From: Bacilli bacterium
Lineage (GTDB): Bacteria; Bacillota_I; Bacilli_A; RFN20; CAG-826
Direction: 5' to 3'
Assembly: GCA_017651165.1 (NCBI GenBank)
Contig: JAGCDH010000025.1
Coordinates: 1 to 37,701 of the forward strand
Length of the DNA: 37,701 nucleotides
The notes under the pieces are model-generated. The model was not told the DNA's origin and did not search any database. It worked only from the letters and a program-made list of their open reading frames with translations. A program made the position numbers and the translations under genes. This document shows, piece after piece, positions 1 through 37,701 of this stretch (the first letter of the stretch is position 1; each line of letters starts with the position of its first letter).

Positions 1-2
1 AA

Positions 3-68
3 GACGCAAAAGAGAAATATGGTCTTCCAGAAAAAGAAGACACCACATATACCCACTTTATTAGATAA
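3..68 (+). CDS. C-terminal end of an upstream gene (partial)
   Basis: The window opens inside an open frame that ends at a TAA at 66-68. The visible 21 residues (DAKEKYGLPEKEDTTYTHFIR) are acidic and lack the run of rare residues seen in the other two frames. A good Rho-independent terminator follows 25 bases later, which supports this being the true end of a gene. Too little is present to name the product. Confidence 0.45.
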   Translation, partial: DAKEKYGLPEKEDTTYTHFIR

Positions 69-93
69 ATAAAGTATTTAGTTTAATTCTTTT

Positions 94-120
94 AGGAACC
101 TTGTCTTGGTTCCTTTTTTC
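94..120 (+). terminator. Rho-independent terminator of the upstream gene
   Basis: AGGAACC (94-100) pairs with GGTTCCT (108-114) around a 7-base loop and is followed by a T-tract (115-119). It closes the gene that enters from the left edge. Confidence 0.8.
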
Positions 121-650
121 TTTCATATGAATTTATAAATTGATTTGTGCAATTCAAGATAAGTTGGTCTGAGCAATTACACTTTTAACCAGGTGTCAAA
201 GTACAGTAGCTTTCATTCTGTTTGATACAAAATGTTTCATTCATATTATGTCGTGGTTGGTTGTGTTTGCGAGCCGGCCAGTTGAGCAATTTTTTAGCAT
301 GTTGAAGTCGCAGCAGGAGGTCGCTTGTTTTGTTGCTGGTAGGCATTTGCTTAGGCTGTCTGCCTTTGCTTGATGTGGAGCTTGTTTGGAGCTGTTATGC
401 GAGCGTGGCTACAGTCAGCTTGATAGTAGCGGCGTGGGCGAGGCGGTAAGTAGCTATATATTATATATGTTTGGGGCGGGAGCTGTGGGCAGAAGCTATT
501 ATTTGCTGTTGGGCGGTAGCTGTTGGTATAAGCAGTATAGTGAAAGAATAGTGAAAAGATAATGAAGGGCGAATGCTGTAGGTGTGGGCAATGTATAAGT
601 AAAATAATGGCTTGGGCGTATGGTTTGGGGCGGCGGTCGTATTAAGAGTA
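121..650. other. Gene-free G-rich stretch of unusual composition
   Basis: No plausible coding frame is visible on either strand: all frames are broken by stops. From about 240 to 645 the plus strand is strongly enriched in G over C; 421-480 has about 24 G against 6 C. Short related words recur, such as GTTTGGGGCGG (at about 469 and 623) and variants of GGAGCTGTT (at about 388, 479 and 515). The composition differs sharply from the AT-rich genes and spacers around it. It could be a structured non-coding RNA, a decayed insert or an assembly join. I recognise no known RNA family: no tmRNA or RNase P core motifs were seen. Confidence 0.5.
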
Positions 651-680
651 AAAGAAAAGATCTAAGTTAAGTGTTAGATC
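651..680 (-). terminator. Probable terminator of the rlmD-type gene
   Basis: On the minus strand GATCTAA and TTAGATC (680-674 and 665-659) form a 7-bp stem with an 8-base loop, followed by a T-rich run (TTTTCTTT, 658-651). It lies about 80 bases beyond the stop codon of the methyltransferase. The stem is AT-rich, so strength is uncertain. Confidence 0.5.
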
Positions 681-758
681 AAGCTTTGTGTGTGAGTTAT
701 TGTGATAAAAGATTTTGTGTCTATTTGAATGAATTAGATTGTGTTATTACACCAGGCA

Positions 759-2099
759 TTATTTCTTTAAGGATAATCCCACAATGGTTTCAACGTGAGC
801 GGTCATTGGAAACATATCGACTGGTTGGACATAATCGACCTTATACATCGAGGATAAGAATTCAATGTCCCTCGCTAAGGTTTCTGGATTGCACGAAATA
901 TAGATTATCTTCTTAATCTTCTTATTCATGACTGTGGATAAGAATGTTTCATCACTACCACTACGTGGTGGATCCATGATTAAGATATCAATATCTTCAT
1001 CCGATTTAGATATATATTCACCCGCATCCGCGCATACAAAATCAACATTATTAACGTCGTTACGCTTAGCGTTTTCAATCGCGTTCTTGTGCGCGCTTTT
1101 ATTGATTTCAACAGAAATCACTCTTTTCGCGTTCTTTGACGCAATTAAGCCGATTGTACCAACACCACTATAGGCATCTAACACGACTTCTTTTTTAGAG
1201 AAATCAATCAAATTTAGAGCACACGTGTATAGTTTTTCAACTTGAATTGGGTTGACTTGGAAGAAACTAGAAGCGCTTATTTCAAAAGTTAAACCTAAAA
1301 TATCATCTTTAATATGACCTGGACCATATAAGACTTTTTCTTGATTACCTAATATCACATTAGTGTGCCTGTTATTAACGTTTTCCACGATTGTGGTTAT
1401 TTCAGGATGTCTAGAGACTAATTCATTGATAAAGTTCCTTTGTCCTGGGAAGTTCATTTGTGTTGTCACTAAAACAACCATGAGTTCTTCATAATGATGG
1501 CTAGTTCTAATAAGGACATATCTTAAGATGCCTTTACCACTATCTTCGTTATAGCAAGGGATATTCATCTCTTCTAAAAGCAACTTGATATCCCAAAGAA
1601 TAGGTGCTGCTCTTTTATCTTCAATCGCACATTCTTTAATCGGCATAATGATATGGCTATTTTCTTTATAGAAACCAAACTTCACTTTGCCGTTTTTATC
1701 TTTATTAAAAGGTACTTGGATTTTATTTCGATAGTTATATGGATTGTCCATACCGATGCAAGGTAAAACCTTAGTGTCCACTTTAGCGATTCTACTTAAA
1801 GCTTCTTTGACTCTTTTAGTTTTAGATCTTAATTGTGCTTCATAACTATATTGTTGGTATTGGCAGCCCCCACACGATGTACAAATCTTACATCTTGGTT
1901 GGATTCTATCTTTAGATAAGTTATAGAGTTTTCTAACTTTACCAAAATATACACCTGCGCGGTGATAAAGAATTTCAACATCCGCTTTTTCACCAGGGAA
2001 GATACCATCACAAAAGATAATATCTTTGCCATTTTTAATGACACCTTTACCTTCACTAGATATATCAACACACAAACAATTAGAAATTATTTTTGTCAT
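759..2099 (-). CDS. rlmD: 23S rRNA (uracil-5-)-methyltransferase, RlmD/RlmCD family
   Basis: SAM-dependent enzyme that makes 5-methyluridine in 23S rRNA (or tRNA in close paralogues). At 446 residues it has the usual length for this family. It shows an N-terminal TRAM-like region (about residues 1-60). Iron-sulfur cysteines C70, C76 and C79 are in the family pattern C-x5-C-x2-C, with a further Cys in PIKEC. A SAM-binding motif (VLDAYSGVGTIGL) lies near residue 306, DPPRSG near 376, and the catalytic-Cys motif YISCNPETLARD near 400. Gram-positive members can modify both U747 and U1939 (RlmCD), and the sequence alone does not decide the target. The start ATG at 2099 has no clear Shine-Dalgarno. 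It lies close to a symmetric -10 element shared with the divergent lipoprotein gene. Confidence 0.9.
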   Translation of the reverse strand: MTKIISNCLCVDISSEGKGVIKNGKDIIFCDGIFPGEKADVEILYHRAGVYFGKVRKLYNLSKDRIQPRCKICTSCGGCQYQQYSYEAQLRSKTKRVKEALSRIAKVDTKVLPCIGMDNPYNYRNKIQVPFNKDKNGKVKFGFYKENSHIIMPIKECAIEDKRAAPILWDIKLLLEEMNIPCYNEDSGKGILRYVLIRTSHHYEELMVVLVTTQMNFPGQRNFINELVSRHPEITTIVENVNNRHTNVILGNQEKVLYGPGHIKDDILGLTFEISASSFFQVNPIQVEKLYTCALNLIDFSKKEVVLDAYSGVGTIGLIASKNAKRVISVEINKSAHKNAIENAKRNDVNNVDFVCADAGEYISKSDEDIDILIMDPPRSGSDETFLSTVMNKKIKKIIYISCNPETLARDIEFLSSMYKVDYVQPVDMFPMTAHVETIVGLSLKK

Positions 2100-2124
2100 A
2101 ACTATTCTTTTACATTATAATGTA
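2093..2124 (+). promoter_or_regulatory. Promoter of the lipoprotein gene with a symmetric, possibly bidirectional -10
   Basis: TTGTCA (2093-2098), a 17-bp spacer and TATAAT (2116-2121) form a near-consensus promoter for the gene at 2148. The -10 sits in the perfect 14-bp palindrome TACATTATAATGTA (2111-2124), which therefore also reads TATAAT on the minus strand, 14 bases before the methyltransferase start at 2099. A matching minus-strand -35 is weak. Confidence 0.7.
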
Positions 2125-2147
2125 TCGCGTATTTATAAGGTATCAAA

Positions 2148-2885
2148 ATGAAAATCAAAAGAGTATTAATCACATTAGGAATCATCGCACTCATTGGTTG
2201 CGCCCGTGGAAATTCCAAAACAAGCAATGGAACTAAGGATGATTCAAGTTCTTCTAGCGCTTATACTAGTAATGAAACATCAACCACTTCAGAGAATAGC
2301 AACACTTCTACAAATAGTTCTCTAGAAACCAGTTCTTCAAGTAGTGCCACCACTAGCAATTCACCAGATCCAGTTGGTGTTGTGACAAAGACTGTTTCTT
2401 TCTTAAATGGTAACTTCACAAATAGTTCATTAGACCAAGCAGCATCACAAGAGAGATTTGTGGATTGGTTTAATAATGGTGATGATGTTTTAGGGTCAAT
2501 CAATTATTCAGGCTATGCTCAATTGAATTATATTGGTAACCAAAATGACAGTTGGAGATTCTCCACCTTAATTCTTGGTTCAGGTAGTAGTGAAGGCGCG
2601 ATTACATTTAACTTCAACGTTCACGTCACATTAGTGAAGATCGTCATACAACCTTATACAAAGTATATTTCTTATAACAACACATATAACATCGATAGAA
2701 ATGCAACGTTCTTATTCGATGATGAAGAATATGATTTGTCTGTAGAGGAAAGTTATGTTGGGGAGACAGAGAAAACCACTCTTACTTGTACTCCAGATCC
2801 AGAACAAAACAAGTTCACCATCGCTAATAAAGATGCTGGTCAAAGAGTGTTTGTCCATTCATTTGAATTAACTTATTGGAACTAA
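2148..2885 (+). CDS. Secreted lipoprotein with Ser/Thr-rich linker, function unknown
   Basis: The N-terminus is a lipoprotein signal peptide with lipobox LIGC (Cys18). It is followed by a low-complexity Ser/Thr/Asn linker (about residues 24-72) that would hold the C-terminal part away from the membrane. The remaining 170 residues are rich in aromatic and beta-strand-like segments (for example YAQLNYIGNQNDSWRFSTL), with no cysteines and no catalytic motif I recognise. A ligand- or carbohydrate-binding sandwich is possible but not shown. The AAGG just upstream of ATG 2148 is a weak ribosome site. The same signal-plus-Ser-linker design recurs in the endonuclease lipoprotein at 23093, so it may be a surface-protein style of this organism. 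Confidence 0.75.
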   Translation: MKIKRVLITLGIIALIGCARGNSKTSNGTKDDSSSSSAYTSNETSTTSENSNTSTNSSLETSSSSSATTSNSPDPVGVVTKTVSFLNGNFTNSSLDQAASQERFVDWFNNGDDVLGSINYSGYAQLNYIGNQNDSWRFSTLILGSGSSEGAITFNFNVHVTLVKIVIQPYTKYISYNNTYNIDRNATFLFDDEEYDLSVEESYVGETEKTTLTCTPDPEQNKFTIANKDAGQRVFVHSFELTYWN

Positions 2886-2944
2886 TAATAGCCATCTAGT
2901 GCTTGTAGAAACGGTTTTAATAGTAATTTTTTGCAAAAAACATT

Positions 2945-2972
2945 TTGTATTATTTCAATATCTTGTTTTAAT
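2945..2972 (+). promoter_or_regulatory. Candidate promoter of the histone-like gene
   Basis: TTGTAT (2945-2950) and TTTAAT (2967-2972) are separated by 16 bp. A small inverted repeat AGGTG/CACCT lies just downstream in the leader (about 2976-2990). The match is moderate. Confidence 0.4.
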
Positions 2973-3015
2973 AAAAGGTGAAAGGCACCTAAAAGATATT
3001 GGGTGAAAATACATA

Positions 3016-3186
3016 ATGAATACAGTTGAACAATTAAAACAAGCTTTTGAACAATTTTTAGAAGAAAACCAAAAGTTCGTTGAAAAAGGCAACAAAGCCG
3101 CTGCTGGACGTGCTCGTAAAGCATTAATGGAAATCGCGAAATTAGCGAAAGCTCGTCGTGCCGAAATTCTCGAAGAAAAGAAATAA
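3016..3186 (+). CDS. Histone H1-like DNA-binding protein, Hc1 family (56 aa)
   Basis: A 56-residue, Lys/Arg/Ala-rich helical protein. Its centre, EKGNKAAAGRARKALMEI, closely matches the N-terminal conserved block of the chlamydial histone Hc1 (EKGNKAAAxRxR) and the roughly 58-residue Bacteroidota relatives (family PF07432, from memory). Such proteins are thought to bind and condense DNA as nucleoid proteins. It lacks the long Ala/Lys tail of chlamydial Hc1. The start ATG at 3016 is preceded by only a weak GGGTGA. The gene has its own terminator at 3203-3238 and a candidate promoter upstream, so it is probably monocistronic. An open frame on the opposite strand over the same bases is a shadow. 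Confidence 0.88.
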   Translation: MNTVEQLKQAFEQFLEENQKFVEKGNKAAAGRARKALMEIAKLAKARRAEILEEKK

Positions 3187-3202
3187 GAGAATTACCAAAG
3201 AA

Positions 3203-3238
3203 AAAAGATTGCTTCAGTCGAGGCAATCTTTTCTTTTT
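3203..3238. terminator. Bidirectional terminator between the histone-like gene and the metG operon
   Basis: AAAAGATTGC (3203-3212) pairs with GCAATCTTTT (3223-3232) and is flanked by A and T runs on either side. It therefore works for the plus-strand histone-like gene and for the minus-strand operon ending at 3241. Confidence 0.85.
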
Positions 3239-3240
3239 CT

Positions 3241-3588
3241 TTACTTATTCAATTCATCATATTCGTCAATGGTGATTTTGCCTTCCGACAAAAGCTTATG
3301 AAGTAATTCGCTTTTAGTGTTGTTATCTTTTTTATGATGGGCATTTTCAAGTTCTTCTAATGTTCTTTTATACTCAACAGCGCCTTGAATGTTACCAATA
3401 CTTATAAAAAGCGTAATCATCACGATGACAAATCCGACAAAAATAAAGATTATCGCCCAATCAGGCAAAACCTTATTGAGCACATAGAGGAATATAAAAA
3501 CTAAAAAGATTATTAACAAAGCAAAACCAGATACTGCGGTACCGACGATACCTTTCCATAACGCCACTGGTTCTTCTCTTGTTTTCAT
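3241..3588 (-). CDS. Small membrane protein with C-terminal SHOCT-like motif
   Basis: 115 residues. Two hydrophobic segments (about 13-38 and 42-65) are followed by a charged cytoplasmic part. The last 25 residues (ELLHKLLSEGKITIDEYDEL) fit the short C-terminal SHOCT pattern, a leucine/glycine helix-turn unit thought to mediate oligomer or partner contacts. Its ATG overlaps the metG stop codon (TAATG), so it is translationally coupled to metG. No enzymatic motif is present and the function is unknown. Confidence 0.75.
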   Translation of the reverse strand: MKTREEPVALWKGIVGTAVSGFALLIIFLVFIFLYVLNKVLPDWAIIFIFVGFVIVMITLFISIGNIQGAVEYKRTLEELENAHHKKDNNTKSELLHKLLSEGKITIDEYDELNK

Positions 3589-5180
3589 TATTTATTTCCG
3601 TTCATTAAATTTTGAATGAATTCCACTTCAATCGTTGAGTCTAATCTTGGGAATAATTGATCTTTCTTTTCTACTTTAAGGTTGGAAACAACACCATATT
3701 CATAAATCTTATCATAGGAAAGTAAGGCACCCGTGACCCCTAATTGGTCAAATAATTTATCGGAAGCAGTGACTAAAACTGGCTTCATTAACATACCCGC
3801 GACATAGAGGGTGTTAGCTAAGTGCACCATCACTGATTCAAGGTTACTTCTCTTTTCAGGATCTTTGGCTAAAGCCCAAGGTTCTGTTTCATCAATATAC
3901 TTATTTGCTCTGTTCACAAGTTCATTAACTTGGCTAATTGCGTCAGTAATCTTTAAATCATCCATGAGTTTTTCATAACTGCTGATCGTTAACTCTGTTA
4001 AGTCTTCTAAATTGCCATCGACATCATTGATTCTGCCTTTATAAGCAGGAATAACTCCATCAAAGTATTTATTAATCATAGAAACGGTTCTATTAAGTAA
4101 GTTACCAAGAGCGTTCGCTAAATCCATATTGATACGTTCTACGAATTGTTCTGGTGTGAAGTTACCATCACTACCGAAGTTAACTTCTCTAGCAAGGTAA
4201 TATCTAACTGCGTCAACACCATAACGTTCTACTAATGGATATGGATCAACAACGTTACCTTTAGATTTACTCATCTTAGAATCTTTCATCATGAGTAAAC
4301 CGTGAACAAATTCTCGATCTGGTTTTCTTAAGCCTAATGATTCCAAGAACATTGGCCAATAAATCGCGTGGAATCTAGTGATATCCGCGCCTAAGATATG
4401 AATGGTTTCACATTCTGGATCTTGCCAGAACTTATCGAAGTTCTCTGGGTGGTCACTATCGTAGCCTAACGCGGTAATATAGTTGGTTAATGCATCTAAC
4501 CAAACATAGATGACGTGCTTTGGATTTTCTCTAATTGGAATGCCCCAAGAGAAGGATGTTCTAGAAACACAAAGGTCATCTAATCCTGGTTTAATAAATG
4601 TATTAATCATTTCATTCTTACGTGATTCAGGCACTAAGAATTTTGGATTTTCATCAAAGTACTTAAGTAATGAATCTAAGTACTTATTTGTCTTAAAGAA
4701 ATATGCTTCTTCTTCCGCGGTTTGAACAGGTCTACCACAGTCAGGACAAATATGGTCTGGACCAACTTGTGTATCTGTCCAGAATGCTTCGCATTCCTTA
4801 CAGTACCAACCTTTATATTTACCTAAGTAGATATCATCATTCTTAAGCATATGAGAAAAGATATCTTGGACGACTTTAACGTGTCTTTCTTGGGTGGTTC
4901 TGATGAAATCATCGTTGGAGATTTTTAATAAATCCCAAAGTTTATAGAAACCTTCAACGATATCGTCCACAAATTGTTGAGGAGTTTTTCCAGCAGCAGC
5001 GGCATTCTTTTCGATCTTTTGACCGTGTTCATCCGCGCCTGTTAAGAAGAAACATTCAAATCCTCTTAATCTTTTATAACGGGCAAAAATATCGGTTAAT
5101 GTTGTGCAATAAGCATGACCGATATGTAGCTTCGCACTTGGATAATAAATTGGAGTGGTGATATAAAATCTTTTCTTCAT
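3588..5180 (-). CDS. metG: Methionyl-tRNA synthetase
   Basis: Charges tRNA-Met with methionine. Class I signatures are clear: HIGH at residues 19-22 and KMSKS near residue 301 (about 4261-4280). The knuckle CKEC...CPDC (about residues 127-147) binds zinc in the family. At 530 residues it lacks the C-terminal EMAP-type tRNA-binding domain found in some bacterial forms. The start is set by a strong AAGGAGG about 10 bases upstream. A TATAAT (GATTATAATC, about 5204-5213) lies in the 60-base gap behind the EamA gene, so metG may have its own promoter. I found no T-box leader. Confidence 0.97.
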   Translation of the reverse strand: MKKRFYITTPIYYPSAKLHIGHAYCTTLTDIFARYKRLRGFECFFLTGADEHGQKIEKNAAAAGKTPQQFVDDIVEGFYKLWDLLKISNDDFIRTTQERHVKVVQDIFSHMLKNDDIYLGKYKGWYCKECEAFWTDTQVGPDHICPDCGRPVQTAEEEAYFFKTNKYLDSLLKYFDENPKFLVPESRKNEMINTFIKPGLDDLCVSRTSFSWGIPIRENPKHVIYVWLDALTNYITALGYDSDHPENFDKFWQDPECETIHILGADITRFHAIYWPMFLESLGLRKPDREFVHGLLMMKDSKMSKSKGNVVDPYPLVERYGVDAVRYYLAREVNFGSDGNFTPEQFVERINMDLANALGNLLNRTVSMINKYFDGVIPAYKGRINDVDGNLEDLTELTISSYEKLMDDLKITDAISQVNELVNRANKYIDETEPWALAKDPEKRSNLESVMVHLANTLYVAGMLMKPVLVTASDKLFDQLGVTGALLSYDKIYEYGVVSNLKVEKKDQLFPRLDSTIEVEFIQNLMNGNK

Positions 5181-5240
5181 GGCAAATGAGCCTCCTTATA
5201 TATGATTATAATCTAACAAACTCTTTTAGAGTAGAGAACA

Positions 5241-6197
5241 TTACTGCTGATTTTCTTCTGATGTCGTCTCCATCATTTTCATGTCTTCTTTCATTCCTCG
5301 TCGGTAATCAAAGTAAGCGCTAATAGAAACAGCAACAATAATAATTAATCCACCAATCATAAGATTGAGGGTGAATTGTTCTAATTCAAAAGCGATTGAT
5401 AAGATAGAAGCCACAACCGCGGAGAATGGCACTAATAATGACACGGTCACTGCATCAATATAACGCATTGCCCAAGCACGACATACCCAGCATACAGCGG
5501 TACATACAACACCTAAGAAGATAACGATTAAAATTGGAACGATATCAAACGAAATAGTGAAGGTATGGAATACTTGTCCTTCAAAGATGAAAGCGTAGCC
5601 TGTAGAAATCACAGTCATCACGCAGATTTGGAAGAACACAAATAACAATGGATCTTTACCTTTGGAATACACTTTAGTGAAGGCTGTATCTAAGCCAAAG
5701 AATAAGCCACCTATCGCGCTTAATCCATCACCTTTAAGGCTTCCGCTTTTAAAGAAGTTGCCAAAGTTAAAGCCTTCGCCAACTAAAATCAAAGAACCGG
5801 CAACACATAAAAGTGCGGCCATGATACTGTACCATCTTGGTTTTTCTCTAATGAGAATGAACATGAAAAGAGGGATGGTAATACATGAGATGTTTTCTAA
5901 GAAAGCGTTTTTTGATGGGTGCGTGTATTCTAAACCAACAAATTGGAAAATATAGGCAACAGCGAGAATAATACCCGCTGGGATACAGACTAAATATGAT
6001 TTGTTAACTTTTTTAAAGCCTTTGTTGATAACGAGAGCAATCGCAATAATCGAAACAAAACCACGAAGCATGATAAGCACGCCAGGGGAAAACATGCCCC
6101 TATCAAATGCTGCTTTTGAAACAACAGGAGCAACACCCCATAGGGCCACTACTGCGATTAATACTAAGAATGAGACGATTCTAATTTCTTTATTCAT
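5241..6197 (-). CDS. EamA/DMT-family membrane transporter
   Basis: 318 residues with about ten hydrophobic segments in two similar halves, as in the drug/metabolite transporter superfamily (EamA). The N-terminal signature VALWGVAPVVSKAAFDRG and a second-half repeat ending in SAVVASILSIAFELEQ are typical. Substrates in this family range from amino acids to nucleosides and drugs and cannot be read from sequence. The promoter -10 TATAAT ends 9 bases before the ATG, leaving almost no leader and no proper Shine-Dalgarno. It is the first gene of a likely EamA-metG-SHOCT operon. Confidence 0.85.
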   Translation of the reverse strand: MNKEIRIVSFLVLIAVVALWGVAPVVSKAAFDRGMFSPGVLIMLRGFVSIIAIALVINKGFKKVNKSYLVCIPAGIILAVAYIFQFVGLEYTHPSKNAFLENISCITIPLFMFILIREKPRWYSIMAALLCVAGSLILVGEGFNFGNFFKSGSLKGDGLSAIGGLFFGLDTAFTKVYSKGKDPLLFVFFQICVMTVISTGYAFIFEGQVFHTFTISFDIVPILIVIFLGVVCTAVCWVCRAWAMRYIDAVTVSLLVPFSAVVASILSIAFELEQFTLNLMIGGLIIIVAVSISAYFDYRRGMKEDMKMMETTSEENQQ

Positions 6198-6363
6198 AGC
6201 CGACCTATTATAGTAGTTTTTTTACAAAATAAAAACCCCTTGATAACGCTAAACAAAATATCGGAGCGGATTAATGCCCTATTTTAAGCGTATGAAGGAT
6301 AAAAGATGTAATGTTTCGCGTATATAAAATAAAAAAATAATAAAAAAATGTAGTTTACATGAG

Positions 6364-6381
6364 TATTTTGTTAACAAAATA
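6364..6381. promoter_or_regulatory. 18-bp perfect palindrome, candidate operator
   Basis: TATTTTGTTAACAAAATA reads identically on both strands and is centred on GTTAAC. It lies about 50 bp upstream of the opp -35 box. Both the length and the symmetry suggest binding of a dimeric regulator. The regulator is unknown. Confidence 0.5.
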
Positions 6382-6420
6382 GTTAGTGAGAAAACCCTTG
6401 TTTAAACGTCTCTGTAAAGG

Positions 6421-6434
6421 GTTAAGCGCTTGAC
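6421..6434. promoter_or_regulatory. cre-like (LacI/CcpA-type) box over the opp -35
   Basis: GTTAAGCGCTTGAC contains the AAGCGCTT core of catabolite-response elements and matches the inner ten positions of the cre consensus, while the outer bases differ. It overlaps the -35 hexamer (6430-6435), a position where binding would repress. Confidence 0.4.
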
Positions 6435-6458
6435 TTTTATATGCGATAGTAGTTTACT
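6430..6458 (+). promoter_or_regulatory. Promoter of the opp operon
   Basis: TTGACT (6430-6435) and TTTACT (6453-6458) have a 17-bp spacer. The predicted transcript starts near 6465, giving a leader of about 36 bases with AAAGGAG placed 9 bases before the oppA start. Confidence 0.65.
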
Positions 6459-6500
6459 AATTGCAAATCTTTTAATTCTTAACGAAAGGAGAATCTAATT

Positions 6501-8312
6501 ATGAAATTCAAAAGATTACCCAAAGTTCTCGTGTTAGTATCTGTTGGCGCAATCTCTGCATGTAGTGGTTCACTTCCAAGTAGAACTGCACATAAAGATG
6601 AAGCGATCTACAGCGCTACAATCGATGGTGTCAAGAGAGACAATTTGACATGGGCGAACGCGTACGACGCCGTCATTGCCAAAACAAAAGCCACTAGTGG
6701 CGCCGAAAGAAACGAATATTTACATCAAGCCGAAGACATCTTAATGAGTACAGGTGCTATTGCTCCTATCTACTATTACACAGATATCTTCATGAAGAGC
6801 GCCGATATGGATGGCTTCTATTCATCCCCATTAGGCTACAAATTCTTCCACCGCGCAACAGTCGGTTCTTCAACTGACTACACAGTCTGCGTTGGTCCAA
6901 AAGGTGACTCTTACGACCCAGCCAAAAACTCCGCAGTTGATGGTGCTATCGTTATCTCTCACGTTTTCGAAGGTTTGTACCGTTGGGCAAAACCAGCTAG
7001 TGGTGACATCGCTGCTGATCTCGAACCAGCACAAGCCACAGGCTTTGAAAAGGTAGCCGTTGGATCCGAAGGCCACGTCAAGTACACATTCACATTAAGA
7101 AGTGATGCGAAGTACTCTGATGGCTCAGCCTTAAAACCAAGTGATTTCGCCAATTCTTGGGCCAGAGCCGCTTCTGGTAAATTAGGCGCTGACTATGGTT
7201 ATATGTTTGACTGCGTAGTTGGTTATGAAGCAACAGCCGCTGACGAAGACAAATACTTACCATTAAGTGGTGTTACAGCCGATGACAATGCTGGTACACT
7301 CGAAGTTGAACTCATTAGTGACGTTCCATACTTCTTAGAATTAACTGCCTTCCCAACATATGCTCCAGTTAAATTAGCTAACGTTCAAAAAGCTGATGGT
7401 TCTGAAGATGATGCCTGGTGGTTAGATCCAGCCAAATACATTGGTAATGGTCCATTAAAAGTTACCTCAATTGATAACAAAGAAGGTGGCAAAATTGAAT
7501 TTGCTCCTAACGCTAACTATTGGGACAATGCCAACACCAAAGTCACAAAGTTAACATTCGCGTTAACCGATGATGACAACAACCAATTAACAAACTACAA
7601 CTCTGGCGCTTACAAGTTCATCGACAGCGTACCAAACGAACAAATCGATTCCTTAAAAGCTTCCAAGCCAAACGAATTCAAAATTAATGGTCAATTAGGT
7701 ACCTACTACGTTATCTTCAACGTCAACGACAATACCTTAAATAAGAAGCTCGCCAATGAATCACAATATGTGACATTCCGTAAAGCTTTAAGCTTATTAA
7801 TCGATAGAAACTATGTCTGTAAGAATATCGGTAAAGCTGGCCAAGAACCTGCCAATACATTCGTTGGTAAAGGTATCATGGAAAACAACGACGGTGTCTT
7901 AAGCGAATGGACAACAAGATCCGGTGTCAACAGAGACGGTTCCGGTTACTTCAAAGTTGGTGAAAACGACTACGAAGCCAACTGTGCTGAAGCTGTTGAA
8001 ATGCTCAAGAGCTTAGGCTTCAAGTACAACGAAAAGAAAGGTTCATTCAGTGATATCCCAACCATCAAGTATCTCTACAATACTTCTTCTGGTCACAAAG
8101 CCATCGCTGAATACTTACAAGCTGCCTTCAAACCTTATGGCATCAAGTTAAAACTTGAATCACAAGAATGGGCAACCTTCCTCAATACTCGTAAAGATGG
8201 TAATTATTCTATCGCTCGTAACGGTTGGTTAGCAGACTACAACGACGCATGTTCCTTCTTAGACATGTGGACAACCAATTCCGGCAATAACGACGCTCAA
8301 TTTGGTAGATAA
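6501..8312 (+). CDS. oppA: Peptide-binding lipoprotein OppA with circularly permuted domain order
   Basis: Extracellular peptide-binding lipoprotein (cluster C, SBP_bac_5 family) feeding the permease encoded downstream. The signal peptide ends in lipobox ISAC (Cys21). Residues about 28-121 match what is normally the C-terminal end of OppA proteins: AYDAVIAKTK, the helix AEDILMSTGAIAP, IYYYT, then GFYSSPLGYKFF. The canonical N-terminal body begins only at about residue 124 (TDYTVCVGPKGDSYDP, then HVFEGLYRW and YTFTLRSDAKYSDG). It runs to WLADYNDACSFLDMWTTNSGNNDAQFGR and stops, just where the missing C-terminal segment would begin. Total length (603) is normal for the family. The order is therefore signal, C-segment, body. 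The frame is open and base and codon use look uniform. Functional permutation is my favoured reading; an assembly rearrangement is not excluded. Confidence 0.88.
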   Translation: MKFKRLPKVLVLVSVGAISACSGSLPSRTAHKDEAIYSATIDGVKRDNLTWANAYDAVIAKTKATSGAERNEYLHQAEDILMSTGAIAPIYYYTDIFMKSADMDGFYSSPLGYKFFHRATVGSSTDYTVCVGPKGDSYDPAKNSAVDGAIVISHVFEGLYRWAKPASGDIAADLEPAQATGFEKVAVGSEGHVKYTFTLRSDAKYSDGSALKPSDFANSWARAASGKLGADYGYMFDCVVGYEATAADEDKYLPLSGVTADDNAGTLEVELISDVPYFLELTAFPTYAPVKLANVQKADGSEDDAWWLDPAKYIGNGPLKVTSIDNKEGGKIEFAPNANYWDNANTKVTKLTFALTDDDNNQLTNYNSGAYKFIDSVPNEQIDSLKASKPNEFKINGQLGTYYVIFNVNDNTLNKKLANESQYVTFRKALSLLIDRNYVCKNIGKAGQEPANTFVGKGIMENNDGVLSEWTTRSGVNRDGSGYFKVGENDYEANCAEAVEMLKSLGFKYNEKKGSFSDIPTIKYLYNTSSGHKAIAEYLQAAFKPYGIKLKLESQEWATFLNTRKDGNYSIARNGWLADYNDACSFLDMWTTNSGNNDAQFGR

Positions 8313-8330
8313 TTCTTGACAATTAGTTAA

Positions 8331-8372
8331 TAGCAAACCAGGTGAGGCGCGAGTCTCTACCTGGTTTTGCTA
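8331..8372 (+). promoter_or_regulatory. Strong intercistronic hairpin between oppA and oppB
   Basis: TAGCAAACCAGGT (8331-8343) pairs with ACCTGGTTTTGCTA (8359-8372, one T bulged). Only a weak T-run follows, so it is more likely an attenuator or mRNA-stabilising element than a full terminator. Such hairpins behind binding-protein genes keep their expression above that of the permease genes. Confidence 0.75.
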
Positions 8373-8404
8373 TTTAGCATCTTACGTAAAAAAGGAGGGA
8401 ACAT

Positions 8405-9334
8405 ATGAATAAGAAACTTGCTTTTTATATTCTTAAGAGAGTTCTATTAGCCTTTTTGACCATTATTATTGTTATTACGGTGACTTTCTTCGCCGTGCAA
8501 CTTATTCCAGGTGGTCCATTTACTTCTGAAAAAGCCGTTTCTCCTGAAACGTTGGCAAGACTAGAGAAGATGTATGGACTCGATAAACCTATTTTTATTC
8601 AATATATTAATTATTTAGGGCACGCTCTCATCTTTGATTTTGGTTATTCAATCAAATCTCGTGGCGCCGTGACAGTCGGCTCCATCATTGCTGACCGAAT
8701 GCAATACAGTGCAGCTATCGGTTTAATTGCGGCCTTTATCGCTATTATTATCGGCGTTGCTTTAGGTTCATTAGCCGCTTATAAACACAACACCACTACT
8801 GACCGTGTCATCATGGTACTTAGTACCGCTAGTGTGGCGATGCCATCATTTATCATCTCCACCATTCTTCTTTATTTATTCTGCAATGTCTGGCAAATCT
8901 TACCTGCTAATGGTTTTGATTGGCGCGGATACATTCTTCCAACATTTACGCTTTCGTTGTACCCGATGGCGTACATTACGCGTTTAACTCGTTCATCCAC
9001 TCTTGATGTCCTTGGTAGCGATTACATTAGAACCGCTTATGCTAAGGGATCTAGTTTCTCAAGAGTTTTATATAAACACTCATTAAGAAATTCATTAACT
9101 CCAGTTATTACATACGCTGGACCAATGATTGCTTTTATCGTGACTGGCTCACTTGTCGTCGAAAAGATCTACGGTATTCCTGGTATTGGTCGTGAATTCG
9201 TCGCGTCAATTACTAACCGTGACTATCCAGAAGTTATGGGCCTCACTATTTTCTTAACATATTTAGTCGTCATTATGGTTTTAGTTAGTGACATTCTTTA
9301 TAAAGTGGTTAACCCACGCGTTGAATTAGAGTAA
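8405..9334 (+). CDS. oppB: Oligopeptide ABC transporter permease OppB
   Basis: Inner-membrane permease subunit, 309 residues with six predicted membrane segments. The N-terminal OppB/DppB signature is present (ILKRVLLAFLTIIIVITVTF, then LIPGGPF). The EAA loop that contacts the ATPases is DYIRTAYAKGSSFSRVLYKH, followed by ITYAGPMIAFIVTGSLVVEK and YGIPGIGR. The start is fixed by AAGGAGGG 6-8 bases upstream. The gene lies second in the opp operon, separated from oppA by the hairpin at 8331-8372. Confidence 0.95.
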   Translation: MNKKLAFYILKRVLLAFLTIIIVITVTFFAVQLIPGGPFTSEKAVSPETLARLEKMYGLDKPIFIQYINYLGHALIFDFGYSIKSRGAVTVGSIIADRMQYSAAIGLIAAFIAIIIGVALGSLAAYKHNTTTDRVIMVLSTASVAMPSFIISTILLYLFCNVWQILPANGFDWRGYILPTFTLSLYPMAYITRLTRSSTLDVLGSDYIRTAYAKGSSFSRVLYKHSLRNSLTPVITYAGPMIAFIVTGSLVVEKIYGIPGIGREFVASITNRDYPEVMGLTIFLTYLVVIMVLVSDILYKVVNPRVELE

Positions 9335-9348
9335 AGGAGGGCCGTCAA

Positions 9349-10413
9349 ATGAAGAAATTTAGAAATCCTTTTTCTTTCCAAGTTGATTACGATCGTGAAT
9401 CAATTTTCAAAGTGGCAACAGATAAAGAAAAAGAAGAACAAACATTTATGCGCCCTTCCACTTCCTTCTTTGGAGACGCTGTTAGAAGATTTAGAAGAAA
9501 TAAGATTGCTGTTATTTCATTGTTCTTTGTGATTCTTGTCTTATTAGCTATCTTTATCGTTCCGATCTTCTATCCATATAGTTATGACCAACAATTAGGC
9601 ATTATTCCTGGTAAGCCAGTCGATGGGTCGTTTGCTAATTTGGCACCATTTACGTACTGTGAAACCGAAAAAGCACGTATGGCCGCCGGTGAGTTCATCT
9701 GGCCACACATCTTTGGTACAGATAATGCTGGCAGAGACTACTTTATTCGTGTCATTTATGGCGCACGTGTCTCATTACTCGTTGGTTTCTTTGCCGCTTT
9801 CATTGTCTTGATTGTCGGTACTATTTATGGTTCAATCTCTGCTTTCAGTGGTGGCAAGGTTGATATGATTATGATGCGTATCGTTGACGTTATTTATTCG
9901 TTGCCAGATATGGTCATCATCATTCTCTTATCTGTTGTTTTGAATAACGCTTTCGATTTTGAAGGGACACCACTAGAAAACGTTGGTACCTCATTAATAT
10001 CCATCTTCATTGTTTATGCTTTGTTATATTGGGTAGGTATGGCCAGATTAGTGCGTGGTCAAGTCTTATCCATTAAACAAACTGAATACGTTTTAGCCAG
10101 TAGATCAATTGGTACAAGCACTCCAATGATTTTAAGAAAGCACATTATTCCTAACTGCTTATCAGTTATTATCGTGAGCGCTACTTTACAAATACCAAGT
10201 GCTATCTTTACTGAATCATTCTTGAGCTTTATTGGTTTAGGTGTCAGCGCACCAATGCCATCATTAGGTAGTTTAGCTAGTGACGCAATTGGAGCATTAC
10301 CAACTCAACCTTACTTATTACTCATTCCAGCAGTATTTATTTGTTTAATCGTCTTAGCACTCAACTTAGCGGGTGATGGCCTTAGAGATGCCTTTGACCC
10401 GAAACAGAAATAG
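9349..10413 (+). CDS. oppC: Oligopeptide ABC transporter permease OppC
   Basis: Second permease subunit, 354 residues. It has a cytoplasmic N-terminal arm of about 50 residues, then six predicted membrane segments. The first periplasmic loop ends in the family hallmark FGTDNAGRDYFIRVIYGAR. The EAA loop reads YVLASRSIGTSTPMILRKHI, and FTESFLSFIGLGV follows as usual for OppC. The ribosome site AAAGGAGGG lies 7-10 bases before ATG 9349, with 14 bases from the oppB stop. It pairs with OppB to form the peptide channel. Confidence 0.95.
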   Translation: MKKFRNPFSFQVDYDRESIFKVATDKEKEEQTFMRPSTSFFGDAVRRFRRNKIAVISLFFVILVLLAIFIVPIFYPYSYDQQLGIIPGKPVDGSFANLAPFTYCETEKARMAAGEFIWPHIFGTDNAGRDYFIRVIYGARVSLLVGFFAAFIVLIVGTIYGSISAFSGGKVDMIMMRIVDVIYSLPDMVIIILLSVVLNNAFDFEGTPLENVGTSLISIFIVYALLYWVGMARLVRGQVLSIKQTEYVLASRSIGTSTPMILRKHIIPNCLSVIIVSATLQIPSAIFTESFLSFIGLGVSAPMPSLGSLASDAIGALPTQPYLLLIPAVFICLIVLALNLAGDGLRDAFDPKQK

Positions 10414-10424
10414 GAGGGAAAGAT

Positions 10425-12203
10425 ATGGAAAAAGAAGTTTTATTAGAAGTAAAAGATCTCCATACATCATTCAATGTCCCTTCTGGCGAAGTGAGAAGTG
10501 TTAATGGTGTTTCATTCACCTTAAGAAGAGGCGAAGTTTTAGGTATCGTCGGTGAATCTGGTTCTGGTAAAAGCGTGACTGCGTATTCTGTCATGCAAAT
10601 CTTAGAAAAACCAGGACGTGTCATCGGTGGTTCTATTAAATTCAAAGGCCAAGAATTACTTGGTTTACCAAATAAACAATTACAAAGAATTAGAGGTAAG
10701 AATATCTCTATTATCTTCCAAGACTCAATGTCTTCTTTAAATCCAGTGTGGAGTATTGGTAATCAATTAAGAGAAGCCGTTAAGATTCACGAAGATAGCG
10801 AACATAAGAAAAATAGAAAAGCTCGCATTGCTGAATTAAAAGCGGAAATTAAAGCGAAAGAAACTGAATTCGCTAATAATCCAGAAGAAAAAGAGAAAAC
10901 CATAGCCCCACTTAAGCAAGAATTACACGATCAAGTGAACTTCGCTCAAAAAAGAGCGTTAGAAATGCTCCGTTTAGTGGGCATTAACGAACCAGAAAAA
11001 CGTTTGAAACAATATCCGTTCGAACATTCTGGTGGCATGCTCCAAAGAGTGATGATCGCCATGGCGTTAATTAACGAACCAGATTTAATTATCGCTGACG
11101 AACCAACGACCGCTTTAGACGTCACCATTCAAGCGCAAATTCTTGAGTTATTAATCGACTTACAGAAGAGACTTAACGTCGGTATTATTATCATTACTCA
11201 CGATTTAGGTGTTGTCGCCCAAATCTGTCATAGAGTAAACGTTATGTACGCTGGTAGAATCGTGGAAACTGGTACAGTTGATGATATCTTCTATAATCCA
11301 CAACACGAATATACTAAAGGTCTTATTAATTCCATTCCAAAAGCGGGTAAACGCGCGGATAAATTAGAACCAATTCCTGGTAACCCAGTGGATGTTTTCA
11401 CTTTACCAAGTGGTTGTTCTTTTGCCCCACGTTGTAAAAACTGTATGAAAGTCTGCTTGAAGAAATTCCCGAAATTCATTCAAGTCGGTGACGATCATTA
11501 TACAGCTTGCTTTAAATACTTAGAAAAGCTCTATCAAGAAGGCAAGATTAAAGAAGAAGACTTCGATAAGTATATCGATAGTTGTGAAGAAGGCAATAAA
11601 GCCTTCTCTAGAATCAGCCGTTTAGACGTGGAAAAGGCTTATCAAGATTATTTGTCTAAGAAAGCGGAAAACACCGCTAAGATTGGCGATAATGCATCAA
11701 GCAAAGATGAAATTGAAGCGGCCCGTTATCAAATCAGAGACGCTAAGCTTGAATATCGTCGTGCTAAACGCGATTTTGCCTATGCAATCAAAGAACGTCA
11801 TACCGGTGGTAAAGAAAGATTATCTATTGATAAGAATGACGTTCATAAAAAGATTAAGCACCATAAAGTGGAGATCGGCACTAAGGCTCCAAATATGTCA
11901 GCCGATGAATTTAATGCCTATTTAGAAACATTAGTGATTTCCACCACTCCTGTTAATCCAAACGCTTCTAAAGAAGCAGTCCAAGAAGCAAAGAATAACT
12001 TAAAAGTGGCAAGAAAGAATTATGCTGCTCAAAAGAAAGTTTCTCGCGAAGAAAAAGTGAAGGCATTAACAGAAATCGATGCCGCGAAAGAAAAAGTTGC
12101 CCAAAGCAAGAGAGATTTAGTGTGGTTCAATTATATTGAAAAGAAGATGTTATCCACAAAGAAGGCTTTGGCCAGAATATATGAAAAGAAGAAGGGAGAA
12201 TAG
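10425..12203 (+). CDS. oppD: Oligopeptide ABC transporter ATPase OppD with long coiled-coil tail
   Basis: ATPase subunit. Walker A is GESGSGKS (43-50), the Q-loop Gln is 99, the signature HSGGMLQR is 201-208 (His in place of the usual Leu/Phe), Walker B is LIIADEP (221-227) and the switch His is 259. The C-terminal oligopeptide module carries Cys331, 337, 340, 344 and 362; related OppD proteins hold an iron-sulfur cluster in this region. Two additions set it apart. One is a charged insert of about 50 residues between Q-loop and signature (about 124-172). The other is a Lys/Glu/Ala-rich, mostly helical tail of about 225 residues after residue 366. Family members are usually about 330-360 residues, against 592 here. 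The stop is followed by AGGAGG for oppF. Confidence 0.93.
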   Translation: MEKEVLLEVKDLHTSFNVPSGEVRSVNGVSFTLRRGEVLGIVGESGSGKSVTAYSVMQILEKPGRVIGGSIKFKGQELLGLPNKQLQRIRGKNISIIFQDSMSSLNPVWSIGNQLREAVKIHEDSEHKKNRKARIAELKAEIKAKETEFANNPEEKEKTIAPLKQELHDQVNFAQKRALEMLRLVGINEPEKRLKQYPFEHSGGMLQRVMIAMALINEPDLIIADEPTTALDVTIQAQILELLIDLQKRLNVGIIIITHDLGVVAQICHRVNVMYAGRIVETGTVDDIFYNPQHEYTKGLINSIPKAGKRADKLEPIPGNPVDVFTLPSGCSFAPRCKNCMKVCLKKFPKFIQVGDDHYTACFKYLEKLYQEGKIKEEDFDKYIDSCEEGNKAFSRISRLDVEKAYQDYLSKKAENTAKIGDNASSKDEIEAARYQIRDAKLEYRRAKRDFAYAIKERHTGGKERLSIDKNDVHKKIKHHKVEIGTKAPNMSADEFNAYLETLVISTTPVNPNASKEAVQEAKNNLKVARKNYAAQKKVSREEKVKALTEIDAAKEKVAQSKRDLVWFNYIEKKMLSTKKALARIYEKKKGE

Positions 12204-12215
12204 GAGGTAAGTTTT

Positions 12216-13445
12216 ATGATTTCAAAAGAATTACAAGCACAACTAGACAAAGAGTTTGCTGCTGCAAATGAAGACTTAAACGTCAAAAAAGAAATCGTCT
12301 TAGAAGTTAACCACCTCTCGATGTATTTCCCTGTAAACGTTGGTTTCATGAAAACCAAACCTTTAAAAGCGGTTGATGATGTTAGCTTTACCGTTAAAAG
12401 AGGCGAAACCGTTGGTTTAGTCGGTGAATCTGGCTGTGGTAAAACCACATTAGGTAGAACTGTTCTTCAATTATACAAACCAACCGGTGGCCGTATTATC
12501 TTCAATGGTCAAAGAGTTAATCCTGGTACCAAAATGGATATCGATGAACTCACTGGCAAAATCAATGAAATGAAAAATTTGATTAATGAATTAGAACCGA
12601 AGGTTCAAGCCGGTGACGAAGAGGCTATTAACCAAGTTAAATTGGCCAATGACCGTATTGAAAGACTAGAAAAGAATATTGAGAAAATCAAAGCTAGTAA
12701 AAAATACTATAAGAAACTCATTAAAGAGTTTAGAAAACACGCGCAAATGATTTTCCAAGATCCATATTCATCTTTGGATCCACGTATGACCGTCGAAGAC
12801 ATCATTGCTGAGCCATTAGATGCACATAAGATTTGTAAGACCAAAGAAGAACGCCACAGAAGAGTGGAAGAACTCATGAAAATGGTTGGCTTATCAAGCG
12901 AACATGCAACAAGATATGCGCATGAATTCTCTGGTGGCCAAAGACAGCGTATTGGTATTGCGAGAGCTTTGGCTCTTAATCCTGAATTTATTGTTTGCGA
13001 CGAACCTGTCTCCGCATTAGACGTTTCCATTCAAGCGCAAGTGATTAATACCTTTAAAGAGTTGCAAGAAAAACTCAAACTTACATATCTCTTTGTCGCT
13101 CATAACTTATTAGTCGTGAGACACATCTCAAATAGAATCGCCGTTATGTATTTAGGACATATCGTTGAATTTGCGGATAGCGATGAATTATTCGAAAATC
13201 CATTGCACCCATATACAAATTCATTGTTGTCTGCGATTCCTGTTCCAGATCCAGACATCGCTAGAAACAATAAGCGTATTATTATGCAAGGTGATATTCC
13301 ATCACCACTTAACGCTCCAAGCGGTTGTCCATTCAGAACAAGATGTCCGAAAGCAAGACCTGAATGTGCTGAATCTAGACCAAGACTTGTGGAAGTTAAA
13401 CCTGGTCACCAAGTGGCTTGTCACTTAGTAAAACCAGAAGAATAA
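12216..13445 (+). CDS. oppF: Oligopeptide ABC transporter ATPase OppF with helical insert
   Basis: Second ATPase of the permease, 409 residues. Walker A is GESGCGKT (70-77), the Q-loop Gln is 181, the signature FSGGQRQR starts at 238, Walker B is FIVCDEP (258-264) and the switch His is 296, followed by Asn where Asp is usual (AHNLLVV). A Lys/Glu-rich coiled-coil insert of about 70 residues (about 103-172) separates Walker A from the Q-loop. The C-terminal Cys module ([14 protein letters not shown]) is present. Last gene of the operon, with ribosome site AGGAGG about 8 bases before ATG 12216. Confidence 0.94.
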
Positions 13446-13453
13446 AGCAAAAT

Positions 13454-13492
13454 AAAACCCCATGTTATTGATGACACGGGGTTTTTCTTTTT
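13454..13492. terminator. Bidirectional terminator between oppF and rpmE
   Basis: AAAACCCC (13454-13461) pairs with GGGGTTTT (13478-13485), with additional TGT/ACA pairing inside. T-tracts follow on the plus strand and, in the other direction, behind the rpmE stop at 13501. Confidence 0.88.
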
Positions 13493-13500
13493 AATACTTC

Positions 13501-13716
13501 TTATTTCTTTTCGTTGTTTAAGCCGTACTTGCGGTTGAAACGATCAACACGACCATCGGATTGAACAAATCTTTGTTTGCCGGTATAGAATGGATGGCAG
13601 TTAGCGCATGTATCAACTTTGATTTCTTTTAAAGTTGAACCAGTTTCAAATGTGTTACCACATGAGACGCATGTGACTGTGCAACGATGGTATTCTGGAT
13701 GAATTCCTTTTTTCAT
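13501..13716 (-). CDS. rpmE: Ribosomal protein bL31 (zinc-binding type)
   Basis: 71-residue large-subunit protein that bridges the two ribosomal subunits. It starts [10 protein letters not shown], carries two Cys pairs (CVSC and CANC) that form the zinc ribbon of the C+ type, and ends with the family block HPFYTGKQ...[13 protein letters not shown] chose ATG 13716 because AAGGAGA lies 8 bases upstream. An in-frame extension to 13785 has no ribosome site and does not resemble L31. The leader contains an inverted repeat TTGGAC/GTCCAA (13737-13742 and 13753-13758) just ahead of the ribosome site, a possible place for autoregulation. Confidence 0.96.
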
Positions 13717-13833
13717 AGCTTTAATCTCCTTCCGCCTTGGACAGTAAATGTCGTCCAAAGAAAGTTTGCTCATAAATACTAACAAATATAAATTAGGTTA
13801 GCAAATACAATTTAAAAATTTTATATTTTTCAC

Positions 13834-13839
13834 TATAAT
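13834..13839 (+). promoter_or_regulatory. -10 box 8 bases before the glycosyltransferase start
   Basis: TATAAT (13834-13839) with TTTAAA (13811-13816) 17 bp upstream. Transcription should begin at about 13846-13848, at or next to the ATG at 13848. That would give a leaderless mRNA, and no Shine-Dalgarno is present. Confidence 0.6.
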
Positions 13840-13847
13840 AAAGCATT

Positions 13848-14927
13848 ATGGATGCCGTTAATTCTCAAAGAAAAGAGACATACATTCTTATACCAGCCTA
13901 TAAACCTGATCATTTAATGATTGAACTTTTAACCAGTCTTAAAAATGAAGGTTTTGATATCGTTGTGGTTAACGATGGTTCTGGTGAAGAATATCAAAGT
14001 GTCTTTGAAGAAGCAAAAAACTACGCTTTAATTCTGAACCAAGATAGAAACCGTGGTAAGGGTGCCGCTCTTAGATATGGCTTTTCATATATCAATTTAA
14101 ATCCAAACGGACATAAGTATGTCATCACATGTGATTGCGACGGCCAACACGCCATTAAAGATATTGTGAGAATTGATGATAGATTGCATGAAACCAATAA
14201 CGTTGTTCTTGGTTGCCGTAAATTTGATAAGAGCGTCCCTAAGAGAAGTAGAAACGGTAACTTTATGTCGCGTTTATGCCGTACATTAGTGACCAAAGAC
14301 TATGTTGGTGATGATCAATGTGGTCTCAGAGGTTTTCCAATCAATTTGTTATATAACCTTGTATCATTACAGGGTGACCACTACGAGTACGAAATGAATG
14401 TCATTTGCACTCTTCAAATCAAAAAAATTAGAATTGAGGAATTACCGATTGAAACCATCTATTTAGATGGTAATAAATCTTCACACTTTAGACCAAACCT
14501 AGATACTTTTAGAATTCAAAGAACAATTTGGATTAATGCCTTAGTCCCACTAGTCTGTGCTTTCTTAAGCATCGGTATGTTATTAGTGTTAACCACTGCT
14601 TTCCCAAAGTTAGTGGTTTACGCTTCGTTCTTAATCTCATATGTTTTCTATTTTGAAGTCTCAATGGGATTAACCGCTTTAATGTGGCCAACTAGAAAAA
14701 TGGGTAGGCGTGTATTAATTGAAGGCGCGTATTCCACGATTAAGACATTACTTGTTGGTGGTTTATTCGTTGTGTTCTATAAATTCTGCCATCTATGGCC
14801 CGCACTTGCGTACACAATTGCACTGGTTTTAGTATTTTTATGTAATTTTCCTCTTGCTTATATAGCGTGGAAAATTAAAATGAAAAAGATTCGTAAAAAA
14901 GAGGAGAGCTCACATCATGAACAATAA
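13848..14927 (+). CDS. Membrane-bound GT2 glycosyltransferase with GtrA-like C-terminus
   Basis: 359 residues. The N-terminal GT-A domain (about 10-220) has the GT2 opening ILIPAYKPD, VVVNDGSG, a DXD-type motif in CDCDGQH, and QCGLRGF as in dolichyl-phosphate-mannose-synthase-like enzymes. The C-terminal part (about 228-345) has four hydrophobic segments resembling GtrA-type membrane domains. The enzyme probably loads a sugar onto a lipid carrier or an envelope polymer. The exact sugar and acceptor are unknown. The start codon lies almost on the predicted transcription start. The last 11 bases overlap degV. Confidence 0.85.
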   Translation: MDAVNSQRKETYILIPAYKPDHLMIELLTSLKNEGFDIVVVNDGSGEEYQSVFEEAKNYALILNQDRNRGKGAALRYGFSYINLNPNGHKYVITCDCDGQHAIKDIVRIDDRLHETNNVVLGCRKFDKSVPKRSRNGNFMSRLCRTLVTKDYVGDDQCGLRGFPINLLYNLVSLQGDHYEYEMNVICTLQIKKIRIEELPIETIYLDGNKSSHFRPNLDTFRIQRTIWINALVPLVCAFLSIGMLLVLTTAFPKLVVYASFLISYVFYFEVSMGLTALMWPTRKMGRRVLIEGAYSTIKTLLVGGLFVVFYKFCHLWPALAYTIALVLVFLCNFPLAYIAWKIKMKKIRKKEESSHHEQ

Positions 14928-15864
14928 TTTTGCTATTTTGACTGATGCTGGTGGTGATTTCACCAGAGAAATCATTGCTAAATACGGCATTGAAGAAACA
15001 CCAATATCCACAGTGGTCTGGCCTGATGGTACAGAAAAACCAACAGACATCTATTGGGATACAATGAAACCAGACGAATACTTTGCTTTAATGAGCAACA
15101 AGAAGAATAACTTCAGTTCTTCTCTTCCTGCTCCTCAAACAATCATTGATCGTTTAACCGCTTTAGCTAAAGAAGGAAGAAACGTTGTTGTCTTTACCAT
15201 TTCATCGAAGATGAGTGGCGGCTATAGTGCTTTCACAGTAGCGGCAAAAGAAGTCATGGAACAATATCCAAATGTTAAGATTGTTGTCATTGACTCTTTA
15301 AGATATAGTGGCGCGATTACTTTATTAGCGGTTGAAGCTTCTTTATGTAGAGATGAAAGAAACATGTCTTTTGATGAGACAGTCGAATATTTAGATCACT
15401 TCCGTTTAAGAATCCATGAATGTGGTTTCTTGGATGACTTATTCTTCTTAGCAAGAAAAGGTAGAATTCCAAAGGCCGCAGCGTTTATGGGCAACATGAT
15501 TGGTATCAAGCCAATGGCGGATCTTTGTAATGAAACTGGTTTATCACAAGTTTTAGGTAAAGCTCGTGGCTATAAACAAGTGATGAGAGTTTTCCCAAAA
15601 TATATCCAAAAGACAATTGGTGATTATAACGATAAAATTTTCGTCATCACTTATTCTGCGAGAGAAAAACAAGCTTTAGAAATGAAGCAAATAGTTGAAG
15701 AGACATTTAGACCAAAACATTTAATCTTTGTACCAATGGGTCAATCTACTGGCGCGAATGTTGGCCCAGGCTTAGCAGCGGCTTTCTATGCAGGTGATGA
15801 AAAAGTTTCTGAAAACTGCGTTAAAGAAAAGGCCATTTTAGAAGAGTTATTAAAGAAAAAATAG
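14917..15864 (+). CDS. DegV-family fatty-acid-binding protein (FakB-like)
   Basis: 315 residues. Features of the DegV family are FAILTDAGGDFT at the N-terminus, a Ser-rich loop in FTISSKMSGGYSAF, and LFFLARKGRIPKAAAFMGNM followed by IGIKPM. Characterised members (FakB) bind a fatty acid and present it to the kinase FakA for phospholipid synthesis. No FakA is in the window. The ribosome site GAGGAG lies inside the end of the glycosyltransferase gene, so the two are translationally linked. The pairing hints at a role in lipid or glycolipid supply. Confidence 0.9.
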   Translation: MNNNFAILTDAGGDFTREIIAKYGIEETPISTVVWPDGTEKPTDIYWDTMKPDEYFALMSNKKNNFSSSLPAPQTIIDRLTALAKEGRNVVVFTISSKMSGGYSAFTVAAKEVMEQYPNVKIVVIDSLRYSGAITLLAVEASLCRDERNMSFDETVEYLDHFRLRIHECGFLDDLFFLARKGRIPKAAAFMGNMIGIKPMADLCNETGLSQVLGKARGYKQVMRVFPKYIQKTIGDYNDKIFVITYSAREKQALEMKQIVEETFRPKHLIFVPMGQSTGANVGPGLAAAFYAGDEKVSENCVKEKAILEELLKKK

Positions 15865-15885
15865 TCAATTTGCACGGTTTTTGTT

Positions 15886-16842
15886 ATGTTAGGCACTATT
15901 TTGTTAATCGTTGGAATCGTCCTTGGAGCGAACTTATTAATCGGGATTATTTTGACATTCATTACCGCCTATATCGTCTATAGCAAAACCTTAATGAGAA
16001 GTCATAAAAGAGGTAACTGGGGCAGAGATAAATGTTCTGAGCCAGGATGTATTCCCCTTGAAACCATGTGGGCAAAAAGCCTAGTGTGGGGTGAGGCTAA
16101 TAAAGGCTATATGAAGAAACTCACTATCAAGTCAAAAGATGGTTTGACTTTATATGGTGAATGGTTTGATTATGGCTTTGATAAAACAGTGATTATTCTT
16201 CCTGGTAGAAGAGAAGTATCAATTTATTCTTATTTCTACGCTAATCCGTATAAGGAATTAGGTATCAATGTTTTAACGATTGACCAAAGAGCGCATGGCC
16301 TTAGTGAAGGTAAATGCAGTACCGGTGGTATTAAAGAGGCTAATGACGTCAGTTTATGGATGAAATATCTCCATGATGAATTAGGTCAAAAGGAAATCTA
16401 CTTACATGGCATATGCGTAGGCACATGCTGCGCAACTATTGTATGTACAAGATATAAAACCGACTATTTAAAAGCGGTCATTCTCGACAGTGCTTTTATC
16501 TCATATAAAGAAATCTATAAGAATCACTACAAAGAAGGTGGACATCATATGTTCCCAGTCTTCTATGAAATTTGGATGTGGTTCAGATTAAAAACTGGTT
16601 GTTCAATCAATGATTCTAATCCTGAAAAATATATGCCTCAGTTTGATTTACCAGTGCTCTTTATTTGGGGTACTCACGATGTCTATTGCTTACCAGAAAA
16701 GAGCAAAACCCTTTTTGAAAAATGCGGTTCAAAAGATAAACAAATCGTCTGGTTTGATGGAGCAGAACATTCTAGAGTTAGATTATTCGATGAAAGCCGT
16801 TATGATAATAATGTCCGCGACTTTTTAAAGGGGCATATGTAG
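15886..16842 (+). CDS. Membrane-anchored alpha/beta hydrolase with Cys in the nucleophile position
   Basis: 318 residues with one N-terminal membrane segment (about 4-32) and an alpha/beta hydrolase domain. The oxyanion-strand region reads VIILPGRRE and the nucleophile elbow HGICVGTC. The usual G-x-S-x-G is thus G-I-C-V-G, with Cys177 (codon 16414-16416) where Ser is expected. The acid is likely Asp in WGTHDVY and the base His in GAEHSRV. A Cys nucleophile is known in dienelactone hydrolase but is unusual in this YqkD/BAAT-like group. The gene follows degV by 21 bases without a visible ribosome site, so the exact start is uncertain. Confidence 0.82.
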   Translation: MLGTILLIVGIVLGANLLIGIILTFITAYIVYSKTLMRSHKRGNWGRDKCSEPGCIPLETMWAKSLVWGEANKGYMKKLTIKSKDGLTLYGEWFDYGFDKTVIILPGRREVSIYSYFYANPYKELGINVLTIDQRAHGLSEGKCSTGGIKEANDVSLWMKYLHDELGQKEIYLHGICVGTCCATIVCTRYKTDYLKAVILDSAFISYKEIYKNHYKEGGHHMFPVFYEIWMWFRLKTGCSINDSNPEKYMPQFDLPVLFIWGTHDVYCLPEKSKTLFEKCGSKDKQIVWFDGAEHSRVRLFDESRYDNNVRDFLKGHM

Positions 16843-16846
16843 ATTT

Positions 16847-16892
16847 GCAACCAAAAGTTGCGAAAATTCTAACCAGAGTTGGTGGCGCAACC
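16847..16892. promoter_or_regulatory. Cluster of AACC/GGTT boxes upstream of the XRE regulator
   Basis: GCAAC-CAAAA-GTTGC (16847-16861) is a perfect inverted repeat. A related box AACCAGAGTTG follows at 16871 and contains ACCA-GAGT-TGGT, and a third GCAACC lies at 16887-16892. The spacing of about 16-24 bp and the position upstream of a DNA-binding protein gene suggest autoregulatory operators. An extended -10 TGCTAGATT lies at 16904-16912. Confidence 0.4.
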
Positions 16893-16941
16893 GAAATAAT
16901 AAATGCTAGATTGGTTCCGTCAAAAACAGGAGGACAGAGTT

Positions 16942-17748
16942 ATGACAATCGAAATCGCAGATAGATTAGTTAAATTAAGAAAGAAATACGGATACTCGCA
17001 AGAAGAGTTAGCCGACAAATTAGGCTTATCAAGACAAGCAGTCAGTAAATGGGAAAGAGCGGAAGCTTCTCCAGATACCGATAACCTTATTTGCTTAGCT
17101 AAGTTATATGGCGTCTCCCTTGATGAGTTATTAGCCACAGACGAAGACATCGACACTATCGTTGAAGAACAAGTCAAAGGCGATAAGAAAGAAGAATCAA
17201 AAGAAGAGAATCAAGACGATCACGCAGAAATCAAAGACGATCATGTCGTTCTCTTTGCCAAAGATGGTAAGAAAGTCACTATCGACCATGATGGTATTAC
17301 TTGCTATAACAAAGACGGCACAGTTAAAAGAAAGAACTTTGATGTACCAAACGCTGTAATCGGTGCTATTGAAGCAACATTGTTCACCATGGCGGTTATC
17401 GCTTATATCATCTTAGGTGCTGTTTGCAATTTATGGTATAACGCTTGGGTTGTCTTCTTCTTACCAGAAATCGTTTGTTCATTCATGAGAGCGGTGAGAA
17501 AAGGTAACGCTCAGCACTTCAATATCGCATTTGTCTCATTATTCGCTTTCTTCTTCGTGTGTATGTGTATTCCAGGTTTAGATGCTCACTTATGGCATCC
17601 AATGTGGGTCGTATTCCTCGCTATTCCTCTATATCACACTACTGTTGGCGCAATTAATAAGGCCATTGGTAAACCAGATAAAGACGAAGACGATGATGAC
17701 GACGATAAACATTCAGTCAAAGTCAAAGCGGACATCGATATCAAATAA
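16942..17748 (+). CDS. XRE-family regulator with C-terminal membrane domain
   Basis: 268 residues. The N-terminal helix-turn-helix (about 3-62) has the classic pattern YSQEELADKLGLSRQAVSKWERAEASPD. An acidic linker (about 80-115) leads to a region with four hydrophobic segments (about 140-240) and an Asp-rich run plus KHSVKVKADID at the end. It is likely a membrane-tethered transcription factor that responds to an envelope signal. I chose ATG 16942 because CAGGAGG lies 8 bases upstream. An upstream in-frame ATG at 16903 has no ribosome site. Target genes are unknown; its own promoter region has repeated AACC boxes. Confidence 0.88.
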   Translation: MTIEIADRLVKLRKKYGYSQEELADKLGLSRQAVSKWERAEASPDTDNLICLAKLYGVSLDELLATDEDIDTIVEEQVKGDKKEESKEENQDDHAEIKDDHVVLFAKDGKKVTIDHDGITCYNKDGTVKRKNFDVPNAVIGAIEATLFTMAVIAYIILGAVCNLWYNAWVVFFLPEIVCSFMRAVRKGNAQHFNIAFVSLFAFFFVCMCIPGLDAHLWHPMWVVFLAIPLYHTTVGAINKAIGKPDKDEDDDDDDKHSVKVKADIDIK

Positions 17749-17750
17749 AT

Positions 17751-17772
17751 AGCGGATTCAATCCGCTTTTTT
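17751..17772 (+). terminator. Terminator of the XRE regulator gene
   Basis: AGCGGA (17751-17756) pairs with TCCGCT (17762-17767) around TTCAA and runs into a T-tract, three bases behind the stop codon. Confidence 0.85.
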
Positions 17773-17809
17773 ATTGCCTTAAGAAATAAAAAGACTATGA
17801 TATTCATTT

Positions 17810-19120
17810 GTGAATATGATAGCTACGATTATTGTTTGCGGTATTACATTCTTAGGGATCACTCTATCAATACTATTCTTCCCTCATATCAAAATTAAGG
17901 GACTTAAAATAGACACGTACTGGCTAATTGCTCTTTTGGGCGCTGTAATTTTAGTGGCTTCTTTATTATGTCCAATTAAGGAGATAACTTCTTCTTGGAC
18001 AAGTAAAAGCGCAGTTAACCCAATTAAGATATTAATTCTATTCTTCTCAATGACGGTCTTATCCATCTATCTAGATGAATTAGGATTGTTTAAATATTTG
18101 GCCTCTGTTGCTGTTAATAAAGCTAAAGGACATCAATATGTTTTGTTCTTTATTCTTTATTTCTTAGTGGCCACACTCACTATTTTTACATCTAATGACA
18201 TAGTCATTCTTACTTTCACACCGTTTATTTGTTTCTTCTGTAAGCACGCAAAGATTAGAGCGCTGCCTTATTTAATCGCAGAATTTGCCGCGGCTAATAC
18301 ATGGTCAATGATGTTTATTATTGGTAACCCCACCAATATCTATTTAGCCACTGCAGCAGGTATTACGTTTATTGGTTACTTCAAAGTAATGTGGTTACCC
18401 ACCATTCTTGCGGGTTTAACAGAGTTATTAATTATCTTTTTGTTGTTCAGAAAAGATTTAAAACAACCACTATCTAACGATGAAAAGGTAATTGTCCACA
18501 TTGAAAGCAAAATCGATCTCATTATCGGTGGTCTTCACTTACTAGTGTGCTTAGTGTTTTTAGTTATTTCACCATATATCCATGTTGAGATGTGGTTAAT
18601 CGCAATGATCTGCGCTCTTTCTTTATTGGTGATTTCCTTAATGGTGAGAATTATTACTAGAAAAGAATGGATCTACCTTGAAGATTGCTTTAAAAGATTG
18701 CCTTATCAATTAATTCCATTCATCTTATCAATGTCCGTTATCGTTATTTCTTTAAACTATCAAGGTATCGCTAATAAGATTGGTGAATTCTTAAATCATG
18801 GTAATTTAATCTTCAATTATGGTGCCTCTTCATATGCTTTATCTAATGTGATTAACAATATTCCAATGAGTATTTTATACTCAAACGTTCCTACCGCTTT
18901 AACAAATGGTCAATATCTAAAAGCCACTTATTCTAGTATTGTGGGTAGCAATATTGGTGCCTTTTTAACACCTATTGGTGCTTTGGCGGGCATTATGTTC
19001 TCAAATCTATTAAGCAAACATGATATGAAGTTTACTTTCTTAGACTTTATAAAATACGGGTCCGTTGTTAGCGTACCCGTATTAGTAGTTTCCTTATTAT
19101 CTTTAGGACTTTTTATATAA
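17810..19120 (+). CDS. ArsB/NhaD-like ion-transporter permease
   Basis: 436 residues with about eleven hydrophobic segments. The half-site motifs TSNDIVILTFTPF and FIIGNPTNIYLA are typical of the ArsB/NhaD/CitM ion-transporter superfamily, and the second half repeats the pattern (VINNIPMSILYS...GSNIGAFLTPIGALAG). Substrates in the superfamily include arsenite, sodium/proton and carboxylates. No arsenic-resistance genes are nearby, so arsenite specificity is not supported. A TATGAT -10 (17796-17801) lies 8 bases before the GTG at 17810; translation may start there or at ATG 17816. The 3' end overlaps the convergent zinc-ribbon gene by 8 bases. Confidence 0.78.
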   Translation: MNMIATIIVCGITFLGITLSILFFPHIKIKGLKIDTYWLIALLGAVILVASLLCPIKEITSSWTSKSAVNPIKILILFFSMTVLSIYLDELGLFKYLASVAVNKAKGHQYVLFFILYFLVATLTIFTSNDIVILTFTPFICFFCKHAKIRALPYLIAEFAAANTWSMMFIIGNPTNIYLATAAGITFIGYFKVMWLPTILAGLTELLIIFLLFRKDLKQPLSNDEKVIVHIESKIDLIIGGLHLLVCLVFLVISPYIHVEMWLIAMICALSLLVISLMVRIITRKEWIYLEDCFKRLPYQLIPFILSMSVIVISLNYQGIANKIGEFLNHGNLIFNYGASSYALSNVINNIPMSILYSNVPTALTNGQYLKATYSSIVGSNIGAFLTPIGALAGIMFSNLLSKHDMKFTFLDFIKYGSVVSVPVLVVSLLSLGLFI

Positions 19121-19733
19121 CAGATGTTTGCAAGACTTCTGTTAACTTATCTCTAAGAATATAAATATCTTCCCTTATACACCAGCCTGATAAAATACGC
19201 CTTGGTCCGCCTTCATCATAGTATGTCACCACTACAGCAGCCGGCCCAACAAAGGAAACAATGTTTCTAGCATAGATTTCTTTTAGGCCATTGAGTGTTG
19301 GGAATACAAATGCATTTCTAGAAGGAACATAAGTAATCATTTGCCCAGAAAGGCGATTCAGTCTTGTTGTTCTAATAATGCCGAACACACAACTGAGCGG
19401 TTCTAAAACACTACCTAAAATGATAGCGATAATGCTAGCGAACCACACCCAGAACACAAAGAATTCTGGATCATAACCAACAGGCACATAGAACGGAAAG
19501 AAAAGTAATGGAATAACCACGGTATATGTTAAAGCCGCGGAGACAATGTATGGTGCAATGGAGCGACTTTTAAGAACCACGACCGGTTCAGCATCGGGGT
19601 CTACAAAGTTTTGTGGAGCGGGATTATAAGCAGGGTTTGCATTAAAGCCACTTAAATCTGTGCCACAAGAAAAACAAAATTTTGAGTTCTCAGGAACTTC
19701 ACTTCCGCATTGCGGACAATATCTATTAGCCAT
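19113..19733 (-). CDS. Zinc-ribbon membrane protein of unknown function
   Basis: 206 residues. An N-terminal zinc ribbon (Cys6, 9, 20 and 23: CPQCG...FCFSCG) is followed by a Pro/Asn-rich linker, two hydrophobic segments (about 60-118) and a C-terminal, PH-like beta-rich region (about 120-200). Such zinc-ribbon-plus-membrane proteins are common in Firmicutes and mostly uncharacterised. A TATTAT lies 6 bases before the ATG, again with no Shine-Dalgarno. The gene converges on and overlaps the permease gene, with no terminator seen between them. Confidence 0.75.
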   Translation of the reverse strand: MANRYCPQCGSEVPENSKFCFSCGTDLSGFNANPAYNPAPQNFVDPDAEPVVVLKSRSIAPYIVSAALTYTVVIPLLFFPFYVPVGYDPEFFVFWVWFASIIAIILGSVLEPLSCVFGIIRTTRLNRLSGQMITYVPSRNAFVFPTLNGLKEIYARNIVSFVGPAAVVVTYYDEGGPRRILSGWCIREDIYILRDKLTEVLQTSVI

Positions 19734-19780
19734 ATATCAATAATAGCATGACCATTAATGAAAATATATTTACTTATTGT

Positions 19781-19797
19781 TTTTATATAATATAAAA
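19781..19797. promoter_or_regulatory. Palindrome over the -10 of the metal-dependent regulator gene
   Basis: TTTTATAT-A-ATATAAAA has two perfect 8-bp arms and contains the -10 TATAAT (19786-19791). It is well placed for autorepression. The composition is pure A/T, so chance symmetry is possible. Confidence 0.35.
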
Positions 19798-19812
19798 AGT
19801 TATATTAATAAT

Positions 19813-20172
19813 ATGAAAATCTACGAAAGTGCTGAAGATTATTTAGAGAGAATTTTAATCATCAAAGAAAAAAAGAGTGAAGTCCGTTCTATTGATATTG
19901 CTCACGATATGGGTTTTTCTAAACCTTCTGTTTCAGTAGCGATGAAAAAGCTAAAAGAAGCGGGATTAATATCAATTGATGATAAAGGTTTTATCTCATT
20001 AACCAAAGAAGGACACGTTATCGCAGATAAGGTCTATGAAAGACACTGTGTATTAAAAAGCTTATTGATAAAAATCGGTGTTTCACCAGAACAGGCGGAA
20101 AAAGATGCCTGCAAAGTGGAACACGATCTGAGCGAAGAAACATTCGACGCGATTAAAAACTCAATCAAATGA
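19813..20172 (+). CDS. MntR/DtxR-family metal-dependent regulator
   Basis: 119 residues. The N-terminal winged helix is typical (MKIYESAEDYLERILIIKEK, RSIDIAHDMGFSKPSVSVAMKKL). The metal-binding and dimerisation helix has HCVLKSLLIKIGV and ACKVEHDLSEETFDAIK, where the Cys, Glu and His are usual ligands for Mn or Fe. It is a short form without an SH3-like domain. I chose ATG 19813 over an in-frame TTG at 19777, because the latter lies upstream of the likely transcription start and does not align with the family. The targets may include the neighbouring permease or tldD, but no shared operator could be proved. Confidence 0.88.
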   Translation: MKIYESAEDYLERILIIKEKKSEVRSIDIAHDMGFSKPSVSVAMKKLKEAGLISIDDKGFISLTKEGHVIADKVYERHCVLKSLLIKIGVSPEQAEKDACKVEHDLSEETFDAIKNSIK

Positions 20173-20195
20173 CGCAAACTCTGGGCGTCATTTTT
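20170..20195 (+). terminator. Terminator of the metal-dependent regulator gene
   Basis: TGACGC (20170-20175) pairs with GCGTCA (20185-20190) and is followed by a T-run. The TGA stop codon forms part of the stem. Confidence 0.8.
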
Positions 20196-20217
20196 ATTTA
20201 CTGAGATGTATTTATTC

Positions 20218-20244
20218 CATAATTCAATGGAATTATGCTAAAAT
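20218..20244 (+). promoter_or_regulatory. Operator-like inverted repeat and extended -10 promoter of tldDE
   Basis: CATAATTC-AATG-GAATTATG (20218-20237) is a perfect 8-bp inverted repeat. It runs directly into an extended -10 TGCTAAAAT (20236-20244). A protein bound here would block the promoter. Confidence 0.55.
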
Positions 20245-20284
20245 GCTTCCAATTGAAAATATTAATGTAGTAAGGAGGAGATAT

Positions 20285-21691
20285 ATGATTAGTAAAAAGT
20301 TAGCTATTGAAGTACTCAACGCTAGTTTAGCTACTGGTGCGGATTATTCCGAAATCTTTTACGAAGATTCTCACGCCCACTCAGTAATGATTGAAAACGG
20401 TAAAGTTGAAACAAGCAGTTCTACTTCTTTATGCGGTGTTGGTTTACGTTTACTCAAAAATAACCAATGCGTGTATGGATATACTAACGATTTAAGCAAG
20501 AAAGGATTACTCAAACTTGCGGAATCATTAAGTAAATCATTCCACGATAAACGTTTGATTACCGTTGAGAAGTTAGACATGATTAAATGCAAGAATCGTA
20601 ACCCAGTAAACCGTAGTTATGATGATGTTCCTGTTGAAGAAAAGATTGCCTTAGTCCGTGAAGGTATTGATGAAATCAATTCAATGAAAGATCCTCGCAT
20701 CGTAAGAACATTCGGTGGCTTTGGTGATACACATCGTTTTGTCGCAGTCTTTAACTCTAAAGGTAAATGGTTCAAACGCGCGACTGAATTCGGCAGAATG
20801 ATGTATCAAGTCATCGCCGCTGATCAAAATGGTTTTGAAACCGGATTTGAAGGCCCTGGTGCGCAACAAGATATCAGTTATTTCAGAACCGATAAAGTCA
20901 ATCCAAAGAAAACAGCAAGAAAAGCTGCGGAAACCGCTCTTAAGATGTTAACAGCGGCGGAATGCCCAAGTGGCAAAATGCCAGTTGTTATTGGTAATGG
21001 TTGGGGTGGTGTCTTATTCCACGAATCTTGTGGTCACCCATTAGAAGCTAGTGCGGTTGCTAAAGGCTTATCTTGTTTCTCAAATAATAAGATTGGTGAT
21101 TATGTTGCCTCACCAGTCGTCAGTGCGGTCGATGACTCCACTATTCCAAGTCAATGGGGTTCAATCGATATTGACGATGAAGGCAATCCAGGTACAAAGA
21201 GATTACTTATTAAAAATGGTAAATTAAACGACTATATGATTGATGATCTCAATGGTCGTCGTATGAATAGAGAAGGTAACGGTGCTTGTCGTAGACAAAA
21301 CTACCGCTTCATTCCTACTTCACGTATGTCTAATACCTATATTTGTAATGGTAAAAATACTCCAGAAGAAGTTATTGCTGCGACAAAGTTAGGTTTATAC
21401 GCTGTTGGCTTTAACGGTGGTTCTGTTGATCCAACAACAGGTGAATTCAACTTTGGTTGTTCTGAAGCCTATATCATTAGAGATGGTAAGATCTGTGAGC
21501 CAGTTAAAGGTGCAACCTTAATTGGTAAAGGTTCTGAAATCTTGAAGAAGATTGATATGGTCGCTAACGACTTAGATTTAGCCCAAGGTATGTGTGGTGC
21601 TTCATCTGGTTCAATTAGAACAAACGTTGGTCAACCAACTCTTAGAGTAAGCGAAGTCACTGTCGGTGGCCGCGGAGGGGAGTTAAAATAA
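20285..21691 (+). CDS. tldD: Metalloprotease subunit TldD
   Basis: 468 residues. TldD carries the active-site zinc motif HExxxH, seen here as HESCGHPLEA, and the ending GRGGELK is typical. With TldE it forms a dimer that degrades unfolded peptides threaded into the complex. In other bacteria it trims leader peptides from ribosomally made natural products and degrades antitoxin CcdA. ATG 20285 is chosen because AAGGAGGAG lies 7 bases upstream; a longer frame to 20243 overlaps the promoter. The stop overlaps the tldE start by one base (TAATG). Confidence 0.95.
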   Translation: MISKKLAIEVLNASLATGADYSEIFYEDSHAHSVMIENGKVETSSSTSLCGVGLRLLKNNQCVYGYTNDLSKKGLLKLAESLSKSFHDKRLITVEKLDMIKCKNRNPVNRSYDDVPVEEKIALVREGIDEINSMKDPRIVRTFGGFGDTHRFVAVFNSKGKWFKRATEFGRMMYQVIAADQNGFETGFEGPGAQQDISYFRTDKVNPKKTARKAAETALKMLTAAECPSGKMPVVIGNGWGGVLFHESCGHPLEASAVAKGLSCFSNNKIGDYVASPVVSAVDDSTIPSQWGSIDIDDEGNPGTKRLLIKNGKLNDYMIDDLNGRRMNREGNGACRRQNYRFIPTSRMSNTYICNGKNTPEEVIAATKLGLYAVGFNGGSVDPTTGEFNFGCSEAYIIRDGKICEPVKGATLIGKGSEILKKIDMVANDLDLAQGMCGASSGSIRTNVGQPTLRVSEVTVGGRGGELK

Positions 21692-23016
21692 TGGGTAAAT
21701 ATGATAAGTTTTTTGCTTTAGCAAAAGAAGCGGGTTTAGAAGAAGTCGAATTATACATTTCTGAATCCCACAGTTTACAAATTTCCTTATTCCACGGAGA
21801 AGTTGACGAATACAAAGATAACAATGGTTATTCAATCTTAGCTAGAGGTATCTTAAACGGTAAATGTGGCGCTGCTACTGCTGATGTATGGAATAAAGAT
21901 AAAGCACAATGGTTGATTAGTGAAATGGTGGCCAATGCCAAAGTCATTGAAAACGATGATCCAATTTTCATTTTCAAAGGTTCTGAAAAATACCACAAAG
22001 TAAATACTTTTAATAAGGCCTTAGAAGAAGTAACTATTGACGAAAAAATGGAAAAACTCCATGCTTTAGAAAATGCTTTAAAAAACATTGATAAACGTAT
22101 CGTTGAAGTGGCGGGTACTGAATATAGCCAAACAACTGAAAAGGTGACATTGATTAATTCCAATGGCCTTAACTTAACACAAAAGAGCAACTATTTTACA
22201 TTTGTGGCCCAATGTGTCGCTAAAGAAGGTGAACAGACAAAGTCTGGTTATGACTTCTTCTTAGATAATGATTTCAGCAAGTTTAACGCTGAAGAATTCG
22301 CTAAAAAGATTGTCAAAATCACCGTTGATCAACTTGGTGGTGAGCCATGCGAAACCAACAAATATAAAGCGGTTTTACACCCAGACGTTGTCACGTCCCT
22401 CATGAAAGCCTATGTTGGCCATGCTGATGCAGAAGAAGTTCAAAAACATTCTTCTTTATTCATTGATAAAGTTGGCCAAAAGATTGCATCAAGTAAAGTC
22501 ACTATCGAAGATAAGCCACTCCAAAAGAACGTCTTTGCGAGATGGTTTGATGATGAAGGTGTTGCTACTTATAACAAACCAATTATCAAAAATGGTGTTT
22601 TACAAACATACTTATACAATTTAACCACTGCCGCTAAAGCGGGTGTTCAATCAACCGGTAATGGTTATGGTGGCGGTTCTAAGAAGGGTATTAGCACTTC
22701 ATTCTTATCACTTAAACCAGGCAAGAAATCACAAGAAGAATTATTCCAAGAAGTGGGCAACGGTGTCTTTATTACCGATGTTTCTGGTTTACATGCTGGA
22801 TTAAATCCTCAATCAGGTAACTTCTCACTTCAATCAACTGGTTTCATGATTGAAAATGGTAAGAAAGGTAAACCATTAGACTTAATTACTGTTTCCGGAA
22901 ACTTATTAGAAGTCTTCAAAGACGTTCTTGAAGTTGGTAATGACGTGACTGTTTCACCATCTGGTGTTTCCGCTGAATCTGTCTTAATCAAGAAATTAGC
23001 GGTCTCTGGCAAGTAA
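21691..23016 (+). CDS. tldE: TldE/PmbA partner subunit
   Basis: 441 residues. It is homologous to TldD but without the HExxxH zinc motif, as expected for the non-catalytic partner. The region YLYNLTTAAKAGVQSTGNG and the C-terminal block GVFITDVSGLHAGLNPQSGNFSLQ are family signatures. Its start overlaps the tldD stop, so both are made together. No RiPP precursor or CcdA-like toxin-antitoxin gene is visible nearby, so the local substrate is unknown and may be general peptide turnover. Confidence 0.94.
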   Translation: MGKYDKFFALAKEAGLEEVELYISESHSLQISLFHGEVDEYKDNNGYSILARGILNGKCGAATADVWNKDKAQWLISEMVANAKVIENDDPIFIFKGSEKYHKVNTFNKALEEVTIDEKMEKLHALENALKNIDKRIVEVAGTEYSQTTEKVTLINSNGLNLTQKSNYFTFVAQCVAKEGEQTKSGYDFFLDNDFSKFNAEEFAKKIVKITVDQLGGEPCETNKYKAVLHPDVVTSLMKAYVGHADAEEVQKHSSLFIDKVGQKIASSKVTIEDKPLQKNVFARWFDDEGVATYNKPIIKNGVLQTYLYNLTTAAKAGVQSTGNGYGGGSKKGISTSFLSLKPGKKSQEELFQEVGNGVFITDVSGLHAGLNPQSGNFSLQSTGFMIENGKKGKPLDLITVSGNLLEVFKDVLEVGNDVTVSPSGVSAESVLIKKLAVSGK

Positions 23017-23032
23017 TCAATTACTAAAAAAT

Positions 23033-23061
23033 GACTGTCATCAAATAGGCAGTCTTTTTTT
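23033..23061 (+). terminator. Terminator of the tldDE operon
   Basis: GACTG (23033-23037) pairs with CAGTC (23050-23054), preceded by an A-run and followed by seven T residues. Confidence 0.8.
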
Positions 23062-23077
23062 ATGCAAGACAATCGTA

Positions 23078-23083
23078 TATAAT
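23078..23083 (+). promoter_or_regulatory. -10 box 9 bases before the endonuclease lipoprotein start
   Basis: TATAAT at 23078-23083 is followed by 9 bases and the ATG at 23093. No Shine-Dalgarno is present. The -35 would fall in the T-tract of the preceding terminator and is weak. Confidence 0.5.
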
Positions 23084-23092
23084 GTGCGTGCT

Positions 23093-24616
23093 ATGAAAAA
23101 ATACAAAATAACATCATTAATCATATCAGCCTTTGCGTTAGTATTAAGTGGTTGCGTTGTTAACCCACGTACTTCTAGCACTACCACTAGTATAACTAGT
23201 GAAAATACCACGACTAGTGCAATTAGCACAACTAGTGAAGATAGTAGTCCAAGTAGTGCTACTTCTTTAACATATTCAAGTTCTGCTAGTTCATCGACAA
23301 CCACAAGCAGTAACGATATTACATCGTCCATTCCAAGCTCATCTAGTAGCAGTAGTCAGAGCTCTTCTTCATCCTCTATTAGTTCATCTTCTATTAGTAG
23401 CAGTTCCGCTTCAAGCAGCAGTTCTTCAAGTTACTATAGTGTTCCTCCAATTGACGATGATCCAACGTGGAACATCAATCTATCCTTAAGAGGTGCAGAA
23501 TTTAGAAATGCCTTACAATCAAAAATGGCTGGTAAAAGGACACAAACAACAACATATAATAACTGTTTATCTGTTGGCGCTAAAGCGGCAGCATATCCAA
23601 ATGCCTCTTCGTCAACATTTGTACCTTTCTATCATGACGCTACATTAACCGCCACCACTGGCCAATGCAATAGAGAACATACTTGGCCAAATTCTAGAGG
23701 TACTGGAAAAGACGGACCGGGTGCTGATCCATTTATTATCAGACCAACATTAACAAGTGAAAATAGCAGCCGTGGCAATAAATTCTATGGTTTAGGAAGC
23801 AGCGAATGGGATCCAGCGTGCTGTGGTTTTGAAGGTGCCCGTGGCGAATCTGCTAGAGTAATCCTCTATGCTGCCACTATGTACTATAGAGATGGTTTGT
23901 CATTATCCAACAATCCTGGTGATGCCACCAGTTTAAAAACAATGGGCACTCTTTCCACCTTATTAGCATGGAACGCCGCTTATGCTCCAACACCAATCGA
24001 GATTCAAATTAATAATTACTTAAGTAATAATGGTTATGGACGTAATCCATTTGTTGATCATCCAGAATATGCTTCTTATATTTGGAATAACAATGGTCTA
24101 ATCGGTGGAGAAATCCCACCTGATCCAAACGAATTTGATGATGCCTTAAATATCGAAAGCACACTTAGTAATATAGACGGAAACGAATATGTTATCGCTT
24201 CTAGCGATTCCAGCACTTCATTCAATTATTATGCCATGGATAATGAGCCAAAAGCTGACAACCTTCCTTGGTATATTAAGCCAATTGGTGCGGTAGTGAA
24301 CGACGATAAAACCAAGATGATTCCTAGTGGTGATGTGACCTTTAAGTATTACAAATTCATCAAACAAAGCGACGGAAATTACTATATCCAAAACAAAGAA
24401 ACAAATAAGTACATATTTGGTTATATTGATGGATCCCACTACAGCATTGGTTTAGGCACCACTCCTACTAATAACGGTAGCCTATCGTGGAGCATTACAA
24501 CTACTGGTAAAGGCTTTGTTATGAAGAACGCCGCTAATGTTTACTTAGAATATTACAACGGTTCATACTGTGGTTATAGCAGAGCTCCATCCATTCCTAT
24601 CTATTTATTCCATTAG
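23093..24616 (+). CDS. Surface lipoprotein with endonuclease I domain and Ser-rich linker
   Basis: 507 residues. The signal peptide has lipobox LSGC (Cys21). A long Ser/Thr linker of nearly pure SSSS and TTS character covers about residues 27-117. It is followed by an EndA/NucM-type endonuclease I domain (about 130-345) with the active-site block CNREHTWPNSRG (His196) and DPFIIRPT...NSSRGNKFYG. The C-terminal 140 residues form a separate aromatic, beta-rich module (about 360-507) that may bind a ligand. It probably digests external DNA for nucleotide scavenging. ATG 23093 is preferred because the -10 box lies 9 bases before it; a GTG at 23084 would lie at or before the transcription start. 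Confidence 0.88.
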   Translation: MKKYKITSLIISAFALVLSGCVVNPRTSSTTTSITSENTTTSAISTTSEDSSPSSATSLTYSSSASSSTTTSSNDITSSIPSSSSSSSQSSSSSSISSSSISSSSASSSSSSSYYSVPPIDDDPTWNINLSLRGAEFRNALQSKMAGKRTQTTTYNNCLSVGAKAAAYPNASSSTFVPFYHDATLTATTGQCNREHTWPNSRGTGKDGPGADPFIIRPTLTSENSSRGNKFYGLGSSEWDPACCGFEGARGESARVILYAATMYYRDGLSLSNNPGDATSLKTMGTLSTLLAWNAAYAPTPIEIQINNYLSNNGYGRNPFVDHPEYASYIWNNNGLIGGEIPPDPNEFDDALNIESTLSNIDGNEYVIASSDSSTSFNYYAMDNEPKADNLPWYIKPIGAVVNDDKTKMIPSGDVTFKYYKFIKQSDGNYYIQNKETNKYIFGYIDGSHYSIGLGTTPTNNGSLSWSITTTGKGFVMKNAANVYLEYYNGSYCGYSRAPSIPIYLFH

Positions 24617-24620
24617 CTAT

Positions 24621-24651
24621 AAAAAAACGTCTCGCTTGAGACGCTTTTTTT
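24621..24651. terminator. Bidirectional terminator
   Basis: CGTCTC (24628-24633) pairs with GAGACG (24638-24643) around GCTT, with a seven-base A-run before it and a T-run after it. It serves the endonuclease gene and the minus-strand operon ending at 24668. Confidence 0.88.
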
Positions 24652-24667
24652 ATGACTCTTAATGCCA

Positions 24668-25825
24668 CTATTTTTCAGAGATTTGAAGTTTGTAACCCTC
24701 TAGTTCCCAATCTGGATGAGCGGCAACAACTTTATCCAAAGCTTCATTAAATAATGCGACTTCTGTTTTTTGTCTGTTCTTTGGAGTGTGTTTAAAGGCT
24801 CTATAAACATTGTTTAAAGCTATGATACATTCACTTCTAGATTTGTCTAATAGACCAGACATTAATAAATAAGCACGGATGGACGCCATGGAAACATCAT
24901 TAGAAATTTCTCTTCTTTCGGCAACCGGTACTTCCTTGTCGTAGTATTCACGAGATTCTTCAATGCTCTTAGTAATTAAATTAATATAAACCTTTTGTGC
25001 TACCGCGCGGATATATACTTTCGCAGAGATATTGGCTTTTGCCGAAATGATCTTATCTAAGATTTCTTCCGCTTCTTTATAAGATTTTTTATCCAAAAGA
25101 GCGTACACGTGGTTAAGATTTAAGTCTGCGGTGAAGTCAGTAATTTCTTCAAAAACCCTCACTTCAATATCAGCGTTCCCTTGTTCCACTTCATATTGGA
25201 CTCTTAAGAGTTCGTTAAACGCTAATCTGTTTTTAGGATTACTCACCATTGTTAAACGATAGCCATCGGTAATGGAGTCAACACGCATTGGAATAATGTT
25301 ATAAAGTAAAACTACAAGACCAATTGCACCAATAGTTAACAATGCATAGGCAACGTCTTTCATTGCAGGATCATTCGTGCCATTTAAAATGGAGAATGTT
25401 ACCATGACCGCTACTGCTTCAACCGCAAAGAAAAGAGAACCAAAGAATAAATATGGGTATGGATTGGCTTTTTCAACCATGCCTTCTTTTGGAACGATTT
25501 TAGTTTCACCAGTTAACCCATCAAAGGAAGCGAACTTAAATTTTGTCTTTTCTCCCGCTTTATAAAAGCATAAGCCAAGAATATTAACACTTAATATTAC
25601 ATATTTACCAATTTTAGCGCCTAAAACATGAGCTACTTCAAATAGGATGCTATTAAATATAGCACCGCCTAAAACGGAACCGATAATATACATAACATAC
25701 GCAAAACCCGTTAGTGTTGTTTCGCCTGGTTTAGCGTGTGCTTGTAAAACTGTTAAGCCAAAGACAATCGCTAAGACAATAATAATGAGATAGACAATAA
25801 GTCCAGTTATGTCTTCCTTTTTCAT
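24668..25825 (-). CDS. S2P/M50-like membrane protein lacking the first zinc His, with helical C-terminal domain
   Basis: 385 residues. The N-terminal part has about six hydrophobic segments laid out as in site-2 proteases. Where the zinc motif HExxH is expected it reads FEVAH (residues 62-66), followed by VLGAK as in M50 enzymes. The second motif NxxPxxxxD...DG appears as NIIPMRVDSITDGYR (about 176-190). The first zinc His is thus Phe, so it is likely inactive or uses another ligand. The last 180 residues look like helical, TPR-like repeats in the cytoplasm. I chose ATG 25825 because GGAGG lies 7 bases upstream. It is the last gene of a five-gene operon. Confidence 0.7.
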   Translation of the reverse strand: MKKEDITGLIVYLIIIVLAIVFGLTVLQAHAKPGETTLTGFAYVMYIIGSVLGGAIFNSILFEVAHVLGAKIGKYVILSVNILGLCFYKAGEKTKFKFASFDGLTGETKIVPKEGMVEKANPYPYLFFGSLFFAVEAVAVMVTFSILNGTNDPAMKDVAYALLTIGAIGLVVLLYNIIPMRVDSITDGYRLTMVSNPKNRLAFNELLRVQYEVEQGNADIEVRVFEEITDFTADLNLNHVYALLDKKSYKEAEEILDKIISAKANISAKVYIRAVAQKVYINLITKSIEESREYYDKEVPVAERREISNDVSMASIRAYLLMSGLLDKSRSECIIALNNVYRAFKHTPKNRQKTEVALFNEALDKVVAAHPDWELEGYKLQISEK

Positions 25826-25836
25826 GATGATTCCTC

Positions 25837-27024
25837 CTATAAACAACTCTCAAATATTTTTGAGAGTACTTCTCGATCCATGTTCTTCTTCGGATGATTT
25901 ATAACTCTTTTACCATTATCGGTAATTAAATTAACTAATTTATCAATATCTGGTTGATCAATGCCTAAATCTTTAAATGTTTTAGGCATAGATAGTATAT
26001 CAAACAATTTTTCAATTTCATCAATTCCTGCATTAGCATTTGCTAATTTATCTTTTTTATTAAGCCCAAACACATTAGTGGCTAGTCTATCAAACTTATC
26101 AGTATCATAGTTAGCATAGTATCTAGCCCAAGCTGGGAACAAGACCGCTAAACCGGCAGCGTGAGCAACACTTGGATAGACACCAGAAACAGCGTGTTCT
26201 AATTGATGGACATATAGAAAACTACCCTTACCGATACTTGTGATGCCGTTATGTGATAAAGATGACATTAACATTAGGATTGCTCTTGCATCATAATCAT
26301 TGGGATTTTCCACCCACGTCCTCGCTGCTTTTACAACCGAGCACAACAAAGCTTCTGCAAATCCATCAGCGGGTTCGTTATCACTAGAAGGATTAAAATA
26401 TCTTTCTAAAGTATGCATCATCATATCGACAATGCCATAGGCAGTTTGTTCTTTCGAAACACTATATGTTAGTTCTGGGTTTTCAATAGCGAAAATAGGT
26501 CTAACTAAATCAGAATTGAAACCTCTTTTAATTTGTTTTTTATCATCTTGGATAACACATGAATTTGATAGTTCACTACCAGAGGCGGCAATTGTCAAGA
26601 TAACTCCTATTGGTAAGGCTTTCTTTGGCGATGCTTTATGTAAATTGAAATCAAATGAATCACCATCATAGTAATAACCAGCAGCAATGTTCTTCGCGGT
26701 GTCGATAACAGATCCACCACCAATCGCTAAAAGAGCGTCTGGTTTAAAACTTCTTGCTTGTTCTATGCCTTTATAGCACAAATCAATCGTGGGATTTGGC
26801 CTTACACCTTCTAAAATCTGATATTTAATATCAGAGGCATTAAGACATGATAAAACCTTATCTAATAATCCGCTTTTCTTAACGGAGTTTTGGCCAATGA
26901 TAATAAAGACTTTTTTATAGTTAAATTCTTGGCAAATTTGGCCAACTAATTGTTCTTTATCTTTACCAAAGTAAATCTTGGTGGGACTCACAAAATCAAA
27001 ATCGATCACGCTTTGTTCCTCCAC
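25837..27024 (-). CDS. Iron-containing alcohol dehydrogenase (butanol dehydrogenase-like)
   Basis: 395 residues of the group III alcohol dehydrogenase family (YqhD/BdhA-like), which reduces aldehydes with NAD(P)H. The nucleotide-binding GGGSVIDTAK is clear. Metal ligands are the Asp and His in DMMMHTLERYF and the His residues in VHQLEHAVSGVYPSVAHAAG. The substrate is not certain. The start overlaps the end of the TetR gene by 19 bases, and the stop lies 11 bases before the next start, so it is translated from a shared polycistronic mRNA. Confidence 0.92.
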   Translation of the reverse strand: MEEQSVIDFDFVSPTKIYFGKDKEQLVGQICQEFNYKKVFIIIGQNSVKKSGLLDKVLSCLNASDIKYQILEGVRPNPTIDLCYKGIEQARSFKPDALLAIGGGSVIDTAKNIAAGYYYDGDSFDFNLHKASPKKALPIGVILTIAASGSELSNSCVIQDDKKQIKRGFNSDLVRPIFAIENPELTYSVSKEQTAYGIVDMMMHTLERYFNPSSDNEPADGFAEALLCSVVKAARTWVENPNDYDARAILMLMSSLSHNGITSIGKGSFLYVHQLEHAVSGVYPSVAHAAGLAVLFPAWARYYANYDTDKFDRLATNVFGLNKKDKLANANAGIDEIEKLFDILSMPKTFKDLGIDQPDIDKLVNLITDNGKRVINHPKKNMDREVLSKIFESCL

Positions 27025-27566
27025 CTATAATCAAGTAAATCCATGATTTCTTTTCTCATGTTTTCATCGTTTTCAAAAGAGAAACACATGAGCATACCTT
27101 CTAAACTCTTGCTCTTATGAGTGGATAAGTAATACACGATGCTATTAGAATAGGCAAACGCTCTAAATCTAACGATATTTTTTTTATCGTTAATATTGAT
27201 GCGCTTTGATTCCACTAAATTATTAATGAATTTAGTAAATAAACGATAGCAGGTGTTATATACAAACTCTTCAAATAAATCTTTACCAGCAGAGTTTAAT
27301 GTTCCATCAATAAAGGCTTGGTTACTCATATAGTAATTGTAGATAGCAGTTACCATTTCTTCGGAATTTCTCACTTCATCAATATGAGGGATTTTTTCGT
27401 TAAGAAAAACTAACGCTAATAAGTCATAGATATCATTAAAATGATAGTAGAAAGTTTGTCTATGAACTTTACAACGGCGCGTTAAAGCGGCTACCGAGAT
27501 TTCCTCTAACGGTAGTTCAGACATCATATTCTTAAGAGCTTCTGCTAATCGATGTTCTGTTTTCAC
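27006..27566 (-). CDS. TetR/AcrR-family regulator (DhaS-like)
   Basis: 186 residues. The N-terminal helix-turn-helix is ISVAALTRRCKVHRQTFYYHFNDIYDLL, and the rest is a helical ligand-binding domain similar in size to DhaS-type regulators. Its ATG overlaps the psuG stop (ATGA, 4 bases) and its end overlaps the alcohol dehydrogenase start by 19 bases. A repressor placed inside an operon suggests that it controls the operon or senses an aldehyde or related metabolite handled by the neighbouring enzyme. The stop codon is TGA, which supports the standard code. Confidence 0.87.
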   Translation of the reverse strand: MKTEHRLAEALKNMMSELPLEEISVAALTRRCKVHRQTFYYHFNDIYDLLALVFLNEKIPHIDEVRNSEEMVTAIYNYYMSNQAFIDGTLNSAGKDLFEEFVYNTCYRLFTKFINNLVESKRININDKKNIVRFRAFAYSNSIVYYLSTHKSKSLEGMLMCFSFENDENMRKEIMDLLDYRWRNKA

Positions 27567-28465
27567 TTTAATTTACAAACCTCTTTACTAATCTCTGCTC
27601 CCACCATCGCATTATTTAAAACTAATTGGATATTGGATTCTAAAGAATCACCACCAGTTAATTCCACGATGGTTTTTAATAAGAATGGCGTTGTGGCTTT
27701 GCCTTTAATTCCTTGTTCATCCGCCATCTTTAATGCTTTATTAATAGCATCGTTAATGATTTTATCATCCATGGCGTATTGTTCCGGAATTGGATTGGTA
27801 ATTAATATACCACCATTAAGATTATTTTTTCTCTTTTCTGCAATTATTTTTGCGGCTTCTTGATAATTATCAATAGCGTAGTCTACTTTTAAACCTGAAT
27901 GCGCTGTATAGAAAGCTGGGAGTTCTTCTGTTTTAAAACCAAGAACTGGAACACCCATTGTTTCTAAATACTCTAACGTTAAAGGTAAATCTAAGATTGC
28001 TTTAGCGCCCGCACAAATGACTGTGACGTTGGTCTTTGCTAATTCTTGTAAATCAGCAGAGATATCCATTGTTTCTTGTGCACCTCTATGAACGCCACCA
28101 ATACCGCCGGTAACAAATACTTCAATACCCGCTTGAGCAGCGATTATCATTGTGGATGCTACTGTAGTAGCGGCCCATAGTTTCTTCGCGTAGATAACTG
28201 GTAAATCTCTGCGTGAAGCTTTCAAGATACCTTTGGTTTTACCAAATAATTCGATCTCTTCTGGTGTCATACCAACGATTGGCTCACCATCGATAATGCC
28301 AATAGTGGCAGGAATGGCACCATGATCTTTGATCATTTGTTCTACCCTTAAAGCGGTTTCCACATTTTTAGGATATGGCATACCATGACTAATAATCGTG
28401 CTTTCTAAAGCCACAACTGGTTTATTGTTTTTTAATGCTTCTTGAACAAGAGGATTAATCTTCAT
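27563..28465 (-). CDS. psuG: Pseudouridine-5'-phosphate glycosidase
   Basis: 300 residues. It reversibly splits pseudouridine 5'-phosphate into uracil and ribose 5-phosphate, part of modified-nucleoside salvage. The N-terminal VALESTIISHGMPYP holds the conserved Glu. Further family blocks are FVTGGIGGVHRGAQETMDIS (with a conserved Asp), GAKAILDLPLTLEYLET and GVPVLGFKT. No pseudouridine kinase psuK is next to it, unlike the usual psuK-psuG pair. ATG 28465 is chosen because AAGGAGA lies 9 bases upstream. It overlaps the end of the ATPase gene by 11 bases. Confidence 0.94.
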   Translation of the reverse strand: MKINPLVQEALKNNKPVVALESTIISHGMPYPKNVETALRVEQMIKDHGAIPATIGIIDGEPIVGMTPEEIELFGKTKGILKASRRDLPVIYAKKLWAATTVASTMIIAAQAGIEVFVTGGIGGVHRGAQETMDISADLQELAKTNVTVICAGAKAILDLPLTLEYLETMGVPVLGFKTEELPAFYTAHSGLKVDYAIDNYQEAAKIIAEKRKNNLNGGILITNPIPEQYAMDDKIINDAINKALKMADEQGIKGKATTPFLLKTIVELTGGDSLESNIQLVLNNAMVGAEISKEVCKLK

Positions 28466-30911
28466 AAGGCGAATCTCCTTTTCTGATTTCAATCAATCGA
28501 TAAACGAATAAATATATACTCGCAAATAAAACGATAATTAATGCTGTCACAAAATATGCTGGTGCTCCCATCTCAATATATGGGATACGTAAGATTTGTT
28601 CAGTGATATGTAAGCCATTACTAACAATGCAGGTGATAAGTAATGAAACAAAGTTTACTGCGGCAGATCCAAATAAAACATATTTTCTATATTTGCTTAA
28701 AGGTGAACAAACTCTATATAAGAACACAGTACCTAAAATACTGAATGTAATGACACTCATTGCGATCGCGGTATTCTTGTTATAAATACCGATATTTATT
28801 AAATTACTACATTGTAGTAAGTATAAACCGAATATTGTTAGAACACTGCCCACTAATAAGACAGCAGCAGGTATGGCTTTCTTAAAGACATTAGGTAAGA
28901 ATCTACCTTCAATTCTTTCGCTATTCTTTTCTAATGCCAAGAAGAAAGCGGCAAATCCAGTTGTCACAATTTCCCATAGATATAAGTGATTTGTAATGAA
29001 TGGATATTGGATACCTGGGTCTCTCATAATAATCGACGCTAAGGTAAATACTAAAGTAAGGACAAAAGCAAATATTGTCTTCGTGACAAATAATGAAGCG
29101 GTTCTTTGCAAATTGTTAACCACTCTCCTACCTTCATCCACAACTGCTGGTAATCTTGCAAAATTAGAGTCCATAAGGATGATATGAGAAACATTCTTCG
29201 CGGCATCTGCTCCACTAGCCATGGCAATAGAACAATCTGAACGTTTAAGCGCCAAGATATCGTTAACACCATCACCAGTCATAGCGACAGTCTTGCCTGC
29301 TTCTTTTAGAGCAATGACTAAGGCTTCTTTTTGTTCTGGAGTAACTCTACCAAAAACTGTGTATTCTAAAGCAATAGCTTTAACTTCTTCTAAGGACATG
29401 CCTTCTAAAGAAATATACTTATCAGCGTTAGCAATACCGGCTTCTGAAGCAATTGAAGATACAGTTCTAGCGCTGTCGCCAGAAATCACTTTGATATCAA
29501 CACCATTATTCTTAAACCAGGCAAATGTATCAAAGGCATCTTCTCTAATGTGGTCTTTGATCACAATTAAAGCAACTGCTTCTAGTGTTCCGTTATATTT
29601 GTTATCTTTGATAGGTTCTTTACCTTCACCTAAAACTAATACACGGTAGCCATCTTTTGTAAATTCTTCACATCTCTTGATAACACCGGCTTTATTAGTT
29701 AAAGGCATAAATTCAGGAGCACCAATGATGAATGTTTTACCACCTTTAAATGTGGCACCTGAATACTTGTTATCACTGTTAAATGGAAGAGCGGTTAATA
29801 CACCAGCCGTTAATTTCAAATCAAAGTATTCTTTTAATGCTTTAGCGGTACCGTTGTTATCTTCGGTAGCGTTAATCACATTACTGACTGCTTGAGCGAT
29901 TTGAGTATCTGAATAACTTGTCTTCAAAGAAATAACTTTCTTCACCACTAGTTTTCCATCTGTAATCGTACCGGTCTTATCAACACAAAGAGTGTCTACC
30001 CTTGCTAGCATTTCCACAGAATAGAAATCTTGTATTTGGGCTTTCTTTTTAGATAAGCCAATAACACCTACTGCTAATGCAGTAGAAGTTAAAAGGTATA
30101 ATCCACTTGGAATCATCGCCACCAAACTACCTGTAATTGATCCAACACTGCCTTTAACATCTGTTTTGAATTTACCTTGGAACAAGAATGTTAAGAAAAT
30201 GAAGACCGCCATCACAATCACGGTAATACCAATGATTAAGAATAGTCTCTTGAGTGATTTCAAAATCTCAGATGGTGAACGTTTAAATTGATTGGCTTTT
30301 ACTTGTAATGAATTAGCGAGACACTCTGGTCCGACTTTATCAATTCTCACAAACGCTCTACCACTAGTGACAAATGTACCAGAGAAGACTTCTTTATCTT
30401 TGCCCTTAAAAACATTAACCGATTCACCAGTAATAAAGGATTCGTTAACGCCTACTTCACCTTCTAGAATTGTCCCATCAGCGCTGATTTGATTATCTTT
30501 TTCAATTAAGACGATATCATCTAAGACAATTTCTTCGACATTAATCTCTTGTAATTGTCCGTTTCTCACTACCATAGCTTTAGGCTGAGTAATTAATCTT
30601 AATTTGCTGAGCAACCTTCTAGCGTTGATATCTTCATATAAGCCAATTACTGTATTAGCCACCAAAACAATGACGAAAAACATTCCAGTAAATAATTGGA
30701 AATAGGCCATGACACCAGCAATGACATATAATGTCACGTTAAAGAAACTAAAAAGATTGGAGATAATAATCTCTGTATATGATTTTCCATAAGCTTGTTT
30801 ACTTTTATTAACAAGTTTTTGATTCTTTCTTAAAAGAACTTGTTCATCACTAAGCCCTTGTTTAAGATCGACATTAAAACGTTCAATGTTGTTTTCGTTT
30901 TGCATATGCAC
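28455..30911 (-). CDS. P-type cation ATPase, CtpE-like
   Basis: About 816-818 residues. The phosphorylation motif is DKTGT (Asp near 309 counted from ATG 30905), preceded by EMLARVDTLCV. TGES in the actuator domain (ITGESVNV) and MTGDGVNDILAL in the hinge are clear. The membrane segment MIPSGLYLLTSTALAVGV resembles the CtpE group, one member of which imports calcium in mycobacteria, but the ion here is uncertain. No heavy-metal CPC motif or N-terminal metal-binding domain is present. Translation begins at GTG 30911 or, more likely, ATG 30905. A TTGGAA-17-TATTAT promoter ends 6 bases before the GTG and there is no Shine-Dalgarno. First gene of the operon. Confidence 0.85.
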   Translation of the reverse strand: MHMQNENNIERFNVDLKQGLSDEQVLLRKNQKLVNKSKQAYGKSYTEIIISNLFSFFNVTLYVIAGVMAYFQLFTGMFFVIVLVANTVIGLYEDINARRLLSKLRLITQPKAMVVRNGQLQEINVEEIVLDDIVLIEKDNQISADGTILEGEVGVNESFITGESVNVFKGKDKEVFSGTFVTSGRAFVRIDKVGPECLANSLQVKANQFKRSPSEILKSLKRLFLIIGITVIVMAVFIFLTFLFQGKFKTDVKGSVGSITGSLVAMIPSGLYLLTSTALAVGVIGLSKKKAQIQDFYSVEMLARVDTLCVDKTGTITDGKLVVKKVISLKTSYSDTQIAQAVSNVINATEDNNGTAKALKEYFDLKLTAGVLTALPFNSDNKYSGATFKGGKTFIIGAPEFMPLTNKAGVIKRCEEFTKDGYRVLVLGEGKEPIKDNKYNGTLEAVALIVIKDHIREDAFDTFAWFKNNGVDIKVISGDSARTVSSIASEAGIANADKYISLEGMSLEEVKAIALEYTVFGRVTPEQKEALVIALKEAGKTVAMTGDGVNDILALKRSDCSIAMASGADAAKNVSHIILMDSNFARLPAVVDEGRRVVNNLQRTASLFVTKTIFAFVLTLVFTLASIIMRDPGIQYPFITNHLYLWEIVTTGFAAFFLALEKNSERIEGRFLPNVFKKAIPAAVLLVGSVLTIFGLYLLQCSNLINIGIYNKNTAIAMSVITFSILGTVFLYRVCSPLSKYRKYVLFGSAAVNFVSLLITCIVSNGLHITEQILRIPYIEMGAPAYFVTALIIVLFASIYLFVYRLIEIRKGDSPYED

Positions 30912-30917
30912 ATAAAC

Positions 30918-30946
30918 ATAATAAAAAACTTGGCAATTAATTCCAA
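30918..30946 (-). promoter_or_regulatory. Promoter of the ATPase-psuG operon inside the tadA terminator
   Basis: On the minus strand TTGGAA (30946-30941), a 17-bp spacer and TATTAT (30923-30918) lie within the hairpin that ends the tadA transcript. Termination and initiation therefore share the same 35 bases. Confidence 0.65.
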
Positions 30947-30952
30947 GTTTTT
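30921..30952 (-). terminator. Terminator of the tadA transcript
   Basis: AAAAACTTGG (30924-30933 on the plus strand) pairs perfectly over 10 bp with CCAAGTTTTT (30943-30952). On the minus strand the second arm ends in a T-run. Confidence 0.75.
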
Positions 30953-30963
30953 CGTTTCATTTC

Positions 30964-31416
30964 TTACGCTCTTTTACTTTTAAAGTAATCTTTGATTATC
31001 GTAGAGCATTCTTCTTCAAGAACGCCTTTGGTTACTTCTGGACGATGATTAATATTGCTAGCGTCTAGCACGTTTAACGAACTACCAAAAGCCCCACCTT
31101 TGAAATCAGGAGCGCCATAAATGACTCTTTTGATTCGTGATTGAATAATCGCTCCGGCGCACATTAAACATGGTTCAATTGTGACATATAAATCGCAGTC
31201 CACTAATTGCCAATCGTTTAACAATTCAGCAGCTTTTTGAATCGCTAATGTTTCAGCGTGTCCTAAAGGATTATGTGATTTATCCCTTTGATTATGTGCT
31301 TTTGAGATAATTCTATTATCTTTTACGATTACACAGCCAATTGGTACTTCATCCTCTAAAGCTGCTTGCTTAGCTTCGTTTAAAGCTTCAAGCATATATA
31401 TTTCAAAATTTTCCAT
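30964..31416 (-). CDS. tadA: tRNA-specific adenosine deaminase TadA
   Basis: 150 residues. It converts adenosine 34 of tRNA-Arg(ACG) to inosine. Cytidine-deaminase-fold zinc motifs are clear: HAETLAI (ligand His and catalytic Glu) and PCLMCAGA (two Cys). I chose ATG 31416 (MENFEIYMLEALNEAKQAA), which aligns with known TadA proteins. The open frame runs upstream to 31497, but that stretch is the SRP RNA gene. No Shine-Dalgarno is visible, and the start codon lies only 7 bases after the modelled 3' end of the SRP RNA. Confidence 0.94.
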   Translation of the reverse strand: MENFEIYMLEALNEAKQAALEDEVPIGCVIVKDNRIISKAHNQRDKSHNPLGHAETLAIQKAAELLNDWQLVDCDLYVTIEPCLMCAGAIIQSRIKRVIYGAPDFKGGAFGSSLNVLDASNINHRPEVTKGVLEEECSTIIKDYFKSKRA

Positions 31417-31423
31417 AAAGTTT

Positions 31424-31506
31424 AAGAAACCACCGCACATGAACATAATACTTAAGGCTGCTACATTCCTGTCCTGACCTGGTTCATAAACATCCATCGC
31501 GATGGC
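31424..31506 (-). ncRNA. ffs: Signal recognition particle RNA (small bacterial 4.5S type)
   Basis: The minus strand contains the SRP RNA core: a GGAA tetraloop closed by ACA/TGT, flanked by TCAGG on the 5' side and AGCAGCC on the 3' side (about 31480-31456). This matches the invariant GTCAGG-loop-AGCAGCC of helix 8, with a covarying closing stem in place of TCC/GGA. Outside it ATGAAC pairs with GTTCAT, and the ends CCATCGC and GCGGTGG pair over 7 bp. The 5' end modelled at 31506 is exactly where the upstream extended -10 promoter predicts transcription to start. The RNA binds Ffh for membrane targeting of proteins. Its place next to tadA and serS is conserved in Firmicutes. Confidence 0.94.
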
Positions 31507-31512
31507 GAAAAG

Positions 31513-31521
31513 ATTATAGCA
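31513..31521 (-). promoter_or_regulatory. Extended -10 promoter of the SRP RNA
   Basis: TGCTATAAT on the minus strand (31521-31513), with a T-rich -35 region. The expected start is about 7 bases downstream, at 31506. Confidence 0.75.
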
Positions 31522-31534
31522 TTAAAGCGAAATA

Positions 31535-31561
31535 TAAAAAAGGACACATTTTATTGTGTCC
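31535..31561 (-). terminator. Terminator of serS
   Basis: On the minus strand GGACACA (31561-31555) pairs with TGTGTCC (31548-31542) and is followed by six T residues, 11 bases after the serS stop. Confidence 0.85.
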
Positions 31562-31571
31562 AATTTCGTTA

Positions 31572-32855
31572 TTATTTTTTAATTGGTTTTAAGACTTCTA
31601 AGCCACCCATCCATGGTCTCAAGACCTCTGGAATAATGACTGAACCATCTTCTTGTTGATATTGTTCAAGGATGGCAGGGAAGATACGAGAAGTGGCTAA
31701 ACCAGAAGCGTTTAATGTATGCACGTACTTCGTCTTTCCAGTCGCATTGTCTCTATAACGACACATTGTTCTTCTTGCTTGATAGTCTCTAGCGTTACTA
31801 GCAGAACTGACTTCTTTATAGATACCCATGCTTGGTAAGTAGACTTCAATATCATAAGTTCTCGCCATGGAGTGAGAAATATCACCAGCGGCAAGTTTGC
31901 TAACTTGATAATGTAAGCCTAAGCCTTTAACTAAGTTTTCAGCTTTGTTTACTAATTCTTCGAAAGCGGCATCGCTATCTTCTGGTTTGGTATATTGGAC
32001 CATTTCGACTTTGTCGAATTGATAGCCACGAATCATGCCTCTTTCTTCAGTTCTATAAGAACCTGCTTCTCTTCTATAACATGGTGTATAAGCGAAGAAT
32101 TTCTTTGGAAGATCTTCTTCTTTAAGAATTTCATCACGATAGATATTAACTAAAGCTGTTTCAGCGGTTGGTAATAAGAATCTCTTTGGTTCCACACCAT
32201 CAAGCCAGAAAACATCTTCTCTGAATTTTGGGAATTGACCCGCACCAAAGCCAGAGGCTTCGTTTAATAAATGTGGAGGTAAGATGAATGTATAACCATC
32301 TTTAAGATGTTCAGAAATGAAATAGTTTAATAAGGCCCATTCCATTCTGGCACCAAGGTTTGTATAAATCCAAGTGCCACGACCAGCAATCTTCGCGGCT
32401 CTATCATAATCAATCAAACCAAGAGATGTCGCTAATTCGACATGGTCTTTCATTTTGAAATTAAATTCTGGTTTCTTACCGAAAGATCTGATTGGTTTGT
32501 TGTTTTCTTTGCCGCCACCTAATAAATCATCATCAGGAATGTTTGGAAGTTCGGCTAAGAAGTTAAAAATCTTATCTTCTAATTCCTTTAATTCCTTATC
32601 GCTTTCAGCGTTCTTGGCCGCAATCTCTTTGACCTTAGCAAAGATTTTACTCACATCTTCACCATTCTTTTTGGCTTGTGGCACACTAGCGGATAATTTA
32701 TTCATCTCGGCTTTGTTGCCTTCGACGAATTGAATTAATTCTTTCTTTCTTTTATCCCAGTTTAATAATTCAGTGAAATCAGCATCCCAAAGTTTTTTCT
32801 TTAATGCTTCTTTTACACCTTCTGGATTTTCACGAATGCGATTAATGTCTAACAT
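31572..32855 (-). CDS. serS: Seryl-tRNA synthetase
   Basis: 427 residues, usual for bacterial SerRS. The N-terminal long antiparallel coiled-coil arm (about 27-105) binds the tRNA variable arm. The class II catalytic core shows FGAGQFPKF, the TAE loop in LPTAETALVNIY, motif 2 in CYRREAGSYRTEERGMIRGYQF and motif 3 near the end (NASGLATSRIFPAILEQYQ). The start is preceded by AAGGAGGA, which lies in the end of the glycosyltransferase gene 3 bases upstream. It has its own terminator. Confidence 0.97.
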   Translation of the reverse strand: MLDINRIRENPEGVKEALKKKLWDADFTELLNWDKRKKELIQFVEGNKAEMNKLSASVPQAKKNGEDVSKIFAKVKEIAAKNAESDKELKELEDKIFNFLAELPNIPDDDLLGGGKENNKPIRSFGKKPEFNFKMKDHVELATSLGLIDYDRAAKIAGRGTWIYTNLGARMEWALLNYFISEHLKDGYTFILPPHLLNEASGFGAGQFPKFREDVFWLDGVEPKRFLLPTAETALVNIYRDEILKEEDLPKKFFAYTPCYRREAGSYRTEERGMIRGYQFDKVEMVQYTKPEDSDAAFEELVNKAENLVKGLGLHYQVSKLAAGDISHSMARTYDIEVYLPSMGIYKEVSSASNARDYQARRTMCRYRDNATGKTKYVHTLNASGLATSRIFPAILEQYQQEDGSVIIPEVLRPWMGGLEVLKPIKK

Positions 32856-32858
32856 TAT

Positions 32859-33890
32859 CTATTCCTCCTTATTTTTGGTTGGTTTAATTTGTTTTTGATA
32901 AATAGCTAATAATTGACGACCAAAGGCCTCTAAATTGTTTTTCGCTATTTCTTGATAAGCTTCATCGGTTGTGTCTTTTAATTTTCCATCTAAATAATCA
33001 ACACATAACGAAGTTAATGTTTCTGAGAATTCCGCTAAATAGGCGGTTTTCTCATTCTTTAAGAATTCTGGAAATACCGCAGTTTTTCTAGCGATCAATT
33101 GGCATTTAGAAGCCATAGCTTCTTCAATAGAGATAACGCCAGTTAAATGATAACCAGGTAGCATGAACACATCAGCGTTTAAAAGCATACTACGATAGAT
33201 ATCATCAGGAACGATATTCACAAAGTGAACATTCTTTGGTGAATTCTTAATAATCTTTTTCGCCCTACCATAATTGACTTCGAAAGTTTCACAGCCAACA
33301 TAGTAGAAATTAACATCAGGTTTCTTCTCTGCGGCATTGATAAATGCATGCACGCCCTCCATATTATTGGAGTATTCACCTAATGCTAAGACGAGTTTTT
33401 TGTTTTCATCTTCTCTAAAGTAACGATAGAACAATTGCTTTTCATCCTCTCTAGAGAAATCGAATCTTGATAAATTCACACCAGGAACACAAACCTCAAT
33501 TGGTCTATTCACTCCATTAGCGATTAAAAATTCTTTCGCCGATTCAGTAGGGACTAAGACCATATCGGCTTTGTTCATCATTCTTAAAGCTTTTGCTTTA
33601 ATTGAAGAGGTTCTATTTCCATCTTTGCTCTTATAATCAAGGAATCTCGTTGTGGGATCATCTTCGCCAAATAAAGCGGAGATCACAACAGGAATCTTTC
33701 TTTCAAGAACGATATTCATCTTAGACTCGTCATTAGGCGAGATAAAATGCGCCACATCATAATCGTCAAGAATATTTGATGTGTGTTGTACCTCGTTCAT
33801 CTCGAGAGCACCCTTGATGGTTTTACGCATTCTGGTGCCCTCAAAATTATCGAGTTTAGGATTCGGTTGGAAATAAACCAAAACTTTCAT
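32859..33890 (-). CDS. GT4-family glycosyltransferase (glycolipid synthase-like)
   Basis: 343 residues with a GT-B fold. The C-terminal nucleotide-sugar domain has LVALGEYSNNMEGVHAFINA, FYYVGC and the GT4 donor-binding block FMLPGYHLTGVISIEEAMASK, whose second Glu is in the usual place. The N-terminal half is divergent and short. In related bacteria GT4 enzymes of this type add sugars to diacylglycerol, but the acceptor here is not shown. It lies between gyrA and serS with 3-base gaps, so it is expressed with these housekeeping genes. That position is unusual. Confidence 0.78.
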   Translation of the reverse strand: MKVLVYFQPNPKLDNFEGTRMRKTIKGALEMNEVQHTSNILDDYDVAHFISPNDESKMNIVLERKIPVVISALFGEDDPTTRFLDYKSKDGNRTSSIKAKALRMMNKADMVLVPTESAKEFLIANGVNRPIEVCVPGVNLSRFDFSREDEKQLFYRYFREDENKKLVLALGEYSNNMEGVHAFINAAEKKPDVNFYYVGCETFEVNYGRAKKIIKNSPKNVHFVNIVPDDIYRSMLLNADVFMLPGYHLTGVISIEEAMASKCQLIARKTAVFPEFLKNEKTAYLAEFSETLTSLCVDYLDGKLKDTTDEAYQEIAKNNLEAFGRQLLAIYQKQIKPTKNKEE

Positions 33891-33893
33891 AAA

Positions 33894-36614
33894 TTATTCT
33901 TCTGTGTTTGTGTTTTCTTCAGCGACAACTTCTTCGCCTTCTTCTAAAGGTTCTTCTTCATCGCTTTCTTCTTCAAATGGAACAACAGCGATAGAGGAGA
34001 CTTTTTGTCTACCTTCAAGATTAATAATCTTGACACCTTGAGTATTTCTAGAAGATTGTCTCACTTCAGATAAGTGTGTTCTAATGACAATGCCATAGTT
34101 AGTAATAACCATTAAATCATCTTCACTAGAAACGTTACGAACGGTAACGATCTTACCAACTTTTTCAGTGGATTTAAGTGTGCTAACACCTTTAGCGCCA
34201 CGTTTGGTAATTCTATATTCAGAGAAGTGTGTCATCTTGCCAAAACCCTTATCAGTGACGACTAAGATTAAGTCACCTTCATAAGAGGCGGTCACGCCAA
34301 CAGCTTCAGCGCCTTCTTCTAAATCAATACCGATAACACCAGATGCTGTACGACCCATTGGTCTCACTTCATCAACAGCAAAGTTAACCATTTTGCCTTC
34401 GCTAGAAGCAATACCAACGATTGTATCACAGTAGTAATTTTCCATGTCTTCCGCTTTTGGATTATTTACTAAAGTAAATGTCGCGTTGTTATTTTCATCA
34501 ACAGACATGGTGTAGTATTTCTTTTCAGGATCAAATTCGCCTTGGGCTCTAGAATGGCCTTGGACTTCTTTGACCGCTAATAAGTTATCGCCTTCTCTTA
34601 ATGTGATAGCAATCTTACCGTTTTGTCTGATTGATTCATATTCACTAATTGGGGTTCTCTTAACGATACCATCTTTAGTGAAGAACATGAGATATCTGTA
34701 ATCTAAATATTCATCAACAGCGATAATGGATTTAACATTTTCGCCTTTTTCAACGTTGATTAAATTGATGACAGGAATACCTTTGCCTGTTCTTTGATAT
34801 TCTGGGATTTGATAACCACGGATACGGTAAACTTTACCTAAATCTGTGAAGAATAAGAGGTCTGTGTGTGTTTTTGTGTAGACCATTAAATCAACAACAT
34901 CGTTTTCATTTAAGGATGTACCACGGACTCCACGGCCACCTCTATGTTGCGCTTTGAAATCATCAGCGCTTAAACGTTTGACATAACCACCTCTAGATAA
35001 GGTAACAACGATATCTTCTTGTGGAATTAAGTCTTCGTCATCGATGTTCGCGGCAACGTTAGAGATTTCGGTTCTTCTTGGATCACCAAATTTCGCTTTG
35101 ATTTCTTCTAATTCTTTAATAACGACTTTAACTTCGTTTTCTCTAGAAGAAAGGATTCTCTTATATTCAGCGATATTAGCTTCTAATTGTTCTCTTTCAG
35201 CAATTAACTTATCAGTTTCAATACCGGTTAATCTACGTAAGGTCATCGCTAAAATCGCACCGACTTGTGCTTCAGAGAAATCATATTTCTCCATTAAAGT
35301 CTTAGTGGCTTCTTCTGGAGTTTTACTTTCTTTAATGATATCGACGATATCATCAATGTTATCGTGACACTTGATTAAACCAATGACGATATGATCACGA
35401 GCTTCATCTTTATCTAATAAGAATTTAGTTCTTCTTTCGATAACACTGACTTGGAAGTCTAAGTAGTTTTGTAATAAGACTGGTAAAGAACATACTTTAG
35501 GAGCATTTTCCACTAAGCAGAGGTTGATAATACCAAAGCTTACTTGTAAGTTTGTGAGTTTATACAATTGATTCAAAAGGACTTCTGGAATAGCGTCTCT
35601 TTTGACTTCAATCACTACACGTATGCCGTCTTTATTAGATTCATCACGGATATCAGAGATACCTTCAATGACTTTATCACGGACCAAAGCCGCTATGCTT
35701 TCAATCATATTGGCCTTATTAATACCATAAGGAATTTCATCAACGACGATACGTTTTAAACCATGTTCACCACGTTCTTCAATATGGCATTTAGAACGGA
35801 TAGCGATGCTACCTGTACCAGTTTCATACGCTTCGCGTATACCACTTCTCCCTAAGATGATAGCACCTGTTGGGAAGTCTGGACCTTTAATATATTCCAT
35901 TAATTCATCAACGGAGATTTCTGGGTTTTTCGCAATAGCGATAACACCATCAATAACTTCACCTAAGTTATGTGGTGGGATGTTGGTGGCCATACCAACA
36001 GCGATACCACTAGAACCATTAACTAATAAGTTTGGAATTCTGGCAGGTAAAACAGTTGGTTCTTGGTCAACACCATCGTAGTTATCCATGAAATCAACAA
36101 CATCACAGTTGATATCACGGACCATTTCTAATGCTAATTTAGCCATTCTGGCTTCGGTATATCTGTAAGCCGCTGGTTCATCACCATCGACAGAACCGAA
36201 GTTACCATGACCTTCAACAAGCATATATCTCATCGCAAATGGTTGAGCTAATCTGGCTAAAGCACCATAGATCGCTTGGTCACCATGAGGGTGATATTTA
36301 CCCATAACGTCACCGACGATACGAGCACACTTTTTGAATGGTTTGTCTGGGGTATTACCATTTTCAGCCATGGAATAGACGATACGTCTATGGACTGGTT
36401 TCATACCATCTCTAACATCAGGGATAGCACGAGCAACGATAACACTCATTGCGTAATCAAGGAAGGATTCTTGGACAAGTGGCACTGTGTCCATGTCAGT
36501 TAAGCCAGCAACGATACCAGCTTCAAGTTCTTGTTCTTCTTCAGGAGAAACTTCGACTTCTTCTTCGTTTGCGGTTTCTTCTTCTAAGACTTTGTTTTCT
36601 TCATCTAATAACAT
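33894..36614 (-). CDS. gyrA: DNA gyrase subunit A
   Basis: 906 residues. The breakage-reunion domain carries the catalytic Tyr152 (RYTEARM), and the C-terminal wrapping domain has the GyrA box [10 protein letters not shown], which identifies gyrase rather than topoisomerase IV. Both ends are extended with acidic runs: about 35 residues before the conserved start, and about 30 at the end with EEESDEEE and GEEVVAEE. The quinolone-determining region reads [15 protein letters not shown]. The positions of E. coli Ser83 and Asp87 are therefore Gln113 and Gly117, confirmed by the 39-residue spacing to Tyr152. AAGGAG precedes ATG 36614. The gene is 17 bases downstream of gyrB. Confidence 0.97.
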
Positions 36615-36631
36615 AACGAGAACTCCTTTCC

Positions 36632-37701
<1,070 letters not shown>

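Follow-up and report, generated by a model that had tools for sequence, protein, structure and literature searches.

Close to the start of a 37,701-nt contig from a Bacilli bacterium, analysed here at its full length and referred to as the window, some 400 bases of non-coding DNA stand out from their surroundings by a strong excess of G over C, and the question they raise is what such a block might be and how it came to lie directly behind a conserved gene. That gene, at 759..2099 on the minus strand (stop codon 759-761), we take to be rlmD on the basis of the first-pass annotation and of characteristic motifs, and matches to it are present in 14 of 16 genomes of the genus. The compositional anomaly itself is real: over 240-645 the GC skew computed on the window sequence is +0.466, against a mean of -0.025 (sd 0.10, minimum -0.27, maximum 0.30) for 3,654 comparison windows of 406 bases taken in 10-base steps from position 761. 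None of these reaches the block's skew in absolute value, which makes it the most G-skewed stretch of the contig; its G+C content of 0.47 (mean of the comparison windows 0.37), by contrast, is attained by 24 of them. The repeated words to which the annotation drew attention were all located, with GTTTGGGGCGG present twice, at 469 and 623, GGAGCTGTT at 388, GGGAGCTGTG at 478, GGTAGCTGTTGG at 515 and TATATATTATATAT at 455 (455..468), the last resembling AT palindromes in most of the aligned cores discussed below. As evidence the long repeated words are weak, being marginally unusual (a repeated 11-mer arises in 31 of 500 dinucleotide shuffles), and repeated 7-mers are above chance, with 28 in the block, a shuffle mean of 12.7 and none of the 500 shuffles containing as many. 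The lack of an open frame is likewise borne out, the longest start-to-stop frame within the block spanning 58 aa.

The cassette at 194-751 and its neighbour

The nucleotide search for relatives that the annotation had recommended yielded DNA matches in 6 of the 16 genus genomes, including the window's own, where further matching sequence is found on another contig. Reading of the matched places reveals that similarity among the relatives ends at sharp borders and that several copies lie head to tail. In the window these borders fall on TGTC at 194 and ACA at 751, with CCAGG immediately outside each as the left (189..193) and right (752..756) copies of a 5-bp target duplication, and a gap of 7 nt separates the cassette from the rlmD stop codon. 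We are fairly confident that the G-skewed block is the interior of a non-autonomous transposon of 558 bp at window 194-751; the block as originally delimited is real, but the true unit extends beyond it on both sides. Among the origins first considered for it was a decayed mobile or coding insert, of which the mobile insert stands but not the decay, the ends and the duplication being intact.

The left end comprises three repeats of 24-25 bp on the plus strand, namely a terminal unit at 194..218 (alignment A1), a second at 219..242 and a third at 243..274 (TATTATGTCGTG N13 GCGAGC), and the same motif returns inverted at the right end (690..751, minus strand, terminus TGTAATAAC), which the right-end model matches at C24:691-751 with an E-value of 8.7e-11, the sequence itself being in the training set. 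The third left repeat, in the form TATTATGTCGTG N13 GCGA, is common to cassettes with a G-rich core and to those that carry genes. A promoter-like site (TTGATA-16-TATTAT, 10/12) at 222..249 on the plus strand overlaps left repeats 2 and 3 and points into the cassette; three such sites occur in 1-900, where 2.4 are expected by chance, and a score of at least 8/12 is reached in 64 of 90 left ends, a set that is partly pattern-selected. Between the two ends lie the G-rich non-coding core (275..645, plus strand) and a terminator-like inverted repeat at 658..680 with a T-rich tail on the rlmD strand, which had been read as the terminator of rlmD; it belongs to the mobile unit and is not the native rlmD terminator, and it is absent from a stricter terminator scan. 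Of 60 distinct right ends, 50 contain a terminator-like hairpin that reads in from the target side (the figure for shuffled sequences is 24%) and 53 one that reads outward, and we infer that a gene behind which a cassette lands receives a terminator from it.

To the left of the border we place the remainder of an older cassette. Its right end (135..181, plus strand) is of a subtype also present in L073 and L079 (nhmmer E 0.25) and is matched by the right-end model as well (C24:126-181, E 4.1e-9), again as a sequence from the training set. The terminator noted on this side by the first-pass annotation is present as a terminator-like hairpin at 94..114 (plus strand), now assigned to the older cassette, and the 3' end of an open frame that enters from the contig start (3..66, plus strand) is probably cargo of the same element; its 21-residue tail has no clear relative among the fetched loci.

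Landing sites, target duplication and spread

The loci retrieved contain 85 distinct right termini (counted, like the left termini below, over the window, L011-L019, L027, 17 of L067-L098 and L138-L240, some of these being related arrays from sister genomes). Of these termini, 21 face rlmD and 6 rpsR, shares that are biased upwards because the models were trained partly on such ends, and 9 face tRNA-Ala, of which no end is known in the right-end training set (A3). These make 36 of the 85, to which three termini at a tRNA-like CCA end can be added; 25 meet the next cassette and 21 have no recognised target, four of the latter adjoining, by eye, a stretch that resembles the tail of rlmD. On the opposite strand no right terminus (0/85) meets rlmD or rpsR. 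The left termini number 99; a single one faces rlmD, another meets that gene on the opposite strand, and none lies at rpsR or a tRNA. Because the other-strand and left-end controls are both near zero, the orientation is real. The terminus lies 12-14 bp from tRNA-Ala in eight of nine cases and once 45 bp away, and the gaps from the aligned end are more widely spread at rlmD (1-43 nt) and rpsR (12-66 nt); where ARAGORN detects a tRNA, in 11 of the 24 loci given to it, it is tRNA-Ala every time. Oriented insertion at a set position downstream of a conserved gene is a trait shared with Tn7-like transposons.

Flanking 5-mers, compared over the window, L011-L019, 17 of L067-L098 and L108-L187, are identical in 8 of 55 paired ends, with a mean of 0.49 and a maximum of 4 in 2,000 shuffles. 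By our own reading, the right end lies at a target gene in 21 of the 55 pairs, and all eight duplicated pairs are among these, which leaves 13 gene-proximal pairs without matching 5-mers and 47 pairs overall without a perfect 5-bp duplication. The spacing between adjacent cassettes also varies, values of 2, 7, 9 and 12 bp being seen by eye besides 5 bp, and together with the unmatched gene-proximal pairs this variable spacing is the main evidence against a simple duplication picture. Cassettes are often arranged head to tail, some holding the same G-rich core and others genes, and two genomes carry the 5-mer along such an array: at rlmD in G010, GAAGT separates two cassettes and recurs where the second of them adjoins the gene, and TGAAG does likewise at rpsR in G013, which is what successive insertions into the same bases would be expected to produce. 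Repeat insertions at one spot would push older cassettes outwards and give rise to head-to-tail arrays.

Judged from sequence matches, the cassette family is spread through the order: among its 279 genomes, 84 (18 of 56 genera) match the left-end model and 69 (19 of 56 genera) the right-end model. The third-repeat pattern, run against genome_contigs (84,980 species), returned 32 stretches, of which 27 were judged real by eye and five are doubtful (L070, L081, L082, L085 and L097), the left ends found in this way sharing TATTATGTCG by construction. Most of the real matches come from records of uncultured bacteria under the names Erysipelotrichaceae, Bacillales or Bacilli, and others from Onthovivens and from one Mollicutes-named and one Clostridia-named record. 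In a sample of the class, the left end was found in 10 of 395 genomes: nine, including the window's own, are of its family, and the tenth is a weak match (E 5.4e-4). The viral contigs gave seven pattern matches, none of them end-like by eye, and the phage and plasmid collections no blastn match. Five loci that duplicate contigs already in the set (L075, L084, L087, L093 and L095) were left out of most analyses, and duplicates were also removed by sequence. The literature searched, with subscription journals mostly outside its coverage, contains no description of these cassettes.

Proposed transposition in trans and the search for an enzyme

We consider it quite probable that window 194-751 is a non-autonomous, site-specific DNA transposon placed by a trans-acting enzyme together with a target selector. 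A transposase supplied in trans would bind the end repeats, and the selector would recognise the 3' part of a gene and direct insertion a few bases downstream, so that the gene is usually left whole; the right-end hairpin would then take over from the terminator that the insertion separates from its gene, and the G-rich core would spread along with the ends. Few insertion systems are known to choose a harmless site, and those studied in depth in bacteria depend on TnsB and TniQ.

Tn7-like transposons, including Tn7, Tn5053 and the CASTs, have TGT...ACA ends and a 5-bp duplication. The cassette resembles them in its TGT...ACA ends with multiple repeats (putative transposase-binding sites) and in the duplication of CCAGG, but it measures 558 bp, carries no tns genes and belongs to a family with rlmD, rpsR and tRNA-Ala as targets, mostly 12-14 bp past the tRNA as opposed to the 30-33 nt reported for CyCAST. 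The 279 order genomes, moreover, hold almost no Mu-transpos_C (PF09299): two have a match, one of which is a 633-aa frame, MuA-like by eye, in a 2-kb locus without cassette ends. TniQ (PF06527) is matched in 0 of the 279, the 14 control genomes being equally silent, and a TnsB/TniA-type transposase was found neither in the element nor in the order genomes searched. The rve domain (PF00665) was sought in 95 genomes, 22 of these with left ends; eight of the 22 have no match, and the others have mostly insertion-sequence-sized frames, below 400 aa except in G032 (491 aa) and G090 (1,067 aa). The G032 frame is IS3-like by eye, and a long rve frame in G085 (L066) was rejected, since by eye it resembles a copia retroelement and is probably eukaryotic contamination of the genome bin. 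No parent element with the same ends was recognised in 30 rve loci or in the two PF09299 loci. A Pfam scan of 40 proteins in or near the arrays detected no transposase family except OrfB_IS605 (L219), and within 4 kb of the ends IS3-like (L069), IS200-like (L204) and serine-recombinase-like (L240 and one more) frames were seen by eye.

Short, with inverted ends, a target duplication and no transposase, the 558-bp cassette has the features by which bacterial MITEs are recognised, and like them it is non-coding and presumably mobilised in trans. The cassettes nevertheless differ from MITEs in choosing their targets strongly, in building arrays and in having gene-carrying relatives with the same ends, and no parent insertion sequence was found for the cassette among the scanned proteins and loci.

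It is unlikely, in our estimate, that the cassette is what is left of a conventional Tn7-like or CRISPR-associated transposon, the machinery having disappeared or residing on elements outside the assemblies. The end architecture, the 5-bp duplication and the targeting would all fit such an origin, as would the fragmented and partly incomplete state of the genomes, but left ends in 84 of the 279 genomes and 18 of the 56 genera contrast sharply with two genomes for Mu-transpos_C and none for TniQ (silent in the controls too). In view of these last two counts we do not file the cassette as a Tn7-like transposon, although it behaves like Tn7.

Movement by a tyrosine recombinase, integron-like or Tn916-like, in which the 5-mers would be overlap (coupling) sequences, is less probable still. 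Tandem arrays of small cassettes without an enzyme of their own would be in keeping with it, and so would neighbouring ends that form an imperfect inverted repeat around a short variable spacer, the unequal flanks in 47 of 55 pairs, and landing at tRNA and gene 3' ends, which are classic integrase sites. Its spacer is, however, variable (2-12), identical 5-mers flank both sides of eight pairs beside target genes, and by eye the target holds no copy of the end sequence beyond the 5-mer. The comparison with integron gene cassettes leads the same way: tandem arrays, small size, no own enzyme and mixed contents (a Fic or acetyltransferase gene in some, nothing coding in others) are common to both, whereas the Bacilli cassettes have a 5-bp duplication and three chromosomal sites, their left ends lack, by eye, the conserved GTTRRRY core of an attC site, and no integrase was noticed beside their targets.

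Streptococcal integrative elements use the 3' end of rumA/rlmD, the same gene end that serves here as a landing site; the window cassette differs from them in having no duplicated gene end, and rlmD-tail copies do occur near other arrays. Such additional short stretches of the 3' tail of rlmD, some lying by eye beside cassette right ends, were noted at L011 ~1515-1571, L017 ~2390-2455, L144 ~12850-12873, L155 ~12890-12919, G014:C5:51243-51338 and G015:C67:3-83, and are what integrase-type elements using rlmD might leave.

With a transposase acting in trans as the preferred reading, we put forward, tentatively and with rather less confidence, that these elements represent a new site-specific transposition system in uncultured Bacilli, in which an unrecognised transposase and one or more selectors would insert in one orientation behind tRNA-Ala, rpsR and rlmD and build integron-like arrays in which cassettes with genes stand beside non-coding ones with a G-rich core, the non-coding ones forming a lineage that is selfish or regulatory. 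Such behaviour has precedents; what sets these cassettes apart, as a variant or possibly as something more, is that no enzyme for them was found, that they use three targets and that they build arrays. Ends in 18 of 56 genera combined with Tn7-style targeting and no detected Tn7 machinery suggest that an enzyme may remain to be found, and the three named targets, the fixed orientation and the 5-bp duplication make the system directly testable.

The G-rich core and the cargo of related cassettes

In 20 of 20 hand-chosen interiors the excess of G lies on the cassette's own left-to-right strand (skew 0.17-0.63), whichever strand of the contig the cassette occupies. The skew of the core therefore travels with the element, and the chromosomal strand bias suggested by the first-pass annotation is unlikely. 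Stop-to-stop frames in the core reach at most 62 aa (plus) and 96 aa (minus), and those in the cores of 19 relatives at most 88 (plus) and 120 (minus). In an alignment of 16 interiors, also chosen by hand, the cores appear as mosaics. L019 and L086, which belong to two genera, share a 263-nt stretch of core with 94.7% agreement, a near-identity that points to recent spread. Similar cores also occur at both rlmD and rpsR, with the window and L015 alike at 99 of 110 nt and L016b about 85% alike to L072 and L080.

This last observation bears on whether the core codes for an RNA, structured or of the guide type, as part of an RNA-guided element, a reading that ranks below the recombinase and that we regard as improbable. 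Non-coding words conserved across genera, the promoter-like site in the left end, a 3'-side hairpin in which one sequence shows a compensated pair (U-A to C-G) and the folding of the L015 core, better than 99 of 100 shuffles (z -2.18), all speak in its favour. Besides the sharing of cores between targets, it has against it the longest exact core match to an element's own target, which in 11 of 11 elements never exceeds that to other targets, and the window core itself, which on examination of both strands folds no better than shuffled sequence (z -0.68, 27 of 100 shuffles folding equally well). The core of L074 gives a z of -1.68, the consensus fold of the 16 interiors is weak, with just a terminal hairpin and one invariant helix, and Rfam at gathering and permissive thresholds returns nothing in the block. 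A stable, covarying fold, and with it the structured RNA that had been one of the initial suggestions, is not supported, and we think of the core as a lightly constrained transcript or by-product DNA. Finally, an assembly chimera or contamination at the contig start, suggested by a block that begins 240 bases from the contig end, has next to nothing to recommend it, since left ends recur in 84 of 279 genomes and the same rlmD arrangement is found in G010 and elsewhere, which makes the misassembled join first feared unlikely as well.

As regards the cargo of the proposed transposons, 29 of the 55 pairs enclose no ATG frame of at least 80 aa and 26 enclose one. Genes between paired ends encode a Fic protein (L139), a GNAT acetyltransferase (L138), a GFO/IDH/MocA oxidoreductase (L149), a Band 7 protein (L153) and small leader-type proteins (L011 and L092). 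Between two pairs of 7 kb (L147 and L151) lie pyrG and further core-like genes, and these pairs possibly do not each delimit a single cassette. Restriction and defence genes near the arrays, namely a C5 methylase and McrBC in L144 and a Schlafen-type helicase with a below-cutoff ThsB_TIR match in L145, were rejected as cargo, lying outside paired ends as neighbours only. In L144 (5887-12629; G183:C3) the C5 methylase, an AAA protein, McrBC and a DUF2971 protein stand in a row between two cassettes near rlmD, adjoining an rlmD-tail copy, and likely form a defence island.

Several further features were encountered in or around the arrays. Repeated genes for proteins of ~100 aa with a shared leader (ELLKGLSxEQ...GG) and cysteines occur at L011:1708-3244 and L012:8496-8810 and in L086 and L092; they resemble Nif11-type leader peptides, and the L012 protein has no Pfam match. 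In L219, from a bacterial bin, a 937-aa protein (2105-4918; G235:C12) matches the RNA-dependent RNA polymerase family PF05183 (E 1.7e-7), in a region that also holds cassette ends and the OrfB_IS605 gene. The window itself encodes a bacterial small SRP RNA (Rfam) at 31424-31508 on the minus strand, and a fluoride riboswitch (Rfam E 6.5e-7) lies at L074:6280-6353, beyond the cassette at rpsR. A cassette subtype in L073, L079, L089 and L076 contains, by eye, a short frame after a Shine-Dalgarno-like motif inside its core.
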